DNA of 64,000 nt from Ethanoligenens harbinense YUAN-3 (GTDB taxonomy: Bacteria; Bacillota; Clostridia; Oscillospirales; Ethanoligenentaceae), in contig NC_014828.1 of the NCBI RefSeq assembly GCF_000178115.2, forward strand, positions 1,829,310 to 1,893,309, written 5' to 3'. Position 1 is the stretch's first letter. Each line of letters starts with the position of its first letter. Below the pieces are notes generated by a model that was given only the letters and a program-made list of their open reading frames with translations, was not told the DNA's origin and did no database searches. A program made the position numbers and the translations under genes. Positions 1-64,000 of this stretch are shown one piece after another.

Positions 1-957
1 GCGCGCGTGCAGGCCCTAACCGATGCGCTGACCGCCGCGCAAAAGGTGCTGGACGACCCAGACGCCACGCAGGCCGATGCGGACAGCGCGTTCACGACCC
101 TGCTGCAGGCGCTGACCAACCTGCAGGAGATCGCGGACCGCACCGACCTTAATGCCCTGATTGCTACCGTGCAGGCGTTCGACGGCGGCAAATACACCAA
201 AGCAAGCTGGCAGGCGCTTCAAACGGCGCTGACCGCCGCCCAGGCGGCCACCGCCAACTTGGACAACGATGCGTCTGATATCCAGACCGCCTACAACAAT
301 CTGTCGGCCGCGGCGACCGCGCTGGTTCCTATCGCCAACAAGGCCTCGCTGAACAACTCCATCGCGCTGGCAAGCCAGATCCTTGCCGACGCGGACAGTT
401 ACGCACCCGCCACGTTGAGCGGCCTTTCCGACCTCGTGGCGCAAGCCAAGGCCGTGCAGGCGCAGGATGACGCCACACAGGACGCGGTGAACAGCACGGA
501 CAGCGCGCTGATTGGCGCACTCGCCAAGGTGCGTGTCAAAGCGAATAAGACCGAGTTGACCACGCTGGTAAACACGGCGTCAAATCTGACGCTGGCCCAA
601 TATACCGCGGCGAGCGCAGAAAAGCTCCGGCAGGCGTTGACGGCGGCCGAAGCGGCGCTTGCGGATGAAAATGTCACGCAGGACGCGGTCAATACGCTGA
701 CGGCCAATCTGCAAAGCGCGGTGAACGGCCTGGTGCTCACCGCGACCGGGTATGCGACGGCATCGTCTGCTGCCTCATCCGCTTCTGGCACAACTTCGGC
801 CGCTTCTTCCGCCGCCTCATCCTCCGGCTCGAACGCGGCCAGCCCGAAAACGGGCGCCGCGCAGGCGGCTGCGCTGCCGGCCGTCGCGGCAGGTCTCGCG
901 GGCGTATGCGGCATCGTCATCGTGCTGTTCCGCCGTCGGAAAAGGGGAAACCGGTAA
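1..957 (+). CDS. Cell-wall-anchored surface protein with FIVAR-type repeats, 3' part
   Basis: The frame is open from the first base, so this is the C-terminal 318 residues of a longer secreted protein. It consists of about four helical repeats of roughly 70 residues, rich in Ala, Leu, Thr and Asp and resembling FIVAR modules, seen in Gram-positive adhesins and wall enzymes. A Ser/Ala-rich linker follows near residues 250-280. The end is a sortase signal: SPKTG near residue 281, a hydrophobic stretch, then the basic tail RRRKRGNR. SPKTG replaces the usual LPxTG, so the anchoring enzyme may be a variant sortase. The protein should be covalently attached to peptidoglycan, with the repeats acting as stalk or ligand binder. 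Its catalytic or binding part lies upstream of the window. Confidence 0.8.
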   Translation, partial: ARVQALTDALTAAQKVLDDPDATQADADSAFTTLLQALTNLQEIADRTDLNALIATVQAFDGGKYTKASWQALQTALTAAQAATANLDNDASDIQTAYNNLSAAATALVPIANKASLNNSIALASQILADADSYAPATLSGLSDLVAQAKAVQAQDDATQDAVNSTDSALIGALAKVRVKANKTELTTLVNTASNLTLAQYTAASAEKLRQALTAAEAALADENVTQDAVNTLTANLQSAVNGLVLTATGYATASSAASSASGTTSAASSAASSSGSNAASPKTGAAQAAALPAVAAGLAGVCGIVIVLFRRRKRGNR

Positions 958-1002
958 TCCAAAGAATTTGACCGCATAACGGGTCTCAAACTCGACATCC
1001 TG

Positions 1003-1362
1003 TCAAAAATCCCGCCGTCCACTCCTAAAGAGCGAACGGCGGGATTTTTTTGCAGTTTTTTGCAAAAGCGCCTCGAACCGACGCATGTAGTCATCAAGCG
1101 CAGCACGAGCCGCGTTAAAATCCGCAACAGTCGGGGGACAGGCATCGGTCTCGACGGCTCCGGATACTTTTAGGCGGACTGTTCGGTACTCGAAAAACTT
1201 CTCATGAAAATGTGGGTAATTGCGGCCTGAGGAGATAATTTCCCATCTCGTCGCGCTGGGCGGTGTAATCAAAGCCAGCAGTTCAACTGGTGGTTTTGAT
1301 TGCCTGTTCAACGACAAAAAAGATATAGCGTAATCGCGGGCACTGCCCGCTGGGAAGTGTGG
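1003..1362 (-). pseudogene. Possible ORF remnant sharing a tail with the serine recombinase
   Basis: The minus frame is open from 1362 to the stop at 1003, but no convincing start or ribosome site is seen; TTG at 1317 is the only candidate. Its first codons read ARDYAISF, matching ARDYVISF near the C terminus of the recombinase at 3191-4709, because about 28 bp (1316-1343) repeat at 3231-3258. The remainder, with a helical stretch around DDYMRRFEALLQ, is not recognised. Its last codons lie inside the terminator hairpin at 1005-1050, which argues against a functional gene. It may be debris of an older integration event. Confidence 0.3.
1005..1050. terminator. Rho-independent terminator
   Basis: The arms AAAAATCCCGCCGT (1005-1018) and ACGGCGGGATTTTTT (1036-1050) form a GC-rich hairpin with a T run, 48 bases after the surface-protein stop. 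It can serve that gene and may also act on the other strand. Confidence 0.85.
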
Positions 1363-1422
1363 TCATGAAAGATGAGAACAAGGCACGAACGGGAGCAAAG
1401 GAATGAACGCATCATCACTCGA

Positions 1423-2607
1423 TTAGTTATGCTTCGCTTTACTCTCCAAATGATCGTTGATCAAAAGCATACTCAGTAAAAGCGTGACTGCAAGTGCGAC
1501 TCCATAAACCAAGAACAATTTATCAATAGCCATAATTGGAATCATTTTTCCACCGATGGCAGTTCCGATGCCTCCACCGCCCATAAAACAAAAGGCTACC
1601 AGCGACATGGCGACTCCGCGCGCCTTTTGTGCAAATCCCGTGGCTCTCATGAGCAAAGTGGAGTGAGTGAAAATAAAACCAAGGCCAAGCAATGCGATTC
1701 CGATCACAAGAAGCACAAGCTGTTTTCCAAAGAGGTAGAGAATCATATCTGCGGCCGACGCCGACAGCAGGCCGATCATAACCAGCTTTTTAGCACCTGT
1801 TTTTTTTACGATCTTTCCGCTGAGCCTGCCGCCAATGACCGTCATAATGCCGAAAGCCGTCATAATCAGGCCAATATAAAAGTAGTTAAACCCATACGTC
1901 TTGGAAATAAACGCTCCGGCATAGGAGAAGCTGCCCACAATAAACATGCCTTCCAACAGAACAACGATATAAGTAAACAGGCTTTTCGATGTGCTCAGCA
2001 GTTTGAAATAAGGTGCAAAAATCTTACTGTCTGGATGTTTTTCGGATGGTAACGCCTTATAATTCTTAATCAGCAATACGGTAGGAACGAAAGCAAAAAT
2101 TGCATATAAAAAGAACACACCCCGCCAATTCAGAAAATACGCGATTGTACCGCCAATCGCCATGCTGAGCCCCTGGCCGAGAAATGAAATCCCCATAAAG
2201 GCTCCGATGGCTCCCTGCCTTTCGTTGACCGGAAAAACGTCGCCGATCAAAGCAAGCGAAATCGGCATTACAGAAGCCGCAAACATTCCTGTCAACGCCC
2301 TGAAAATTGCGAGGCTAGTTATATCATAGCCCAATGCACAAAGTCCTGCAGACAGGGCAAACATCGCAACAGAGAATGTAATTACCTGCTTTTTCCCGAA
2401 ACGGTCGGCCAACGGACCAAAAACCAGCTGGAAAAAGCCAAAAGGTATCATGTAAGCCGTTATCAGTAACCCTGCCCGTGCAATATCCACGTGAAGATTC
2501 TGTGAAATGGCTGGAAGTATGGGGGATACCACCCAATTATCAGCCATCACAATAAATCCCGCAAGCCCGAGCAACAAAACAATGCTGTTCTTTTTCATAA
2601 AAGGCAT
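1423..2607 (-). CDS. MFS transporter, DHA1-type drug or metabolite exporter
   Basis: A 394-residue protein with about 12 hydrophobic segments, the usual length for the DHA1 branch of the major facilitator superfamily. Motif A is clear after helix 2 (GPLADRFGKKQ, near residue 65). It would act as a proton-driven exporter in the cytoplasmic membrane; the substrate cannot be read from sequence. It is divergent from an ArsR-type regulator at 2758 with a 150-bp AT-rich region between them, the usual arrangement of an efflux pump repressed until its ligand appears. Base composition is clearly AT-richer than the neighbouring core genes, and recombinase remnants lie on both sides, so horizontal acquisition is likely. 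Confidence 0.85.
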   Translation of the reverse strand: MPFMKKNSIVLLLGLAGFIVMADNWVVSPILPAISQNLHVDIARAGLLITAYMIPFGFFQLVFGPLADRFGKKQVITFSVAMFALSAGLCALGYDITSLAIFRALTGMFAASVMPISLALIGDVFPVNERQGAIGAFMGISFLGQGLSMAIGGTIAYFLNWRGVFFLYAIFAFVPTVLLIKNYKALPSEKHPDSKIFAPYFKLLSTSKSLFTYIVVLLEGMFIVGSFSYAGAFISKTYGFNYFYIGLIMTAFGIMTVIGGRLSGKIVKKTGAKKLVMIGLLSASAADMILYLFGKQLVLLVIGIALLGLGFIFTHSTLLMRATGFAQKARGVAMSLVAFCFMGGGGIGTAIGGKMIPIMAIDKLFLVYGVALAVTLLLSMLLINDHLESKAKHN

Positions 2608-2629
2608 CTACCCTTCCGTTCACCTTGAC

Positions 2630-2745
2630 ACATCGCAAATACTATATTAGAATATTATAATATAATTATATTACTAAATCTCAAAATGTCAACAAAAACC
2701 TATTGACAATATTTTTGAAGAACTTTATGCTCATAGCAGGTAAAG
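2630..2745. promoter_or_regulatory. Shared divergent promoter/operator of MFS exporter and ArsR regulator
   Basis: The intergenic region has a dense AT-rich inverted repeat around 2645-2677 (ATATTAGAATATTATAATAT core), typical of ArsR-family operators. On the minus strand a TTGACA box is followed 16 bp later by TATAAT overlapping the repeat, so a bound repressor would block the exporter promoter. A second TTGACA on the plus strand near 2625 may drive the regulator. Confidence 0.6.
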
Positions 2746-2757
2746 GAGTGGAGCAAT

Positions 2758-3084
2758 ATGACTCGTGAAGAACCATATGTGAAGATATATAAGGCACTCG
2801 CCCATCCCATCCGAGTCAAAATTGTGAAGCAGTTATTGGATGGGCCGCTATGTGTCTGTGTCTTGAATGAGGATGTGGAATTCAGCCAGTCAAACCTATC
2901 GCAGCATTTGAGGATACTCAAAGACGCCGGCATTCTTCAATCTGAAAAGGATGGCCTTCGGATTCTTTACAGTATCAAGGATGATGAGATTAAGAATCTT
3001 CTAAAAATTACCGAAAAAATCATTAAAAATCAGTTTGATCAGATTCAAAGGCAATTTGCGGAGCAAACAGGATCGGAGTCTTAA
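2758..3084 (+). CDS. ArsR-family winged-helix repressor with a CxC motif
   Basis: A 108-residue winged-helix protein. The recognition helix region reads SQSNLSQHLRILKDAGIL (near residues 42-60), diagnostic of ArsR/SmtB regulators. Just before it is LCVCVL, which resembles the ELCVC motif by which ArsR binds As(III) or Sb(III) at the DNA-binding helix. This suggests a thiophilic or redox signal, though other family members use related cysteines differently. ATG at 2758 follows a good ribosome site (AAAGGAG). It is divergent from the MFS gene and probably represses it through the AT-rich palindrome between them. Confidence 0.85.
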   Translation: MTREEPYVKIYKALAHPIRVKIVKQLLDGPLCVCVLNEDVEFSQSNLSQHLRILKDAGILQSEKDGLRILYSIKDDEIKNLLKITEKIIKNQFDQIQRQFAEQTGSES

Positions 3085-3171
3085 TGACTCTGAGCGGGCC
3101 TTTTTCGATTTTTTAGAGACAAACTTTTCTTATGTACACTATATATGCTGTTTTGAAACCATAGAAAACGC

Positions 3172-3215
3172 AAAAACTCCACGTGCGGGTTCAGACCCTA
3201 ACACATGGAGTTTTT
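3172..3215. terminator. Hairpin terminator at the recombinase/ArsR boundary
   Basis: Arms AAAAACTCCACGTG (3172-3185) and CACATGGAGTTTTT (3202-3215) pair with one mismatch and carry A/T tracts on both sides, so it may work in both directions. It overlaps the last codons of the recombinase frame, which suggests the recombinase C-terminal tail is a read-through extension. Confidence 0.7.
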
Positions 3216-4709
3216 GTGGTGGGTGTGGTCAAAAAGGATATAACGTAATCGCGGGCACAGAGCAAAACGCCCTCCACATAAGTGAAGGGCGCGTCTTGTC
3301 CGCAGGCACAAAGCAAAACTGGTGCAGCTTGTGCGACCAAATCCGAACCCTGTACTTCCGCATAGGTAAGCGTCTTTGCGCCATCTTTGTAGTTGAACGT
3401 CAACACGATCTTGTTATCATACAGGTAAATGGCGTTGATGAAGCTGTCGATCAGGCGTTGACGCTGTGCCTGTTTAGTTACGTCCATCTCCCGGAATTTA
3501 TGGAGCCAGAACGTGATCTGATCCCGGGTTAGAACCGGCTTTTGCATTTCCTCCTGTAAAATGCTGACTTCCAATTTGCCTTTGGCTTCTTCCAACTCGT
3601 CCAGCCGCTTCTTGGTGGAGGGTGTCAGGATGCCCTGTTGGATGGCATTGAGCATGTTCTGGATACCGCGCTCCGCCTCTGCAAGCTGCTGCTTCAAAAG
3701 AGGGAGCGTCGTGTTCTCCCGGCGCTGCAAATCCATCACCATGTCCGTGATGCGCCCGATCACCGCATCATCAAACAGCAACTTCATGGTCTGCTCGACC
3801 ACCAGATTTTCAATCCACTCTTTGTGGACGGTCTTCTTGGGGCAGCCCTTGCGCCTTTTTGCGGTTACGCACTTGTAGTAATGGTGAACCTCGCTGGTAT
3901 GGCTTGTTCCGCTCTCACCTACAATAAAGGCCCCGCAGTGCCCGCAATGGAGCTTGGTTGTTAAAAGATATGCATCCTCGGCCTTGTAGCGGGCCGGGGC
4001 TTTTTTATTCTTCGCCAACCGTTCCTGCACCCGGTCAAACAGCTCTTTGGGAACGATGGCGGGGATGCTGCCCGGCTGCACAATGTCCCGGTAACGGTAT
4101 TCCCCTATGTAGCGGCGATTCTTCAACAGGCGGTCTACGCAGTCAATCCGCATCGGGCGGTTGCGGTAGGAGTGGATGCCTTTTTCATTCAGCCATTTTA
4201 CAATACCCACGATGGTATCGCCTTCGGCATAGCGTCGAAATGCCTCCTGCACCACCGGCGCGGTCAGCGGGTCGATCTGGAAGTGCTGCTCTTGGTCGAT
4301 AGTGTAGCCAATGGGCAGCCCACCGCCGTTATACCGGGCCTTGAGGGCGTTCTCCGTCAGACCACGAACCACCTTTTCCGAAAGCTCGGCGGAGTAGTAC
4401 TCGGCATACCCCTCCAGCATGGATTCCAGAATAATGCCCTCTGCCCCCTCGGAGATGTTCTCCTTGGCGGATAACACCCGAATACCGTTCTTTCGCAGCA
4501 CCATTTTATAGTGCGCGGAATCGTACCGGTTGCGGGCAAAGCGGTCAAGCTTCCAGACAATCACCGCTTCAAAAAGCTGTTTGGTGCCGTCTTTGATCAT
4601 GTGCTGGAATTCGGGCCGGTGGTCGGTTTTGGCGGAGAGCGCCCGGTCAATATAGCAATTTAGAATCGTAATATCGTTCTTCTCCGCATATTCTTTGCAC
4701 TCTCGGATC
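3191..4709 (-). pseudogene. Large serine recombinase, N terminus cut off by the IS21-type element
   Basis: About 505 codons of a large serine recombinase, the enzyme class that integrates and excises phages and conjugative elements. Visible parts are the end of the resolvase domain (VWKLDRFARNRYDSAHY, then the ENISEGAEG region), the recombinase domain (GGGLPIGY to KNRRYIGEY), a zinc ribbon (CGHCG ... CVTAKRRKGCPKK) and a C-terminal coiled coil. The first roughly 30 residues, which carry the catalytic serine, are missing: the frame runs directly into the IS end at 4709/4710 and meets a stop at once. The ATG at 4600 is internal and would give an inactive protein. The C-terminal tail past GSDLV looks like extension into flanking DNA. 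Confidence 0.85.
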
Positions 4710-4832
4710 TGTCAGCGCCAGTGATAAAATGAAGAAAAACGCCGGTCAAAAAATGTAGGTTTGCAGCGGAAAGGGATGCAATATGGTACACTCAAATCTG
4801 TCTGTTAAGCAGCAGGCGGAAAGGGTGTCAAA

Positions 4833-6054
4833 ATGGAAGGAGCAAACCGGATGGATATCCGAAGCGACCGGCAAAAAGGACTGAGCTACACAGAGATAGC
4901 GCGCAAGTACAACATTGACCCGAGGACGGCGAAGAAATACGCCGAGAGCGAGGCGCGACCGGTATACAGCCTGAGCGCAACGAAGCCGTCGAAGCTGGAC
5001 CCCTACAAGGAGCAGATAACGGTATGGCTGGAGGAAGCGCCGTACTCAGCGGAGCGGATACTGGAGAAAATTCAGGAGCAGGGCTTCGAGGGTGGGCACA
5101 GCATCGTGCGGGAATACGTGCGAAACAAGAAGGAACAGTTGGACGAGAAAGCAACGGTGCGGTTTGAAACGATGCCGGGACTTCAAGGGCAGATGGACTG
5201 GGCGTTTTTTGAGGATCACACCGTGCCGGAGGATGGGAAGCTGAAAAAGCTGTACTGTTTTCTGTTCATTTTGGGGTACTCGCGGACACGGTACATAGAG
5301 TTTGTGACCAACATGAGTACCAACACTCTGATCCGCTGCCATGCCAACGCGTTCCGGTATTTAGGCGGTTACCCGGAGGAAATTCTGTATGACAACATGA
5401 AGCAGGTCGTCATCAAACGGCTGCTGAAGCAGGAAGACAGTACCCTCAACCGGCAGTTTGAGGATTTCGCCGGATTCTATGGGTTCAAGCCATGTGCTGT
5501 GCCGGCCATACCGAGGCCAGACAAAGGGTAAAATAGAGCGCACGGTACAGTTCGTACGGGATAATTTCATGATTGGCATCAAGTACTCTTCACTTGACGA
5601 CCTCAATGGCCAGGCCCTCGCATGGTGTAATAAGGTCAATGGGAAAGTCCACGCCACAACAAATGAAATTCCCTTCGAGAGACTAAAAAAAGAGGGCCTT
5701 AACCCTCTTAAACGTGAATATATCATCGACAAAATCAATCTGCGCCGGGTACAAAAAGACTGCCTCATCTCGTACGGCGGTAATCAGTATTCCGTGCCAT
5801 CGGAATACGCCGGCGAAGATGTGGCAGTCGTAGCATTGGACAACGTGCTTGCTGTCTACTATGAAGGAAAGCAAATTGCCCTGCACCGAATATCCTACCA
5901 GAAAAAAGACATGGTCGTCAATGCCCATCATTATCGCAGGCTGACCGTCAAGCAATCCTTTGATACAGAAAACACCCTGCTGGACGGCGACAGTGTCATC
6001 GACCTTCCTATCCAACAACACGATTTGAACCGGTATGACGAGGTGCTGCTATGA
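4833..6054 (+). pseudogene. istA: IS21 transposase IstA, frameshifted
   Basis: The N-terminal part (4833-5531) has a helix-turn-helix (LSYTEIARKYNIDPRTAKKY) and a DDE integrase core with the first Asp in QMDWAFFED and the second in LYDNMKQ. The catalytic Glu (KGKIERTV) lies in the next frame, which continues to 6054. Removing one T at 5493 would join the frames and restore FKP-VLCRPYRGQTKGK, the family pattern. So a one-base insertion separates the catalytic triad, unless it is a sequencing error or a programmed shift. The stop overlaps the istB start (ATGA), as usual for the family. Confidence 0.85.
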
Positions 6055-6848
6055 CGGAACTGACGATGGAACGTCTCAGGGAAAACCTCGAAAGCCTTAA
6101 GATGAAAAACACGCTGGAGATATTGGACAATTATCTTGAAAGAGCTGTAAAGGACGAACTCAACGTTGTAGATGTGCTCGACCATATCTTTGCCGAGGAA
6201 GCATTGTCAAAACGGCGACGCGCCTATGAAAAGCAGGTGCAAATGTCCGGATTTCCCATCAAAAAAACGTTGGAGGATTTTGATTTCAGTTTCCAGCCCT
6301 CCATTGACAAGCGCCAGATTGAAGAACTGGCTACCATGCGTTTCCTTGAAAACGGAGAGAATATCGTCTTCCTCGGCCTGCCCGGTGTGGGCAAGACCCA
6401 TTTGGCCTCAGCACTGGGGCTGGTTGCCGCCAAGCATCGATTCTCCACCTATTACATCAACTGCCACACCCTAATTGAGCAGCTCAAAAAGGCTCATTTT
6501 GAGAATAGACTACCGGACAAGCTCAAAACTCTGGGCAAGTACAAAATGCTCATTATTGACGAAATTGGCTATCTCCCGATGGATATTCAGGGGGCGAATC
6601 TGTTTTTTCAACTGATTGCGAGACGTTATGAGAGAGTCTCCACGATCTTTACCTCCAATAAGACCTTTTCCCAATGGAATGAGATCTTCGCCGACGTCAC
6701 TATCGCCTCTGCAATCCTAGACCGTGTTTTGCACCACTGCACCGTTGTCAATATCAAGGGTGAGAGCTATCGCCTTAAAGAGCGAAAGGAGTACATGAAG
6801 CAGAAGCAGCACATCGTCAACACCCTTTTCGAGCAGGGCCAAAACTAA
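6051..6848 (+). CDS. istB: IS21 helper ATPase IstB
   Basis: A 265-residue AAA+ ATPase related to DnaC. Walker A is GLPGVGKTHLA (near residue 107) and Walker B is LIIDEIGYLP (near residue 167). IstB binds DNA and activates IstA for target capture and strand transfer. It overlaps the istA stop by four bases, giving translational coupling. It appears intact, but with istA frameshifted the element is probably not autonomous. Confidence 0.93.
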   Translation: MTELTMERLRENLESLKMKNTLEILDNYLERAVKDELNVVDVLDHIFAEEALSKRRRAYEKQVQMSGFPIKKTLEDFDFSFQPSIDKRQIEELATMRFLENGENIVFLGLPGVGKTHLASALGLVAAKHRFSTYYINCHTLIEQLKKAHFENRLPDKLKTLGKYKMLIIDEIGYLPMDIQGANLFFQLIARRYERVSTIFTSNKTFSQWNEIFADVTIASAILDRVLHHCTVVNIKGESYRLKERKEYMKQKQHIVNTLFEQGQN

Positions 6849-6926
6849 TTTTTCAACATTTCCTTACCGCTGTTTTCATGCATTTTTTAACTGGCGAAAA
6901 CCTGCAAATTCAAATCGGCGTTGACA

Positions 6927-7075
6927 GTCTTTTGCAACTGTTCGCGCTCCCACGCGAGTGCTTCCCACTTGGTCAAAAAGCCGCGTTTGCTGCTCTGCTT
7001 GCGTCCTCCCTTCCAGTCGGTGTAGCGATAAATCACGCGCCAAGTATTGTTACTGGAATCCTTGTACACTGCCAT
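6927..7075 (-). pseudogene. Tyrosine integrase, N-terminal fragment cut by the IS21-type element
   Basis: About 50 residues starting MAVYKDSSNNTWRVIY, followed by a KRGF-type strand and a helix. This is the arm-binding domain found at the start of Tn916-like and phage integrases. ATG at 7075 has a ribosome site (AAGGAAG) and begins one base after the excisionase stop. The gene runs into the IS right end at 6926 and loses its core-binding and catalytic domains. The rest of the integrase is not found beyond the IS, so it was deleted rather than simply interrupted. Confidence 0.8.
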
Positions 7076-7076
7076 C

Positions 7077-7280
7077 CTATTTGCTTCCTTTCGCTGCGCC
7101 GGTATTTTCACCGTAGCAGAGCTTTTCTACAAAATATTGCCTGCTAACTCTGCCAGAAACGGTGAGATACCCCATTCTTTTGAGTTCGTCGTTCAACTGA
7201 TGTACGATTTTATAGGCATAGGATTTGGAAACGCCTAATTCCTCTGCAACCTCGCCAACGGTCATGAATGTACTCCCCAT
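7077..7280 (-). CDS. Excisionase / small helix-turn-helix protein
   Basis: A 67-residue protein starting at ATG 7280 after AAAGGGG. The helix-turn-helix FMTVGEVAEELGVSKSYAYK matches excisionase or MerR-like DNA-binding domains. Position directly upstream of the integrase fragment, almost touching it, supports a role as directionality factor in excision. An upstream in-frame extension to 7379 exists but has no ribosome site. The unit faces away from the XRE regulator across a region with several operator-like palindromes. Confidence 0.75.
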   Translation of the reverse strand: MGSTFMTVGEVAEELGVSKSYAYKIVHQLNDELKRMGYLTVSGRVSRQYFVEKLCYGENTGAAKGSK

Positions 7281-7450
7281 GAAATTTCCCCTTTCTATTA
7301 TGTGGCCTCGCCGCTCTCTCCAATGCAGCTTCCTGACAGGCAACCTTTTTTGCGCTGTGCCGTTTTTTCTCCTTGGCACGCTCGCTTACTCCGTAAGGTT
7401 ATCGCCTGCTTCGCCGGAAGGTAACTGCTCGGACGGTCATTTAATTGTCT

Positions 7451-7583
7451 GTGTTAAACTTTTATGTTTAACACCTTCCTCTATTTTACTAAGCATATAA
7501 GTTTATGTCAAGTGGTTTAGCCAAGGATATTTAACTTTTTTGTTTAACAATTATTGACTCCACTTAAACATCTATGTTATACT
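7451..7583. promoter_or_regulatory. Operator cluster and promoter of the XRE regulator
   Basis: Three copies of a TTTAAC/GTTTAA-type inverted repeat with 6-bp spacer are seen: 7451-7474 (GTTAAAC-TTTTAT-GTTTAAC, near perfect), 7529-7549 (TTTAAC-TTTTTT-GTTTAAC) and a weaker one near 7562-7581 (TTAAAC-ATCTAT-GTTATA). The third overlaps a promoter with TTGACT at 7554-7559 and TATACT at 7578-7583, spacer 18 bp. This looks like autoregulation by the divergent XRE protein, with repression of the xis-int side. Confidence 0.65.
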
Positions 7584-7620
7584 GACTGCATGAATAAAAT
7601 GCAGACTGGAGTTGGCTGCT

Positions 7621-8130
7621 ATGGCAATCGGTGAGAGAATCCGATTTATTCGCAATCTGCGGGGTATGACCCAAAAATGGCTTGGCATGGCGATCGGTTT
7701 TGATAAAAGAACCGCTGATGTGCGTGTGGCGCAATATGAAGCCGGTACAAGAACACCGAAGGGAAATCTGGTCGAGTCGATTGCCAGAGCACTGGATATA
7801 CGCCCTCAGGCACTTACTGTGCCTGATATAGACACATATATTGGGTTAATGCATACTTTTTTTGCTTTAGAGGACATGTATGGCTTTGAGCCGGACATAT
7901 GCGACAATCAACTTTGTATTGTTCTTAAGCAACACACAGACAATCAATCCGTTGTTGACAATCTCCAATTGTGGTATAAAGAAGCACAAAAGCTACGAAA
8001 GGGAAAAATCACGAAAGAGGATTATGACGCTTGGCGCTACACCTTTCCTAAAATGGAAGCAGAACGCTCCAGGGCACAGTTGGATGCGATACGGGCCAAG
8101 CGGAACGCCCATCCAGGCGAAGAGAAATAA
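7621..8130 (+). CDS. XRE-family transcriptional regulator of the integrated element
   Basis: A 169-residue protein with an N-terminal Cro/C1-type helix-turn-helix (IGERIRFIRNLRGMTQKWLG and following, residues 2-60). The C-terminal 100 residues are not recognised. ATG at 7621 suits the GGAG at 7607-7610; an earlier in-frame TTG at 7612 is too close to it. It is divergent from the excisionase/integrase unit and is flanked by palindromes it probably binds, so it is likely the lysogeny-type repressor of the former mobile element. It ends just before a very strong terminator. Confidence 0.8.
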   Translation: MAIGERIRFIRNLRGMTQKWLGMAIGFDKRTADVRVAQYEAGTRTPKGNLVESIARALDIRPQALTVPDIDTYIGLMHTFFALEDMYGFEPDICDNQLCIVLKQHTDNQSVVDNLQLWYKEAQKLRKGKITKEDYDAWRYTFPKMEAERSRAQLDAIRAKRNAHPGEEK

Positions 8131-8133
8131 AGA

Positions 8134-8182
8134 CATAGAAAAAGAGCGAACTGACAGAAAATCAGTTCGCTCTTTTTCTATG
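8134..8182. terminator. Perfect 21-bp stem terminator
   Basis: CATAGAAAAAGAGCGAACTGA (8134-8154) pairs perfectly with 8162-8182, loop 7 nt, with A and T tracts in the stem. It can serve both the XRE gene and guaA, which converge here. Confidence 0.9.
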
Positions 8183-8274
8183 AATAATGGAGCTTATGTT
8201 GCCAAACCGTTGCCACAGAGCTTCACAGATTCCCGCGAAGCCGCTTCAGCACTGGGTTTGTACAGATCACCAGA

Positions 8275-9807
8275 TTATTCCCACTCAATGGTTGCAGGCG
8301 GCTTGCTGGTAATATCATATACCACACGATTGATACCTTTTACCTCATTGATGATGCGATTGGAGATGGTATCCAGCACTTCATACGGGATACGCGCCCA
8401 GTCTGCCGTCATAAAATCGCTGGTTGTCACACCACGCAGAGCCAATGTGTAGTCATAGGTACGCCCGTCGCCCATCACACCCACCGAGCGCATATCGGTC
8501 AGCACGGCAAAATACTGGTTGATGTCGCGCATCAGCCCCGCGTGGGCAATCTCATCGCGGAACACGGCATCCGCATCCCGCAGAACGTCCAGTTTTTCTT
8601 TTTTAATTTCGCCGATGATCCGAATGGCAAGGCCCGGTCCCGGGAATGGTTGCCTCCAGACCATATAATCCGGTAGGCCCAGTTCCAGACCCAGTGCGCG
8701 CACTTCATCCTTAAACAGTAAGCGCAGCGGCTCCACAATCTCTTTAAAACGGACATGCTCCGGCAAGCCGCCCACATTGTGATGGCTCTTGATAGTCGCC
8801 GCATCGCCAAGACCGGATTCGATAACATCCGGATAGATCGTTCCCTGCGCCAAAAAATCGACTGCGCCGATCTTATTGGCCTCATCCTCAAATACACGGA
8901 TGAATTCCTCACCGATGATCTTGCGTTTTCGTTCAGGGTCGCTTACGCCCTGCAATTTTTCCAAAAACCGTTCTGCAGCATCCACGCGGACAAACTGGAT
9001 ATCCCGTCCCTGAAATGCCTGATCGACTTCATCGCCCTCATTTTTGCGCATCAGGCCGTGGTCTACAAAAATACAGGTAAGCTGTCTGCCTACCGCGCGC
9101 GACAAAAGCGCCGCCGCCACCGCCGAATCCACACCTCCGGAAAGCGCGAGCAATACACGCCCATGTCCGATCTTTTCTTTTAATTCCGCCACGGTGGTTT
9201 TGGCGTAGTCCCCCATCGTCCAGTCGCCCACACATCCACAGACCTCAAACAGGAAATTCCGAATGATCTCCTGCCCCTTTTCGGTATGCAGCACTTCCGG
9301 ATGGAACTGCACACCATAGAACCGGAGGTGCGTGTTCTCAATGGCAGCCACAGGGCAGTTACGAGACTTGGCGATCACATGGAACCCTTCTGGTAATTGT
9401 TCCACATAATCGCCGTGGCTCATCCAGGTCGTAATGGTAGAGGCCAAGCCGTGAAACAACGGGCTGGCTGTATCAAGGTCGGTAGCCGTCCGGCCGTATT
9501 CCCGCCCACCGGCGGCGGCTACCCGTCCGCCAAGCGTCTGCACCAGCAAATGAATTCCGTAGCAAATGCCCAAAACCGGGACACCCAGCGTGAAAACGCC
9601 CGGGTCGCAGAGGGGCGCGCCCTCCGCATATACGCTGCTCGGCCCGCCCGTAAAAATGATCCCTGCCGGATGCAGCGCCCGAATCTCATCCAGCGGCAGA
9701 TCGTGTGGACGCACCTCACAATACACCCCGCATTCGCGCACGCGGCGTGCGATCAACTGATTATACTGCCCGCCAAAATCCAAAACCAGCACAAACTGAT
9801 GCTCCAT
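8275..9807 (-). CDS. guaA: GMP synthase (glutamine-hydrolysing)
   Basis: Converts XMP, glutamine and ATP to GMP, the last step of guanine nucleotide synthesis. The 510 residues have the full family layout: a class I amidotransferase with nucleophile in GICYGIH and FHPE histidine, an ATP pyrophosphatase loop SGGVDSAV, and a C-terminal dimerisation domain ending IEWE. ATG at 9807 is chosen because [15 protein letters not shown] fits the family N terminus and GGAGGG precedes it; the longer frame to 9888 is not supported. The 3' end faces the mobile-element remnant; guaA ends are known integration hotspots, but no duplicated attachment site was found. Confidence 0.97.
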
Positions 9808-9897
9808 GCAATACCCTCCGTTTTTCCTTCCCATCGCCGGGCAAAAAACAGCCCGCCGCCACATTCCGGCAGGTGCCCGGCCAGACATTGTTTGCCG

Positions 9898-11046
9898 CTA
9901 ATCTTCTTTTCCTGCAAATATTTCATTCTTGCGGTGTATGTACACCGACAGTGCCAATCCTATCAGCCAGTAAGACGCGATCATCGAGGAACCACCCGCG
10001 CTGAAAAACGGCAGTGTGATCCCGATGACCGGTAAAACCATCAACACCATGCCCACATTGATAAAAATCTGCATGGCAAACGCCGAAAACACCCCGATAC
10101 AGATCATAGAACCCGCAGGGTCTTTGGACATCCGTACATATCGAAGCAGACGCACCAGCAACACCAGGAACAACAGCAAAATCACAATGCACCCGATAAA
10201 ACCGAGTTCCTCCCCGGCGACTGCAAAGATCATATCGTTCTGCCGCTCGGGCAGCTGCCCGCTGATGGGTGACTGCGTGCGCGGCCCGTGGAACAGCCCA
10301 TATCCCCACAGTTCTCCGGAACCAATGGCACTGCGTCCATACAATTGCTGGAGCGACACATCCTTCAAGCTGCTGTTTTCCGGATCGAACAACGCAAGGA
10401 TACGGTGCCGCTGCGTATTTCCGAATACTTTGCTCCAGATGATCGGCGTCCCCGCAAGCAGACAGACGGCGCCCAACGCAAAATAGCGCAGCTGCGTGCC
10501 GGACGCAAACAGCATAAACACAAATATGCCCGCGAACACGAACGCCATGCCCATATCCTGCTGCACCACGATGATGCCGATGGGCACCATGGCGTGCAGA
10601 ACCAGCAGGATCACATTAAGCGGAGAAGTCAGCCGGTCCTTCACGGTATCAAAATGCTTTGCGAATGTCAGGATAAAGCACAGCTTCACAAATTCCGCCG
10701 GCTGCACGGTCGTAAAGCCCAGATTGATCCAGGACAGATCGGCAGAGCCCGAAACCGTATATGGATGCACATAAGGCAGCAACAGCGCAACCACGCCCGC
10801 CACAGCCGCTACTTTCCACCAGTTGAGCATGTCGTGATAATCGATACGTGAAATAACCACCATACCCGCGATGCCGATCACAATACAGAGGATCTGCATG
10901 ACCATGGTCCTGGATGAGGTGTGGGTGGCATTCGTGGCGCTCAGCACCAGCACCAGCCCATAAACGGACGCCAGGATCGCCGCAAACATCAGCACCAGAT
11001 CCGTCTGCCGGAGATAGCGCCCGATGGCACGAAAAACATTGCGCAT
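9898..11046 (-). CDS. SEDS-family peptidoglycan polymerase (RodA/FtsW/SpoVE type)
   Basis: A 382-residue membrane protein with about ten hydrophobic segments. Family marks include QPAEFVKL (near residue 115), QQDMGMAF, which places the catalytic Asp of the usual QPDLG motif, and the C-terminal GITLPFFSAGGSS. SEDS proteins polymerise lipid II glycan strands together with a class B penicillin-binding protein. The length and lack of a long tail fit RodA best, but FtsW or SpoVE cannot be excluded because no partner gene is nearby. ATG at 11046 is preferred; GTG at 11055 is also possible. It runs in the same direction as guaA, 90 bp upstream. Confidence 0.9.
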   Translation of the reverse strand: MRNVFRAIGRYLRQTDLVLMFAAILASVYGLVLVLSATNATHTSSRTMVMQILCIVIGIAGMVVISRIDYHDMLNWWKVAAVAGVVALLLPYVHPYTVSGSADLSWINLGFTTVQPAEFVKLCFILTFAKHFDTVKDRLTSPLNVILLVLHAMVPIGIIVVQQDMGMAFVFAGIFVFMLFASGTQLRYFALGAVCLLAGTPIIWSKVFGNTQRHRILALFDPENSSLKDVSLQQLYGRSAIGSGELWGYGLFHGPRTQSPISGQLPERQNDMIFAVAGEELGFIGCIVILLLFLVLLVRLLRYVRMSKDPAGSMICIGVFSAFAMQIFINVGMVLMVLPVIGITLPFFSAGGSSMIASYWLIGLALSVYIHRKNEIFAGKED

Positions 11047-11178
11047 TCTTTTCACCGCCTTTTGCTATTATATCGTCTGCGCGCCGTCTTTGCAAGCGGA
11101 TTGCGCGGCTTTCAGGGGCGCGCGGCATGAACCAATTTTTACAGCAAACAGTGCCGTACCGCCGCCGGTTGAAATTTT

Positions 11179-11207
11179 TTGACGCGGCCCTTGTTTGCGA
11201 GTATAAT
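11179..11207 (+). promoter_or_regulatory. Sigma-A promoter of fhs
   Basis: TTGACG (11179-11184) and TATAAT (11202-11207) are separated by 17 bp, about 100 bp before the fhs start. It is the only strong promoter in this divergent region. Confidence 0.75.
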
Positions 11208-11305
11208 AAAAACGTATCGACATCATCCGTTTTCTTCCCGCGGCCGACAGGGACGGGAGAAAAGCGAAAACAAAATAGAATGTAGGAATGACGGGGGAAC
11301 ACACT

Positions 11306-12973
11306 ATGCAGAGCGATATCGAGATCGCACATCAAGCCGTTTTGCAGCCCATCGCGGCCATTGCCGCCCGGCTGGGGGTATCCGAAGACGAACTGGACTT
11401 ATATGGAAAATACAAAGCAAAGCTCAATGATTCTCTGTTCCGGCGCCTTGCCGATAAAACAGACGGAAAATTGATCTTGGTCACGGCCATCAACCCCACC
11501 CCCGCAGGCGAAGGAAAGACCACCACCACAGTCGGTCTGGGCGACGCGCTGCGCCGTCTGGGCAAACAGGCGGTCATCGCGCTGCGCGAACCGTCTCTCG
11601 GTCCGGTGTTCGGGATGAAGGGCGGCGCGGCCGGCGGCGGCTATGCGCAGGTGATGCCTATGGAAGACATCAACCTGCATTTTACCGGAGACATGCACGC
11701 CATCACCGCCGCCAACAACCTTCTCTGCGCCATTCTGGACAACCATCTTCAACAGGGCAACGCTCTCGGCATCGACCCGCGCCGCATCCTGTTCAAGCGC
11801 GTGCTCGACATGAACGACCGCGTACTGCGGCAGACGGTGGTCGGCCTGGGCGGCAAAGGGAACGGCATTCCCCGTGAGGATGGGTTTGTCATCACGGTGG
11901 CCAGCGAAGTCATGGCTATCCTCTGCCTGGCGAGGAACATCGCCGACCTGAAAAAGCGCCTGGGCACTATCCTCGTCGCCTACTCGTACGCCGGCGAGCC
12001 GGTCTACTGCCGGCAGCTCGGCGTGGCGGGCGCTATGGCCGCCCTGCTCAAAGACGCGCTCAACCCCAATCTGGTGCAGACGCTCGAGGGCACGGCCGCC
12101 ATCATCCACGGCGGCCCGTTCGCCAACATCGCGCACGGCTGCAACTCCGTACGCGCCACCTCGCTTGCACTCAAGCTCGGTGACTACTGCGTCACCGAGG
12201 CCGGCTTCGGCTCCGACCTGGGCGCGGAAAAATTCATGGACATCAAATGCCGCGCGGCCGGTCTGCATCCGGCGGCAGTGGTGCTGGTCGCTACCATCCG
12301 CGCGCTGAAATACAACGGCGGTGTCAAGCGGGATGCGCTGGGCAATGAAGACGTCGGGGCGCTTCGCCGGGGCGCGGACAATCTGCGCGCGCACATCGCC
12401 AACATGCGGCGGTTCGGTGTGCCGGTCGTGGTCGCCATCAACCGGTTCGGCACCGATACGGAAGCGGAGCTCTCCGCCGTGGAAGGAATCTGCCGGGAAG
12501 AGCACGCATCTTTTGCCCTGTCCGAAGTATTTACCAAGGGCGGCGAGGGCGGCCTGGACCTGGCCAAAAAAGTGATTGAAGCGGCAGACACGCCTTCTTC
12601 TTTCCTGCCACTGTATGACCTCGGCCTTAGCTTGAAAGAAAAGATCGACACGCTGGCGCAGAAACTCTATGGCGCGGGCGAAGTGCAATATACCCCGGCG
12701 GCGGAAAAAGCGCTGGCGGAAATCGCGGCGCTGGGCGGAAACAAGCTGCCCATCTGCGTGGCCAAAACACAGTATTCCCTCTCGGACGACGCTTCGGCGC
12801 TGGGGCGGCCGAAAGGGTTCACCCTGCATGTGCGGGACGCCCGGTTGAGCGCGGGGGCGGGGTTTGTCGTTATCTACACCGGCAACATCCTGCAAATGCC
12901 CGGCCTGCCGAAAAAGCCGGCTGCCGAGCTGATCGACATCGACGAGAACGGCACCATCACCGGGCTTTTCTGA
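11306..12973 (+). CDS. fhs: Formate--tetrahydrofolate ligase
   Basis: Makes 10-formyltetrahydrofolate from formate, THF and ATP, feeding one-carbon metabolism and, in acetogens, the methyl branch of the Wood-Ljungdahl pathway. The 555-residue length equals the family norm. Visible motifs are the nucleotide loop [18 protein letters not shown] (near residue 62) and [18 protein letters not shown] (near 93). ATG at 11306 with GGGGG upstream fits the family N terminus; the frame extends to 11288 without support. It has its own promoter and is followed 44 bp later by tsaE in the same direction. Confidence 0.97.
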
Positions 12974-13017
12974 GCATACGCTTCACATTACACAACCGAA
13001 AGGATTGGGAAAAGACA

Positions 13018-13458
13018 TTGGCTGCATGCATCAGCCGTTCACCGGCGGATACGGAACAGGCTGGCGAACAGCTGGCACAGGAACTGCACCCGGGCGATGT
13101 GGTCGCACTGTTCGGCAATCTGGGCGCGGGCAAGACCCAGTTCATCCGGGGACTCGCACGCGGGCTCGGCGTCACCGACCCGGTATCCAGCCCCACGTTC
13201 GCCATCGTGCATGCCTACCGCGGCCGCATCCCGCTCTACCATTTCGACATGTACCGCATCTCCGGCTGGGCCGATCTGGAATCCACCGGCTTTTTCGACT
13301 ATCTGGAAAGCGACGGCGTCTGCGCCGTGGAGTGGAGCGAGAACATTGAAGCCGCTCTGCCTGAAAACACCGTGCGGGTGCAGATCGAACCGGGCGCGGA
13401 TGCGGATACCCGTCGTATCACCATCCTCCGCGGTCGGAAGGAAGGACACAAGAAATGA
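13018..13458 (+). CDS. tsaE: tRNA t6A biosynthesis ATPase TsaE
   Basis: A 146-residue P-loop ATPase with FGNLGAGKTQFIRG (near residue 33) and the family signatures SSPTF and HFDMYR. TsaE works with TsaB and TsaD in adding threonylcarbamoyl to A37 of ANN-reading tRNAs. The apparent start is TTG at 13018. The stop overlaps the tsaB start (ATGA), so the two are translationally coupled; tsaD is not in the window. Confidence 0.95.
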   Translation: MAACISRSPADTEQAGEQLAQELHPGDVVALFGNLGAGKTQFIRGLARGLGVTDPVSSPTFAIVHAYRGRIPLYHFDMYRISGWADLESTGFFDYLESDGVCAVEWSENIEAALPENTVRVQIEPGADADTRRITILRGRKEGHKK

Positions 13459-14156
13459 ACATACTGGCTGTCGATACTTCTTCCGTCACGGCTTCCGCCG
13501 CGCTCTGTGAGGATGACCGCCTGCTGGGCGAGACCTACGTCCGTGTGCCGCAGACTCATAGCGAAACGCTGATGCCCTCCGTCTGCGAGCTGCTGCGCCG
13601 CTGCGGGGTGACCTTTTCGGAGATCGGCCTGTTTGCCGTCGCCGCAGGTCCCGGCTCGTTCACCGGGGTGCGCATCGGCGTGGCCGCTGTAAAAGGAATG
13701 GCGATGGCATGGGGCGCACCCTGTGTCGGCGTATCGGCACTGGAAGCGGCAGCGTGGAACCACCCGTTTTTTGCGGGCACGGTCTGCGCCGCGATGGACG
13801 CCCGGCGCAGGCAGGTCTATGCCGCACTGTTTGCCGCTTCCCCCGCCGGACCGGCGCGCCTTTCCCCGGATCACGCGGTCGCACTGGAGGAATTGTCCGC
13901 AGAGCTTGGCAAAGAACCGGTTTTACTGGTTGGAGACGGTGCCGAACTGTGTTATAATGCGTTTAAAGAAGAACATTCCTGCGTTTTGGCGCCCGACCGG
14001 CTGCGATTCACCCATGCGGGCGCAGTAGCCGCCTTGGGTTTGCGCGCGTTCCGGTCAGGGCAGGCACTGCCACCCGACCGGCTGCTGCCGGTATATCTGC
14101 GTCTGCCGCAGGCGGAGCGTGAACTGCGCGCCAGAACGGCGCAAAAAAACGATTGA
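13455..14156 (+). CDS. tsaB: tRNA t6A biosynthesis scaffold protein TsaB
   Basis: 233 residues of the ASKHA fold, starting MNILAVDTSSVTASAAL and carrying AAGPGSFTGVRIG (near residue 63), both diagnostic of TsaB/YeaZ. TsaB forms the heterodimer with TsaD that transfers threonylcarbamoyl to tRNA. ATG overlaps the tsaE stop. The usual next gene, rimI, is absent; rpiB follows 13 bp later. Confidence 0.95.
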   Translation: MNILAVDTSSVTASAALCEDDRLLGETYVRVPQTHSETLMPSVCELLRRCGVTFSEIGLFAVAAGPGSFTGVRIGVAAVKGMAMAWGAPCVGVSALEAAAWNHPFFAGTVCAAMDARRRQVYAALFAASPAGPARLSPDHAVALEELSAELGKEPVLLVGDGAELCYNAFKEEHSCVLAPDRLRFTHAGAVAALGLRAFRSGQALPPDRLLPVYLRLPQAERELRARTAQKND

Positions 14157-14169
14157 CGGAGGCAAACAT

Positions 14170-14616
14170 ATGATTGCTTTGGGCTGTGACCACGGTGGAT
14201 TTCTGCTGAAACAGGAGATTAAGGCTTATCTGGAAGAACAGGGCATCCCTTACCTGGATTTCGGGACGGACAGCTGCGATTCCTGCGATTATCCCGATTT
14301 TGCCAAAGCGGCCTGCGCTGCCGTTCTCGACGGCTCCTGTGAAAAAGCGCTGCTTTTCTGCGGCACCGGCGTCGGCATCTCCATGGCCGCCAACAAGATC
14401 AAAGGCATTCGCGCGGCGTGCTGTTCGGATTATTTCAGCGCCAAATACACCCGCCTGCACAACAACGCCAATGTGCTCTGTCTTGGCGGGCGCGTCGTTG
14501 GCCCGGGGCTTGCGCGCGAGCTGGTCGATGTGTTCCTGCACACCGCATATGAAGGCGGGGAGCGCCATGAACGCCGGCTGAAAAAAATCGAAGCGCTTGA
14601 GAACGAAAACAAATAA
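14170..14616 (+). CDS. rpiB: Ribose-5-phosphate isomerase B
   Basis: 148 residues of the RpiB/LacAB family. ALGCDHGGF (residues 3-11), [14 protein letters not shown] (near 65) and [14 protein letters not shown] (near 98) carry the known active-site residues. It interconverts ribulose 5-phosphate and ribose 5-phosphate in the pentose phosphate route, supplying ribose for PRPP. ATG at 14170 follows GGAGG. It lies between tsaB and upp, and PRPP links it loosely to the latter. Confidence 0.95.
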
Positions 14617-14630
14617 CGGGGTGTAGATCC

Positions 14631-15263
14631 ATGAATCAAAACATTGCCTTGCTGGACCATCCGCTGATTCAGCATAAGCTCACGCTTCTGCGGGACAAAC
14701 AGACCGGCAGCAAAGAGTTCCGTGAAATGGTCAGCGAGATCGCCATGCTGATGTGCTATGAAGCGACTCGCGACCTGCCGCTCAAGGAAGTGGACATCGA
14801 AACACCGGTCGCATTGGCCAAAGCGAAGGTGATTTCCGGCAAGAAGCTGGCTTTCGTACCCATCCTGCGGGCAGGGCTCGGCATGGTGGAAGGCGTTCTG
14901 CAGATGGTGCCCGCCGCAAAAGTGGGGCACATCGGCCTTTACCGCGATCCTGAAAGCCTGCATCCCGTGGACTATTATGTGAAACTGCCGGAAGATGTGC
15001 GGGAGCGGGAGGTCATCCTGCTCGATCCGATGCTCGCCACCGGCGGTTCCGCTGTGGAAGCCATCCATGTCCTTAAAAGGCAGGGCGTGCAGCACATCAA
15101 ATTCATGTGCATCATCGCCGCGCCGGAAGGTATGAAAACGCTGACCGACGCGCATCCGGACGTTCCGGTCTTCTGTGCCGCGCTGGACAACCACCTCAAC
15201 GAACACGGTTACATCGTGCCCGGGCTTGGAGATGCCGGCGACCGCCTGTTCGGCACCAAATAA
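14631..15263 (+). CDS. upp: Uracil phosphoribosyltransferase
   Basis: Salvages uracil with PRPP to form UMP. At 210 residues it is the normal length. The PRPP-binding loop reads [13 protein letters not shown] (near residue 124), and the C-terminal uracil-binding region [12 protein letters not shown] is typical. It begins 14 bp after rpiB and closes this operon, followed at once by a hairpin terminator. Confidence 0.97.
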
Positions 15264-15277
15264 AACATCCGAAATCC

Positions 15278-15317
15278 AAAGTGCCCATGCGGATAAATCC
15301 GCGTAGGCGCTTTTTTC
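15278..15317 (+). terminator. Terminator after upp
   Basis: AAAGTGCCCATGCGGAT pairs imperfectly with ATCCGCGTAGGCGCTTT, followed by TTTT. Confidence 0.75.
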
Positions 15318-15340
15318 ATGCGGCTCCCGTCGGGCTGCCT

Positions 15341-16096
15341 TCAGCAGGCGTCTTCCCACAGACCCGCCTGTTCCATTGCCGCGCGCAGTGTTGCACCCGC
15401 CGCGGCACGGATGCACAGGTCGGCACGACGGTCATACGGTGTTCCGCTTTTATTCAGCAGCGCCAGATGTTCCCCGTGGAAATAATCGATCAACCCCGCA
15501 GCAGGATAAACCGCCAGACTTGTGCCTGCCACCAGCAACAGGTCGGCCCGCTCAATGGCGCGCACCGCGCCCTCCACGGTCGCGCTGTCCAGCCCCTCCC
15601 CATAGAGGACGACGTCGGGGCGAATCATACCACCGCAGGCGCACTGCGGAACAGACGGCGCCTCCAGCACGACGTCGAGCCCATATCGTCTCCCGCATGA
15701 AAGGCAGTGATTGCGATACACGCTGCCATGCAGTTCATAGACCGTTTGTGAACCGGCCTTGCTGTGCAGACCGTCAATGTTCTGCGTGACAACCGCAGAC
15801 AGTTTCCCCTGCCGCTCCAGCATGGCAAATGCCTTGTGGGCGTCGTTCGGCTCGGCGTCCGGGAACACCAGGTAGCGGCGCAGATAGTCGTAGAAAACAG
15901 CGGGATTCTGCATAAAGAAATCGTGAGAAAGCAGAACTTCCGGCTCCTGCCCGTATTGTTTCCGGATGGATTCGTACACGCCCCCGGAGGAACGGAAATC
16001 CGGGATCTCGCTTTCTGTGGAAACGCCCGCGCCGGTAAAGGCCACGACGCGCTCCGATGTTTTCAGCCATGCAGCCAGTGTTTCCATCTCTTCCAT
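15341..16096 (-). CDS. NAD-dependent protein deacetylase, sirtuin (CobB/SrtN type)
   Basis: 251 residues. NAD-binding motifs are FTGAGVSTESEIPDFRS (near residue 18) and TQNIDGLH (near 117) with catalytic His in YELHGS. Zinc is held by CLSC and CACGG. Sirtuins remove acetyl or other acyl groups from lysines, for example on acetyl-CoA synthetase, consuming NAD. ATG at 16096 is chosen because MEEMETLAAWL fits family starts; the longer frame to 16213 adds an unlikely N terminus. Single gene, convergent with upp. Confidence 0.93.
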   Translation of the reverse strand: MEEMETLAAWLKTSERVVAFTGAGVSTESEIPDFRSSGGVYESIRKQYGQEPEVLLSHDFFMQNPAVFYDYLRRYLVFPDAEPNDAHKAFAMLERQGKLSAVVTQNIDGLHSKAGSQTVYELHGSVYRNHCLSCGRRYGLDVVLEAPSVPQCACGGMIRPDVVLYGEGLDSATVEGAVRAIERADLLLVAGTSLAVYPAAGLIDYFHGEHLALLNKSGTPYDRRADLCIRAAAGATLRAAMEQAGLWEDAC

Positions 16097-16306
16097 TTTT
16101 GCGGCACCTTCCCTTTGTTGCGGCAGTCCGCCTGCCCTGTGGTTCCAGCATACCATCCCCTCCGCCCGATTGCAAGCAAAACCCTGCAGGAAAAACGCGT
16201 CTTCACCGATCATTCGATTCTTTCACAAGAAATGAGAGAATCGTATAAAAACACCGGTAAAGACGCGTCGGATTCCGCATGCGGAGAAGCCAAACGGCCG
16301 CTTTGT

Positions 16307-16999
16307 TCATATTTTTCCGAAAGTGTAAACCGGCTCGCGCTCCGGCTTGCACCCCAGCCATTGCAAGGCATTTTCCATCAATCTGGCGAAAATGCCGTAT
16401 GTGTCCACTGCATGCGGCGAGAGTTCCCCGCCTTTGACGGCGATCATCGCCTGCGTGTACTCCGGATGAAACTGAAACCCAACAGCAGGCACTTTTTCGA
16501 TGGCAAACATGGCGCTCGGCGACACGCTCGAGCGTGCAAGGCTGCAATACGCAGGCAGCGCATAATGGTCGCTGTGGCTCATGTAGGAATAAAAACCGTG
16601 CTCCAAGCCGCGCAGCAAGGGGTGCGTGCTTCCCTCTTTCCACGGGCGGATGAAATAAAAGCCCTGTTCCTCGTCACCGCAACGGTATGCCGGCGCGCCC
16701 AGCGCCTGCGCAAGGATACCGGCGCCCATACCGAACCCGATCACCGGTTTGCCCTCATGGAGCAGCATCCGCACATATTCCACCTCACCATACAGCCACG
16801 GGTCGGCGTCCTTGTTCCAAAGATGCTGACGCCCGCCATGCAGCACGGCAATATCAAAGTCATACAGCTTCGGGAAATCCTCGTTGCGGTCTATACGAAT
16901 CTTGCGCGATACGGGCAAACCGTTCGCCTGTACCCATCGATCCAGGTTGGATGGGACGGACGGATGATCCGCATCATGTAAAAATTCTACAATCCTCAC
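16307..16999 (-). CDS. Class I glutamine amidotransferase-like protein lacking the nucleophile Cys
   Basis: 230 residues with the fold signature of free-standing class I amidotransferases: AVLHGGRQHLW (near residue 50), GKPVIGFGMGAGILAQALG (near 83) and VGFQFHPEYT (near 170). In active members the middle motif is GxCxG; here the Cys position is Gly (GFGMG) and the following Gln is also Gly. His and Glu of the triad remain. The protein therefore probably does not hydrolyse glutamine and may be a binding or regulatory relative. It is a single gene with no tell-tale neighbours. Confidence 0.75.
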   Translation of the reverse strand: MRIVEFLHDADHPSVPSNLDRWVQANGLPVSRKIRIDRNEDFPKLYDFDIAVLHGGRQHLWNKDADPWLYGEVEYVRMLLHEGKPVIGFGMGAGILAQALGAPAYRCGDEEQGFYFIRPWKEGSTHPLLRGLEHGFYSYMSHSDHYALPAYCSLARSSVSPSAMFAIEKVPAVGFQFHPEYTQAMIAVKGGELSPHAVDTYGIFARLMENALQWLGCKPEREPVYTFGKI

Positions 17000-17363
17000 A
17001 AATAATCCCTCCTATCTATGAAAAAAATACAAGGATGCCGAACAAGCGTCCTTGCTTATGGGATATTCTGGATATCGAAAAACCGGATAAAAGATGCGCT
17101 TCGAGAAAAACTCAAAGCGCCGTTGCTTTCATTTGATCCATTTACCGTAATTTATTATAAACGGTCATGCAGGATCTGTCAAGCCACATTGCAAAAAATT
17201 TACACAATCTTCCTAATATGCCGCAAGTCCGGCAAACCGGCGGGCGGATGCGGTCATTTCCTTTGACGGATAGCGAACGGATTTTCAAGTTTTCATATTT
17301 TTTATATATTTTATGTTATAATGATAGCGAATCAAAATCATACGATCGAATCCGGGTGGATAC
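17000..17363. other. Intergenic region between two divergent genes
   Basis: No gene is supported. Two hairpins are visible (about 17029-17055, CAAGGATGC/GCGTCCTTG; and 17096-17120, GCGCTT/AAGCGC), neither with a clear T run. A TATAAT at 17327-17332 sits 31 bp before the plus-strand gene and is probably its -10 box. Confidence 0.4.
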
Positions 17364-18293
17364 ATGAAAATCTTACCGGGCATGCGCACGCTCAAAACAG
17401 CGGTTGCCGTTGGTCTGAGCGTGGCGGTTTCATATGCCCTGAAACTGGAATATCCGTTCTACGCGGCCATCGCCTGCGTGGTGGTTCTGCAAATCTATTC
17501 CAGGGACACCGTTACAGCCGGCCGCAACCGCCTGATTGGCACGCTGGCAGGCGGGCTGGCCGGTTCCCTGTTTGCCTGTATCCCGCTGGATAAGGCCATC
17601 ACATCCTTTTTCGGGATCATTTTCCTGTTCGTCATCCTTGCGCAGTGCAGGCTGAACCGGTCGATGACCATCGGCGGTATCGTTTTTATGCGGATCATGG
17701 TCGATCTGGACTACAGCAAGGAAGCCCCCCTGCTCTTTACCTATAATCGCATGCTCGCCACGTTTGTGGGCGTGGTGATCGCGGTGGCGGTCAATCTGCT
17801 GCTGTTTCCCTACCACCGAACGAAAGAAAACGATAAGCGGTTCATATTGCTCCGTTCCCATTTGCTCGACGGGCTGACGGACCTGCTGGCTCACCGCATT
17901 CCGGTGGAGATCGCGGCGCTGCGGAAAGATTGTGACGTGCTGCAGGAGCATCTGGGAAAAAACAGTGCGGAATACAAACTGTTTGCCCGCCGGGAAGAAC
18001 AGGTGACGGAAATGCACAGGGCCGTGGATCTCTACCAGGACATTCTGCGCCACATGGCCATGATACAGGAACTGCCGCCGGAGCATTGGCAGTTGAGCGG
18101 GCCAAACATCCAAAGGCTCGCCGCATTGGCCAACTGCCGCCCCCCGGACAGCAGCGCGGAAAACGTCGAGGATGCCCATGTGGTGGTCTACAATTACCAC
18201 GCGGGCCGTATGCTGGACTGCGCGGAACAGGCCGAAAATACCCTTTTGCAGCCGCCGCGGCTCTGGTCTCCCCGAACGCAGGCGCCATCCTGA
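17364..18293 (+). CDS. Aromatic acid exporter (FUSC/ArAE) family membrane protein
   Basis: 309 residues. The N-terminal half has about six membrane segments beginning GMRTLKTAVAVGLSVAVSY and including the conserved NRLIGTLAGGLAG; the C-terminal half is soluble and helical. This matches the YgaE/YqjA-type branch of the aromatic-acid exporter superfamily, whose substrates are unknown in Firmicutes. It stands alone, with its stop 17 bp from the convergent lipase-like gene. Confidence 0.8.
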   Translation: MKILPGMRTLKTAVAVGLSVAVSYALKLEYPFYAAIACVVVLQIYSRDTVTAGRNRLIGTLAGGLAGSLFACIPLDKAITSFFGIIFLFVILAQCRLNRSMTIGGIVFMRIMVDLDYSKEAPLLFTYNRMLATFVGVVIAVAVNLLLFPYHRTKENDKRFILLRSHLLDGLTDLLAHRIPVEIAALRKDCDVLQEHLGKNSAEYKLFARREEQVTEMHRAVDLYQDILRHMAMIQELPPEHWQLSGPNIQRLAALANCRPPDSSAENVEDAHVVVYNYHAGRMLDCAEQAENTLLQPPRLWSPRTQAPS

Positions 18294-18309
18294 GGTCTGA
18301 GGGAAGCCG

Positions 18310-19737
18310 CTATGCCCGCTTGCGCCGCATGGAAACCTGACGCACCACGTCGCGCTCATACGGACTGCCGTCGTCCAGTTCACCCCGCAAAACCTGTTCC
18401 ACCGAATAAACGCCGTCGTCGAATACGGACGGCAGTTCCCCGCTTTCTCCCGCATCCCCCTCATAGACCAGTTGGAAATGGTCGGGAAACGTCTGGAATA
18501 CGCGCAGGATGCGATTCAGTTTGCGGACAACCCGCTTCCCCACCGCACGATGCGCCGGCACCGCGTCGAAGCGGATAGATGCCAGATAGGCGCCGCTGCT
18601 TTTGGGGCCGTCCAACTGCCAGTTTCCCGGCGACGGTTTGCGAATTCGCGTGCACAGCATCTGCGCGCCGCCCTCCGCATGCGCCGCACGCAGCGGGACG
18701 ATCGTTCCGTCGGGCGCCGTGAGCGTGAAGCGGCCGGTAATATCTCCGCCGCCCGCCGCCATCATGCACACGTTCAGGCCGCTTGCGGCGCTGTCCACCG
18801 CAAAGGTTTCCCGCACGCCGCCCGCAAGCGCGCCGCCGCGCAGCACCAAGCCGTCCGGCACCTCCTCCGCAGTATCCTGTTCCGGCAGCGCCGTTTTCAC
18901 GGAAACAGGCTGTACCGCTATGTGCGCGCCCGCTATCGCCCCGCAGACATGCGGCCAGACAAACTGTCCGCTCTGCATCTGGATATGGTCAAAATCCAGC
19001 GTGGCCAGGTGCTGCCCGAACGGGTTTTGCGCACTGCGCACCGTGACGACACCGTCGTTTTTGCCCCAGCGGGAAAGAATCTGCGCGCCTGCCCACACCC
19101 GGCTGAATGCCGGGCCGCTGCCGCAGCCCGCGAAGGTGTACAGCGGCACCGCGCGGCCGGCCGTATCGGTCTTCTCACGATAGGCCCGCATGTACCCCGT
19201 TTGCATGACGTAGCAGCCGTCGCTGTGGACGCCCATCCGCTCCCCCAGCGAAAACCCGACGGAGGAATAGGCCAGGTCGGCCAGTTCGGAACCCCAGTGA
19301 GGGGAACTGAGCGTATACAGTCCCCGGATCCGCCCCGCCGCACCGTAATAGACGGCCGCCGTCTGGGCGTCCACCCCGCCTTTGCTGTGCGCCACCAGCG
19401 TCACCGCGGGCGTTTGGTAATGCATGCAGATGTCGGCAAGCTGCCACGCCAGGATACGCCCGTTGCGCCACATATCCATGGGTCGTTCCTTTTCCGCCGC
19501 AAACCCGACAAACGCGGTGCGGAACCCTTCCGCCGTGGCACGGGCATACATTTCATTCAGCCCGTATACCTCGCTTTTTTCCCAGAAACTGCGCGCGGGC
19601 TGCCCCAGCCCGGGCACAAACACAACCACCGGCGCGCCCGGCCATTCGACCGTGCCCGCATACCATCCGCCGCGCCCGGCATCGTCATATGTATGGATGA
19701 GCCGCGGCGCGGGCGGCTGGGCCATATGCTGCTCCAT
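18310..19737 (-). CDS. Alpha/beta hydrolase, triacylglycerol lipase-like, with C-terminal beta domain
   Basis: 475 residues. The nucleophile elbow is LVAHSKGGVDAQ (near residue 120), the Ala-for-Gly variant AxSxG found in Bacillus lipases, and SSPHWGSELADL follows as in lipases that act on long acyl chains. The oxyanion strand VVVFVPGLGQPARSFW is near residue 33. After residue 290 comes a region likely to be a beta-sandwich. No signal peptide is seen, so it may be cytoplasmic. ATG at 19737 has GGGAGGGG upstream; the much longer frame to 20025 crosses a terminator and is rejected. Substrate unknown. Confidence 0.75.
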   Translation of the reverse strand: MEQHMAQPPAPRLIHTYDDAGRGGWYAGTVEWPGAPVVVFVPGLGQPARSFWEKSEVYGLNEMYARATAEGFRTAFVGFAAEKERPMDMWRNGRILAWQLADICMHYQTPAVTLVAHSKGGVDAQTAAVYYGAAGRIRGLYTLSSPHWGSELADLAYSSVGFSLGERMGVHSDGCYVMQTGYMRAYREKTDTAGRAVPLYTFAGCGSGPAFSRVWAGAQILSRWGKNDGVVTVRSAQNPFGQHLATLDFDHIQMQSGQFVWPHVCGAIAGAHIAVQPVSVKTALPEQDTAEEVPDGLVLRGGALAGGVRETFAVDSAASGLNVCMMAAGGGDITGRFTLTAPDGTIVPLRAAHAEGGAQMLCTRIRKPSPGNWQLDGPKSSGAYLASIRFDAVPAHRAVGKRVVRKLNRILRVFQTFPDHFQLVYEGDAGESGELPSVFDDGVYSVEQVLRGELDDGSPYERDVVRQVSMRRKRA

Positions 19738-19813
19738 GAACACCCCTCCCGCTGCATTTTCTATTGAAACTATATGCAAAAGGGGCTTGGTTGTGTTCTT
19801 ATCTAAAAAACGC

Positions 19814-19858
19814 GCCAAAACAGCCGATGCGGAACATGCCCCCCGCATCGGCTGTTTA
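19814..19858. terminator. Terminator of the M14 peptidase transcript
   Basis: AAACAGCCGATGCGG (19818-19832) and CCGCATCGGCTGTTT (19843-19857) are fully complementary. The hairpin lies 11 bp past the stop of the M14 gene on the minus strand. Confidence 0.8.
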
Positions 19859-19868
19859 CTGTATGCAT

Positions 19869-20762
19869 TCATTTGCCCAGTATGCCTGCCAGCCCGGCTA
19901 GGCTGCCTTCCACTCTGGAAATATAAAAATCCGTTGGATACAGTCCGCTTTTTTTCCGTGGCAATTCCAGCAAAGCGGCCCTCGCCCCCTGCGTGGATGC
20001 CCACAGGCTGAAAAAGCCATTGCACTTTTCATCAAACGGTCCATACCGTTTGGTCGTCGTAACCGGCAACAGGTAAGACGCCAACGTCTGGTCGCCCAAC
20101 ACATGATTTTCCCAGCCATGCACGTCGATCACGGCCGCTGGTTTGACTGCCCCCACCAGATCGGCCAGCGCACGGCTTTCCGGCGCCGCCAAAGGCGCGG
20201 AAAGGGTATGGTCGCGCGCATCTGCAATGACCTTGAACCCGGCGGGAAAATCACGGTTGATGTTCACGCCCAACGACACCTGGCACCGGCCCACCCCATT
20301 GTTGCTGACGCCGTGCGCCAACCCATCGGGGTTGGCCGAAGCCACCAAATACAGCGCGGTGTTGCCCAGCGCGCCCCGGTTGCTCTGCGCCCACTGCGCG
20401 ACGGCATGACCGATATCCACCAGGACCTGCCCGTCTTTGGCATACGCATCCTCATAGCCATGCACCTCAAAGGTGAGCAGCAACACCGCGTTCACCGGAC
20501 CGTTCGGCAAAACGCGCGTGCAGGTCAGGTCGGCGCCGAGGCCGCTTTTCCCATAAACAAAGGTGCCGACCGGCGGCAAAGCCTGTATCTGCGCGGCGAT
20601 CTGCTGCTGGTTTGGAACCGCCGCCGCAGTCTCCTGCTGCCCTGCGGCGGCCTGCTTCTGGCCGGACGTCTTTTGCTGAAACAAAACTGAAAACAACAGC
20701 ACGAGCGAAAGCAGCAGCACAAACAGCAGGAAAGCGCGCGTCTGCCTGCGCAAAGCCTCCAT
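19869..20762 (-). CDS. M14-family zinc carboxypeptidase, membrane-anchored
   Basis: 297 residues with an N-terminal hydrophobic anchor (residues 10-30), then a Gln/Ala-rich linker. Zinc-binding HxxE is in TFEVHGYED (near 98), the substrate-binding NxNR in VNINRDFP (near 167), the third zinc ligand in DVHGWEN (near 213) and the catalytic Glu in ALLELP. M14 enzymes trim C-terminal residues from peptides or cell-wall stem peptides; the extracellular placement favours a wall or peptide role. It follows the metal ABC permease by three bases and may share its transcript. Confidence 0.85.
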   Translation of the reverse strand: MEALRRQTRAFLLFVLLLSLVLLFSVLFQQKTSGQKQAAAGQQETAAAVPNQQQIAAQIQALPPVGTFVYGKSGLGADLTCTRVLPNGPVNAVLLLTFEVHGYEDAYAKDGQVLVDIGHAVAQWAQSNRGALGNTALYLVASANPDGLAHGVSNNGVGRCQVSLGVNINRDFPAGFKVIADARDHTLSAPLAAPESRALADLVGAVKPAAVIDVHGWENHVLGDQTLASYLLPVTTTKRYGPFDEKCNGFFSLWASTQGARAALLELPRKKSGLYPTDFYISRVEGSLAGLAGILGK

Positions 20763-20765
20763 CGC

Positions 20766-21611
20766 TTATCTCCCGTCCGTGTGAGCGCGGGGCCGCTTCC
20801 GGAGGCGGAAAAGCAGCCAAAGGCGCTTGGCCAGCATAACCGCCAGCAAAAGAGCCACCGAGACCAGCGCCGTGAATCCGCCTGGCGCCACATTCAGCTG
20901 ATACGACGCGTACAGGCCCGTTAAAATATCCACCACGCTAAACAGCACGGAAAACAGCAGCGTGCGCCGGAAACCCAAACGGAGCTGGAGCGCCGTGGCC
21001 ACCGGCAGGGCGATCATGGAGCTGAGCACCAGCACCCCCACCACGCGGATGGACACCGAGATGGCCGAAGCCACCAAAATGGAAAAAACATAGTTGATAA
21101 GCCGCACACGCACCCCCGCAATGCGGGCGGCGTCTTCATCATATGCAATATAGATCATCTGGTTATAGAGCAGCACGAGCACGGCCACGGACGCGATGCT
21201 CAAAACCAGGATCGATACCATATCGAATGCGGAAACCGTCAGGATGCTGCCGAACAGAAACGAATCGGCATTGGCATGCAGCCTGCCCGAACTGATGATG
21301 GTGATGGCGATGCCGACGCTCAGCGCCAGGATGATGGTGAGCAGCAGGTCGGTGAATTTTTTAAAATAGATGCGGAGGAATTCGATCAGCGCGCCGCACG
21401 CGGATGTGAAGGCAAAAGCCCCGATCACCGGGCTTCCGCCGCTGAGCAGGCCGATGGCCACGCCCGCCAGCGAGGCGTGTGAGAGCGCGTCGCCGATCAT
21501 GGAATAGCGCCGCAGCACCAGAAAGATACCGATGCATGGGCAGAGAATGGCAATGAAAAACGATACCACCAGCGCATTTTGCATAAAGCCGTATTGGAAA
21601 ATATCAAGCAT
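20766..21611 (-). CDS. Metal ABC transporter permease (ZnuB/MntB family)
   Basis: 281 residues with eight or nine membrane helices of the ABC-3 family. GDALSHASLAGVAIGLL (near residue 37) and the helix pattern after it are typical for zinc, manganese or iron importers. Together with the ATPase 66 bp upstream it forms the membrane part of an importer; the solute-binding lipoprotein is not in the window. The metal cannot be decided from sequence. Confidence 0.9.
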   Translation of the reverse strand: MLDIFQYGFMQNALVVSFFIAILCPCIGIFLVLRRYSMIGDALSHASLAGVAIGLLSGGSPVIGAFAFTSACGALIEFLRIYFKKFTDLLLTIILALSVGIAITIISSGRLHANADSFLFGSILTVSAFDMVSILVLSIASVAVLVLLYNQMIYIAYDEDAARIAGVRVRLINYVFSILVASAISVSIRVVGVLVLSSMIALPVATALQLRLGFRRTLLFSVLFSVVDILTGLYASYQLNVAPGGFTALVSVALLLAVMLAKRLWLLFRLRKRPRAHTDGR

Positions 21612-21677
21612 GGAAACGGGTCCCCTCGTCGTGTTATTTCATCTGCCCGGCGGCCGCCTGTTAGCGGCCCGGTCCTG

Positions 21678-22331
21678 TCAGGAGGAATGCAGATATTCAT
21701 CCGCATACTGCTTTGGCGTGCAGAGATGCCCCCGCCCCTCCACCAGATGGTAAATGAGCGTGGAACTGGTCATGGCCGCCTGCAGATTGTGCTCAATGGA
21801 GACGATGGTCACGCCGCGCTGCTGGTTCAGCTTTTTTAAAAACGCATAGATCTCGTGCTGGCTGCCCACATCCACTCCGGTGGAAGGCTCGTCCAGCACC
21901 AGCAGGTCCGGCTCCCCCATCAGCGCGCGCGCAATGCGCACTTTCTGCGCCTGCCCGCCCGAGAGCGTCCCCATCAGCCGGTGGGAAAACGCCTCCATAT
22001 GCAACTGCTCCAACGCGTGTTTCACGCAGTCTCTGTTCCGGATCTTCAACAGCCTGCGGTAACTGTCCAACATCTCATACACGGTGATGGGAAAATCGGC
22101 ATTGGCCTCATGTTTTTGCGGCACATAGCCGATCCGTCCGGCATCCACCACGATGCTGCCCGCGTTCGGCTTCAAAAAGCCCAGCAGCAACCGGATGAGC
22201 GTGCTCTTCCCGCTGCCGTTTTCGCCCAGAATGGAAATGTATTCTCCGCTCTTGATATCCAGCCGCAGATCGTCCAGCGTATAGGGGGGCAGCCCCGTAT
22301 AGGAAAAACAGAGATGATCGACTTTTATCAT
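21678..22331 (-). CDS. Metal ABC transporter ATP-binding protein (ZnuC/MntA family)
   Basis: 217 residues. Walker A is GENGSGKSTLIRLLL (near residue 37), the Q-loop is YVPQKHEAN, the signature is LSGGQAQKVRIARAL, and Walker B is LLVLDEPSTGVD. This arrangement and the short length match the ATPases of metal importers that pair with ABC-3 permeases. ATG at 22331 follows AAAGGGG. It leads the unit that continues with the permease and possibly the M14 peptidase. Confidence 0.92.
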   Translation of the reverse strand: MIKVDHLCFSYTGLPPYTLDDLRLDIKSGEYISILGENGSGKSTLIRLLLGFLKPNAGSIVVDAGRIGYVPQKHEANADFPITVYEMLDSYRRLLKIRNRDCVKHALEQLHMEAFSHRLMGTLSGGQAQKVRIARALMGEPDLLVLDEPSTGVDVGSQHEIYAFLKKLNQQRGVTIVSIEHNLQAAMTSSTLIYHLVEGRGHLCTPKQYADEYLHSS

Positions 22332-22465
22332 GGCATACGCCCCTTTCATCTGCCGGGCCATACGCCCGTCTCCGTTCCCCTTTATTATACGTGTTTTTGC
22401 AAACGTTTTGCAAGTGCCAGGCCTCGACGGCGTGTATCAGCGTTTGCCCTTTTTCGCTCCATGCC

Positions 22466-22508
22466 AAAGCCCCCTGTTGCAGTTGTTTATCCTGCAACAG
22501 GGGGCTTG
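22466..22508 (-). terminator. Hairpin between the sulfur island and the metal transporter
   Basis: AAGCCCCCTGTTGCAG and CTGCAACAGGGGGCTT form a 16-bp stem about 90 bp after the last gene of the nitrogenase-like operon on the minus strand. The T run is weak, so the efficiency is uncertain. Confidence 0.6.
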
Positions 22509-22597
22509 ATGCAATGTGCATTTTAGCTGGGGCAGTTCAAACCCGGGGGATTTTTATTTGAGCATGCCGCCCGCCTGTCCGAATCACGCATCGGCAT

Positions 22598-22747
22598 TCA
22601 ACGCAAACGGACCTTTTCATTTTTCTCGATCTGTATGACTTTTCCATCCTGGATGATTACGGTGACGGAACCATACTGCACGCTTTGTATGTACTGCAAA
22701 AGCTGTTCGGCGATTTCCTCGCGTTCCCGGCTTGAAATATCCGACAT
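22598..22747 (-). CDS. YezD-family (DUF2292) small protein
   Basis: 49 residues, starting at ATG 22747 after AGGTGGG. The C-terminal half, QYGSVTVIIQDGKVIQIEKNEK, is the recognisable DUF2292 core: a short beta hairpin with a basic end. The function is unknown; family members are often found beside sulfur-assimilation genes, from memory and not checked. It is the last gene of the operon with the nitrogenase-like subunits and the NifX-like protein, 87 bp downstream of the latter. Confidence 0.8.
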   Translation of the reverse strand: MSDISSREREEIAEQLLQYIQSVQYGSVTVIIQDGKVIQIEKNEKVRLR

Positions 22748-22833
22748 CTACCCACCTGCTTTCCCGACCGCATGGACCCAGGGGCCTCCGGCCATCCGCA
22801 CCGACCGACATCCCACTTACAAACAAGCAAGCG

Positions 22834-23187
22834 TCAACACGTCTGGGACGATTTTTCCTGATTCAGCGGCAACACATCCGCGCGCAGTTTTTCCAGAACC
22901 GGCTCGATCAAATAGGGTGCTTCAAACACACGCAGGCCGGCCTGCAGAACATACTGTGCGGCCGCCGGGCCGATCTGGCTGACAAGCAGCGCGTCACAGT
23001 CCTTCAGCGCATGGGACAGATCGCGGAATTTTTCCGTGCTGTGCCCGTCCGACAGGAGCATGCTGCGTTTTTCCACAAGTTGTGCCGATTCTTTTGTCAG
23101 CTCATAGATATAAAACGTATGCGCCTGCCCGAAATGGAGATCGATCCGCTCTCCATCCGAGCTGGCCGCCGCCACACGAAACGCCAT
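22834..23187 (-). CDS. NifX/NafY-type dinitrogenase cofactor-binding domain protein
   Basis: 117 residues of the NifB/NifX C-terminal-like domain: FRVAAASSDGERIDLHFGQAHTFYIYEL at the start, then the CDALLVSQIGPAA region and the GLRVFEA strand. These proteins carry or chaperone the iron-molybdenum-type cofactor or its precursor, using HFG-type His and Cys residues. ATG at 23187 follows AAGGAGG. It sits 14 bp behind the nitrogenase-like beta gene, which supports a role in maturing that enzyme. NifB itself is not in the window. Confidence 0.85.
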   Translation of the reverse strand: MAFRVAAASSDGERIDLHFGQAHTFYIYELTKESAQLVEKRSMLLSDGHSTEKFRDLSHALKDCDALLVSQIGPAAAQYVLQAGLRVFEAPYLIEPVLEKLRADVLPLNQEKSSQTC

Positions 23188-23201
23188 GCAGGGCCTCCTT
23201 T

Positions 23202-24518
23202 TCAACGGTAGGTATTGAGCACCCGGTCGTAAATGTCCTCGATCGCCCGCAATCCCCCCCGATACCCGGCATAGCCGCAGTTGAGGATCAAACGGTACTG
23301 GACCGGCACGCTCAAAATGAGCAGATCGGCATGCAGGTCGCTGGCCAGGTCACGATCCCAGCCGCTGCCCAGAATCAGCGCACGGGAAGAGTTCCCATCC
23401 TGCCGGATCTCCCGGGAGATCCGGCCGCCGTCCGTTTCAAACACGACCTCCGCCGACCGCCGGTCGGAAAGATGCGCAAACTGCTCCTCAATCGCTTTGC
23501 GGTGGGCGGGTGGCGTGTCGTCGATGACATACTGCCTGGCGGGCAGAATGCCCAGCTCGTTGAGCAGATATTTGGAAAAACCGATCGCATAGGATGCGTC
23601 CAGAATCGAGTAAAACCGTCTGGGCAGCCCATAGCGGAACTCCAGGATGAAATCCGCCATCCGCTCGATGTGCGTGTAAAATTTGCGCTCCTCGTCGGCG
23701 ACAAATGCTTCTACCTGTTGTTTCGGCAGGCCGCCGAACGCGCCCGCAGCACGCAGGAACTCCGTGGACGCAATGCCGCCCACCGGCAGGTATGGAAAGT
23801 GGAGATACGGTGTGCCGACGGTTTCTTCCAGATGTTTGGCGACGCGCAGCCCCACCCATGCGCCCACGACGATATTGAACTGCGCATTGGGGATCTCCCG
23901 CCATTCGGACAGCCCCTCGGACTCCGGTCCGAACAGGATGTTGACGGTAAAGCCAATGCCCGTCAATATCCGCTTGAGCTCGGCCAGATTGCCCTGCCAG
24001 TAAGGGTCCTGATACGGCACGGTAGCAAATACATTGACCAGCCCCTGTTTCACCCCGCCGGGCGCGCGGTTGGGGATGGCATACTGGTCGATGATGGCGT
24101 TGACCACCACCTCATGGCTTACATAGTTGTTGCTCTTGAATCCGCCCGTCTCCGCGAACACAATGGGCAGGCCGCGTTTGCGGTAATCCTTGACCACGCT
24201 GCCCACATCGTCGCCCACGATGTCCGACGTGCACCCGGTCAGCACGACGAACAGGTCGGCGTCGATAACTTTGAACGCACCGTCCAGCACTTCGCGCAGG
24301 CGTGTTTCGCCGCCGAACACAACTTCCTTTTCGCTCGCGTTGGTGCAGGGAATGGTGCTGCCGCCCGCATAGCCTTCCCCCTGACCGATCAGCCGCTCGA
24401 TCTTGTTGGCGCAGCCGGGCCCGGAATGCAGCACCGGCACCGAACGGCGGATGGCCACGACGCTCTGCTGTGCGCCCAGCGCGCAGGAAAAACGCGGCTG
24501 TTCAATACTGCCGGACAT
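23202..24518 (-). CDS. Nitrogenase component 1-like protein, beta (NifK/NifN-like)
   Basis: 438 residues of the oxidoreductase/nitrogenase component 1 family. Cysteines expected for a P-cluster-like iron-sulfur centre are visible: FSCALGA (near 19), SGPGCANK (near 44) and LTGCTSDIVGDD (near 102). It lacks the long N-terminal extension of true NifK. ATG at 24518 with GGGAGGG overlaps the end of the alpha gene by 17 bp, so the two are coupled. It should form the alpha2beta2 complex with that gene and be fed electrons by a NifH-type protein encoded elsewhere. The neighbourhood is sulfur metabolism, not nitrogen fixation. Confidence 0.85.
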   Translation of the reverse strand: MSGSIEQPRFSCALGAQQSVVAIRRSVPVLHSGPGCANKIERLIGQGEGYAGGSTIPCTNASEKEVVFGGETRLREVLDGAFKVIDADLFVVLTGCTSDIVGDDVGSVVKDYRKRGLPIVFAETGGFKSNNYVSHEVVVNAIIDQYAIPNRAPGGVKQGLVNVFATVPYQDPYWQGNLAELKRILTGIGFTVNILFGPESEGLSEWREIPNAQFNIVVGAWVGLRVAKHLEETVGTPYLHFPYLPVGGIASTEFLRAAGAFGGLPKQQVEAFVADEERKFYTHIERMADFILEFRYGLPRRFYSILDASYAIGFSKYLLNELGILPARQYVIDDTPPAHRKAIEEQFAHLSDRRSAEVVFETDGGRISREIRQDGNSSRALILGSGWDRDLASDLHADLLILSVPVQYRLILNCGYAGYRGGLRAIEDIYDRVLNTYR

Positions 24519-25983
24519 GCAATTCCCTCCCCAAAAACGCATACGGTTGCTGCTTCAGCCACCATTTTGTATATGGCATGGTGCTGTGCCTGGCCAGATT
24601 GGTGACAAATTCGGTGTTATCCAGTGTTTCGGCAATGCGCCGGGCATAATGCAGGATGCCGTCGTAACCGAAGCTGAACTGTTCGTCCCCGATGAGCAGC
24701 GTGGGGATGCCCAGCTTGGCGCCCCAAACCGTCATGCCGCCGTGCCGGGCAATCATGATGTCCGGCCGCATGCGGTTAAGCAGGTTGACCAACTCGAACG
24801 CCTGCTTGTTGCAGATGTTGTACTGCCGGACATCGCCGTAGGTCTCCACATCATGCGCCAGCACATCCGACGTGGGGCAGCCGTTGTCATAGACCGGGTC
24901 GTGGTGAAAGATGGCCGCGCCTTTTACATCCAGCCCCAGCTCACGCAGCACAGCGATGAGGGAATGCCCGTGTGCCGCGCCCGCCGTCAGGTAGGCAGTC
25001 TTGCCGGCGAATTGTTTGCGGTATGCCTCGATCTGCGGCAGGACACGTTCGTGTCCGTCACGGATCAGTTGTTCCACTTCTTGTTCCCGATGCAGAACCT
25101 TACCGAGTTCCCGCAGCCAGATGTCCGTCCCGGCCATGCCATAGGCTGGCGGCACCTTGATCTCCGGCACCCCGTACACCTGCTCCAGCGCCGCGCCCAA
25201 ATAGGTGCCCAGCGTGGGGCAGATCTGGATGGTGGCGACCGCTTCCGAAATATATTCCAGATCTTTGACCGTGTTGAACGGCACGATATACTGCGCTTCA
25301 TACCCCAGCCTGCTCAGGAGATCATCAAAAATATGGCTGCCCCAGAAATTGATGATATTGACCTTTTTGGATCGTTTACGCGGTGGCTTGACCAGCCGGC
25401 GGACGATGGCGTGGTAGGCCGAATCGAACCCGCTGGTCCAGATACGGGAACGAAAACCCTCGCAGAAACAGGAAATAACCGGAATGCCCAGGTCCTCGCT
25501 CAAATGGTCGGCAACACTCTCCACGTCGTCGCCGATAATGCCCGACGCGCAGGAGGTCGTGATAAAGATGGCATTGGGGTGTTCGCGCTCAAAAGCGGTG
25601 CGTACGGTATCGCGCAGCTTCTGCATCCCGCCGAAAACCGTATCCTTCTCCAGTAGGTTGGTGCTGTAATACTTGCCGATGGCGGACGGCAGGCCCCGGT
25701 TCTTCTGCTCCACGCGATAGACGAAATTAAAGCCGCTGGCATCCCCCAGGCACCCAATCGGCGCATGGTTGACCACCACCGCATCGGTAATCATGGAAAG
25801 CATGCAGAAAGCCTGCCCGGAACTGCACCCCATGCATTGGCTGAAGCTGCGGGCAGAATCCTTGAGCGTGCCCGCCTGCGCGCGGCTGACCAGCTCGCTG
25901 GCCTTGCCCTGGTAGGCCGTGATGGAACCGAGCCGCAGTTCCCGGATTTGGACAGTGGGCAGATCCAGATTGACTTTACTCAT
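24502..25983 (-). CDS. Nitrogenase component 1-like protein, alpha (NifD/NifE-like)
   Basis: 493 residues. P-cluster-type cysteines lie in SQCMGCSSG (near 50), APIGCLGD (near 76) and TTSCASGIIGDD (near 145). CEGFRSRIW (near 173) has the conserved CEGFR motif of the family, and RHGGMTVWGAKLGIP may supply the His ligand to an active-site cofactor. True NifD features needed for N2 reduction are not assured, and the gene stands with beta, NifX-like and YezD genes but no nifH, nifB or nifEN set. Neighbours are MccA-, MetY- and MetNIQ-like genes, so a nitrogenase-like reductase for organosulfur compounds, as with methylthio-alkane reductase, is the preferred inference. Confidence 0.85.
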   Translation of the reverse strand: MSKVNLDLPTVQIRELRLGSITAYQGKASELVSRAQAGTLKDSARSFSQCMGCSSGQAFCMLSMITDAVVVNHAPIGCLGDASGFNFVYRVEQKNRGLPSAIGKYYSTNLLEKDTVFGGMQKLRDTVRTAFEREHPNAIFITTSCASGIIGDDVESVADHLSEDLGIPVISCFCEGFRSRIWTSGFDSAYHAIVRRLVKPPRKRSKKVNIINFWGSHIFDDLLSRLGYEAQYIVPFNTVKDLEYISEAVATIQICPTLGTYLGAALEQVYGVPEIKVPPAYGMAGTDIWLRELGKVLHREQEVEQLIRDGHERVLPQIEAYRKQFAGKTAYLTAGAAHGHSLIAVLRELGLDVKGAAIFHHDPVYDNGCPTSDVLAHDVETYGDVRQYNICNKQAFELVNLLNRMRPDIMIARHGGMTVWGAKLGIPTLLIGDEQFSFGYDGILHYARRIAETLDNTEFVTNLARHSTMPYTKWWLKQQPYAFLGRELHVRQY

Positions 25984-26057
25984 TGTGCAATACCTCCGCT
26001 TTCAGTATTCGCCATGTGATCGGGTCTTACAAACTCCATGCAGCGCCCGTTTGCGGG

Positions 26058-26091
26058 AAAACAAAAAGGCCGCATCCCAGACGACGCAGCC
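26058..26091 (-). terminator. Leader terminator (attenuator) upstream of the nitrogenase-like operon
   Basis: On the minus strand GGCTGCGTC (26091-26083) pairs over all nine positions with GATGCGGCC (26076-26068), with two G-T pairs, and is followed directly by TTTTTGTTTT. It lies inside the predicted leader, 75 bp before the alpha-subunit ATG, so readthrough is needed for expression. Its 5' arm overlaps the conserved 21-nt element at 26088-26108. Confidence 0.75.
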
Positions 26092-26108
26092 TCCGGTATT
26101 CCGGTCAG
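26088..26108 (-). promoter_or_regulatory. Conserved 21-nt leader element, copy 1 (nitrogenase-like operon)
   Basis: The minus strand contains GACCGGAATACCGGAGGC within the 21-nt block. It can fold as CCGG-AATA-CCGG, or be read as codons for T-G-I-P-E-A. Copies occur in the metQ leader (36936-36956) and, with compensating changes, in the metY leader (27644-27664). Confidence 0.6.
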
Positions 26109-26129
26109 ATGCATTAATATAACTATTAT

Positions 26130-26177
26130 TATTATATTTATAATATATAGTGTACGCCAACCATTTCCGATTGTCAA
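26130..26177 (-). promoter_or_regulatory. Promoter and AT-rich operator of the nitrogenase-like operon
   Basis: Minus-strand TTGACA (26177-26172), a 17-bp spacer and TACACT (26154-26149). Immediately downstream, over the predicted start site, lies TATTATA-TT-TATAATA (26130-26145), a perfect inverted repeat. A repressor bound there would block initiation. The predicted leader is about 158 nt. Confidence 0.65.
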
Positions 26178-26249
26178 CCCCCAAACGGGAAGATAGCCGC
26201 CGCATCCGCGCACCATGGGGATATGGAACAGAGAACGCGCTGGGTACGC

Positions 26250-27158
26250 TTACAGCAAATGCTTACTGAAATACCGGTCGCCACGGTCGGGAAGCACCAC
26301 CGCAATGTTTGCGCCCACATGCCGCTCCGCGATCTTCCGCGCGGCAAACAGCGCGGCGCCGGACGACGAACCGGCAAGGATACCTTCCGCTGCCGCGAGA
26401 CGGCGCGCTTCCCGCACTGCATCCTCATCGTGGATCTTGATGACAGTATCCACCAATGCGGTGTCCATTGTCCCGGGCATGAATGTGTTACCGATTCCCT
26501 CGATTTCATAATGTCCCGGTTCTCCGCCCCCCATGGTGGAACCGTACGGGTCGGCCAGAACGCATTGGACGTCCGGATTGTGTTCTTTCAGGTACCGCCC
26601 CACGCCCGAAAGGGTGCCGCCGCTACCCGCGCCGGCCACAAAAAAGTCAATCGCTCCATCCAAGCCATGGTATATCTCGGGCCCCGTCGTGCGATAATGG
26701 ATGTCGGGGTTGGCCGGATTGTCAAACTGCCCCAGCAAAACCGGGTCTTTGATGCTTTGCTTGAGCTCCTCCATTTTACGGAACGCGCCCTGCATGCCAT
26801 CTTCTTTAGGGGTATTGACAATCTCCGCCCCAAAAGCACGCATGATGGTCTGCTTTTCTTCCGAAAATTTTTCAGGCACCACAAAGAGGATGCGATAGCC
26901 TTTGCCCAGCGCAGCCAGAGCAATGCCGATGCCGGCATTACCCGCCGTCACTTCCAAAATGGTGCTGCCGGGCTTGAGAACGCCGCGTTGTTCCGCGTCT
27001 TCAATCAGCGCCTGCCCCATTCGGTCCTTGATACTCCCGCCCGGGTTCCACAGCTCCAATTTGGCAAAAACACGCGTTTCGGGCGCGTAACCCATGTGGT
27101 GCAGCCGCACCAGCGGCGTATGGCCGATCAGTTCCCGAATCGTATTGATGTACTGCAT
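26250..27158 (-). CDS. Cysteine synthase-family PLP enzyme, MccA-like (O-acetylserine-dependent cystathionine beta-synthase)
   Basis: 302 residues of fold-type II PLP enzymes. The PLP lysine is in NPGGSIKDR (near residue 44), the substrate loop is VTAGNAGIG (near 70), and the phosphate loop is GAGSGGTLSG (near 177). LIEDAEQRG, VPEKFSEEKQ and the EGIGNTFMP region match MccA of Bacillus more closely than CysK. MccA joins homocysteine and O-acetylserine into cystathionine, the first step from methionine to cysteine, and can also make cysteine. It is divergent from metY and shares a promoter region with it. A CysK or CysM role cannot be excluded. Confidence 0.85.
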   Translation of the reverse strand: MQYINTIRELIGHTPLVRLHHMGYAPETRVFAKLELWNPGGSIKDRMGQALIEDAEQRGVLKPGSTILEVTAGNAGIGIALAALGKGYRILFVVPEKFSEEKQTIMRAFGAEIVNTPKEDGMQGAFRKMEELKQSIKDPVLLGQFDNPANPDIHYRTTGPEIYHGLDGAIDFFVAGAGSGGTLSGVGRYLKEHNPDVQCVLADPYGSTMGGGEPGHYEIEGIGNTFMPGTMDTALVDTVIKIHDEDAVREARRLAAAEGILAGSSSGAALFAARKIAERHVGANIAVVLPDRGDRYFSKHLL

Positions 27159-27229
27159 AACCTATCTTCTCCCTTTTGGTGTTCGCGTTATTTCACATAG
27201 AAAACGGGTATTTGGTGTATCCGGGCACA

Positions 27230-27304
27230 TCACAGGGAGCAGTTGCAGCCTAAATCATCCGCATAGGCTTTGCGGGGATAAAACCACATATGTGGCTCTT
27301 GCAT
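27230..27304 (-). CDS. Possible leader mini-ORF of the mccA-like gene
   Basis: A 24-codon frame from ATG 27304, six bases after an AGGTG, ending with codons for LGCNCSL. It lies in the 204-nt leader and includes two Cys codons close to the end, as might be expected of a cysteine-sensing leader peptide. No terminator was seen after it. It may be chance. Confidence 0.25.
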   Translation of the reverse strand: MQEPHMWFYPRKAYADDLGCNCSL

Positions 27305-27335
27305 GTCAAACACCTGCCAAGCCGCGTTTATTTAT

Positions 27336-27397
27336 TATAATATATATATGAATTATATTATATGGTTTATCATATGCTGTTTTTGGAAATATGTCAA
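27336..27397 (-). promoter_or_regulatory. Promoter and AT-rich operator of the mccA-like gene
   Basis: Minus-strand TTGACA (27397-27392), spacer 17, TATGAT (27374-27369). A perfect inverted repeat TATAATATA-N9-TATATTATA (27336-27362) covers the predicted start site. It has the same plan as the other three sulfur promoters in this window. Confidence 0.65.
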
Positions 27398-27432
27398 TAC
27401 ATATCTAAAAACATATATTTTTCTGTAAATGC

Positions 27433-27485
27433 TTGACAAGGCAGCCAAACAGCCTATAATACATATTATATTAATCAGTTTAATA
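27433..27485 (+). promoter_or_regulatory. Promoter and AT-rich operator of the metY operon
   Basis: TTGACA (27433-27438), spacer 16, TATAAT (27455-27460), then TATTAA-N5-TTAATA (27469-27485) at the predicted start. The transcript would have a leader of about 255 nt before metY. Confidence 0.7.
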
Positions 27486-27556
27486 ATTAAAGGTAGGGTG
27501 CATCTTTTGCGTACAGATCGTGCTTGGTGGTTGTGCTGCAAACAAGGAGCCGTGCG

Positions 27557-27643
27557 ATGTATGACCCTTTGCTTCGGTTTCGGCGGGGCACATGCATGCG
27601 TGTGCGCTCCCTGTTCAGAAAAAATTACGTATTTTTAAGGTGA
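27557..27643 (+). CDS. Upstream mini-ORF in the metY leader
   Basis: A 28-codon frame beginning MYDPLLRFRRGTC, with AAGGAG seven bases before its ATG, a better ribosome site than many genes here. It is very basic (eight Arg) and has one Cys and three Met. It stops with TGA exactly where the conserved 21-nt element begins (27644), in the same frame. Such placement suggests a leader peptide whose translation affects the RNA that follows. It is not recognised as a known family. Confidence 0.45.
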   Translation: MYDPLLRFRRGTCMRVRSLFRKNYVFLR

Positions 27644-27711
27644 CCGACTGGACAACCAGAGGCCCTGTGACAAACCGGCTGCCCACAACCGCAGGTTGTG
27701 GAAAGGAAAGG
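27644..27711 (+). promoter_or_regulatory. Structured metY leader with conserved element, copy 3
   Basis: CTGG-ACAA-CCAG-AGGC (27648-27663) forms a hairpin where copies 1 and 2 have CCGG/CCGG, so one stem pair changed on both sides. A second hairpin, CCACAACC-GCA-GGTTGTGG, follows near 27683-27701, just before the metY ribosome site (AAAGGGG). GGCCCTGTGA recalls part of the SAM-I core, but the other conserved SAM-I blocks are absent. Confidence 0.5.
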
Positions 27712-27723
27712 GGCTCGCGGCTT

Positions 27724-29055
27724 ATGTCAAATCCATCTTATCGGTTCGACACGCTGAAGGTGCGGGGCGGATATGACCCCTCGGAGCACAACCAATCGGT
27801 AGCGGTGCCGATCTACCAGACGGCGGCGTTCAACCTGGGATCGCCGGAAAGGGCTTTGCGGCTTTTTTCCAACGAGGAATTCGGCCCGATCTATACCCGC
27901 GTGGGCAACCCCACGGTGGAAGCCGCAGAAAAACGGCTGGTGGAACTGCACCCTGGCGCGACCGGCGCCGTCGGGCTTTCGTCGGGGATGGCCGCCATCT
28001 CGTTCACGCTGTTTAACGTAACGGACGGCAGCGGGCGCATCCTCACCACCCCACAGCTCTACGGCGGCACCATCGACAGCTTCAAGAAGATTTATCCGCG
28101 TTTCGGCGTCGAGGTGGACCTGGTGGAAGACCCGGAAGAACCGGCATCGTTTGAAAAGGCGGTCACACCGGAAACCAAAGCCATCTATGTCGAATCCATC
28201 AGCAACCCCAAAGCCGTCGTCGCCGATCTTTCGGAGCTTGCGCGCATCGCCCACGCGCATGGCATTCCCCTCATCGTGGACAATACGTTCGCTACGCCCT
28301 ACCTGCTCAATCCATTTGCATTCGGCGCGGACATCGTGGTCTATTCGGCAACGAAGCTGCTCAATGGACACGGGAACCTGATTGCGGGCTTTGTGCTCGA
28401 AAACGCCCGTTTCTGGTGGGACAGCAAACAGTTCCCTCAATTCCACGAGCAGCTCTACACCCTGCGCGACGGCAACGGCAAGGAACGCAGCTTCTTGGAT
28501 ACGTTTCCTTCCCTACCCTTCACCGCGCGCATCCGTCTGGTCTACCTCAACTACATCGGCGCAGCGCTGGGGCCGTTTGACGCCTATCTGTTCCTCATCG
28601 GCCTGGAAACGCTGTCGGAACGCGTCGCCAAGCAGGTCGCCACCACACAGAAGCTGGTGCAGTATCTGGAAAGCCGCGAAGATGTGGCGTGGGTCAGCTA
28701 TCCGGGCACCAGCGGCTACCGCCACACGGAACGCGCGAAAAAATACCTGCCCCAAGGCGCGGGCACGGTCTTCAGCTTTGGCTGGAAAGGCAGCGAGGCG
28801 CAGACCGAGCGCTTCCTCACCGCCGTCAAGCTGTTCAGCTACCACGTGAACGTGGGCGACGCTCGCTCGCTCATCGTCAACTCCCCCAAAACCACGCACG
28901 GAGAACTCACACCGGCCCAGCAGTTACATGCGCAGATCACGCCCGACACCATCCGGATCTCGGTGGGTCTGGAAGATGCCGACGATTTGATTGCCGATCT
29001 CAAGCAGGCGTTCCACACGGCGTCTCTGCAGCCGCTGCAAACGGCCGCATCCTGA
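27724..29055 (+). CDS. metY: O-acetylhomoserine sulfhydrylase (MetY-like)
   Basis: 443 residues of the Cys/Met-metabolism PLP family, with the length typical of MetY. PLP lysine is in VVYSATKLLNGHGN (near residue 208). YTRVGNPTV, GLSSGMAA and VDNTFATPYL are all present. It makes homocysteine from O-acetylhomoserine and sulfide, or takes methanethiol to give methionine directly. In the known methylthio-alkane reductase pathway methanethiol is consumed by such an enzyme, which fits the nearby nitrogenase-like genes. ATG at 27724 is preferred; the longer frame to 27592 runs through the structured leader. Confidence 0.92.
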   Translation: MSNPSYRFDTLKVRGGYDPSEHNQSVAVPIYQTAAFNLGSPERALRLFSNEEFGPIYTRVGNPTVEAAEKRLVELHPGATGAVGLSSGMAAISFTLFNVTDGSGRILTTPQLYGGTIDSFKKIYPRFGVEVDLVEDPEEPASFEKAVTPETKAIYVESISNPKAVVADLSELARIAHAHGIPLIVDNTFATPYLLNPFAFGADIVVYSATKLLNGHGNLIAGFVLENARFWWDSKQFPQFHEQLYTLRDGNGKERSFLDTFPSLPFTARIRLVYLNYIGAALGPFDAYLFLIGLETLSERVAKQVATTQKLVQYLESREDVAWVSYPGTSGYRHTERAKKYLPQGAGTVFSFGWKGSEAQTERFLTAVKLFSYHVNVGDARSLIVNSPKTTHGELTPAQQLHAQITPDTIRISVGLEDADDLIADLKQAFHTASLQPLQTAAS

Positions 29056-29083
29056 AATCCTCACGCAGAAAGAAGAATTTTGA

Positions 29084-30271
29084 ATGGCAAATCAACAACC
29101 GGGCAATCACCTGCATCCGGAGTCCCTTTTGATCCACGGCGGCATCGACGGCGACGCACGGACCGGTGCGGTCAGCGTCCCCATCTACCAGACCTCCACC
29201 TACCGGCAGGCGGGCCTGGGCGAAAACAACGGCTATGAATATTCCCGCACCGGCAACCCCACGCGCGAAGCGCTGGAAAAACTGATTGCGGAACTGGAAG
29301 AGGGGACGGCAGGCTTCGCCTTTGCTTCCGGCATGGCCGCTATCACGGCGGTCTTGCTCCTGTTCCGCTCCGGCGACAAACTGCTGATCTCCAGCAATGT
29401 GTACGGCGGCACGTTCCGCGTGCTCGACAAAGTCTTCAAGCCGTTCGGCCTGGCATACGAGATTGTGGATACGTCGAGTCTGGGCACGGTGGAAAGCCGG
29501 ATCGACCCGACCGTGAAAGCGCTGCTGATCGAAAGCCCGGCCAATCCCCTGCTGACGGTCACGGACATTGCGGCAGTCAGCGCGCTGGCCAAAAAACACC
29601 ACCTGCTCACCATCGTGGACAACACGTTCATGACCCCCTATCTGCAGCGCCCGCTGACACTGGGGGCCGACATCGTTGTGCACAGCGCGACAAAATATCT
29701 GGGAGGGCACAGCGACCTGGTTGCCGGGCTGGCCGTCGTAAAAGATTCAGTGCTGGCGGAGCGGCTGGCTTTCCTGCAAAACGCCACCGGCGGCATTTTG
29801 GAGCCGTTTGACTCCTGGCTGCTCATCCGGGGCATCAAAACGCTCTCCGTCCGGCTGGACCGGCATCTGGAAAACGCCGCTTTCCTCGCCACCTTTTTGC
29901 GGGAGCACCCCGCGGTAAAAAAAGTGTATTATCCCGGCCTGCCCGACTTCCCCGGATACGATATCCAGAACGGGCAGGCGCGCGGCGCGGGGGCAATCAT
30001 CTCGTTCGTTTTGGATGAGCAATACGACATCCGCGCCTTTTTCAAAAGTGTCCGCCTGATTACGCTGGGAGAAAGCCTCGGCGGCGTGGAATCGCTGGTC
30101 TGCCACCCGGCCAGCATGACCCATGCCTCCATCCCCTATGAGATACGCCGGAAAGTCGGCATCGTCGACCAGCTGATCCGGCTGTCGGTGGGGATCGAGA
30201 ACAAACAGGACATCGCAGACGACCTGCAGGCTGCGTTCCGGCAGGCGCTGTCCGCCAAAACGTCCACCTGA
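29084..30271 (+). CDS. Cystathionine gamma-synthase/lyase or beta-lyase family PLP enzyme (MccB/MetB/MetC-like)
   Basis: 395 residues. Motifs are YEYSRTGNPTREALE (near 46), FASGMAAI (near 82), VDNTFMTPYLQRPL and the PLP lysine in VHSATKYLGGHSD (near 205). It acts in transsulfuration between cystathionine, homocysteine and cysteine; family members cannot be told apart by sequence alone. With the MccA-like gene next door, a cystathionine gamma-lyase (MccB) role would complete methionine-to-cysteine conversion. It follows metY by 28 bp and shares its promoter and leader. Confidence 0.88.
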   Translation: MANQQPGNHLHPESLLIHGGIDGDARTGAVSVPIYQTSTYRQAGLGENNGYEYSRTGNPTREALEKLIAELEEGTAGFAFASGMAAITAVLLLFRSGDKLLISSNVYGGTFRVLDKVFKPFGLAYEIVDTSSLGTVESRIDPTVKALLIESPANPLLTVTDIAAVSALAKKHHLLTIVDNTFMTPYLQRPLTLGADIVVHSATKYLGGHSDLVAGLAVVKDSVLAERLAFLQNATGGILEPFDSWLLIRGIKTLSVRLDRHLENAAFLATFLREHPAVKKVYYPGLPDFPGYDIQNGQARGAGAIISFVLDEQYDIRAFFKSVRLITLGESLGGVESLVCHPASMTHASIPYEIRRKVGIVDQLIRLSVGIENKQDIADDLQAAFRQALSAKTST

Positions 30272-30350
30272 CAAAAGCCTCGCCGCTTCAAACGAATGCC
30301 CCCTGCCGCTGCCGAAAACAGGATATCGCACCCGGATTGCCAACCGGAAA

Positions 30351-30395
30351 GCCGTAGGCCACATCGCGAACCGATGTAGCCTACGGCTTCTTTTG
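30351..30395. terminator. Bidirectional terminator between converging sulfur operons
   Basis: AAAGCCGTAGGCcACATCG pairs with CGATGTaGCCTACGGCTT, followed by CTTTTGG. It lies 80 bp past the metY operon and also faces the end of the metQNI operon. Confidence 0.85.
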
Positions 30396-30538
30396 GCCTG
30401 CTAGACATTTTACAGAAAACCATGCGGGAGCGAATCAAGTGAACCCGCCGAACCGCCTGATCGCCCTGTTTTTGGCGGCCGCTGTCCCGGACAGGGCCTC
30501 TTTTCCCAACAGGCCATTGCCACACAGAGCGGGGCACT

Positions 30539-31717
30539 TCACCATCCGCGTGCTGTTTGTGGAAGTTTATGCCGAATCGATTCCAGACGATTGAGGGCCG
30601 CCTCCAACGTCTCATTTTTTTTCGCAAAATGGAAACGAATCAAGTGCCGGATGTCTTCACGAAAAAAAGCAGATCCCGGCACAGCTGCGACCCCGACCTC
30701 CCTTGCGAGCCATTCGCAAAACCGCAAATCATCCGTGCAGCCAAACTCAGAAACATCCACCATGACATAATATGCACCCTGCGGCACCGTAAACGGCAGG
30801 TTCAGTCGCTTAAGCCCTTCAAGGAAAAGGCTTCTCTTTTCCTCGTAAATTTTCTGCAATTGTTTATAATAACCGTTTTCAAAACGAAGAGCAGTCACTG
30901 CAGCTTCCTGTAATGGGGATGCCGCACCGACAGTTAAAAAATCATGCACCTTCTTCGCCCGCTCGATGATATATGCCGGGGCGATCAGATAGCCGAGCCT
31001 CCAGCCGGTGATGGAATAAGTCTTGGACAGAGAACTGCACGATATGGTCCGTTCAAACATACCCGGCAGTGCAGCGAAATAAGTATGCCGATACGGCTCG
31101 TAAATAATGTGCTCATATACTTCGTCGGCAATGACAAAAGAGTCATATTTTTCCGCAAGCCCCGCAATCAGCCGCAACTCGTCGGGGGAAAACACCTTGC
31201 CCGTCGGGTTGGAAGGATTGCATAAAATCAGCGCCTTGGGATGCTGCGCAAACGCCGCCTCCAATTCGTTGGCGTCAAAGTGAAAATGCGGCGGCTTCAA
31301 CGGGACATAAATCGGCTCCGCACCCGAGAGGATCGCATCCGCCGCATAATTCTCATAAAACGGTGAAAACACGATGACCTTATCTTGCGGATTGCACACG
31401 GTCATCATCGCCGCCATCATCGCTTCAGTGCTACCACAGGTAACGACGATTTGCGTCTCAGGGTCAATCGGGATGCCCATGAACCGCGCCTGCTTTTCCG
31501 CAAGTGCCTGGCGGAAATTTTGGGCGCCCCATGTGACTGCATATTGATGGACACTTCCTTCTGCCACCTTTTTCAATGCCGCTTTCAACTCATCTGGCGG
31601 GTCGAAATCCGGGAACCCCTGCGAAAGATTGATCGCTCCGTATTGATTGGCAACCCGTGTCATCCGGCGGATGACGGAATCGGTGAACTGCTCCGTTCTT
31701 TCACTCAAAGATGGCAT
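30539..31717 (-). CDS. Class I/II aminotransferase, YbdL-like (methionine/aromatic type)
   Basis: 392 residues of fold-type I PLP enzymes. NLSQGFPDFDPPDEL (near residue 26), NPSNPTGKVF (near 167) and the PLP lysine in SSLSKTYSITGWRLGY (near 232) are seen. It resembles E. coli YbdL and kynurenine aminotransferases, which transaminate methionine to 4-methylthio-2-oxobutanoate. In E. coli ybdL lies beside ybdH, and here the next gene upstream is a YbdH-like dehydrogenase. It is the last gene of the metQ operon. ATG at 31717 follows GGAGGTG. Confidence 0.85.
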   Translation of the reverse strand: MPSLSERTEQFTDSVIRRMTRVANQYGAINLSQGFPDFDPPDELKAALKKVAEGSVHQYAVTWGAQNFRQALAEKQARFMGIPIDPETQIVVTCGSTEAMMAAMMTVCNPQDKVIVFSPFYENYAADAILSGAEPIYVPLKPPHFHFDANELEAAFAQHPKALILCNPSNPTGKVFSPDELRLIAGLAEKYDSFVIADEVYEHIIYEPYRHTYFAALPGMFERTISCSSLSKTYSITGWRLGYLIAPAYIIERAKKVHDFLTVGAASPLQEAAVTALRFENGYYKQLQKIYEEKRSLFLEGLKRLNLPFTVPQGAYYVMVDVSEFGCTDDLRFCEWLAREVGVAAVPGSAFFREDIRHLIRFHFAKKNETLEAALNRLESIRHKLPQTARGW

Positions 31718-31768
31718 ATCAAAACACCTCCGGTCTTGTCTGGATTCCACTCAAACACATAAAAGAGG

Positions 31769-32875
31769 TCAGGATGCCTCCGCCGTTTTCAAGCTTTCGC
31801 GCCCCAACTCATCGGCCTTCAGCAGGGCTTCCGCAATAAGCGAGGCCGTGACGGTGAAATTCAGACGTGAAAACCCCCATTTTTCAATGTCGATCGTGCC
31901 TGCCGCAAAACGGATTTTAGCCGACACATCCGATTCAACACCCAACTGGCGCAATGTAACCGGCAGATGAAGTTCATTCATTTGGCAAATAAACGTGCGG
32001 ATCTCGCTTTCGGGCTTGTTTTCCAGCAAGAACAGCGCAATCAGGCTGAAAACAACCTTTTCTCCATGCAGGCTTCCGTGGGTATCCTTCAGCTGAGTTA
32101 GCCCGTTGTGGATAGCATGCGCGGTCGCTGGGCAGTATCCGGTATCCTGGATGCTTCCATTCAACCCTGCGAGAAAAAGGATGGAGTCGATCACATCTGA
32201 AAAATCGGGACTGCATTTTCCGCCTGCCAGCTCATGAATGACGGGGATACTTTTGTTCTCCAGAATCTCCAGCGCGTACCGGGATGAGTCAAGCCGGAAT
32301 TTCAGCGCAAAGTTCTGCGGGTCGATTTGCAATATCGGCTCATATTCATACCATTTGGCCAGCGTATCCCCAATCCCGGCCGCCAAGTAGCGAAGCGGCG
32401 CTCTCGCCAGAATATCAAGATCAACGATCACGGCATATGGAGAAGATTGCAGCTCCAGATTATCGGTCTGCCGGCCCTTCTCGTCATAAAGAATGGAAAG
32501 GGCGGACCATGCCGCGCAGGTCCCCGCAACGGTGGGAATGCAAACCACCGGCAGACGTGCGCCGTCGGCGACCGCTTTGGCCGTATCCAGGGCCCTTCCG
32601 CCTCCAACACCAACGACTACTTCATAATCTTCCGACACCGCCATGTCCGAAAACCTTTTCACTGCTTCGGCTGTGCAATACCCTGCATACACTTCCAGAT
32701 GGTACGTCACGCCTGCTTCTTCCAGGCTGGTAAGGAGACGGTGCCTCGAAACATTCCATGCGGTCGCCCCACCGATGATCAACGCTTTTTCCCCGGCCGG
32801 CGCAATGATTTCACCCGCCTTATCAAGCGCGTTTTTTTCATTGATATAATAAGCGGGCATTTTCAGTTGTACCAT
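31769..32875 (-). CDS. Iron/zinc-dependent dehydrogenase, YbdH (HcxA)-like
   Basis: 368 residues of the glycerol dehydrogenase/iron-containing alcohol dehydrogenase family. NAD binding is in VVGVGGGRALDTAK (near residue 87); metal ligands are the Asp in AAGIGDTLAKW (near 166) and the His in ATAHAIHNGL and SLHGEKV. E. coli HcxA reduces 2-oxoacids such as 2-oxobutanoate to hydroxy acids. With a YbdL-like aminotransferase on one side and MetI on the other, the likely substrate is a keto acid derived from methionine. Glycerol dehydrogenase is less likely here; a second paralogue lies at 42136. Confidence 0.8.
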   Translation of the reverse strand: MVQLKMPAYYINEKNALDKAGEIIAPAGEKALIIGGATAWNVSRHRLLTSLEEAGVTYHLEVYAGYCTAEAVKRFSDMAVSEDYEVVVGVGGGRALDTAKAVADGARLPVVCIPTVAGTCAAWSALSILYDEKGRQTDNLELQSSPYAVIVDLDILARAPLRYLAAGIGDTLAKWYEYEPILQIDPQNFALKFRLDSSRYALEILENKSIPVIHELAGGKCSPDFSDVIDSILFLAGLNGSIQDTGYCPATAHAIHNGLTQLKDTHGSLHGEKVVFSLIALFLLENKPESEIRTFICQMNELHLPVTLRQLGVESDVSAKIRFAAGTIDIEKWGFSRLNFTVTASLIAEALLKADELGRESLKTAEAS

Positions 32876-32938
32876 GTTCCAACCCCCACTGTTGTATGCA
32901 CAAAAATATCCTTTGAGCTAAATACACAGGAACGCCTG

Positions 32939-33667
32939 TTATTCCCGGCGCGCGATATACGCAAGCCGGTTCCCCCATGTTTGCAGCCCCTGCACAAAAG
33001 CGATGAGAACGACGACGGTGGTAATCATGACAAATCGGTCAAACCGCTCATAGCCATAAGAAACCGCAAGATCTCCAATTCCTCCTCCGCCAACAGTACC
33101 GGCCATCGCCGTGGCCCCGATCAGGCCAATAGTCGCGGTCGTCAGTGCCAGGATGAGAGAACCGATCGCTTCTGGAAGCAGGAAATACCGGATGATCTCA
33201 AACATTGTCGCTCCCATGGACTGCGCCGCCTCCAGAATGCCGGGGCTGACATCCAGCAACGAGTTTTCCACCAGTCGGCCGATATATGGCGCGACAAAGA
33301 TCACCAGCGGAACAATGGCTGCGTTCGTACCTATAGAGGTGTGAACGATCAACCGCGTGAAAGGGATGATCGCTACCATCAAAACAATAAACGGCAGCGA
33401 ACGGATGATGTTGATCACAGTGTTCAGCACCGCGTAGAGCACTTTCTTTTCGCACATGCCGCCCGGCCGCGTAAGCACCAGCAAAATGCCGACGGGAATG
33501 CCAATGAGAGCTCCCAGAAAAAGGGAGATGCCCACCATTTTCAAGGTCTCACCGATCGCCTGCAAAAACTCCTGAGACGTGATCGTCGTTTCATTTACCC
33601 CAATCAGTTCCCCGAAAGCATGGAACAACGACCCCGCAGACGATTGCACGGCCAAAAAAGCCGTCAT
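32939..33667 (-). CDS. metI: Methionine ABC transporter permease
   Basis: 242 residues with five or six membrane segments. IIRSLPFIVLMVAIIPFTR (near 87) and the EAA-type loop GILEAAQSMGATMFEI (near 142) are typical of MetI, as is GTVGGGGIGDLAVSYGY near 190. It starts with ATGA overlapping the metN stop. It forms the channel of the D/L-methionine importer with MetN and MetQ. Confidence 0.93.
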   Translation of the reverse strand: MTAFLAVQSSAGSLFHAFGELIGVNETTITSQEFLQAIGETLKMVGISLFLGALIGIPVGILLVLTRPGGMCEKKVLYAVLNTVINIIRSLPFIVLMVAIIPFTRLIVHTSIGTNAAIVPLVIFVAPYIGRLVENSLLDVSPGILEAAQSMGATMFEIIRYFLLPEAIGSLILALTTATIGLIGATAMAGTVGGGGIGDLAVSYGYERFDRFVMITTVVVLIAFVQGLQTWGNRLAYIARRE

Positions 33668-34692
33668 ACGCCGGTCACCTCCTGCACTTCAACCCCCTTG
33701 GTCTTGAGAAAAGCAACCGCCCGCGCGACCTGCCCATCTTCGCCGTGAAGTCGAATAATCATCGTACCCAAAGTTGTATCCTGAACCTCGTTCATGTCGG
33801 CAAACAGAATGTTCGTCTGAACGTCGTACCCTTTAATCAGTTCATTGACGATGGGAGCGGAAACATTCGCCCCCACAAAGCGCAGCTTATACAAACGCTG
33901 CCCTTTTTTAAATGAAAGACCGCGCGAAACACTTTCTGGAATGGCGGTTCGGATGACGGTCTGCACGAAACTCTGCGTTGTGGGATGCTTGGGATTTCCA
34001 AACACCTCAAGCACCGTGCCGTGCTCGATCAGTTCTCCCTTTTCCATCACGGCCACGCGGTTGCAGACTTGCTGGATGGCACTCATCTCATGCGTGATGA
34101 GTAAAATCGTGATGTTGTATTCCTGGTTGATCGTTTTGAGCAGTGCCAGTATGGATTGGGTCGTCTGGGGGTCCAGCGCGGAGGTCACTTCGTCGCAGAG
34201 TAAAATCGAGGGGTTGCTGGCCAATGCTCTGGCAATACCCACGCGCTGCTTTTGCCCGCCGGAAAGCTCCTTCGGATAGCTCTTCGCCTTGTCTGAAAGG
34301 CCGACATATTGCAGCAGCTCCGTCACCCGTTTGCGGATCCGCTCCTTGTTTTGCCTAAGCAGCACGAGCGGGATGGCCACGTTATCGAAAACCGTTCGGG
34401 TCTCCAGCAAATTGTAATGCTGAAAAATCATACCGATATATTTTCTCTGCTTCCGCAGTTCCACCGGGGTGAATGTGTCCAAGGGTTTTCCTTCTATTAA
34501 CACCTGCCCGGTGGTAGGCCGCTCCAGATAGTTGATCAGGCGAATCAACGTGCTTTTGCCGGCGCCGCTGTAACCGATCACACCAAAGATGTCACCCTTT
34601 TCGACCTGTAGATTGATGCCTTTGAGTGCGTGGATTTTCTGACGCTTGCCTTCAAAAATCTTGCTGACATTTCGCAGCTCAATTTCGACCAT
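33664..34692 (-). CDS. metN: Methionine ABC transporter ATP-binding protein with NIL domain
   Basis: 342 residues. Walker A is GYSGAGKSTLIRLINYLERP (near residue 38), signature ELSGGQKQRVGIARAL, Walker B ILLCDEVTSALDP. The last 90 residues, with FVGANVSAPIVNELIKGYDV and the ILFADMNEVQDTTLGTM region, form the ACT-like NIL domain that senses cytoplasmic methionine and inhibits transport. ATG at 34692 with GGGGGAGGG is chosen over the upstream frame to 34782, which overlaps the aminotransferase. Confidence 0.94.
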   Translation of the reverse strand: MVEIELRNVSKIFEGKRQKIHALKGINLQVEKGDIFGVIGYSGAGKSTLIRLINYLERPTTGQVLIEGKPLDTFTPVELRKQRKYIGMIFQHYNLLETRTVFDNVAIPLVLLRQNKERIRKRVTELLQYVGLSDKAKSYPKELSGGQKQRVGIARALASNPSILLCDEVTSALDPQTTQSILALLKTINQEYNITILLITHEMSAIQQVCNRVAVMEKGELIEHGTVLEVFGNPKHPTTQSFVQTVIRTAIPESVSRGLSFKKGQRLYKLRFVGANVSAPIVNELIKGYDVQTNILFADMNEVQDTTLGTMIIRLHGEDGQVARAVAFLKTKGVEVQEVTGV

Positions 34693-35896
34693 CCGCCCTC
34701 CCCCTTCCCGCGATTGGCTCCGTCGATCCGAAAATTCCGACCTGTGCAATACGGCTAATGGCTTCAAGCAGACGTTCTTCACAATTGGTCAGGCCGATGC
34801 GGACATATTGCCTGCCCTGCCGGCCGAATCCTTCACCTGGTGCAACCGCCACATGGGCCTTTTCCAGTAACAAGTCAGAAAACGACACCGAATCGTATCC
34901 CTCCGGCACTTTCAGCCACACATAAAATGTCCCCGCAGGGGCCGCGGCATCCCAGCCAATCGCACGCAGCCCGTCCATCAACAAATCACGCCTGCGCTCG
35001 TAAGTGGAAACCAGCGCACCGACGAAATCTTGGGGCCCCAGCATAGCCACTGCGGCCGCATCCTGAACCGCTCCGAAAATAGCGCTGTATGCATGCGTAT
35101 GATACTCTTTCAGAGCGCCGATCACAGAAGCGTTACCAACCGCAAAGCCAAACCGCCACCCGGCCATGTTCCATGTTTTCGATGCTGTGTAGATCTCCAC
35201 GGCGTATTCCTTGCCGCCCGGCGTCTGTAGCAGGCTGAGCGGTTTGCGCCCGTCAAAGCCGAATGCCCCATATGCAAAATCGTTGACGACGAGCATGCGG
35301 TTTTGCGCGGCAAAATCTAGCGTGCGCGCAAAAAAATCCCGGGTAGCAACCGCTCCAGTTGGGTTATTGGGATAATTCAACATCAAAAGCCGGATTTTTT
35401 GCAAAACGTTCTGCGGCACCGCAGTATAATTCGGCAAAAAACCATCTTTTTCATAGACCGGAATCCTATAGTGGGATGCTCCGGCAAACACGGCGGCCGT
35501 ATGATAAGCGGGATAACAAGGATCGGTTGTGAGTAAAAAATCACCGGGATTGAGCAGAACTTTTGGAATAGCCAAAATGCCTATGCAAGAGCCTTGGAAA
35601 ATGGCCACCTCCGTCTGCGGATCCAGCTCCACACCATATTCCCTACGGTAAAAAGCGGCCACCGCTTCCAGTGTGGACGGTTTTCCTGTAAAAGGCTGAT
35701 ACCTGTGATTGTCCGGATCATCCGTTGATTCTTTGAGCCGTTGCACGATATGTCCCGGGGTCGGCAGGTCGGGGTTTCCGATGGATAAGTCGATTATGTC
35801 GATTCCATTGCTTTGATACGCCGCAACCTTGTTTTGGAGCGCGCCAAAAAACTGGAACGGAAGCCGCTTGTAAAAATTGGAAAACTCAAAATTCAA
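34679..35896 (-). CDS. Class I/II aminotransferase, DapL/AlaC-like
   Basis: About 405 residues. DLSIGNPDLPTPGHIVQRL (near 40), LNYPNNPTGAVA (near 175) and the PLP lysine in TASKTWNMAGWRFGF (near 237) are clear. The family includes LL-diaminopimelate, alanine and methionine aminotransferases. Placed between metQ and metN in one operon, a role on methionine or its keto acid is inferred. The start is uncertain: TTG at 35896 suits the N terminus MNFEFSNFYKRL and a GAGGAG upstream; the open frame continues to 36001 without a better start. Confidence 0.82.
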   Translation of the reverse strand: MNFEFSNFYKRLPFQFFGALQNKVAAYQSNGIDIIDLSIGNPDLPTPGHIVQRLKESTDDPDNHRYQPFTGKPSTLEAVAAFYRREYGVELDPQTEVAIFQGSCIGILAIPKVLLNPGDFLLTTDPCYPAYHTAAVFAGASHYRIPVYEKDGFLPNYTAVPQNVLQKIRLLMLNYPNNPTGAVATRDFFARTLDFAAQNRMLVVNDFAYGAFGFDGRKPLSLLQTPGGKEYAVEIYTASKTWNMAGWRFGFAVGNASVIGALKEYHTHAYSAIFGAVQDAAAVAMLGPQDFVGALVSTYERRRDLLMDGLRAIGWDAAAPAGTFYVWLKVPEGYDSVSFSDLLLEKAHVAVAPGEGFGRQGRQYVRIGLTNCEERLLEAISRIAQVGIFGSTEPIAGRGRADGRN

Positions 35897-36019
35897 AACC
35901 GACGTCAACTCCTCAAGTGCGTTTCTGACAAGCGTTCCGGGGAAGCCCCCAAAACAACCGGGAGGATCTGTTGGCAGACACCTCGCGTGTGCTTGGGCCA
36001 AATGGCAAAAGTCTGCCGT

Positions 36020-36859
36020 TTACTTGTTGAAATAGCTTGGCAACCAGTACCCATCATAGATATTGTTCGACTTGATATATTTTTGGAAAGCTTCCGATTT
36101 ATAACCGGCGACGATATCGTTGGCGAACTGGCTATTCTTGTTTTTGCTGTCTACAGCCACGACATTGGCATAAGGATCCGTCATCTCCTCAAGCTTCAGA
36201 GCGGTCGTGAGCTTTATTTTATTCGCAATGGCATAGTTGCCTTGGATGCAGACATAATCCGCGTCATTCAGCGCCTGCACGGCCTGTGCGCTGTCGACCG
36301 TCACGATCTTGATGTTTTTGAGGTTGGCGGTGACATCGCTCAACGAAGCTTTCAACGGGTCGATGTTGTTCTTGATTGTGATCCAGCCGACTTTTTGTAG
36401 AATGGTAATGGCGCGAAGCAGATTTGTCGGGTCGCTCGGCACAACGACCTGCGCGCCATCGCTGACTTCCGTCAGACTTTTATGCTTTTTGGAATAGAGT
36501 CCCATCGGCGGTGTGGGCACGTGAACAATACCAACCAGGTTGATGCCTTCTTTTTGGTTGATCGCATTTAAGTAGATGGTATGCTGAAACACATTGGCGT
36601 CAATTTCACCCTGCGACACGGCCATATCCGGCTGGATGCCGTCTGTAAAGGTTTTATAATGGATGGTGTAGCCTTTGGATTTCAGATACGGGGCAACACC
36701 ATTTTTGAACTCGTCTTCGTATGGGCCCGGGTTAAAGCTAATGGTAAGCGTTTTCTTTTCCGAAGTGGTTTTTTGCGCGGTGGAACTGCTGCAGCCTGAA
36801 AATACCAGCGTTGCGGCCATCAGCAAAAACACTGCTACCAGCATATTTCTTTTTATCAT
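36020..36859 (-). CDS. metQ: Methionine-binding lipoprotein
   Basis: 279 residues of the NlpA/MetQ family. The signal peptide ends in a lipobox (LVFSGC), giving an N-terminal lipid-anchored Cys. PYEDEFKNGVAPYLKSKGY, FQHTIYLN and VVPSDPTNLLRAI match MetQ proteins. ATG at 36859 is chosen because GGAAGG lies nine bases upstream; two earlier ATGs exist. It is first in the operon and follows a leader with the conserved 21-nt element and a large palindromic operator. Confidence 0.94.
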   Translation of the reverse strand: MIKRNMLVAVFLLMAATLVFSGCSSSTAQKTTSEKKTLTISFNPGPYEDEFKNGVAPYLKSKGYTIHYKTFTDGIQPDMAVSQGEIDANVFQHTIYLNAINQKEGINLVGIVHVPTPPMGLYSKKHKSLTEVSDGAQVVVPSDPTNLLRAITILQKVGWITIKNNIDPLKASLSDVTANLKNIKIVTVDSAQAVQALNDADYVCIQGNYAIANKIKLTTALKLEEMTDPYANVVAVDSKNKNSQFANDIVAGYKSEAFQKYIKSNNIYDGYWLPSYFNK

Positions 36860-36935
36860 GTAAGTCATCCTTCCCAAAACAAAACCGTTTACAAAACCAG
36901 CAAAACCGTCTTCTTTCATTACCCATATAGGATAT

Positions 36936-36956
36936 AGCCTCCGGTTTTCCGGTCAG
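36936..36956 (-). promoter_or_regulatory. Conserved 21-nt leader element, copy 2 (metQ operon)
   Basis: The minus strand has GACCGGAAAACCGGAGGC, differing from copy 1 by one loop base. It lies 77 bp before the metQ start and can fold as CCGG-AAAA-CCGG or be read as T-G-K-P-E-A. A weaker hairpin (CTATAT-CCT-ATATGG) follows, without a T run. Confidence 0.6.
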
Positions 36957-37090
36957 CAGCAAACCGTCTTATATGGAGCAGATTATCTGAAAATCTATGT
37001 TTAGAAACGCGGATGGGTGGGAGACATCCCGTTTTAATAGTGTATATTGCAAAACACCGTTGTGGAGAAGTGCGCCATTACATCGTTTCA

Positions 37091-37157
37091 TATTAATTAT
37101 AATAAAACATGTATGTTTTGTTATAATTAATATACCCCATCACCCATGAAATGTCAA
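37091..37157 (-). promoter_or_regulatory. metQ promoter with 42-bp palindromic operator
   Basis: Minus-strand TTGACA (37157-37152), spacer 17, TATATT (37134-37129). The arms TATTAATTATAATAAAACAT (37091-37110) and 37113-37132 are complementary at 19 of 20 positions. The palindrome starts inside the -10 box and covers the start site, so a dimeric or tetrameric repressor would shut this promoter. It is the largest and most perfect of the four AT-rich operators. Confidence 0.75.
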
Positions 37158-37702
37158 CCCTCGATCTAAAATATTGAACGAAACCGACGCAGACTCACGC
37201 CGGGCCAACTAAAATCAGGGGAACATCTATCTGGAAACTGAAAATCCAAACGCAAGCGGCCGATGCGGTATGCTCTTTATTCCAGTATGGTAAGCGGCTC
37301 CCTATGACCTATTTGTCGAGTCGCCCGTATAGCCCCGGATCCACCGGGGCCATACGGGCATAACCCTATGATGCAAGTAGCGTCACGCCGCGCTACTGCC
37401 ATTCGCAAGTTTCACAAGGAAAAGGCGGTTCTGGAGAATATGATGAAGATTCTAAAAAACGGCGGCCATCCCCCTGCCATATGCATCCCAGGCGATACCA
37501 CGGGAACATTCAGCTACGGTACGGCACTCTCTGTCAAAATAATGGGCGGCGATACGCTGTCCGAGACTGCGTTCGACACCTACGCATAAAAGCCGGACGG
37601 CCGCTTGCCTGGCTCAAAAAACTCAAAGCCTATCACATCCACCGTCCTCCCTCATAGAATGGTAGTGTAGTGAAATTACATGATACATTTAGGAGGATTT
37701 TT
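37158..37702. other. Intergenic region with a strong hairpin
   Basis: No convincing gene. A two-part hairpin at 37323-37359 (GCCCGTAT-a-GCCCCGG / CCGGGGC-c-ATACGGGC) is nearly perfect but lacks a T run. A short frame at 37444-37589 ending near SETAFDTYA reads like a gene fragment and is not recognised. Confidence 0.4.
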
Positions 37703-38551
37703 ATGGCGGACAGCAAAGCTTCCCCCGCAAATACCAGCGGGCACAAGACCTTTAAAGAAGCTGTGTGCATAGATACCCCGCGTGTTTACGATTCCTGCAG
37801 TGACAAGGACTGCTTCGAGGACCTCCGGGTCTATTTCCCTGACGAAGCACAGGAAGCCGTAAACAATGCCGCGACCGTAAAAGGCCGCTGCGCGGAGTTG
37901 TGCCGCGTGTTTCTGGACGTGGAGCCGGTGCAGTTCAACCGGGGCTTTTATTCGGTAGACATCACATACATTTTTCGGGTTACGGTGGAGCTCTATAAAA
38001 CACCGAACTGCCATTCCGGCAGTAAATCCGAAATCGTGACCGGTTTTGCCAGCTTCAACAAAAAAGTCATCCTGTTCGGCAGTGAAGGCAACATCAAGAT
38101 CTTCAGCTCCGACTACGAACCGGGTGGCGACGACGACCAAAACCGTCCAACCAGCAACACGCCGCGCGCCATCTGCGAAGCAGTGGATCCGATCTTTCTG
38201 GCGGCCAAACTGGTAGACCGTGACTGCACCTCCGACAACGGTACGGACGTTCCTGAAATCTTTGCGGACAACATCGAAGGCAGCATCGGTTGTGTTTTGC
38301 CCACCCGCGTCGTGCTGGTCACGCTTGGTCTGTTCTCCATTGTCAAACTGGAACGCAACGTGCAGTTGCTGATCCCTGCTTATGACTTTTGCGTGCCGGA
38401 CAAAGAATGCACGACTTCTTCTCCCGGCGACCCCTGCGAGCTGTTCCAGAGCCTGCGTTTCCCGGTGGACGAATTCTTCCCGCCCCGTTTTTCCGATATG
38501 GACGCCGACCAGCCGGACTGCAAATGCGGTAAACATGAAGGCTGCCGATAA
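37703..38551 (+). CDS. Conserved Cys-rich clostridial protein of unknown function
   Basis: 282 residues starting at ATG 37703 after AGGAGG. It opens with KTFKEAVCIDTPRVYDSCSDKDCFEDLRVYF, a pattern I recall from unannotated proteins of many spore-forming Clostridia, and ends DCKCGKHEGC. There are about 15 cysteines, no signal peptide and no membrane segment. The body looks like beta-rich sandwich sequence. A spore-coat or exosporium role is plausible but is only inference from the Cys content. It stands alone with its own terminator. Confidence 0.75.
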   Translation: MADSKASPANTSGHKTFKEAVCIDTPRVYDSCSDKDCFEDLRVYFPDEAQEAVNNAATVKGRCAELCRVFLDVEPVQFNRGFYSVDITYIFRVTVELYKTPNCHSGSKSEIVTGFASFNKKVILFGSEGNIKIFSSDYEPGGDDDQNRPTSNTPRAICEAVDPIFLAAKLVDRDCTSDNGTDVPEIFADNIEGSIGCVLPTRVVLVTLGLFSIVKLERNVQLLIPAYDFCVPDKECTTSSPGDPCELFQSLRFPVDEFFPPRFSDMDADQPDCKCGKHEGCR

Positions 38552-38662
38552 GCCGCCCGACTTTTCCTGCAAACCCAAAGGGTCTGTCGGCCTTGAACCG
38601 GCTCAAATCTTAGCGGACAACAACAGAAGATCCCCATCACCGGATATTGCAGTGTTACATGG

Positions 38663-38699
38663 ACTGACGCCGTATTTTAAGCGGCGTCAGTTCTGTTTT
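38663..38699 (+). terminator. Terminator of the Cys-rich gene
   Basis: ACTGACGCCG and CGGCGTCAGT form a 10-bp stem followed by TCTGTTTTG. Confidence 0.8.
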
Positions 38700-38761
38700 G
38701 TGGCTTCAGCGTAAGTCAACCACCGGCCAAACCCGCATAATGAAACATCGTTGGATACAGG

Positions 38762-38827
38762 AAAACCTCCCTTTGCCAAAGCAGACGCGGGATTACCGTC
38801 CGCATCACTACACAAAGGGAGGTTTTG
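38762..38827. other. Large hairpin with inner stem
   Basis: AAAACCTCCCTTTG (38762-38775) and CAAAGGGAGGTTTT (38812-38825) pair perfectly around a 36-nt loop, which itself can fold (GACG/CGTC). The outline is of a structured RNA or a terminator with an enlarged loop; no gene reads into it other than the Cys-rich gene 210 bp upstream. Confidence 0.4.
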
Positions 38828-38981
38828 TCCTGCAATACGTGCCGGGTTTATCACACTCGAATATGCAAACCAAAAGTTGAAGAGTATATAAACTCAATCC
38901 ATTGCCGGAGGATAGCGCAAACGATCCGGTCACGCGGAAAAAAACATGGGCCCGTTTACGTCTTGCAAGAATACGAAGACA

Positions 38982-39010
38982 TAAAAACAGACCGCTCTAT
39001 GGCGGCCTGT
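38982..39010 (-). terminator. Terminator downstream of the molbindin gene
   Basis: On the minus strand ACAGGCCGC and GCGGTCTGT form a hairpin with one mismatch, followed by TTTTTAT, about 120 bp past the molbindin stop. Confidence 0.6.
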
Positions 39011-39132
39011 CAAAGTAATGCGGTTATCGAACCATCCGTGTGCCTGGATATGCTGAGCGGCAATATGCCCTTTCAGGGTTTGTGCAAACCGCCAGCGCAA
39101 CCGGTGGTTGCGATTGAGCCCCAGAACAATGT

Positions 39133-39549
39133 TCAGATGGCAATGATGACAGCGGTGGCCTTAATGATGGCCTTTGCTTTGACCCCGGCCGCCAGACCGA
39201 GCTCTTTAACCGCTTCCAAAGAGATCGTTGCTTCGATTTCCGTACCGCCTTCGGTCTTGATGGTGACGATGGCATTCACCGCCCCCTCCTGCACTTTGGT
39301 GACCTCGCCGGCCAGTTGGTTCCGGGCGCTCAGTTTGGCATCGCCGATTCCCACCAGAACCTCTGTCGCTTTGACCACAGCGGTAGCTTCTTTTCCGGCC
39401 GCCAGACCAAGCTCTTTGACTGCTTCGAGCGAAACGGTAGCGGTGATGATGTCATCGGCTGCTGTTTTTACATGAACAAGCGCGTTGACCGCACCTTCCT
39501 GCACCGATTCGACTGTTCCTTTGAACTGATTTCTTGCACTGATCGTCAT
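39133..39549 (-). CDS. Molbindin: protein of two Mop (molybdopterin-binding TOBE) domains
   Basis: 138 residues made of two similar repeats of about 68 residues. Each starts SARNQ(F/L)xGxV, has VQEGAVNA, and ends with SLEAVKELGLAAG followed by a KAT strand. This is the Mop fold that binds molybdate or tungstate as an oligomer, used for storage and homeostasis. There is no ATPase or DNA-binding domain, so it is neither ModC nor ModE. ATG at 39549 follows AAGGAG. It could relate to a molybdenum-containing cofactor in the nitrogenase-like system 13 kb away, but no direct link is visible. Confidence 0.9.
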   Translation of the reverse strand: MTISARNQFKGTVESVQEGAVNALVHVKTAADDIITATVSLEAVKELGLAAGKEATAVVKATEVLVGIGDAKLSARNQLAGEVTKVQEGAVNAIVTIKTEGGTEIEATISLEAVKELGLAAGVKAKAIIKATAVIIAI

Positions 39550-39601
39550 AATAAACTCCTTCTTTCTGCCACTGTATTGGCTGACTTCTTTTTACAGATT
39601 C

Positions 39602-39630
39602 ATCATAGCACAGGTTTTTCCATATGTAAA
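39602..39630 (-). promoter_or_regulatory. Promoter of the molbindin gene
   Basis: Minus-strand TTTACA (39630-39625), spacer 17, TATGAT (39607-39602), about 50 bp before the ATG. Confidence 0.6.
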
Positions 39631-39728
39631 ATTGTATAATATTATTTTAACCATAGGTATTTACATATACAGTACATCCGCCCTCGACAAGCTTTTCCCC
39701 AAACCAAGGGCATCGAGCTACCATGACA

Positions 39729-39773
39729 AAGGCGCCCCGCATCCGCTGCTCATTGGCCGGATGCGGGGCGCCT
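39729..39773 (-). terminator. Terminator of the SDR gene
   Basis: AAGGCGCCCCGCATCCG pairs with CGGATGCGGGGCGCCTT, a 17-bp stem just past the SDR stop. Confidence 0.8.
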
Positions 39774-39789
39774 TATCGGTCCGCTTGTT

Positions 39790-40548
39790 TCAATATGCCG
39801 TCCAACCACCGTCTGCAACAATCACCGCCCCGTTGATAAAACTTGCGTCATCCGAAGCAAGGAACAGTGCGACCCGTGCAATTTCTTCGGGAGCGCCCAT
39901 ACGGGGATTTCCCGCAATGCCCGACATGGCCCGCTCCATTCCAAGCGCGCTGGGATTGGCAATACCCACACCGATATTGGTCTGCACACTGCCCGGGCAA
40001 ATCGCATTGCAGCGGATGCCTTTGTTGGCATACATAAACCCGATGTTTTTCGACAGGCCCACCAGCGCAAATTTCGACGCGGTGTAAGCCGCTCCCGCCC
40101 TTGCGCCCTGCAAGCCGCCGATGGACGCAATGTTGATGATATTGCCCTGCCCTTGTTTCAACATCTGGCCGATCGCCTTTCGGCATAAATACAGCGGCCC
40201 GTTCAGATTGACATGCAATACGCGCTCCCAAAGCTCATCGCTGACTTCCCCGGCAGGCATCATTTCGTCCATAATGCCTGCGTTATTCACAAGAATATCC
40301 AGTTTCCCGTGATTCTGCACCACTTGGTCTAGCAGGACTTCCATTCCTTTTCTGTCGGTCACGTCGCCCTCGTACGTGCCGACGCTTCCCACCATTCCAT
40401 CGGCGTCCCGGGCCAGCGTTTTTAACCCGCCCATATTGCGGTCCATTGCAATCACATGCGCGCCTTCTTTTGCGAACAGCAGCGCCATCGCTCTGCCCAT
40501 GCCCGAACTTGCCCCGGTTATCACAGCCACTTTGCTATCCAGTTTCAT
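39790..40548 (-). CDS. Short-chain dehydrogenase/reductase (FabG-like)
   Basis: 252 residues of the classical SDR family. NAD(P) binding is TGASSGMGRA (near residue 12), NNAG is near 88, the catalytic Ser is in INIASIGG (near 138) and YxxxK is YTASKFA (near 154). The C-terminal NGAVIVADGGW is typical. It reduces or oxidises a carbonyl/hydroxyl pair, but the substrate cannot be told, and the gene is not in a fatty-acid cluster. ATG at 40548 follows AAGGGGG. It is divergent from the glycosyltransferase gene. Confidence 0.9.
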   Translation of the reverse strand: MKLDSKVAVITGASSGMGRAMALLFAKEGAHVIAMDRNMGGLKTLARDADGMVGSVGTYEGDVTDRKGMEVLLDQVVQNHGKLDILVNNAGIMDEMMPAGEVSDELWERVLHVNLNGPLYLCRKAIGQMLKQGQGNIINIASIGGLQGARAGAAYTASKFALVGLSKNIGFMYANKGIRCNAICPGSVQTNIGVGIANPSALGMERAMSGIAGNPRMGAPEEIARVALFLASDDASFINGAVIVADGGWTAY

Positions 40549-40691
40549 AATGAGCGCCCCCTTCAACATCTGTTTCTTGTATTATAGTACTATTTCATTT
40601 TGCATTATTAAATATTTTTGTGTAAAACATCATGTTTTAAAAGAATGTCTTGTTTTCCGAACAAAATTGAAACCCCACACCGGTGAAAGAA

Positions 40692-40720
40692 TTGTATCTG
40701 CTTTCAGCCTGTTGTATAAT
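40692..40720 (+). promoter_or_regulatory. Promoter of the glycosyltransferase gene
   Basis: TTGTAT (40692-40697), spacer 17, TATAAT (40715-40720), 70 bp before the start. Confidence 0.6.
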
Positions 40721-40789
40721 AAAACCGTTATGTCCGTTTGAAACGGGATATGCCTGAACCAACCAGCCACAAAACAATTCCAGAAAGGA

Positions 40790-41740
40790 ATGGCCGACGT
40801 GGATACGTTATATATTGTGGTTCCCTGTTACAACGAGGAAGCCGTCCTTCCTGAAACCGGCAGAAGGCTGGTGGAAAAGCTGGGCCGCCTGACACACGAC
40901 CAGATGGTATCGGAAAAGAGCCGGATCGTATTTGTGGACGACGGCTCCCGGGACAGCACCTGGAAATGGATTGCCCAGTTGCACAATGAACATGCATGCA
41001 TCAGCGGCATCCGGCTTTCCTGCAACAAAGGGCATCAAAATGCATTGTTGGCCGGGTTATCTACCGTCAAGGATGAAGCAGACATGGTGATCACCCTGGA
41101 TGCCGATTTGCAGGATGATATTGATGCCATTGACGAATTCGTGAAAAAATACAACGAAGGATGCGACATTGTATACGGCGTGCGCAGTTCCCGCACCACA
41201 GATACGTTTTTTAAACGCCGGACAGCCCTCCTGTTCTATCGGCTGATGCAGACGCTGGGCGTCGATATCATCTACAATCATGCCGATTACCGGCTGATGA
41301 GCCGCCGGTCTATCGAAGCGCTGATGCAGTTTAAAGAAGTCAATCTGTTTTTGCGGGGCATTGTGCCCCTGATTGGTTATCGAAGCGCCGTCGTGGAATA
41401 TGAACGGCATGAACGGTTCGCCGGAGAATCCAAATATCCGCTGCGCAAAATGCTCGCCTTTGCATTGGAGGGCGTTACCTCGTTCAGTGTAAAACCCATC
41501 CGCCTGATCGCGGCGGCCGGCTTCCTCATTTTTTCGGTCAGCATCCTTATGCTGATTTATTTTCTGGTGTTGTTTCTGCTGGGAAAAACCGTGGCCGGGT
41601 GGACAAGCATCGTCATTTCCATCTGGGCTATCGGCGGCTTGCAGATTTTAAGCGTCGGCATCATCGGCGAATATATTGGAAAGATCTATCTGGAAACCAA
41701 AGGGCGCCCCAAGTTTTTTGTGGAACAGTACCTGAAATAA
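40790..41740 (+). CDS. Family 2 glycosyltransferase, GtrB/CsbB (undecaprenyl-phosphate) type
   Basis: 316 residues. The GT2 domain has YIVVPCYNEEAVLPET, FVDDGSRDSTW and the DxD-like LDADLQDD (near 104). Two C-terminal membrane helices follow (near 238-260 and 270-295). This layout is that of GtrB, CsbB and DPM1-like enzymes, which move a sugar onto undecaprenyl phosphate for transfer outside the cell. The usual partner, a GtrA flippase or multi-spanning GT-C enzyme, is not adjacent. RBS GAAAGGA precedes ATG 40790. Confidence 0.9.
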   Translation: MADVDTLYIVVPCYNEEAVLPETGRRLVEKLGRLTHDQMVSEKSRIVFVDDGSRDSTWKWIAQLHNEHACISGIRLSCNKGHQNALLAGLSTVKDEADMVITLDADLQDDIDAIDEFVKKYNEGCDIVYGVRSSRTTDTFFKRRTALLFYRLMQTLGVDIIYNHADYRLMSRRSIEALMQFKEVNLFLRGIVPLIGYRSAVVEYERHERFAGESKYPLRKMLAFALEGVTSFSVKPIRLIAAAGFLIFSVSILMLIYFLVLFLLGKTVAGWTSIVISIWAIGGLQILSVGIIGEYIGKIYLETKGRPKFFVEQYLK

Positions 41741-42135
41741 ACGCGGAGACCGCAAAATCGCCTGGAAATTCACCAACCCGCTTGATGTGCCAGAAACAAC
41801 CCTTTCGTCTGCTGCAATCCGTTTCTCAAAGCATGCCGCGATCTTGCGTCATATTGCACTTGCTTTTCACCAGATTACGGATTACAGACGGTTTTTCCGG
41901 GTTTTTTCGGCTTTTTGCATGAAGACCTTTGCGTTTTGCGTGACGGACGACGTCTCCCGTATTTTTCAGCATGCCGATCCATATCCGTCCATTTTCGTTT
42001 CATAACAAAGCCCCCTGCCGTAGTTGATGATCCTACGGCGGGGGGCTTTTTCACCATATTCGTTTAAAAGGAAATCGTTCCGTACCGGCAGGGCCTTTTT
42101 AAACGGAAATGCCCGTCTTACCGGCAAAGCACGGA
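41741..42135. other. Intergenic region with terminator
   Basis: Nothing gene-like is supported up to 42005, although a 72-codon frame (41787-42005) without a ribosome site exists. The rest holds the terminator at 42007-42051. Confidence 0.4.
42007..42051. terminator. Strong terminator
   Basis: AAAGCCCCCTGCCGTAG and CTACGGCGGGGGGCTTT form a stem with one mismatch followed by TT. It lies between convergent genes and can serve both. Confidence 0.85.
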
Positions 42136-43224
42136 TTACTGCAGGTAGGTCTTGCCCAGCGCATCCGCGGCGAGCAGCGCATCATACAGCGCGTCCGGCG
42201 TCACGTCGCCCAGCAGGTTGTGGATGGACTCGCCCGGCGCGCAGGCTTTTTCCGCCGCGATGTGCACACGTTCGACATCGGTGACACCGATCTGCTCCAA
42301 CGTGACCGGCAGGCTGACGGAGATGCAGAAATGCACCACTTCGCCGATCTCTTCCAGATCGGCGTTTTCCAGCAGGAGCTGCGCGATGGTACCGAACGCG
42401 ACGATGCTGCCGTGCTGGGTCTTTTCACATTCCTCCAATGCCGTAAAGCCGTTGTATACCGAATGCGAGACCGCGAGACCGCCGTTGTCCGCACCCACGC
42501 CGCTCAGGAAGGTATTGGCTTCGATGATGCTTTCCACCGCCGGGGTAAGCAGGCCCCGTTCCACCGCCTGCTTGGCTTTCAGGCCGTCGCGCAGCAGAGT
42601 CTCATAGCAGAGTTCGCAGAGCGCCATAGCGGATTTGGTAACGCCGCCGTTTTCCAGGCTGGGGGCGTTGCTGGCCACGCAGGCGCGGGCTTCAAAATAA
42701 GTGCCCAGCGCGTCGCCCATACCGGCCACAAGGAATTTAACCGGCGCTTTGGAGAGAATGGTGGTATCCACGATGACCACATCGGGGTTTTTGGGATAGA
42801 AAATGTACTTATCGAACGAACCGTCGTCGTTGTAGATAACCGAAAGGCCGGTGCAGGGCGCGTCGGTCGCCGCAACGGTCGGGATGATGACAACCGGGCG
42901 GTGCTCATAATAGGCCGTCGCCTTCGCGGTGTCGATGGCGCTGCCGCCGCCCACGCCGCAGACGACGTCGATGTCGTTTTCACGCACGATCTGACGCATC
43001 CGCTCGATTTCGCCGTTGGAACTGATGCCGCCGAAAATTTCAAAAATCAGCTTGTTTTCTTTGCCCTCGAAGCTTTTTTCGATTACCGGGCGCGCCTGCT
43101 TATGCGCACTGCGGCTGCACACGAACAAAAAAGATTTGCCAAAATCTTTCACATTGTCATAGGTCTCGAGTAAAGCGTCTTTCCCCTGCACATAGTTATG
43201 GGGTGCTCTGAATAATTTTAACAC
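42136..43224 (-). CDS. Glycerol dehydrogenase-family protein
   Basis: 362 residues. NAD binding is in VVCGVGGGSAIDTAKA (near 88); metal ligands are the Asp in VAGMGDALGTYFEA (near 170) and the His in AVSHSVYNGF and KTQHGSIVAFG. It matches glycerol dehydrogenase (GldA), which oxidises glycerol to dihydroxyacetone with NAD, more closely than does the gene at 31769. No dihydroxyacetone kinase is adjacent. It is a single gene; the frame opens 20 bp after an AAGGAG. Confidence 0.88.
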   Translation of the reverse strand: MLKLFRAPHNYVQGKDALLETYDNVKDFGKSFLFVCSRSAHKQARPVIEKSFEGKENKLIFEIFGGISSNGEIERMRQIVRENDIDVVCGVGGGSAIDTAKATAYYEHRPVVIIPTVAATDAPCTGLSVIYNDDGSFDKYIFYPKNPDVVIVDTTILSKAPVKFLVAGMGDALGTYFEARACVASNAPSLENGGVTKSAMALCELCYETLLRDGLKAKQAVERGLLTPAVESIIEANTFLSGVGADNGGLAVSHSVYNGFTALEECEKTQHGSIVAFGTIAQLLLENADLEEIGEVVHFCISVSLPVTLEQIGVTDVERVHIAAEKACAPGESIHNLLGDVTPDALYDALLAADALGKTYLQ

Positions 43225-43404
43225 AAAATCAACTCCTTACCCCCATTTTATAATAGGAATGCCGGTTAATCAAGAAAAATTCTCAAACCGTCCGCGCTGC
43301 CGCCGCATATCGTCCACTCCACGCAGCCGATGTGATCGGAATCCGCCGCGCCGGCGATCTCAATCCAACCCTTTATGCAGGGGTTGGTGAAAACGATTGG
43401 AAAA

Positions 43405-44259
43405 TCAATGGATAGGTCGCTTCTGATATTTCTGCCCGGCCACCTCCACGCTGCCGATGGTGACCAGCGCGTTCGGGTCAAAATCCAGCACGATGGACTT
43501 CAGTTTGGCGATCTCCAGGCGGGAAACCACCACATACAGCACGGTTGCATCGTTTTTCAGGTAGCCGCCGCGCGCGTCGAGCAATGTACCGCTCCGGCCA
43601 AGACGGTCGCGGACAGCGGCGGTAATGTCTTCATACCGGTCGGAAATCACCATAACCGCGCGCGATTCGTCCACACCTTCGACGACCACGTCAATGGCCT
43701 TAAATGCGATGAAGTAAGCGATGAGCGAATACATCGCCCGGTTCCAACCGAACACGAACCCCGCGCTGGAAAGGATGAACAGGTTCATAAACATCACGAT
43801 CTCGCCGATCGAGAACCCCACTTTTTTATCAAGGATGATGGCAATGATCTCCGAGCCGTCAAGCGAGCCCCCGTTGCGGATAATGAGCCCTACGCCCACG
43901 CCAACAATCACGCCGCCGAACACACCGGCCAGCAGCGGCTGATCTGTGAGACTGGGCACCGGGTGCAGGAGCGAAACACCCAGTGAAACCGCCAGGACCG
44001 CGAACAATGTGGTGAATGTGAAGCTTTTGCCGATCTGCTTATAGCCGATGACAAAAAACGGAACATTCAGCAAAAACGTGAACAGACCGAGCGGCAAACC
44101 GCTGAGATGGCTGACGATAATCGCCACGCCCATCACACCGCCGTCAATCACATTATTGGGCACAAGGAAGATCTCCAGACCTATGGAGTAGAGGGCCGCG
44201 CCCAGCAGCACCAGAAGCACACGGGCAGCCAGCGCGGCCTGTTTGTTATTGTGGAACAA
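43405..44259 (-). CDS. YitT-family membrane protein (DUF161/DUF2179)
   Basis: 284 residues: five hydrophobic segments (residues 10-170) with IDGGVMGVAIIVSHLSGLPLG and GGSLDGSEIIAIIL, both typical YitT motifs, then a soluble C-terminal DUF2179 domain (from about 205, beginning RAVMVISDRYEDI). These proteins are widespread in Firmicutes; their substrate is unknown. The gene stands alone. Beyond its stop, 43266-43404 reads like coding on the same strand but has no start, and is left uncalled. Confidence 0.9.
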   Translation of the reverse strand: MFHNNKQAALAARVLLVLLGAALYSIGLEIFLVPNNVIDGGVMGVAIIVSHLSGLPLGLFTFLLNVPFFVIGYKQIGKSFTFTTLFAVLAVSLGVSLLHPVPSLTDQPLLAGVFGGVIVGVGVGLIIRNGGSLDGSEIIAIILDKKVGFSIGEIVMFMNLFILSSAGFVFGWNRAMYSLIAYFIAFKAIDVVVEGVDESRAVMVISDRYEDITAAVRDRLGRSGTLLDARGGYLKNDATVLYVVVSRLEIAKLKSIVLDFDPNALVTIGSVEVAGQKYQKRPIH

Positions 44260-44703
44260 AGCGCTCCCCCCTTTTCATAACCTTTGAACAAAAGGAAAAA
44301 CGTTGGAAAAATACAAAAACGAACGGCACCGCCGCCGCTTTTGTACCAGTATAGCATGGCGCCGGACGTTCTGCAAAGCACAATCCACTGCATGAACCGC
44401 CCCGCCCGATCTTGCGAAAAGTGCGAAAGACTTTTGGGGCGTCCAAAAAAGCAGTCGGGCTCGTCCATTCTCACACGATGGGACAAGAATACAAAAAGAA
44501 TCTTTCTATCCCGGCAAAAACGTGGTAGAATAGATGCTGTTTGGTTGCGGCGGACGCGGCGCCTGCCCGCCCGCATCGTTCAGGAACGAAATTTACAGGC
44601 CGGCGCACACGCTGCCATCAACTATAAACGTGCCCTACACCGGACACAGCGCGCGCACTTGCATGCGAAAAGCCGGCTATTATAGAACCTTAAGGAGATC
44701 TAC
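44260..44703. other. Intergenic region upstream of the RNA helicase
   Basis: Upstream region of two divergent genes. A TAGAAT near 44526 may be a -10 box for the helicase. Cold-induced DEAD-box genes often have long leaders, and about 170 nt remain before the ATG, but I see no defined structure. Confidence 0.35.
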
Positions 44704-46011
44704 ATGCAGTTTTCACAGCTTCAACTGAACCCCAGCATCCTCAAAGCCCTCGCGGCCGCCGGATATGAGCAGCCCACCCCCATTCAGGAACAGTCCATCC
44801 CCTACATTCTGGAAAAGCGCGACCTGCTCGGCACCGCGCAGACCGGCACCGGAAAGACCGCCGCGTTTGCCGTGCCCATTCTCGATCTGCTTTGCCGGGA
44901 GCATGGTCAATCCACCGGTTCGCGGCACATCCGCGCGCTGGTGCTTTCCCCCACCCGGGAGCTGGCCATCCAGATCAAGGAGAGCTTTGACCAATACAGC
45001 CGCTTCCTGCACCTGCGCAATACGGTGATCTTCGGCGGCGTTTCGCAGATCCCGCAGGTGAGCAGGCTGCGCGAAGGCGTGGATATCCTTGTCGCCACCC
45101 CCGGCCGCCTGCTGGACCTGATGAACCAGCGGCATGTCGATCTCTCGCATGTGTCCTATTTTGTACTCGACGAGGCCGACCGCATGCTGGACATGGGCTT
45201 CATCCACGACGTGCACAAGGTGGTGGAAAAGCTCCCGCAAAACCGGCAGACCCTGCTGTTTTCCGCCACCATGCCGCCGGACATTGCCAGGCTGGCCGAC
45301 AAGCTGCTCAAAAACCCCGCGCAGGTGTCGGTGGCGCCGGTCTCCTCCACGGCGGAAACGGTGGAACAGAAACTCTTTTATGTGGATAAAAAGAACAAGA
45401 AACACCTGCTGGTGCATCTGCTGAAAACCGCCGATATGGAATCGGTGCTGGTCTTTTCCCGCACCAAGCACGGCGCGAACAAGATTGTGGAGCACCTCGA
45501 AAAAGCAGGCATTCCGTCCAAAGCCATCCACGGCAACAAGTCACAGAGCGCGCGCCAACAGGCGCTGCGCGAATTCAAGAGCCGGAAGATTCATGTGCTG
45601 GTGGCCACCGACATCGCCGCGCGCGGCATTGACGTGACCGAGCTGTCACACGTCATCAACTACGACCTTCCCAATGAGCCGGAAACCTATGTGCACCGCA
45701 TCGGGCGCACGGGGCGCGCCGGGCAGAGCGGCATGGCCTTTTCGTTCTGCGACGAAGAAGAACACGATTACCTGCGCACCATTGAGCGGTTGATCGGCAA
45801 GCACATCCCGGTGGAAAACGATCACCCGTATCCGGCTACCATGGCGCCCACCGCGCCGCCGAAACAGGGCGGACACGGCGGCGGACGCAGACCGGCTCCG
45901 CGCAATCCGCGCACCGGGAACGCACACAGCGGCGGATATCGCCCGGCGGGGCGACCGGGTAATCCGCACGGCGGGCGCGGCGGCTCCGTGCGCCAGCGCA
46001 CCGGCATATGA
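44704..46011 (+). CDS. DEAD-box RNA helicase, RhlE type
   Basis: 435 residues. Motifs in order: Q motif [19 protein letters not shown] (near 46), Ia [23 protein letters not shown] (near 153), [20 protein letters not shown] and [13 protein letters not shown] (near 330). After residue 375 a basic Gly/Arg/Pro-rich tail follows, typical of RhlE/CshA-type RNA-binding ends. It remodels RNA in ribosome assembly or decay. It overlaps the next small gene by four bases. Confidence 0.95.
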
Positions 46012-46268
46012 TGCTCACCACATTGGCCGGCTTTTGGAAAGGGGTCACGGCACTCCTGCTCATTGCGGCCATGTTCGCGCTTGCCGTCGTCTTCTATTTT
46101 CGCTATTTCCTCTCCCATCGGAAATTTCGCCGGGACGACACGTTCCAGTGCCCCTATTGCGGCACGGTGTTCACGCTGCCGCACTTCCAGCCCAGCATCC
46201 ATTTGATCCGGCAGCGTCTGGTGCGGTGCCCCTCGTGCGGCAAAACGTTCTGGCAGCGGTGGATGTAA
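46008..46268 (+). CDS. Small membrane protein with zinc ribbon
   Basis: 86 residues: one membrane helix (residues 10-32) followed by a ribbon with CPYC (near 48) and CPSC (near 74), the four Cys of a zinc site. It overlaps the helicase stop (ATGATG), so the two are co-translated. Function unknown; it could tether or assist the helicase at the membrane, which is speculation. A terminator follows directly. Confidence 0.8.
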
Positions 46269-46286
46269 TAGATACTTGATATGCAG

Positions 46287-46327
46287 TAAAAACCACCTTT
46301 GCGGTTTGTCCGTAAAGGTGGTTTTGT
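46287..46327. terminator. Terminator between the zinc-ribbon gene and the RHH gene
   Basis: AAAACCACCTTTGCGG pairs with CCGTAAAGGTGGTTTT with one mismatch. It suits both converging genes. Confidence 0.85.
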
Positions 46328-46500
46328 CAGTCTTCCAACGGGATTTCGCCGTGCTCTTTCTCAAACGCCTGCACATGCCTGCGAATGAGCAGCTCCACTT
46401 CCCGGTTTGCGGAGCGTGCGTTGTATTCGGCTACATATCTTATTTTTTTCAGTGAAACAGATGAAATACGGATCGTAAAACGCGGCAAATCAGATGGCAT
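46327..46500 (-). CDS. Ribbon-helix-helix (Arc-type) small protein, copy 1
   Basis: 57 residues, MPSDLPRFTIRISSVSLKK onward, then YVAEYNARSANREVELLIRRH. The short basic strand followed by two helices with the SANRE-type turn is the Arc/MetJ fold, a dimeric DNA-binding module. ATG at 46500 follows GGAG. It is a close paralogue of the gene at 46567, lying head to tail. It may act as a regulator, or an antitoxin without visible toxin. Confidence 0.75.
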   Translation of the reverse strand: MPSDLPRFTIRISSVSLKKIRYVAEYNARSANREVELLIRRHVQAFEKEHGEIPLED

Positions 46501-46566
46501 TGCAACTCCTTCACGTTATGTCAAAAAAGGCGTTATGGAAGTGTTTTCTATACCGGCACCCTTTTC

Positions 46567-46740
46567 TTAGTCTTTCAGATGAATTTCCCCATGCTCTTTT
46601 TCAAATGACCGCACATGCTTCTGAATCAGCAGTTCCACCTCACGATTGGCGGAACGCGCATTGTATTCGGCGATATAGCGCAGTTTTTTCAATAGTATAA
46701 GCGATATGCGTAACGTGAATTGCGGCAGATTAGATGGCAT
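46567..46740 (-). CDS. Ribbon-helix-helix (Arc-type) small protein, copy 2
   Basis: 57 residues, about 70 per cent identical by eye to copy 1 (both have AEYNARSANREVELLI and FEKEHGEI). The upstream sequence GGAGGAGTTGCAATGCCATC is nearly shared too, so a whole unit was duplicated. Divergence is mainly in the first strand and at the C terminus, which would change DNA specificity or dimer choice. Confidence 0.75.
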   Translation of the reverse strand: MPSNLPQFTLRISLILLKKLRYIAEYNARSANREVELLIQKHVRSFEKEHGEIHLKD

Positions 46741-46787
46741 TGCAACTCCTCCATGTCATTTCGATATATAGACATGATAAGATTTTG

Positions 46788-46816
46788 TTGACGCCAAGGT
46801 GATCTCACTTTATAAT
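46788..46816 (+). promoter_or_regulatory. Promoter of the small gene at 46849
   Basis: TTGACG (46788-46793), spacer 17, TATAAT (46811-46816). Confidence 0.65.
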
Positions 46817-46848
46817 AATACCATACTCCATGACGAGGTGGTTATACC

Positions 46849-47013
46849 ATGCCCGACTATAAATCCATGTATTTCCAACTGGCCGCGAACGTGGCGGATG
46901 CGGTCGACTTGCTGGTGAAGGCGCAGCAAGATGGAGAGAATACCTACACAAAAGAACCGCAGGACATAGCTCTTTTGGAGAAGCTCCGGCCCAATTCCCG
47001 CCGCAATAAGTAG
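46849..47013 (+). CDS. Small conserved clostridial hypothetical protein
   Basis: 54 residues beginning MPDYKSMYFQLAANVADAVD, then a helix rich in Ala, Gln and Leu and a basic end. I recall similar short proteins starting MPDYK in many Clostridia; no function is known. A strong promoter, a ribosome site (GAGGTGG) and a terminator right after it all support a real gene. It lies beside spoIVA, so a sporulation link is possible but unproven. Confidence 0.7.
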   Translation: MPDYKSMYFQLAANVADAVDLLVKAQQDGENTYTKEPQDIALLEKLRPNSRRNK

Positions 47014-47025
47014 AAAACACGTCGC

Positions 47026-47061
47026 CAAAACGCCCGGCAGAAATATCTGCCGGGCGTTTTG
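47026..47061. terminator. Bidirectional terminator before spoIVA end
   Basis: CAAAACGCCCGGCAGA and TCTGCCGGGCGTTTTG are fully complementary, serving the small gene (+) and spoIVA (-). Confidence 0.9.
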
Positions 47062-47079
47062 CGATATACGGCGCGCGCG

Positions 47080-48558
47080 TCACAGGATGATGCAGATGAG
47101 GCCGCCGCAGCCCTCGTTGATAATGCGTTCCAGCGTTTCCTGCAATTTTTCCCGCGCGTCCACCGGCATATGATAGAGCTTGTTGTGCAGGCCCTCGGTG
47201 ACCAGTTCCTGCAAGGATTTTCCGAAGATGTTGGAATCCCAGATTTTCTCGGGGTCTCCCTCAAACTCCTTGAGCAGATAGTCCACCAGTTCTTCGGACT
47301 GCTTTTCCGTCCCGACGATGGGGTTGATCTCCGACACCACGCGGCATTTGAGCATATGGATGGATTCCGAGCTTGCTTTCAGGCGCACGCCGTACCGCCC
47401 GCCCTGCCGCACGATCTCGGGGTCTTCCAGCGTCATTTCCTCCATAGTCGGCATCACGATGCCGTAGCCCGTGGCTTTCACCTCGTCGAGCGCGTTTTTC
47501 ACCTTGTCATACTCTTTCTTGGAAGCGGCCAGGCTCTGCATCAGCTCGATGAGATCGCCCTCACTGGTGATCTCAAAGCCTGTCGTCTCACCCAGCACCT
47601 TGTAGAAGAGGCCCGGCTGCACCTCCACCTTCAGCCCGGCGGTACCGCGCCCGAGATCGACGCTGGCCAGCCGCACATCCGTCACATACTCGTTTCCGCG
47701 GATGCCGTCCAGCGCGCCGCGCACCTCGCGGATCTTCGAGATATCCTGCGCGGAGTCGTGGATGGTGCTGTACAGCGAGGTGTGCAGCCAGTGGCCGGGT
47801 TCCAGCGCGGCGATCCAGTCCGGCAGATCGACCCCGATCTCCTTGACCGGGAACTCGAACAGCACCGTCTCGATGATGCTGCGTATCTCCCCTTCCCCGA
47901 GGTTCACGCAGTTGACCGGCAGCACCGGCACGTTGTATGCCGCTTCCATTTGCGTGCGCAGCGTCTGGGTTTCGTCCGCCGTGGGATGGACGCTGTTGAG
48001 CAGGATGACGAACGGCTTCTCTATTTCTTTGAGCTCGTTTATCACCCGTTCTTCCGCCTCTGCATATTCGTCGCGCGGGATCTCTCCGATGGAGCCGTCC
48101 GTCGTCACCACCAGGCCGATGGTGGAGTGCTCGGTGATGACCTTGCGGGTGCCGATCTCGGCCGCCATATTGAAAGGAATCTCCTTGTCGAACCACGGCG
48201 TCATCACCATGCGGGGATTGTCGTTCTCGATGTAGCCCAGCGCACTGGGCACGATATACCCCACACAGTCGATCATCCGCACGCGGAACTTCGCGTTGTC
48301 GGCCAGTGTGACCTCCACGGCCTCGTTGGGGATAAATTTCGGCTCGGTGGTCATGATGGTGCGGCCCGCCGCGCTCTGGGGCATTTCATCCACCGCGCGG
48401 TCGTGCTTGTAGCTGCCCTCGATATTCGGGAGCACCAGCGTTTCCATGAACCGCTTGATAAAAGTCGATTTCCCGGTGCGGACGGGGCCGACCACCCCGA
48501 TGTAGATGTCGCCGTCCGTCCGCTGTGCGATATCCTGATAGATGCTGCGGCTGTCCAT
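47080..48558 (-). CDS. spoIVA: Stage IV sporulation protein A
   Basis: 492 residues. SpoIVA is the ATPase that polymerises on the forespore surface to form the base of the spore coat. Visible are the P loop VVGPVRTGKSTFIKRF (near residue 21), the VDEMPQSAAGRTIMTTEPKF switch region and the conserved C terminus NEGCGGLICIIL, which contacts SpoVM and the membrane. ATG at 48558 follows AAGGAGG; the frame to 48606 is ignored. It shows that the organism has, or had, endospore formation. Confidence 0.97.
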   Translation of the reverse strand: MDSRSIYQDIAQRTDGDIYIGVVGPVRTGKSTFIKRFMETLVLPNIEGSYKHDRAVDEMPQSAAGRTIMTTEPKFIPNEAVEVTLADNAKFRVRMIDCVGYIVPSALGYIENDNPRMVMTPWFDKEIPFNMAAEIGTRKVITEHSTIGLVVTTDGSIGEIPRDEYAEAEERVINELKEIEKPFVILLNSVHPTADETQTLRTQMEAAYNVPVLPVNCVNLGEGEIRSIIETVLFEFPVKEIGVDLPDWIAALEPGHWLHTSLYSTIHDSAQDISKIREVRGALDGIRGNEYVTDVRLASVDLGRGTAGLKVEVQPGLFYKVLGETTGFEITSEGDLIELMQSLAASKKEYDKVKNALDEVKATGYGIVMPTMEEMTLEDPEIVRQGGRYGVRLKASSESIHMLKCRVVSEINPIVGTEKQSEELVDYLLKEFEGDPEKIWDSNIFGKSLQELVTEGLHNKLYHMPVDAREKLQETLERIINEGCGGLICIIL

Positions 48559-48722
48559 GCCCGTTCCTCCTTGTTTGCTTTTCACGGCACCCCACCGCGC
48601 CCGCATGGGCGGCCTTGGCGGGCCCGCTCTTTGTCAGTGTTTGATCGACCGCCCTATTTCTCGCATGGCCAGCCGCGTATACGGCCTCATGCTGCGCGTA
48701 TCCAGCGGCGGCTTGTGACCGG

Positions 48723-50285
48723 TCAGCTCTTGTGCCGGCGCTGTTTGGGAATCAACAGCATACTGCGCGCGTCCAGCGCGTCTTCTTCCAGATTGTTTTC
48801 CTGCTTGATGCCCTCCGGCGACGTATTGTATCGTTTGGCGATTTCCCAGACACTCTCGCCTTTATCGGCAAAATAGAGCGTCAGTGTTTTCTGCGGCGGC
48901 AATTCTTTCGGCTGCGAGTCGTCCATATCCAGGTCGGCCACAGCGTTTTCCTGCACTGCCGTAAAAACGGTGGCGTCCACCGCGCATTCCACCCGCAGGT
49001 CCAGCCGGTTCGGCCCGGAGAGCGTATAGCTGTTGGAAACCACCTGCACATCCGGGTCGCCGCGCATGCTCCCGGACGCGTTTTTGAGTTCCTCCCGAAT
49101 GCTGAACGGCACCGTTTTGTCGGCGCAGACCGGCCCGCCCTGCACATCCACCGCAAAGACCGAGACCTGCAGTTCTCCCGTCAGCAGCAGCGCGCCACCC
49201 TCAAACTTGCTTTCGGTGAGGTTTGCCTGCACCGTGCAGTCGGTCACGGACTTGAGTTCCACCGCTTCCAGTTCCACCGTCTGTCGCACCATCTCGGTGG
49301 TGTGGACGGTGTCGGCCACATGCAGCAGCGTGACCGGCCGCGTCTGGAGCGCCACTTCATACTCCGGGCTGAACGCGTCGATCAGCGCCGTAACCTCCCG
49401 GGTGCGGTAGGCGCTTACCTCCGCCGTCACGGTCATCTGCACATCCAGCTTGCGGTTTTCGCCCTCGCCGTCGGGCTGGGCGGTGGAGTTCACCACTCCG
49501 GGGATGAGCCGCAGCGTGCAGCCGCAGTCCTCGTCCACACCCGGCAGGTCGATGATCTGGCTGACGGGGATGGCGTGTTCCATCACTTCCACGCCGCCCT
49601 CTCCGTCTTCCGTTTCAGCGGAATAGAGGGTCTTGAGCCGAATCTCGCCCTTGGCGATGACTTTGTTGCTGATGAGTTTGTAGTCCTGCACGACGGCCAC
49701 CGCGTCGGTCTGAATGACAGACGCCACCGGAGGTTTGCCGTAGCTGATCTCCAACTGCTCATGCACGTCGAAGGGTTTTTCCGCCGAGCCGACATGCGTG
49801 CTGCACCGCACGGGGCGGGCGCACGTTTCCAGACGCGTATCCTCCACGCCGCTGATGAACTCCTCCTCCCGCTCGACCATCACGATCGCGCGGATGGCGA
49901 GCGACCCACGCACCTGCACCCGTCTGGGGCCGATCAGCCGACAGTTGACATAGGCCACCCGGGCCCTTACCCGCGCGCGGGCTTCCACGCCCTCCTCGCC
50001 CAGATCGAACGTATGGGTAAACGCCGTTTCATGCTTGAGGCAGCGCACATTGCCCGAATTTTCCGTGATGTATAGCACCCGGACATAAAAGGTGCCGCTG
50101 ACCGTCAGGCGCGCGCCGTCCACCTGCTTGGCGTCGATCTCCACGCAGCCCTCGGTCTTGAGCACGCGCGAAACATCGGGGCAATAGTCTGGCAGGATGA
50201 TGTCGCAGTCCACAGGATGGTCGGCGGCGGTATCCAGAACGGGCGCGCTGACACGGACCGTATCCCGCGTGATGGGCAAATCCAT
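48723..50285 (-). CDS. DUF3794 and LysM domain protein (SpoIVA-associated)
   Basis: 520 residues. Repeated beta-rich DUF3794 modules fill residues 1-450 (pattern CDIILPDYCPDVSRVLK at the start), and the last 45 residues are a LysM domain (YFADKGESVWEIAKRYNTS). Such proteins commonly lie beside spoIVA in Clostridia and are thought to act in spore envelope assembly, the LysM binding cortex peptidoglycan. No signal peptide is present, fitting synthesis in the mother cell. It precedes spoIVA by 164 bp on the same strand. Confidence 0.85.
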   Translation of the reverse strand: MDLPITRDTVRVSAPVLDTAADHPVDCDIILPDYCPDVSRVLKTEGCVEIDAKQVDGARLTVSGTFYVRVLYITENSGNVRCLKHETAFTHTFDLGEEGVEARARVRARVAYVNCRLIGPRRVQVRGSLAIRAIVMVEREEEFISGVEDTRLETCARPVRCSTHVGSAEKPFDVHEQLEISYGKPPVASVIQTDAVAVVQDYKLISNKVIAKGEIRLKTLYSAETEDGEGGVEVMEHAIPVSQIIDLPGVDEDCGCTLRLIPGVVNSTAQPDGEGENRKLDVQMTVTAEVSAYRTREVTALIDAFSPEYEVALQTRPVTLLHVADTVHTTEMVRQTVELEAVELKSVTDCTVQANLTESKFEGGALLLTGELQVSVFAVDVQGGPVCADKTVPFSIREELKNASGSMRGDPDVQVVSNSYTLSGPNRLDLRVECAVDATVFTAVQENAVADLDMDDSQPKELPPQKTLTLYFADKGESVWEIAKRYNTSPEGIKQENNLEEDALDARSMLLIPKQRRHKS

Positions 50286-50605
50286 AGGTTATCTCTCCTT
50301 TGAACGCAGGGCGCGGCGGCAGAGTGCACACGCCTGGTGCGCGGTTTGGCGGCTCGCCGCGGAGCCGGTATGCACCTGCGGCCGCGTATGGCGAGTCCCT
50401 TATTTCGATTGGCAGTACCATGTATATTCGCCGTTGTCCCCATTATGCAGCATTTGCCGCGCAAACGGCAAAACAGCGCATTTTTTCCATGCCCGCGCAG
50501 GGCTCCGCACTTGCATTTTTCGCAAAAACAGGATATAATGAGATATCTCAATTCCGTTCCCCGCCGCAGCCCGCAGGCGGCAAACGCCCCCCTGCCGGGC
50601 GCGCA
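50286..50605. other. Intergenic region upstream of the DUF3794 gene
   Basis: No gene supported. The GC-rich frames here lack ribosome sites. A mother-cell sigma promoter would be expected but I cannot define one. Confidence 0.3.
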
Positions 50606-50641
50606 AAAAAGCCGTGTGCACACGGCACACGGCTTTTTTTA
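50606..50641 (-). terminator. Terminator of hcp
   Basis: AAAGCCGTGTG and CACACGGCTTT with flanking A and T tracts form a stable hairpin 16 bp past the hcp stop. Confidence 0.9.
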
Positions 50642-50656
50642 ATTTTCTCCGGGAGA

Positions 50657-52210
50657 TCAGGCAAGCAGTTTCTGCAGATCCGCGTCGGGGGTGGAAATGG
50701 GGGTCAGCCCGAATTTTTCAACCAGCACGTTCAGCACGCCCGGCGACACGAACGCCGGCAGCGACGGCCCGATGTGGATGTTCCGGATGCCCAGCGAGAG
50801 CAGCGTGAGCAGGATGCAGACGGCTTTCTGCTCATACCACGACAGCACCAGGCTGAGCGGCAGCTCGTTCACACCCGCGCCGAACGCTTCGGACAGCGCG
50901 AGCGCCACCCGGATGGCGCCGTAGGCGTCGTTGCACTGGCCCATGTCCAGCAGGCGCGGGATGCCGCCGATGTCGCCGAGATCCAGGTCGTTAAAGCGGT
51001 ATTTCCCGCACGCCAGCGTGAGGATAACGGTATCCTTCGGCGCTTTCTCCACAAACTCCGTGTAGTAGTTCCGGCCGGGCTTCGCGCCGTCGCAGCCGCC
51101 CACGAGGAAGAAATGCTTGATGGCTCCGGCCTTCACCGCGTCGATCACCTTGTCGGCCACCGACAGCACCGTGCCCCAGCCAAATCCGGTGGTGAGGGTC
51201 TCGCCGCCGTTGATGCCGGTCATCTTCCGGCCTTCGGGGTATCCGCCCAGTTCCAGCGCCCGCTCGATCACCGGGGTGAAGTCCTTGTCTTCCCCCACAT
51301 GCACCAGCCCGGGATAAGACACCACCTCGGTGGTGAACACGCGGTCGGCGTAGCTCGGCTTCACCGGCATGAGGCAGTTGGTGGTGAACAGCACCGCGCC
51401 GCGGATGTCGTCGAACTCCTTCTGCTGGTTCTGCCACGCCGTGCCGAAGTTGCCTTTTAGGTGCGCATAGGCTTTCAGCTTGGGATAAGCGTGCGCGGGT
51501 AACATCTCGCCGTGGGTATAGACGTTCACGCCCTTGCCCTCGGTCTGTTTGAGCAGCAGTTCCAGATCTTTGAGGTCGTGGCCGGACACCACGATGAACG
51601 GGCCGGGCGCGACGTTGGTGGTCACGTTGGTCGGTTCGGGCGTGCCGTAGGTCTCGGTGTTGGCTTTGTCCAGCAGCGCCATGCATTTGAGGTTGACTTC
51701 GCCGCACTCCATATCCAGCCCCAGCAGCGCGTCGATGGACCGTTCCGCACCGAGCGCGCGCAGGCCTTTGAGAAAAAACGCATCCACCGCTTCGTCCCGG
51801 TAGCCCAGCACGCGCGCGTGATACGCATAGGCCGCCATACCGCGCATGCCGAACAACAGCAGGCTTTTCAGCGAGCGATCGTCGTCCTGCGCGTGCCAAA
51901 GGGTCTGCATATCCAGCGGATGGGCGGTGTCGCCGCCCAGCGACGCCGTCAGCCGGTCGGTTTTCTCGATCTGCGCGCGGATGGCATCGTCGTCGAACGC
52001 CACGTTGGTCACGGTGACAAACAGACCGTCCACCACCGCCCGATAGACTTCTTCGTTTCCTTCTTTGGCAGCGAGCGCCAGCGCGGCCAGCGCGCCGGTC
52101 AGTTCATCCTGTAAGTTGGCCGTGGACGCCTTTTTGCCGCATACGCCGGCCACGGTGCAGCCGCAGCCTTTCGCCGTTTGTTCACACTGAAAGCAAAACA
52201 TCTCAGACAT
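50657..52210 (-). CDS. hcp: Hydroxylamine reductase / hybrid cluster protein
   Basis: 517 residues. The N terminus FCFQCEQTAKGCGCTVAGVCGK binds the [4Fe-4S] cubane of class I/II Hcp. The hybrid cluster ligands are seen in VSGHDLKDLE, NCLMPVKPSY, LVGGCDGAKPGRNYYTEF and the C-terminal half. Hcp reduces hydroxylamine in vitro and acts as a nitric oxide reductase or nitrosylase in cells, protecting from nitrosative stress. ATG at 52210 follows AGGAGG. It is divergent from a Crp/Fnr regulator, the usual HcpR-type partner. Confidence 0.95.
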   Translation of the reverse strand: MSEMFCFQCEQTAKGCGCTVAGVCGKKASTANLQDELTGALAALALAAKEGNEEVYRAVVDGLFVTVTNVAFDDDAIRAQIEKTDRLTASLGGDTAHPLDMQTLWHAQDDDRSLKSLLLFGMRGMAAYAYHARVLGYRDEAVDAFFLKGLRALGAERSIDALLGLDMECGEVNLKCMALLDKANTETYGTPEPTNVTTNVAPGPFIVVSGHDLKDLELLLKQTEGKGVNVYTHGEMLPAHAYPKLKAYAHLKGNFGTAWQNQQKEFDDIRGAVLFTTNCLMPVKPSYADRVFTTEVVSYPGLVHVGEDKDFTPVIERALELGGYPEGRKMTGINGGETLTTGFGWGTVLSVADKVIDAVKAGAIKHFFLVGGCDGAKPGRNYYTEFVEKAPKDTVILTLACGKYRFNDLDLGDIGGIPRLLDMGQCNDAYGAIRVALALSEAFGAGVNELPLSLVLSWYEQKAVCILLTLLSLGIRNIHIGPSLPAFVSPGVLNVLVEKFGLTPISTPDADLQKLLA

Positions 52211-52324
52211 TTCTGTTCCTCCTGCATCGGTTTGGATAAAACGGGTGCAAACCCCGGAATCACTTGCTTTTGTGTGCCCAGTATAGTACAATGAAGCATC
52301 CAAATCGGTTGTAAAAGCAACGGA

Positions 52325-53008
52325 GTGAGTGAATTGCAGAATGATCTGACCCAAATCGCCGCAATGCCTGTTTTTGAACACATCCGCCCGGAAGAACTGG
52401 AAAAGCTGCTGCCCTGCCTGGGCGCGCGGATACGTTCAGCCGTAAAAGGTGAGATTGTACTGCTGGCCGGGGAACCGGTGGACAGTGTGGGACTGCTGTT
52501 GGCAGGCAGCGCACAGATCGCCCGTGAGGACGAGGCCGGTAACCGCAACATGCTCGGGCGGGTGGAACCGGGCGAATTGTTTGCCGAAATGTTCGCCTGC
52601 CTGGGAATGGCACATTCCCCCGTAACCGTGACGGCCGAGACCGACGTGCGCGTGCTGTTCCTCAATTTTCACCGTATCATTTACAGCTGCACGTCGGCCT
52701 GCGCGTTCCATTCCCGGCTGGTGGAAAACATGCTGCACCTGTTTGCCCGCAAAACGCTGGCGCTCAACGAAAAGCTTGATTGCGTGGGCCGCCGCACGCT
52801 GCATGAAAAGGTGCACGCGTTCCTCGCGCAACAACGGGAGCACGGCGGCGGCAATCCATTCACTATCCCGTTCTCCCGCGCGGAGATGGCCGACTATCTC
52901 TGCGTGGACCGCAGCGCGCTCTCCGCCATACTCAGCCGGATGAAGCGGGCTGGCGAGATCGACTACCGGAAAAACCGCTTCCGGCTGCTGGACGGGTTTT
53001 ACCGATAG
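52325..53008 (+). CDS. Crp/Fnr-family regulator, probably HcpR-like
   Basis: 227 residues: cyclic-nucleotide-binding-like domain (residues 15-125, with GELFAEMFACLG) and a C-terminal winged helix (SRAEMADYLCVDRSALSAILSRMK near 185). No Fnr-type N-terminal Cys cluster is present. Divergence from hcp with 114 bp between them suggests control of hcp in response to nitric oxide or nitrite, as HcpR does elsewhere. GTG at 52325 or TTG at 52334 could be the start. Confidence 0.85.
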   Translation: MSELQNDLTQIAAMPVFEHIRPEELEKLLPCLGARIRSAVKGEIVLLAGEPVDSVGLLLAGSAQIAREDEAGNRNMLGRVEPGELFAEMFACLGMAHSPVTVTAETDVRVLFLNFHRIIYSCTSACAFHSRLVENMLHLFARKTLALNEKLDCVGRRTLHEKVHAFLAQQREHGGGNPFTIPFSRAEMADYLCVDRSALSAILSRMKRAGEIDYRKNRFRLLDGFYR

Positions 53009-53040
53009 AAACGGTCTCCGCGAAACAGAGGGAAAAAACA

Positions 53041-54384
53041 ATGGCACAGGATGTCTTTGCAAAATTGCAGATTTTGTCCGACGCGGCCAAATACGACGCG
53101 GCCTGCACCTCCAGCGGAGTGGACAGGCAGCCCGCGCTCGGGCAGATTGGCAGCGCGGTCGCCTGCGGCATCTGCCACAGCTTCGCGGGCGACGGGCGAT
53201 GCATCTCCCTGCTCAAGGTGCTGATGACCAACAGCTGCATCTACGACTGCAAATACTGCGTCAACCGCCGCTCCAACGACACGCCGCGCGCCACCTTCGC
53301 ACCGAAGGAACTGGCCGACCTCACCATCCAATTCTACCGCCGCAATTACATTGAAGGTCTCTTTCTAAGCTCCGGCGTCCTGCGTGATCCCGATTATACC
53401 TGCGAGCGCATGATCGAGACCCTGCGGCTGCTGCGCGAGGAATACCGCTTCGCCGGTTACATCCACGCCAAAGCCATCCCGGGGGCAGACAGCGCGCTCA
53501 TCGCCCGCCTGGGCATGCTGGCCGACCGCGTCAGCGTCAACATCGAAATGCCGTCCAACGAGAGCCTGCGGCTGCTGGCGCCCGACAAATCGAAAACGTC
53601 CATATTAAAACCGATGGGCTTCATCACCGGGCGCATCGCGGAGAACCGCACCGATCTGGTCAAATACCGCCACGCGCCGCGTTTTGCCCCCGCCGGGCAA
53701 AGCACCCAGATGGTCATCGGCGCCACACCGGAAAGCGATTACCAGATTTTGCGCCTGTCGGAAGCATTGTATGGCAAGTACAAGCTCAAGCGGGTCTTTT
53801 ATTCCGCCTATATGCCGATGAACGAGGACACCCTGCTGCCCGCGCGGGATGTCAAGCCGCCGCTGCTGCGCGAGCACCGTCTCTATCAGGCGGACTGGCT
53901 GCTGCGGTTCTACGGCTTTTCCGCCGACGAACTGCTGGACGATGCCCACCCGGACTTCAACCCTTATCTTGACCCCAAGTGCAACTGGGCGCTGCACCAT
54001 CTGGAACAGTTCCCGGTGGAGGTCAACCGAGCCGACTACGCCACGCTGCTGCGGGTGCCGGGCATCGGCGTGACAAGCGCCAAACGCATCCTGCGGGTGC
54101 GACGCGCAGGCTCGCTGGATTTCGACGCGCTCAAAAAGCTGGGCGTGGTGCTCAAGCGCGCGCAGTATTTCATCACTTGCCGGGACAGGCAGCGGCAAGG
54201 CTTGATGCAAACCAAAGACGCGGCCATCCGCGCACTGCTCTCCGAGCAGGCGCTGGCCCGCCTGCAGGAAGACGCGCCGTCCGTGCTTCGGCCCCGGCAG
54301 CTCTCGCTGTTTGATCAACCGGGCGCGCCGCAGCTTACCCCGACCTGGGAGGATCTGCAAAAATGCCTGACCGGCCAAATCTGA
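53041..54384 (+). CDS. Radical SAM protein, putative DNA modification/repair (TIGR03916 type)
   Basis: 447 residues. The radical SAM cluster motif CIYDCKYC (near residue 61) binds the [4Fe-4S] cluster; NIEMPSNESL and TQMVIGATPESD are family marks. The C-terminal part has a helix-hairpin-helix (LLRVPGIGVTSAKRIL, near 337), a DNA-binding element. The family is found with the TIGR03915 protein encoded next, and a role in DNA repair or modification is proposed but unproven. It begins 32 bp after the Crp/Fnr gene and overlaps the next gene by 22 bp. Confidence 0.9.
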   Translation: MAQDVFAKLQILSDAAKYDAACTSSGVDRQPALGQIGSAVACGICHSFAGDGRCISLLKVLMTNSCIYDCKYCVNRRSNDTPRATFAPKELADLTIQFYRRNYIEGLFLSSGVLRDPDYTCERMIETLRLLREEYRFAGYIHAKAIPGADSALIARLGMLADRVSVNIEMPSNESLRLLAPDKSKTSILKPMGFITGRIAENRTDLVKYRHAPRFAPAGQSTQMVIGATPESDYQILRLSEALYGKYKLKRVFYSAYMPMNEDTLLPARDVKPPLLREHRLYQADWLLRFYGFSADELLDDAHPDFNPYLDPKCNWALHHLEQFPVEVNRADYATLLRVPGIGVTSAKRILRVRRAGSLDFDALKKLGVVLKRAQYFITCRDRQRQGLMQTKDAAIRALLSEQALARLQEDAPSVLRPRQLSLFDQPGAPQLTPTWEDLQKCLTGQI

Positions 54385-55148
54385 TCTACCGCTATGACGG
54401 CAGCTTCGACGGCCTGCTCTGCTGCGTGTTCGAAAGCTACGCCGCCAAAGAAGTCCCGGCGGATATCCTCTCCGCCGCGCTGCCGCAGACCACTTTCTTT
54501 CCCGTCAAGGATATTGCCACCGACCCGCAGAAGGCCAGACGGGTGGCAACCTCCATCCCGGCAAAACTGGGCGCCGAGATGCCGGAATTCATACAGCACG
54601 CGTTCCTGACCTGCCTGCCGCAGAAAGAGCGGCACATCCTGCTGTTTCTGCGGCTGGGCTACCGCCTGGGTCCCGCCGTGCGCGACCATCTGGCCGACCC
54701 GGCGGTGGACACCCTGCAAAAAGCCGTGCGGCACCTGCTCAACGAAAGCCACCTGCTCAAAGGGTTCATTCGGTTTTCAGCTTTCGGCGGTGCGCTGGTA
54801 GCCGAAATCGAACCGAAAAACATTGTCCTGCCGCTGCTTTCACTGCATTTTCGCTCACGCTACCCCGAAGAGCGGTTTCTCATTCTGGATAAGACACACG
54901 GCATGGCGCTGGTCTACCGGCCGCATCAGGCGCGCATTGTCCCGGTGGAAGAATTGACACTGCCAGACCCCGACGAGACGGAACAGGCCATGCGCCGCCT
55001 ATGGAAGCAGTATTACGACACCATTGAGATCCAGGGGCGGCACAACCCGCGCTGCCGCATGGGGCACATGCCCAAGCGGTATTGGGGCAACCTCACCGAG
55101 TTCGACCACGGCCCCACCGGCCTGCACGATCCGTTCAAAGACACGTAA
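54363..55148 (+). CDS. TIGR03915 (DUF4130) family protein, partner of the radical SAM enzyme
   Basis: 261 residues starting MPDRPNLIYRYDGSFDGLLCCVFESY, the hallmark of this family, with a C-terminal half ending in the HNPRCRMGHMPKRYWGNLTEF block. It almost always pairs with the radical SAM/HhH protein, as here with overlapping frames. A glycosylase-like or DNA-damage role has been suggested; nothing in the sequence settles this. Confidence 0.9.
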   Translation: MPDRPNLIYRYDGSFDGLLCCVFESYAAKEVPADILSAALPQTTFFPVKDIATDPQKARRVATSIPAKLGAEMPEFIQHAFLTCLPQKERHILLFLRLGYRLGPAVRDHLADPAVDTLQKAVRHLLNESHLLKGFIRFSAFGGALVAEIEPKNIVLPLLSLHFRSRYPEERFLILDKTHGMALVYRPHQARIVPVEELTLPDPDETEQAMRRLWKQYYDTIEIQGRHNPRCRMGHMPKRYWGNLTEFDHGPTGLHDPFKDT

Positions 55149-55152
55149 CAGG

Positions 55153-55189
55153 CCAAACGCTGCCGCACAGTTTGTGCGGCAGCGTTTGG
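55153..55189. terminator. Bidirectional terminator
   Basis: CCAAACGCTGCCGCACA (55153-55169) and its exact complement 55173-55189 form a 17-bp stem with 3-nt loop between converging genes. Confidence 0.85.
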
Positions 55190-55214
55190 TAAATCTATAT
55201 GAAGGCGCGGCGTG

Positions 55215-56249
55215 TTACGGCTGCGCTTTTTTCACAAACTGCATATCCACCAGCGTGTTGTAGGAATAGCTTCCCTGGTAGATGCCTGTTTTGATGAGCA
55301 CATCCATATCGTTCTGCACGGCCTTCTGCGAGATCACGCCATCAGTGCTCCAGAGGTCATCCTGATACGCCCGGTTCAGCGAGGCGGTCAGCGCCGCGTC
55401 GGTCAGGGTCGGGAACTCCAGCTTCAGGTCCTTTTTGGCAAGGGCCTTGTTGGTATGTACGGTCTTCAGCGCCCGAATCATGGCATTGGTGAATTCCTGC
55501 ACGGTCCGCGGGTCTTTTTTCAAGGTGGATTTTTTCGTTCCCATCACGGAATAGGAAAAGTCGCCCAGATCGGAGAATTTATAGAACGGCTCGCCCCACA
55601 CCCCTTTAGAGATGCCGTCGCTGATCTGCGGCTCCGCGCCGTTGCCGATCTGCCCGGCACCGTTTTGCAGCATGGCGACCACGGTGGATGCGTCGGCCGG
55701 TTCCAGCAGTTGAGCATCTTTGTCGGGGTCAAGTCCAAGCTGGATGAGCAGGTAGCGCGTGAGCAAATTAGGTGAGCCGCCGTGCCGCCCTGCCACGATC
55801 TTTTTGCCTTTCAGAAATGCTTTCAAGGCTTCCTTGCTGTTGTTCGCCGGTGCAAGCCCTTTTGCCGCCACCAGATAGACATTGGCGCGGTTGACGACGT
55901 TGCAGAACCCAACGATGGGATCGCTGTTGTTTTTATTTGCCAGCGCGTTGGAATCCACCCCACCGATGACGCCCCACGCGCTGCCGCTTACCACCGCGGT
56001 GACATGCGCCCCGCCGGTGGCCTGGATGACCTTCACATCCAGCCCCTGCTGCTTAAAATACCCCTCGCGCTGCGCAACATACAGCGGCAGATAGCCGATG
56101 AGATGTACCGGCTCGGCGATGGTGATCTCTTTGAGTTTGCCGGACGATGCGGTTCCGCCCGTTTTCTGTGCACAGCCGGTGAACACCACGGCCGACAGAC
56201 AGACCGCGGCGGCCAGCACCCCGGCCAGTGTACGTTTTGGCTTTTTCAT
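55215..56249 (-). CDS. ABC transporter substrate-binding lipoprotein (SsuA/ThiY/NMT1 family)
   Basis: 344 residues. The signal peptide ends in a lipobox (VFTGC, near residue 25). IAEPVHLIGYLPLYVAQREGYF and the GxVDSNALANKN segment are typical of the NMT1-like family, which covers sulfonates, taurine, nitrate, pyrimidine thiamine precursors and riboflavin. No TPP leader or sulfonate monooxygenase was seen nearby, so the ligand is open. It is last of three genes of one importer. Confidence 0.85.
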   Translation of the reverse strand: MKKPKRTLAGVLAAAVCLSAVVFTGCAQKTGGTASSGKLKEITIAEPVHLIGYLPLYVAQREGYFKQQGLDVKVIQATGGAHVTAVVSGSAWGVIGGVDSNALANKNNSDPIVGFCNVVNRANVYLVAAKGLAPANNSKEALKAFLKGKKIVAGRHGGSPNLLTRYLLIQLGLDPDKDAQLLEPADASTVVAMLQNGAGQIGNGAEPQISDGISKGVWGEPFYKFSDLGDFSYSVMGTKKSTLKKDPRTVQEFTNAMIRALKTVHTNKALAKKDLKLEFPTLTDAALTASLNRAYQDDLWSTDGVISQKAVQNDMDVLIKTGIYQGSYSYNTLVDMQFVKKAQP

Positions 56250-56289
56250 TTTTAAATCCCCTCCGATTCCATTACAAAATTCAGCAGGT

Positions 56290-57141
56290 TTACGAATGGA
56301 TGATGGCCAATCGTTTGGACAGCCACTTTTCCAGTGCCACCACGCCCGCATACATCACCAGAGACAGAATGGACAGCACGAACACACCCACCCAGACGAG
56401 GTTGATGTCGAGGATGGTTCCGGCGTAGATGACCATGCGCCCCACACCCTGATTGGATGCGATAAATTCCCCGACGATCGCGCCCGCAAGCGCCAGCGCG
56501 ATATTGATGCGCAGGCTGCTGACGATCCACGGCATCGACCACGGCACCACGACTTTGCCAAACACTTGCAGACGGGTGGCCCCCAGCGAATAGAGCAGGG
56601 TTTCCATCTCGGGATCGACGCTTTTGACGCCGCCATAAGCGGAAAGCGCGGTGACGACCACCGTCATAAGGAACGCAAGCGCCACTTTGGAGAAAAATCC
56701 AATGCCAAACAGGATGACCAGCACCGGCGCAAGCGCCAGTTTCGGCAGCGCGTTGAACACGATCAGATAGGGTTCGGTGATCGCCGCATACCGCTTCGAC
56801 CACCAGAACGACAAACCCAGGATACTGCCGAACAGCGTACCGAACACAAATCCCAGCAGCGTGGAGCCCGATGTGTAGGCCATGTCACGCAGTAAGGTGC
56901 CTTTGACCATCTGGATATACGCGGTATGTAAAATGGTGCTGGGGCGGCTCCAGTAATAGGGGTCCATCCAGCCGATACGGGTAAACACTTCCCATACGAC
57001 CACAATGGCCATGCCGACGGCGATGCGCCCGAACAGCACCGCGCGCTTTTTGCTGGCGCGCGCCTTTTGCTGCGCGGCCTCGCCGTCCTGCTCCGGCCCG
57101 GTTTGGGCAGGATGCCGGGCAGGCTCTGCCGATACAGCCAT
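56290..57141 (-). CDS. ABC transporter permease (SsuC/TauC/ThiX family)
   Basis: 283 residues, six membrane segments after a charged, Ala-rich N-terminal tail of about 30 residues. ALPKLALAPVLVILFGIG (near 130) and the EAA loop SLGATRLQVFGKVVVPWSMP (near 188) are family motifs. It forms the channel for the lipoprotein-delivered substrate. Confidence 0.9.
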   Translation of the reverse strand: MAVSAEPARHPAQTGPEQDGEAAQQKARASKKRAVLFGRIAVGMAIVVVWEVFTRIGWMDPYYWSRPSTILHTAYIQMVKGTLLRDMAYTSGSTLLGFVFGTLFGSILGLSFWWSKRYAAITEPYLIVFNALPKLALAPVLVILFGIGFFSKVALAFLMTVVVTALSAYGGVKSVDPEMETLLYSLGATRLQVFGKVVVPWSMPWIVSSLRINIALALAGAIVGEFIASNQGVGRMVIYAGTILDINLVWVGVFVLSILSLVMYAGVVALEKWLSKRLAIIHS

Positions 57142-57155
57142 GTTTCCACCTCCTT

Positions 57156-57944
57156 TCAGCCGGCCGCTCCCACGATGGGCGCCTCGGAAAACAGCAGATC
57201 CAGCAAGCGGTGTTTCAGCTCCGTGAACACCGCCTGCGTCATGTCGCCCGGTTTGCGCGGGCGCGGAATCGGCACTTCAATTTTAGCCCGGATATGCCCG
57301 GGCCGCGGTGAAAAAACATAGATTTCGTCCGACAGATAGATCGCTTCATCAATATCATGCGTCACAAACAGGACAGTCTTCTGAAAATCCCGCCAGAGTT
57401 CCAGCAGCCAGTTCTGCATATGTAAACGAGTCTGTGCATCCAGCGCGCCAAACGGCTCATCCAGCAGCAGGATATCCCGGTCATACAGCAGCGTGCGCAG
57501 CAGAGCCGCACGCTGCCGCATGCCGCCGGAAAGCGCAGTGGGATACTGCGTCTCAAACCCTTTCAGGCCGTACTGCGCCATCAGCGGAAGCGCCCGCTTC
57601 ACCGACTCCGCGCGCCGCACACCGCGTATCTCCATCCCCAAGATAATATTATCCAAAATCGTGCGCCAGGGCAGCAGCATATCCTTTTGCAGCATATAGC
57701 CCACGGTGCCGGGACGGGCCACGATGTCCTGCCCGTCCGCCAGCACCTGTCCCGTGGTGGGGCACAGCAATCCTGCAATAATGTTGAACAACGTCGATTT
57801 CCCACATCCGCTTGGCCCGATCATACTAATGAACCGACCTTCTTTTACAGAAAAATTCACTTCGCGCAAAGCGACGATTTCTTTTTCGTCCCTGCGGAAC
57901 GTTTTGCTTACCCCCGCAACGACCAGTTTGCCAGATTGCTCCAT
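57156..57944 (-). CDS. ABC transporter ATP-binding protein (SsuB/TauB family)
   Basis: 262 residues. Walker A is MIGPSGCGKSTLFNIIAG (near 41), Q-loop YMLQKDMLLPW, signature LSGGMRQRAALLRTL, Walker B ILLLDEPFGALD, switch VTHDIDEAIYLSD. ATG at 57944 follows GGAAAGGAAG. First gene of the three-gene unit. Confidence 0.92.
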   Translation of the reverse strand: MEQSGKLVVAGVSKTFRRDEKEIVALREVNFSVKEGRFISMIGPSGCGKSTLFNIIAGLLCPTTGQVLADGQDIVARPGTVGYMLQKDMLLPWRTILDNIILGMEIRGVRRAESVKRALPLMAQYGLKGFETQYPTALSGGMRQRAALLRTLLYDRDILLLDEPFGALDAQTRLHMQNWLLELWRDFQKTVLFVTHDIDEAIYLSDEIYVFSPRPGHIRAKIEVPIPRPRKPGDMTQAVFTELKHRLLDLLFSEAPIVGAAG

Positions 57945-58128
57945 TTTGCGCTTCCTTTCCGCCGGAAAATGGGGCATATGGTTCATTTTCCTGGCTGCAT
58001 GTCATGAACACCTTCAAACCAGTGTATGCCGCCTTGCCGCCGCGTGACGCACTTCCGAAAAAATGCCGGGCCCGCCGCGCACAAACGGCGCAGCTTTGAG
58101 GAATACTACTCAAAAGGAGGTATGCACG

Positions 58129-58272
58129 ATGCCGAAAGATTCCCAGCCGGACAGCAAACACGTACGCAAAGTAAAGGCAAACGGTCAGACCCCGCTGACG
58201 CGTGAAAATCAAAACCAGAACCACAGCGCCAAAAAGGAAGCCAACGGGCAGAACCACCGTCGCCCTTCTTGA
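58129..58272 (+). CDS. Small hydrophilic hypothetical protein
   Basis: 47 residues, MPKDSQPDSKHVRKVKANGQ onward, rich in Asn, Gln, Lys and Pro with no hydrophobic core, so probably disordered. A very good ribosome site (AAAAGGAGG) supports expression. It resembles in composition the small acid-soluble or spore-associated peptides of Clostridia, but no family motif is seen. Confidence 0.6.
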   Translation: MPKDSQPDSKHVRKVKANGQTPLTRENQNQNHSAKKEANGQNHRRPS

Positions 58273-58404
58273 CCCATCCCCCCTGACCGATTGTTTCTCA
58301 AATAATCTTTCGCTTTTTGAAAAAATCATTTGACAAGTTACAAAAGTTATGCTATTATAGTCAAGCACTTTAAAAACACAGCAAACTTCACCACTTCCAA
58401 ATAT

Positions 58405-58481
58405 GCGCCAGTAGCTCAGTTGGATAGAGTGTTTGACTACGAATCAAAAGGTCAGGGGTTCGAATCCCTTCTGGCGCACCA
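58405..58481 (+). tRNA. tRNA-Arg (anticodon ACG)
   Basis: 77 nt with encoded CCA. Acceptor arms GCGCCAG and CTGGCGC pair; the D arm has GCTC-AGTTGGATA-GAGT; the anticodon stem TTTGA/TCAAA encloses loop CTACGAA, anticodon ACG; the T arm reads AGGGG-TTCGAAT-CCCTT. The A34 is normally converted to inosine to read CGN codons. Confidence 0.97.
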
Positions 58482-58566
58482 AGTAAAAAAGCCTGCAGAT
58501 CGCTTATCTAAGCTGTTTGTGGGCTTTTTACATATTTTAACAAATTTAACCTGCATCTAAAAAAAT

Positions 58567-59155
58567 GAATCACCCCGCCGCAAGCGGCGGGGTATCCAAT
58601 GCTAACCCTACCCTTGCTAAAACAACGTGAGTTGTTCTATTGTTTCAACTTTGTAAAGTTGTTTATACTCCTCTGTCTTACCCTGATTCTGCAAGTATCT
58701 TTTTATTACTTCTTCACTGCCAAATTTGCTTACCGTATTCACAAAATATCCATCCGTCCATAATTCTCCACCCCATAATTGTTTTTTTACTTCCGGATGT
58801 TTAGAAAATATTTCTCGTGCTGTTATACTTTTCACTGTTGTGATTATTTTCGTCGGGCTGTACTTGGGTACTGATTGTATTAGAAAATGCACATGATTTT
58901 TATCTGTACCTATTTCAACAAAGTACATCTCAAATCGTTCGCTTATTCCTCCGCACACTTCTACGAGTGTTTTGGTAACTTCTTCGCTAAATATCGCTCT
59001 GCGATATTTAGCGGGGCATACAAAATGGTACATCAGCACTGAGACATTGTGAGATTTATGAATATACTCACTCATCTCTTCCCTCTTCTCGTTTTTTGTT
59101 ATACCAATTTTATACCCTTTTATTTAACGCCGCAAGCGGCGGGGAATTAAACCCT
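58567..59155 (-). mobile_element. IS200/IS605-family element with tnpA only
   Basis: The two ends carry the same subterminal hairpin: CCCCGCCGC-AA-GCGGCGGGG at 58573-58592 and CGCCGC-AA-GCGGCG at 59128-59141. One Y1 transposase gene lies between. Such elements move as single strands and leave no target duplication. It lies 86 bp past tRNA-Arg. Confidence 0.75.
58617..59075 (-). CDS. tnpA: IS200/IS605 Y1 transposase TnpA
   Basis: 152 residues. The HUH motif is in NHVHFLIQ (near residue 62), and the transposase fold marks VLMYHFVCPAKYRR at the start and LWTDGYFVNTVSK are present. The catalytic Tyr is probably in the helix with YLQNQG near residue 130. The length is normal and the frame is intact, so the element may be active. 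No TnpB/RNA-guided nuclease gene accompanies it. Confidence 0.92.
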   Translation of the reverse strand: MSEYIHKSHNVSVLMYHFVCPAKYRRAIFSEEVTKTLVEVCGGISERFEMYFVEIGTDKNHVHFLIQSVPKYSPTKIITTVKSITAREIFSKHPEVKKQLWGGELWTDGYFVNTVSKFGSEEVIKRYLQNQGKTEEYKQLYKVETIEQLTLF

Positions 59156-59433
59156 CAGAGATTAAAAGCGGTCAGTCGAAACGTCAGTCGGTATTTTTCC
59201 TCTAATCATAAGCGTATAATGGGTTCATCAGAGATATCCTGCACAACCGTCAACGCGCGGGTTTGCGTTACTCACATGCATACCACCGCACACGCCGAGC
59301 ATGACAAAGGACGTTTGCATACGTGGTATGATAATAATTTGCATTCATATCCAGAATTCGACAAAAAATGATAATTTGCTATTTTAAAATATATAATACA
59401 ATATACATTTGTCATATTAAAGGGGATAGCAAA

Positions 59434-59628
59434 GTGAGTAATTTAAATTCAGGAGATTGGGTTAAGACGACCGAGTATTTTAACACACAGCCATTCAGCA
59501 ACGAGCGCATAGAAAAGGGCAGAGTAATTGACGTGCTGGAAGAAGACGGTTGGGAAACCGCGACGGTTAGTTACGGACGGGGACAGATCACAAAAATCTC
59601 TACGAAATATCTTATAAAAATCAAGTGA
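59434..59628 (+). CDS. Small hypothetical protein
   Basis: 64 residues from GTG 59434, preceded by AAAGGGG. SNLNSGDWVKTTEYF, then GRVIDVLEEDGWETATVSY suggests a small SH3-like beta barrel. AT-richer than neighbours. Function unknown. Confidence 0.5.
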   Translation: MSNLNSGDWVKTTEYFNTQPFSNERIEKGRVIDVLEEDGWETATVSYGRGQITKISTKYLIKIK

Positions 59629-59876
59629 TTTCCACATTCTTCCCAATCATCGCCACACACGCATTCGGGCTCATGCCACAAGGCATGGGCTTTTATTTTG
59701 CCGTTGCAGATTGCTTCCTTACCACAATCCCTGCAATATAACGTTGTTCCTCCGTCATCCGTTGTCTCCGGATCATCAAAACCAGCCCTTATCTTGCCAC
59801 AACATAGCAAACTGCCGGCAGAAACAACCGAAATCGTGCGATCTTCAAAAGAAAAGTTTTTTGAGCTTTCCCGCAT
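59571..59876 (-). CDS. Doubtful Cys-rich small ORF
   Basis: A minus-strand frame with LYCRDCGKEAICN and ECVCGDDWEECG, spaced like a zinc-binding protein. It has no good ribosome site and its last 19 codons overlap the gene at 59434-59628 tail to tail, so it may be a remnant or chance. Listed because the Cys pattern is not expected from a shadow frame. Confidence 0.3.
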   Translation of the reverse strand: MRESSKNFSFEDRTISVVSAGSLLCCGKIRAGFDDPETTDDGGTTLYCRDCGKEAICNGKIKAHALWHEPECVCGDDWEECGNHLIFIRYFVEIFVICPRP

Positions 59877-60022
59877 CAGAAACATTTCCAAAACGAGACA
59901 ACGTATACCTCTGCCATTGCTTGCCTAGGTCAATGCACGGTGTTATTCTATATAGTAGAAAACAGCGATTGAACGCATATGAAATCAGCGCACCATCGTA
60001 AGTCTGAAAAAGGATGATATTT

Positions 60023-61156
60023 ATGAGCGACAAAAGGCTGACCCCGGAAGAGGCCCTGAATATATGCAACAGCCAGAGCAGAGGAACACTGAAAATATTT
60101 CTCGGTTACGCACCCGGCGTCGGCAAAACGTTTGCAATGCTCAACGAAGCAAACCGCCGTCTGAAATATGGGCAGGATATCGTGATTGGATACGTTGAAA
60201 ATCACGGCCGTGAGGAAACCGACAGCCAGATCGGTGATTTGGGAGTCCTGCCGCGCAAGACCATCCTATATAACGGGGTGGAACTTTCCGAGCTGGATGT
60301 AGACGCGATCCTGCAGCGCAAGCCGGATACCGTTTTGATTGACGAGCTGGCCCACACAAACATTCCCGGCTCAAAAAACAAGAAACGATATGAAGACGTG
60401 CTTGAGATTCTGTCCCACGGCATCAATGTAATCTCTACGCTCAACATCCAGCATCTTGAGAGCTTGAACGATGTCATTTTTCAGATTACCGGCATCCGTG
60501 TCAACGAGACCTTGCCCGACAACATTCTACAGCAGGCAGACGAAGTGGTGGTGGTCGACCTCACGCCGGACGCACTGCAAAACCGCCTGCGCCGTGGAGC
60601 AGTGTACAGACCGGAAAAGGTGCCGCAGGCGCTGAAAAATTTCTTCCGCAAGGGCAATCTGAACGCTCTGCGGGAACTGGTGCTCCGCCAGGCGGCTGAG
60701 GACGTGGATGAAGACCTCGACGCCTATATGAAGCGCAAAGGCATTAAAGACAACTGGCACACCGTAGAACGCCTGATGGTCTGTATCAGCTCAAGCCCCA
60801 ATTCCAAAAAACTGATCCGGCGCGGCGCGCGCATTGCCAATCGATACAAGTGCGAATGGCATGTGGTTTCCGTCAACAGCACGCGCCTGTTCTTTGACAA
60901 CCATACCGAAACGGATCAAAAAATGCTGGAATCCCATGAACAGCTTGCCAGACAGCTAGGCGCGGAGGTCATTGAACTTACCGGCCGCAGCGTCTCCGAA
61001 ACATTGGCCGTTTATGCCAACCAGAAGCATATCACGCAGATCATTATGGGCCAGTCGGCGCGAACAAAGGTGGAAACATTCTTTCGCGGTTCCACGGTCA
61101 ACAAGCTCATAAAAATGGTGAAAAACGTAGAAATCCATCTGATTCCGATTGGCTGA
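60023..61156 (+). CDS. KdpD-like sensor without kinase (KdpD N-terminal and Usp domains)
   Basis: 377 residues. The KdpD domain has Walker A GYAPGVGKTFAML (near 31) and LIDELAHTNIPGSKNKKRYEDV (near 112); from about 250 a universal-stress-protein domain follows with IIMGQSARTK near the end. The membrane segments and histidine kinase of full KdpD are absent. In Clostridia such short proteins accompany the Kdp potassium pump and have been linked to cyclic di-AMP control. Here it converges with kdpC rather than lying in the operon. ATG 60023 follows AAAAAGGA. Confidence 0.88.
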   Translation: MSDKRLTPEEALNICNSQSRGTLKIFLGYAPGVGKTFAMLNEANRRLKYGQDIVIGYVENHGREETDSQIGDLGVLPRKTILYNGVELSELDVDAILQRKPDTVLIDELAHTNIPGSKNKKRYEDVLEILSHGINVISTLNIQHLESLNDVIFQITGIRVNETLPDNILQQADEVVVVDLTPDALQNRLRRGAVYRPEKVPQALKNFFRKGNLNALRELVLRQAAEDVDEDLDAYMKRKGIKDNWHTVERLMVCISSSPNSKKLIRRGARIANRYKCEWHVVSVNSTRLFFDNHTETDQKMLESHEQLARQLGAEVIELTGRSVSETLAVYANQKHITQIIMGQSARTKVETFFRGSTVNKLIKMVKNVEIHLIPIG

Positions 61157-61171
61157 TCGGCTTCATAACAG

Positions 61172-61207
61172 AAAGAAGCGCGGTGCATAACGCTCCGCGC
61201 TTTTCCA
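61172..61207 (+). terminator. Terminator of the KdpD-like gene
   Basis: AAGCGCGG and CCGCGCTT pair across an 11-nt loop, followed by TT. Confidence 0.7.
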
Positions 61208-61280
61208 TTTGCAACGATCCCGTTGCCTGGACATATATTGGGGAAATCAGCCCCGCGGTGACAGCGAAGCCGCAGGGCTG

Positions 61281-61886
61281 TCATTTGTGATGCAACAACT
61301 GGTAGATGTCCAGGTTTGCCTTCAGCACATTCACACGCGGTTCGCCAAGCACGCCGAGGTCGCGGCCCGCTGTATTCTCCTTGACGATCTTCTGAATGGT
61401 CGCTTTTGGGATACCCGTCGCTTTTACGATGCCGTCCACCTGTATGGCTGCCGCCGCCGGGCTGATGTCCGGATCCAGACCGGAGAACGAGCTGGTAAAC
61501 AGATCAGCCGGAAGATCTTGTTTGGTCAGCCCGGGGTTCGCCTTCAGAAAAGCGTCCACATCCGCTTGGACGCGCTTGGTCAGATCCGGGTTGGAAACCG
61601 CCAGATTCGCAGAACCGGAACCGGGCACGAGATCAGACTCTTTGGTACCTGCAGGGAACGTATTATAGTTGACGGCGGAAACGCGCCCATGAAAAAAACG
61701 GGCATCCTTGAAATCCTGCCCGATCAACTCCGAACCAACCACGTTACCGTCCACCTTGACCATGCTGCCGTTTGCCTGATGGGAAAAAGCCAGCTGGCCG
61801 ATCCCCAGCACGAGCATGGGATAGGCAAAGCCGCAAAAAACGATCAATGCTATGCCGACACCCAGCGCCTGTAAAAACCGTTTCAT
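61281..61886 (-). CDS. kdpC: Potassium-transporting ATPase subunit C
   Basis: 201 residues: one N-terminal membrane helix (residues 8-30), then the KdpC domain with VGSELIGQDF, FHGRVSAVNYNTF and the conserved AVSNPDLTKRV segment, ending DPDISPAAAAIQVDGI. KdpC stabilises the KdpFABC complex and raises ATP affinity. ATG 61886 follows AAAAAGGAG. 16 bp after kdpB. Confidence 0.95.
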   Translation of the reverse strand: MKRFLQALGVGIALIVFCGFAYPMLVLGIGQLAFSHQANGSMVKVDGNVVGSELIGQDFKDARFFHGRVSAVNYNTFPAGTKESDLVPGSGSANLAVSNPDLTKRVQADVDAFLKANPGLTKQDLPADLFTSSFSGLDPDISPAAAAIQVDGIVKATGIPKATIQKIVKENTAGRDLGVLGEPRVNVLKANLDIYQLLHHK

Positions 61887-61902
61887 CGTTATCACTCCTT
61901 TT

Positions 61903-63948
61903 TCAGCCCAGGCCGAGCGTGTGCAGCAGCGGGCCAACCACCAAATCGATCACTTTGATACCGATAAACGGGGCGACAATGCCGCCAAGACCGTAGATCG
62001 TCATGTTTTTGAGAAGCATGCGGTCGGCGCTCATGGGCTTGAATTTGACGCCCCGCATGGCGATGGGGATCAGCAACGGGATGATGATGGCGTTGAAAAT
62101 CAGCGCGGAGATAATCGCGCTGCTGGGTGAGGTCAAACCCATTACATTAAGCAGTTTCATGCTTGGAATCGATAGTGTGAAGATGGCGGGCAGGATGGCG
62201 AAATATTTCGCCACATCGTTGGCAATGCTGAACGTCGTCAGCGCGCCGCGCGTGATGAGCAGTTGCTTACCGATCTCCACCACCTCAATGATCTTCGTCG
62301 GGTCGGAATCGAGATCGACCATGTTGGCCGCTTCCTTGGCCGCTTGCGTGCCGCTGTTCATGGCAAGGCCAACGTCCGCCTGCGCGAGCGCCGGAGCGTC
62401 GTTCGTGCCGTCGCCGGTCATGGCGACCAGCTTGCCTTCCGCCTGCTCTTTTTTAATGACGCTGATCTTGTCTTCCGGCTTGCACTCGGCAGCGAAATCA
62501 TCCACGCCCGCCTCTTTGGCAATGGTGGCTGCCGTCAGCGGATTGTCGCCCGTACACATGATGGTTTTGATGCCGATGCGGCGCAGCCGCGCAAAGCGAT
62601 CCACAAGGCCGGGTTTCACCGTATCCTTGAGATAGATGACACCCATCACCCGCGCATCCACACAGACGACCAGAGGTGTGCCGCCCAGTTTTGAGATACG
62701 TTCCACCTTTGGCTGCAGGTCATCCGGAACGTCGCCTCCTGCCTGCTCCACAAAAGCAGCGATGGTGTCGGCCGCACCCTTGCGCACACGCGTGCCGTTT
62801 TTCAGGTTCAGCCCGCTCATACGCGTGGAACTGGAGAACTCCACAACCTCCGCGTCGGCGTATTCCCGACGGTCTAATTCGACGCCTTGCTTTTTGGCGA
62901 GCTCCAACACCGAACGGCCTTCCGGCGTATCATCAAACAGCGACGCAATCACGGAAAAACGGACGATGTTTTCCTGCGTCGTGTCGCCAACGGGGACAAA
63001 TTCAGCGGCCATGCGGTTGCCAAATGTGATGGTACCCGTCTTGTCCAGAATCATCGTGTTCACATCGCCGCAGGCTTCCACCGCCTTGCCGGACATGGCA
63101 ATAACATTGAACTTGGTCACACGGTCCATGCCCGCAATGCCAATGGCGGACAGCAGCCCGCCGATAGTTGTCGGGATCAGGCAGACCAGCAGCGCGACCA
63201 GTGTGGAAACGGGAATGGAAACGTGTGTGAACTTCGCCATTGGGAAAAGCATGACCACAACGATCAGAAAAATCATCGTCAGACTGACCAGAATGAGTGT
63301 GAGCGCGATCTCATTCGGCGTTTTCTGGCGCTTCGCGCCCTCTACCAGGCTGATCATCTTGTCGAGAAAGGATTCGCCCGGCGTGGCTGTGATGCGGATT
63401 TTCAACTGGTCGCTGACCACTTTTGTGCCGCCGGTAACGGAGCTGAAATCCCCGCCCGCCTCTTTCATAACCGGGGCGGATTCGCCGGTAATGGCAGATT
63501 CATCCACCATGGCCAGCCCCTCGATGATCTCGCCGTCGTTCGGAATGATGTCCCCGGTCTCCACCAGCACGACATCGCCTTTTTTCAGGTCGCTCGCGCT
63601 TATGGTCGTCACTTTTGAGCCGGAAAGCAGTTTGGCAAGCGTATCCTTGCGCGTCTTTTTCATGCTTTCCGCCTGCGCCTTGCCACGCCCTTCGGCTACG
63701 GCCTCGGCAAAATTGGCAAACAGCAGCGTGATAAACAGGATGGCGGTCACGATGGCGTTGTACCGCCAGTCTCCCTTCTCCATCGCATTCGGGAAAAAGG
63801 TCAGGAACAGGGTGACCAGCATGCCGATCTCCACCACGAACATCACGGGGTTCTTCATCATGCTTTTCGGATTGAGTTTGACAAACGAATCGCGCACGGC
63901 GGTGCGCAGGATCGCGGAATTGTCGATGTTTCTCGTATGCTTGCTCAT
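61903..63948 (-). CDS. kdpB: Potassium-transporting ATPase subunit B (P-type ATPase)
   Basis: 681 residues. Actuator loop is [12 protein letters not shown] (near 150), the phosphorylation site [13 protein letters not shown] (near 304), and the hinge [21 protein letters not shown] (near 513). KdpB hydrolyses ATP to drive high-affinity K+ uptake through KdpA when potassium is scarce. ATG at 63948 is chosen for spacing from AAGGGG; a GTG at 63957 is possible. Confidence 0.96.
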
Positions 63949-63963
63949 GGAATCCACCCCTTC

Positions 63964-64000
63964 TTACAGCGTCAGCTGCTCTGCAATCGGCCCGAGCACA
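63964..64000 (-). CDS. kdpA: Potassium-transporting ATPase subunit A, last codons
   Basis: The final eleven codons before TAA at 63966-63964 read VLGPIAEQLTL, which matches the conserved LGPxxEHL end of KdpA. Position upstream of kdpB on the same strand confirms it. The rest lies outside the window. Confidence 0.8.
   Translation of the reverse strand, partial: VLGPIAEQLTL

Follow-up and report, generated by a model that had tools for sequence, protein, structure and literature searches.

A covarying hairpin that overlaps the terminator in leaders of nitrogenase-like and other sulfur-acquisition genes, and its candidate partner YezD

Does the short conserved element in the leader of the nitrogenase-like (NFL) genes of Ethanoligenens harbinense YUAN-3 decide whether transcription proceeds into them and, if so, which factor acts on it? 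The question was addressed in a window of 64,000 nucleotides (NC_014828.1, positions 1,829,310 to 1,893,309), taken from a genome of one contig of 3,008,576 bp, and in the related loci and genomes of a sequence collection.

The leader of the nitrogenase-like genes

The 21-nt element CTGACCGGAATACCGGAGGCT lies at 26108-26088 (-) ahead of NFL alpha. On the minus strand, the order from 5' to 3' is a promoter-like sequence, the element, a terminator, its T-run and the start of NFL alpha at 25983. The features of this leader are listed below, P1 and P2 being the lower and upper helix of the antiterminator.

26149..26177 (-): promoter-like TTGACA-N17-TACACT from a consensus scan, candidate promoter
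26107..26113 (-): 5' strand of P1, UGCAUCU, from the fold of the truncated leader and the covariation of P1 in 150 copies
26105..26106 (-): conserved GA of the asymmetric internal loop, facing A26092 (UGA/AGG in 116/150 copies, UGA/AGA in 13/150)
26093..26104 (-): P2 hairpin CCGG-AAUA-CCGG, with double-sided changes in 4/4 pairs
26085..26091 (-): 3' strand of P1, which doubles as terminator 5' arm (the overlap), from both folds and P1 covariation
26058..26092 (-): intrinsic terminator, from sequence, fold of the full leader and covariation
24502..25983 (-): NFL component 1 (NFL alpha), the target gene (PF00148, E 2e-80)

The element hairpin CUGA-CCGG-AAUA-CCGG-AGGC (26108-26089, minus strand) continues directly into the terminator, in which 26092-26083 pairs with 26076-26067 around a loop of 6 nt, followed by the T-run TTTTTGTTTT at 26067-26058 (-). 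The AGGC end of the element is used by both the hairpin and the terminator, A26092 and GGC 26091-26089 being common to the two. The overlap announced by a first-pass annotation of this DNA is thus present. The same annotation gave a leader of 158 nt, which is consistent with the promoter-like sequence at 26177-26149, and a terminator of 9 bp, which measures 10 bp.

The whole leader (MFE -26.7 kcal/mol, z -3.46) folds as P2 plus terminator. When the leader is cut before the 3' arm of the terminator, the fold obtained is P1 plus P2, with one U.C mismatch in the P1 of this copy. The 3' strand of P1 is also the 5' arm of the terminator, and antiterminator and terminator therefore exclude each other. 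These two folds, together with the covariation of P1 in 150 copies, bear out the earlier proposal that folding of the element can decide whether the terminator forms. No cis-regulatory family or riboswitch of Rfam matched here at the gathering score, and relaxed thresholds gave weak matches with nothing relevant among them.

The element pattern occurs twice exactly in the window, and eight times with up to three mismatches where 0.78 occurrences are expected. Two further sites deserve mention.

36936..36956 (-): second element copy CTGACCGGAAAACCGGAGGCT, before metQ, with an intact hairpin and without a clear terminator
27641..27663 (+): degenerate sequence GTGACCGACTGGACAACCAGAGGC, possibly a third copy, with a CTGG/CCAG stem, before O-acetylhomoserine sulfhydrylase; no terminator

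In the genome of the window, the covariance model R1 described below scores the NFL leader at 48.7 bits and the metQ copy at 25.3 bits; a third weak match, behind a tRNA gene, is probably due to chance, and the degenerate copy at 27641..27663 (+) was not picked up. AT-rich inverted repeats are present in both promoters: that of metQ (37090-37133, 21 bp, 95% complementary) lies at the -10 region and looks like a repressor operator, and the NFL promoter carries a similar AT-rich sequence.

Comparative structure, copy number and regulon

A search of the collection with NFL alpha yielded 80 loci. The hairpin-AGGC-terminator layout was found upstream of many NFL genes, in Clostridium acidisoli, C. 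akagii, C. algoriphilum, Sporomusa, Pelosinus, Propionispira, Pelotomaculum, Paenibacillaceae and soil MAGs, and a scripted scan for hairpin plus terminator in the related loci returned 31 occurrences in the real sequence and 2 in the reversed one. The model R1, built from 16 aligned copies, gave 66 matches in 40 of the NFL loci. The consensus consists of P1 [R]CU/GG[Y], the conserved GA/A internal loop, P2 YYRG/CYRR and an A-rich loop, which measures 4-5 nt in 125/150 copies (4 nt in 57, 5 nt in 68, 6 nt in 7).

In P2 plus terminator, 96% of the cells are paired and 12 of 15 pairs show a double-sided change, partly by construction because the scan demanded a hairpin and a terminator. P1 was required by neither the scan nor R1. 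Its key positions are paired in 150/150, 145/150 and 111/150 copies, the numbers expected under independence being 139, 131 and 83, and the swaps CG>UA, GC>AU and AU>GC were seen. Column pair 5-40 is CG in 122 copies, UG in 14 and UA in 13, and never unpaired; pair 4-41 is GC (129), AU (10) or UA (2), and pair 3-42 is AU (53), GC (34), GU (13) or UA (8). The copy beside yezD in genome G155 is a complete form with six P1 pairs (UAUAUU-GA-CCAG-AAAA-CUGG-A-GAUAUA), and the folds are exclusive there too. These alignments strongly support a predicted architecture in which antiterminator and terminator are two mutually exclusive, covarying structures. Tandem copies, each with its own terminator, precede a single gene in loci L031, L048 (Sporomusa), L032 and L044.

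Whole-genome counts were made with R1 at E <=0.01, a threshold that is approximate given the short calibration and its rough E-values. They amount to 51 copies in Sporomusa silvacetica, 38 in Pelosinus propionicus, 35 in the soil MAG CTSoil_075, 19 in Heliobacterium mobile, 18 in Heliophilum and 14 in Propionispira, mostly before NFL, sulfonate, cysteine and methionine genes. The genes downstream code for NFL alpha/beta (D/K), NifH-like (H) and NifB-like radical SAM proteins, MetN-type and cystine-type ABC proteins, TauC/SsuC permeases, NlpA and other binding proteins, cysteine synthase (cysK), O-acetylhomoserine sulfhydrylase, URO-D/MtaA-like, DUF2325 and DUF1847 proteins, YezD, MetK and the cysH operon. 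In G155 and G174, surface-type proteins with no obvious sulfur role lie downstream of an element. Elsewhere, NFL enzymes of this kind take part in sulfur acquisition, from isethionate (PMC11423573) or as methylthio-alkane reductase (PMC12552129). The sulfur connection expected from the first reading is found, the downstream genes being mostly sulfur-related. The "classic attenuation layout" that it proposed holds for the exclusive structures and not for a one-off attenuator: the element is a multi-copy regulon element ahead of sulfur-acquisition genes, with up to dozens of copies per genome, and it co-occurs with YezD.

YezD as the candidate factor

The other genes of the NFL cluster in the window are the following.

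23202..24542 (-): NFL beta subunit (PF00148, E 2.3e-55)
22834..23205 (-): NifX-like protein (PF02579)
22598..22747 (-): yezD (DUF2292), 49 aa, proposed RNA-binding factor (PF10055, E 1e-17)

The window YezD scores 63.9 bits against PF10055, above the Pfam cut-off of 22, and its gene, a single copy in this genome, stands in the same cluster as the NFL genes. Of 14 genomes checked, 13 have YezD; the remaining one (Faecalispora, G126) has NFL and no genuine element. Among 293 genomes of the class, 22 had a model match, 26 had YezD and 15 had both (Fisher p 2e-13, raw). When the 22 matches were inspected against the consensus, by eye and with the YezD status known, 16 were retained as genuine, and YezD was then present in 15/16 element genomes versus 11/277 others (p 2e-17). 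The matches rejected in the YezD-negative genomes G172, G231, G280, G313 and, for the most part, G246 are plain terminators without the hairpin; G202 has a strong element in a genome without a YezD match. A relaxed search was run in the YezD-positive genomes and in one YezD-negative genome (G126). In the 11 YezD-positive genomes without a model match, it revealed a match 4-52 nt behind yezD in G155, G174, G224, G322 and G386, and genuine elements elsewhere in G147, G151 and G321. The presence of NFL was considered as a correlate as well: it is associated with the element, more weakly than YezD, and in the discordant genomes the element tracks YezD, since the four genomes with NFL and no YezD all lack it and 8 of the 11 with YezD and no NFL have it.

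The position of yezD speaks for this linkage. In 16/27 genomes, yezD has an element on its own strand no more than 200 nt away, usually directly 3' of the gene, and often yezD is immediately upstream of an element with a gap of 1-76 nt. The order is element-yezD-element in Pelosinus and Propionispira. In Cytobacillus, yezD is followed by the cysH operon, and the element situated between the two overlaps the stop codon of yezD. An S-box-like leader was noticed by eye upstream of the Cytobacillus yezD. In Acetobacterium and in the window, yezD stands apart from the elements, and its action would therefore need to be in trans. No element adjoins the yezD genes of Priestia plasmids, or follows the DUF2292 gene of a Novosphingobium plasmid on its 3' side.

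The window protein reaches 26.7 bits against the OscA equivalog NF033785, below the curated cut-off of 85; the YezD family is a relative of OscA, a protein of sulfur starvation whose gene shares a transcript with sbp in Pseudomonas (PMC3596284, PMC2996968). In the literature searched, no RNA-binding role was found for YezD or OscA. The AlphaFold model of the single domain combines a helix with a beta-hairpin (pLDDT 83). The YezD of Negativicutes is a tandem double domain, modelled as two such units, which would fit a dimeric binder. Structure matches of the single and tandem models gave best Z values of 3.1 and 4.3, with Foldseek E >0.2 and no informative relative, and a PDB sequence search with YezD found no relative. 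The tandem proteins (L147, L158, L172, L175, L187, L224, L226) have a conserved C-terminal tail in common, ..G(L/V/M)(Y/D/N)G(D/E)GI.

What computation shows is a pair of exclusive structures that covary, a regulon and a linkage with YezD. The co-occurrence with YezD and its place in the same gene cluster suggest a protein-dependent antitermination. It is fairly probable, in our judgement, that the element switches a sulfur-acquisition regulon by an antitermination that depends on a protein, the RNA-binding factor being most likely YezD. An antiterminator made of P1, the GA/A internal loop, P2 and the A-rich loop would be able to form first during transcription of the leader. By default, the terminator, composed of the P1 3' strand and the downstream GCC, would displace P1 and stop transcription before the NFL genes. 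When sulfur conditions are inducing, the antiterminator would be stabilised by a protein, most likely YezD (DUF2292, OscA-like), that recognises both the internal and the A-rich loop, and readthrough would follow. We infer that YezD would bind the element RNA, that its binding antiterminates rather than terminates and that the signal is sulfur limitation. We lean slightly towards a broader reading, in which YezD/OscA (DUF2292) would be the founding member of an unrecognised class of RNA-binding antiterminators, with the hairpin as recognition site and about 50 sites per genome at most, including NFL, in several Firmicutes classes. If so, widespread DUF2292 and its sulfur-starvation relative OscA would gain a function, the nitrogenase-like C-S reductases of Firmicutes a regulatory logic, and the known antitermination systems one more member, made of a ~50-aa protein and a ~30-nt hairpin.

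Alternative explanations and related systems

Against the YezD-dependent switch, it must be said that the evidence is all comparative and that YezD could be a passenger in a sulfur regulon; moreover, G202 has an element without YezD, P1 carries its mismatch in the NFL-leader copy and the metQ copy has no clear terminator. The same RNA could then serve another trans-factor, either an RNA-binding protein that has escaped recognition or a small ligand of the ~30-nt hairpin, YezD being a mere member of the regulon. This is unlikely, but far from negligible: YezD is an uncharacterised protein (DUF2292) among sulfur genes, and in a published table (PMC3862929) B. subtilis yezD changes together with ssu, tcyJKLMN and yitJ, which is what one expects of a regulon member. 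On the other hand, in discordant genomes the element follows YezD rather than NFL, yezD adjoins elements in many genomes, and the element is very small for a metabolite aptamer. A BglG-type protein was excluded as universal factor, the CAT RNA-binding domain (CAT_RBD, PF03123) being missing in 24 of the 33 genomes examined, nearly all of them element-bearing. It is very improbable that YezD on the element promotes termination instead. Its autoregulatory placement leaves the sign open and YezD could hold a terminator-compatible form; however, the covarying alternative to the terminator is P1 plus P2 with conserved unpaired bases, which suggests that this is the recognised form. In the E. coli bgl operon the regulator gene is flanked by antiterminator elements, and the element-yezD-element order, which recalls it, would also speak against a repressor.

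Attenuation by translation of a leader peptide over the element, through cysteine or other codons, can hardly be the explanation. An ORF starting at ATG 26113 does cover the element in the window and extends as far as the start codon of NFL alpha, but only 2/149 copies lie within an ORF, in any frame, that has a start and an SD-like sequence, and the translational half of the original proposal finds no support. Because the loop varies in length (4, 5, 6, 7, 8, 9), the frame is broken, and the stems covary as RNA. In the closest relative (G003, 72% identity; L023 1328-1480), the NFL leader has no CUGA element and contains a Cys-rich ORF, MKTAGTMTKACIKCMCSVPVW, then a terminator; it counts for a leader peptide, counts against the YezD-dependent switch, and is possibly a ribosome-dependent cysteine attenuator of the NFL gene. 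With the element replaced in this leader, the attenuation of NFL appears rewired; G003 still has elements before an NFL paralogue and a NifH-like gene. In the literature searched, no precedent was found for either a cysteine attenuator or an antiterminator acting on NFL genes. A DNA operator beside an ordinary terminator is equally remote: the CCGG-armed hairpin is near-palindromic in the NFL-leader copy and both promoters carry AT-rich inverted repeats, whereas 49/51 distinct model matches (NFL-oriented loci, E <=1e-4) are on the sense strand, the loop is asymmetric, the pairs covary with G-U included, and the register to the terminator is fixed.

The proposed YezD-dependent switch resembles the BglG/SacY/LicT systems and their RAT in its short hairpin with an asymmetric internal loop, which overlaps the 5' arm of an intrinsic terminator and excludes it, in its many targets, in the regulator gene flanked by element copies and in the small, dimer-sized RNA-binding module proposed. 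It differs in the hairpin sequence, in serving sulfur rather than sugars, in a YezD without PRD or other sensor domain, and in the frequent absence of the cognate CAT domain. ANTAR antiterminators consist of two tandem hairpins with hexanucleotide loops. With the ANTAR systems (EutV, NasR) the element shares its overlap with the terminator and, putatively, the protein dependence, but it has one hairpin with a shorter, A-rich loop. Like the S-box (SAM-I) and T-box, it would attenuate transcription of sulfur genes in the same organisms; unlike them, it has no Rfam match, spans ~30 nt and has no aptamer upstream. As for the protein, the window YezD belongs with DUF2292 (PF10055) and stays under the OscA equivalog cut-off. 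An unnamed attenuator of bacilli, described as a terminator cluster before a sulfonate ABC operon and a gene of unknown function (Naville and Gautheret 2010, PMC2965389), may be an earlier sighting of the element; that text devotes one sentence to it, with no structure, regulon or protein link.

Further regulatory sequences were noticed. In Clostridium algoriphilum (L036), a SAM-I riboswitch at 5660-5761 lies ahead of the element that precedes an NFL gene, which puts two sulfur switches one after the other, and a second SAM-I at 8908-9009 precedes another element at 9246. In the window, two Cys-rich short ORFs were seen by eye, one at ~27490-27640 (+), before O-acetylhomoserine sulfhydrylase, containing WWLCCKQGAVRCMTLCFGFGGAHACVCAPC, and one at ~27300-27220 (-), before cysteine synthase, MQEPHMWFYPRKAYADDLGCNCSL; both are possible cysteine leader peptides. 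Finally, the hairpins at 22448-22507 and 41989-42048, with arms AAGCCCCCTG/CAGGGGGCTT, are 77% alike in unrelated places and are probably a repeated terminator.
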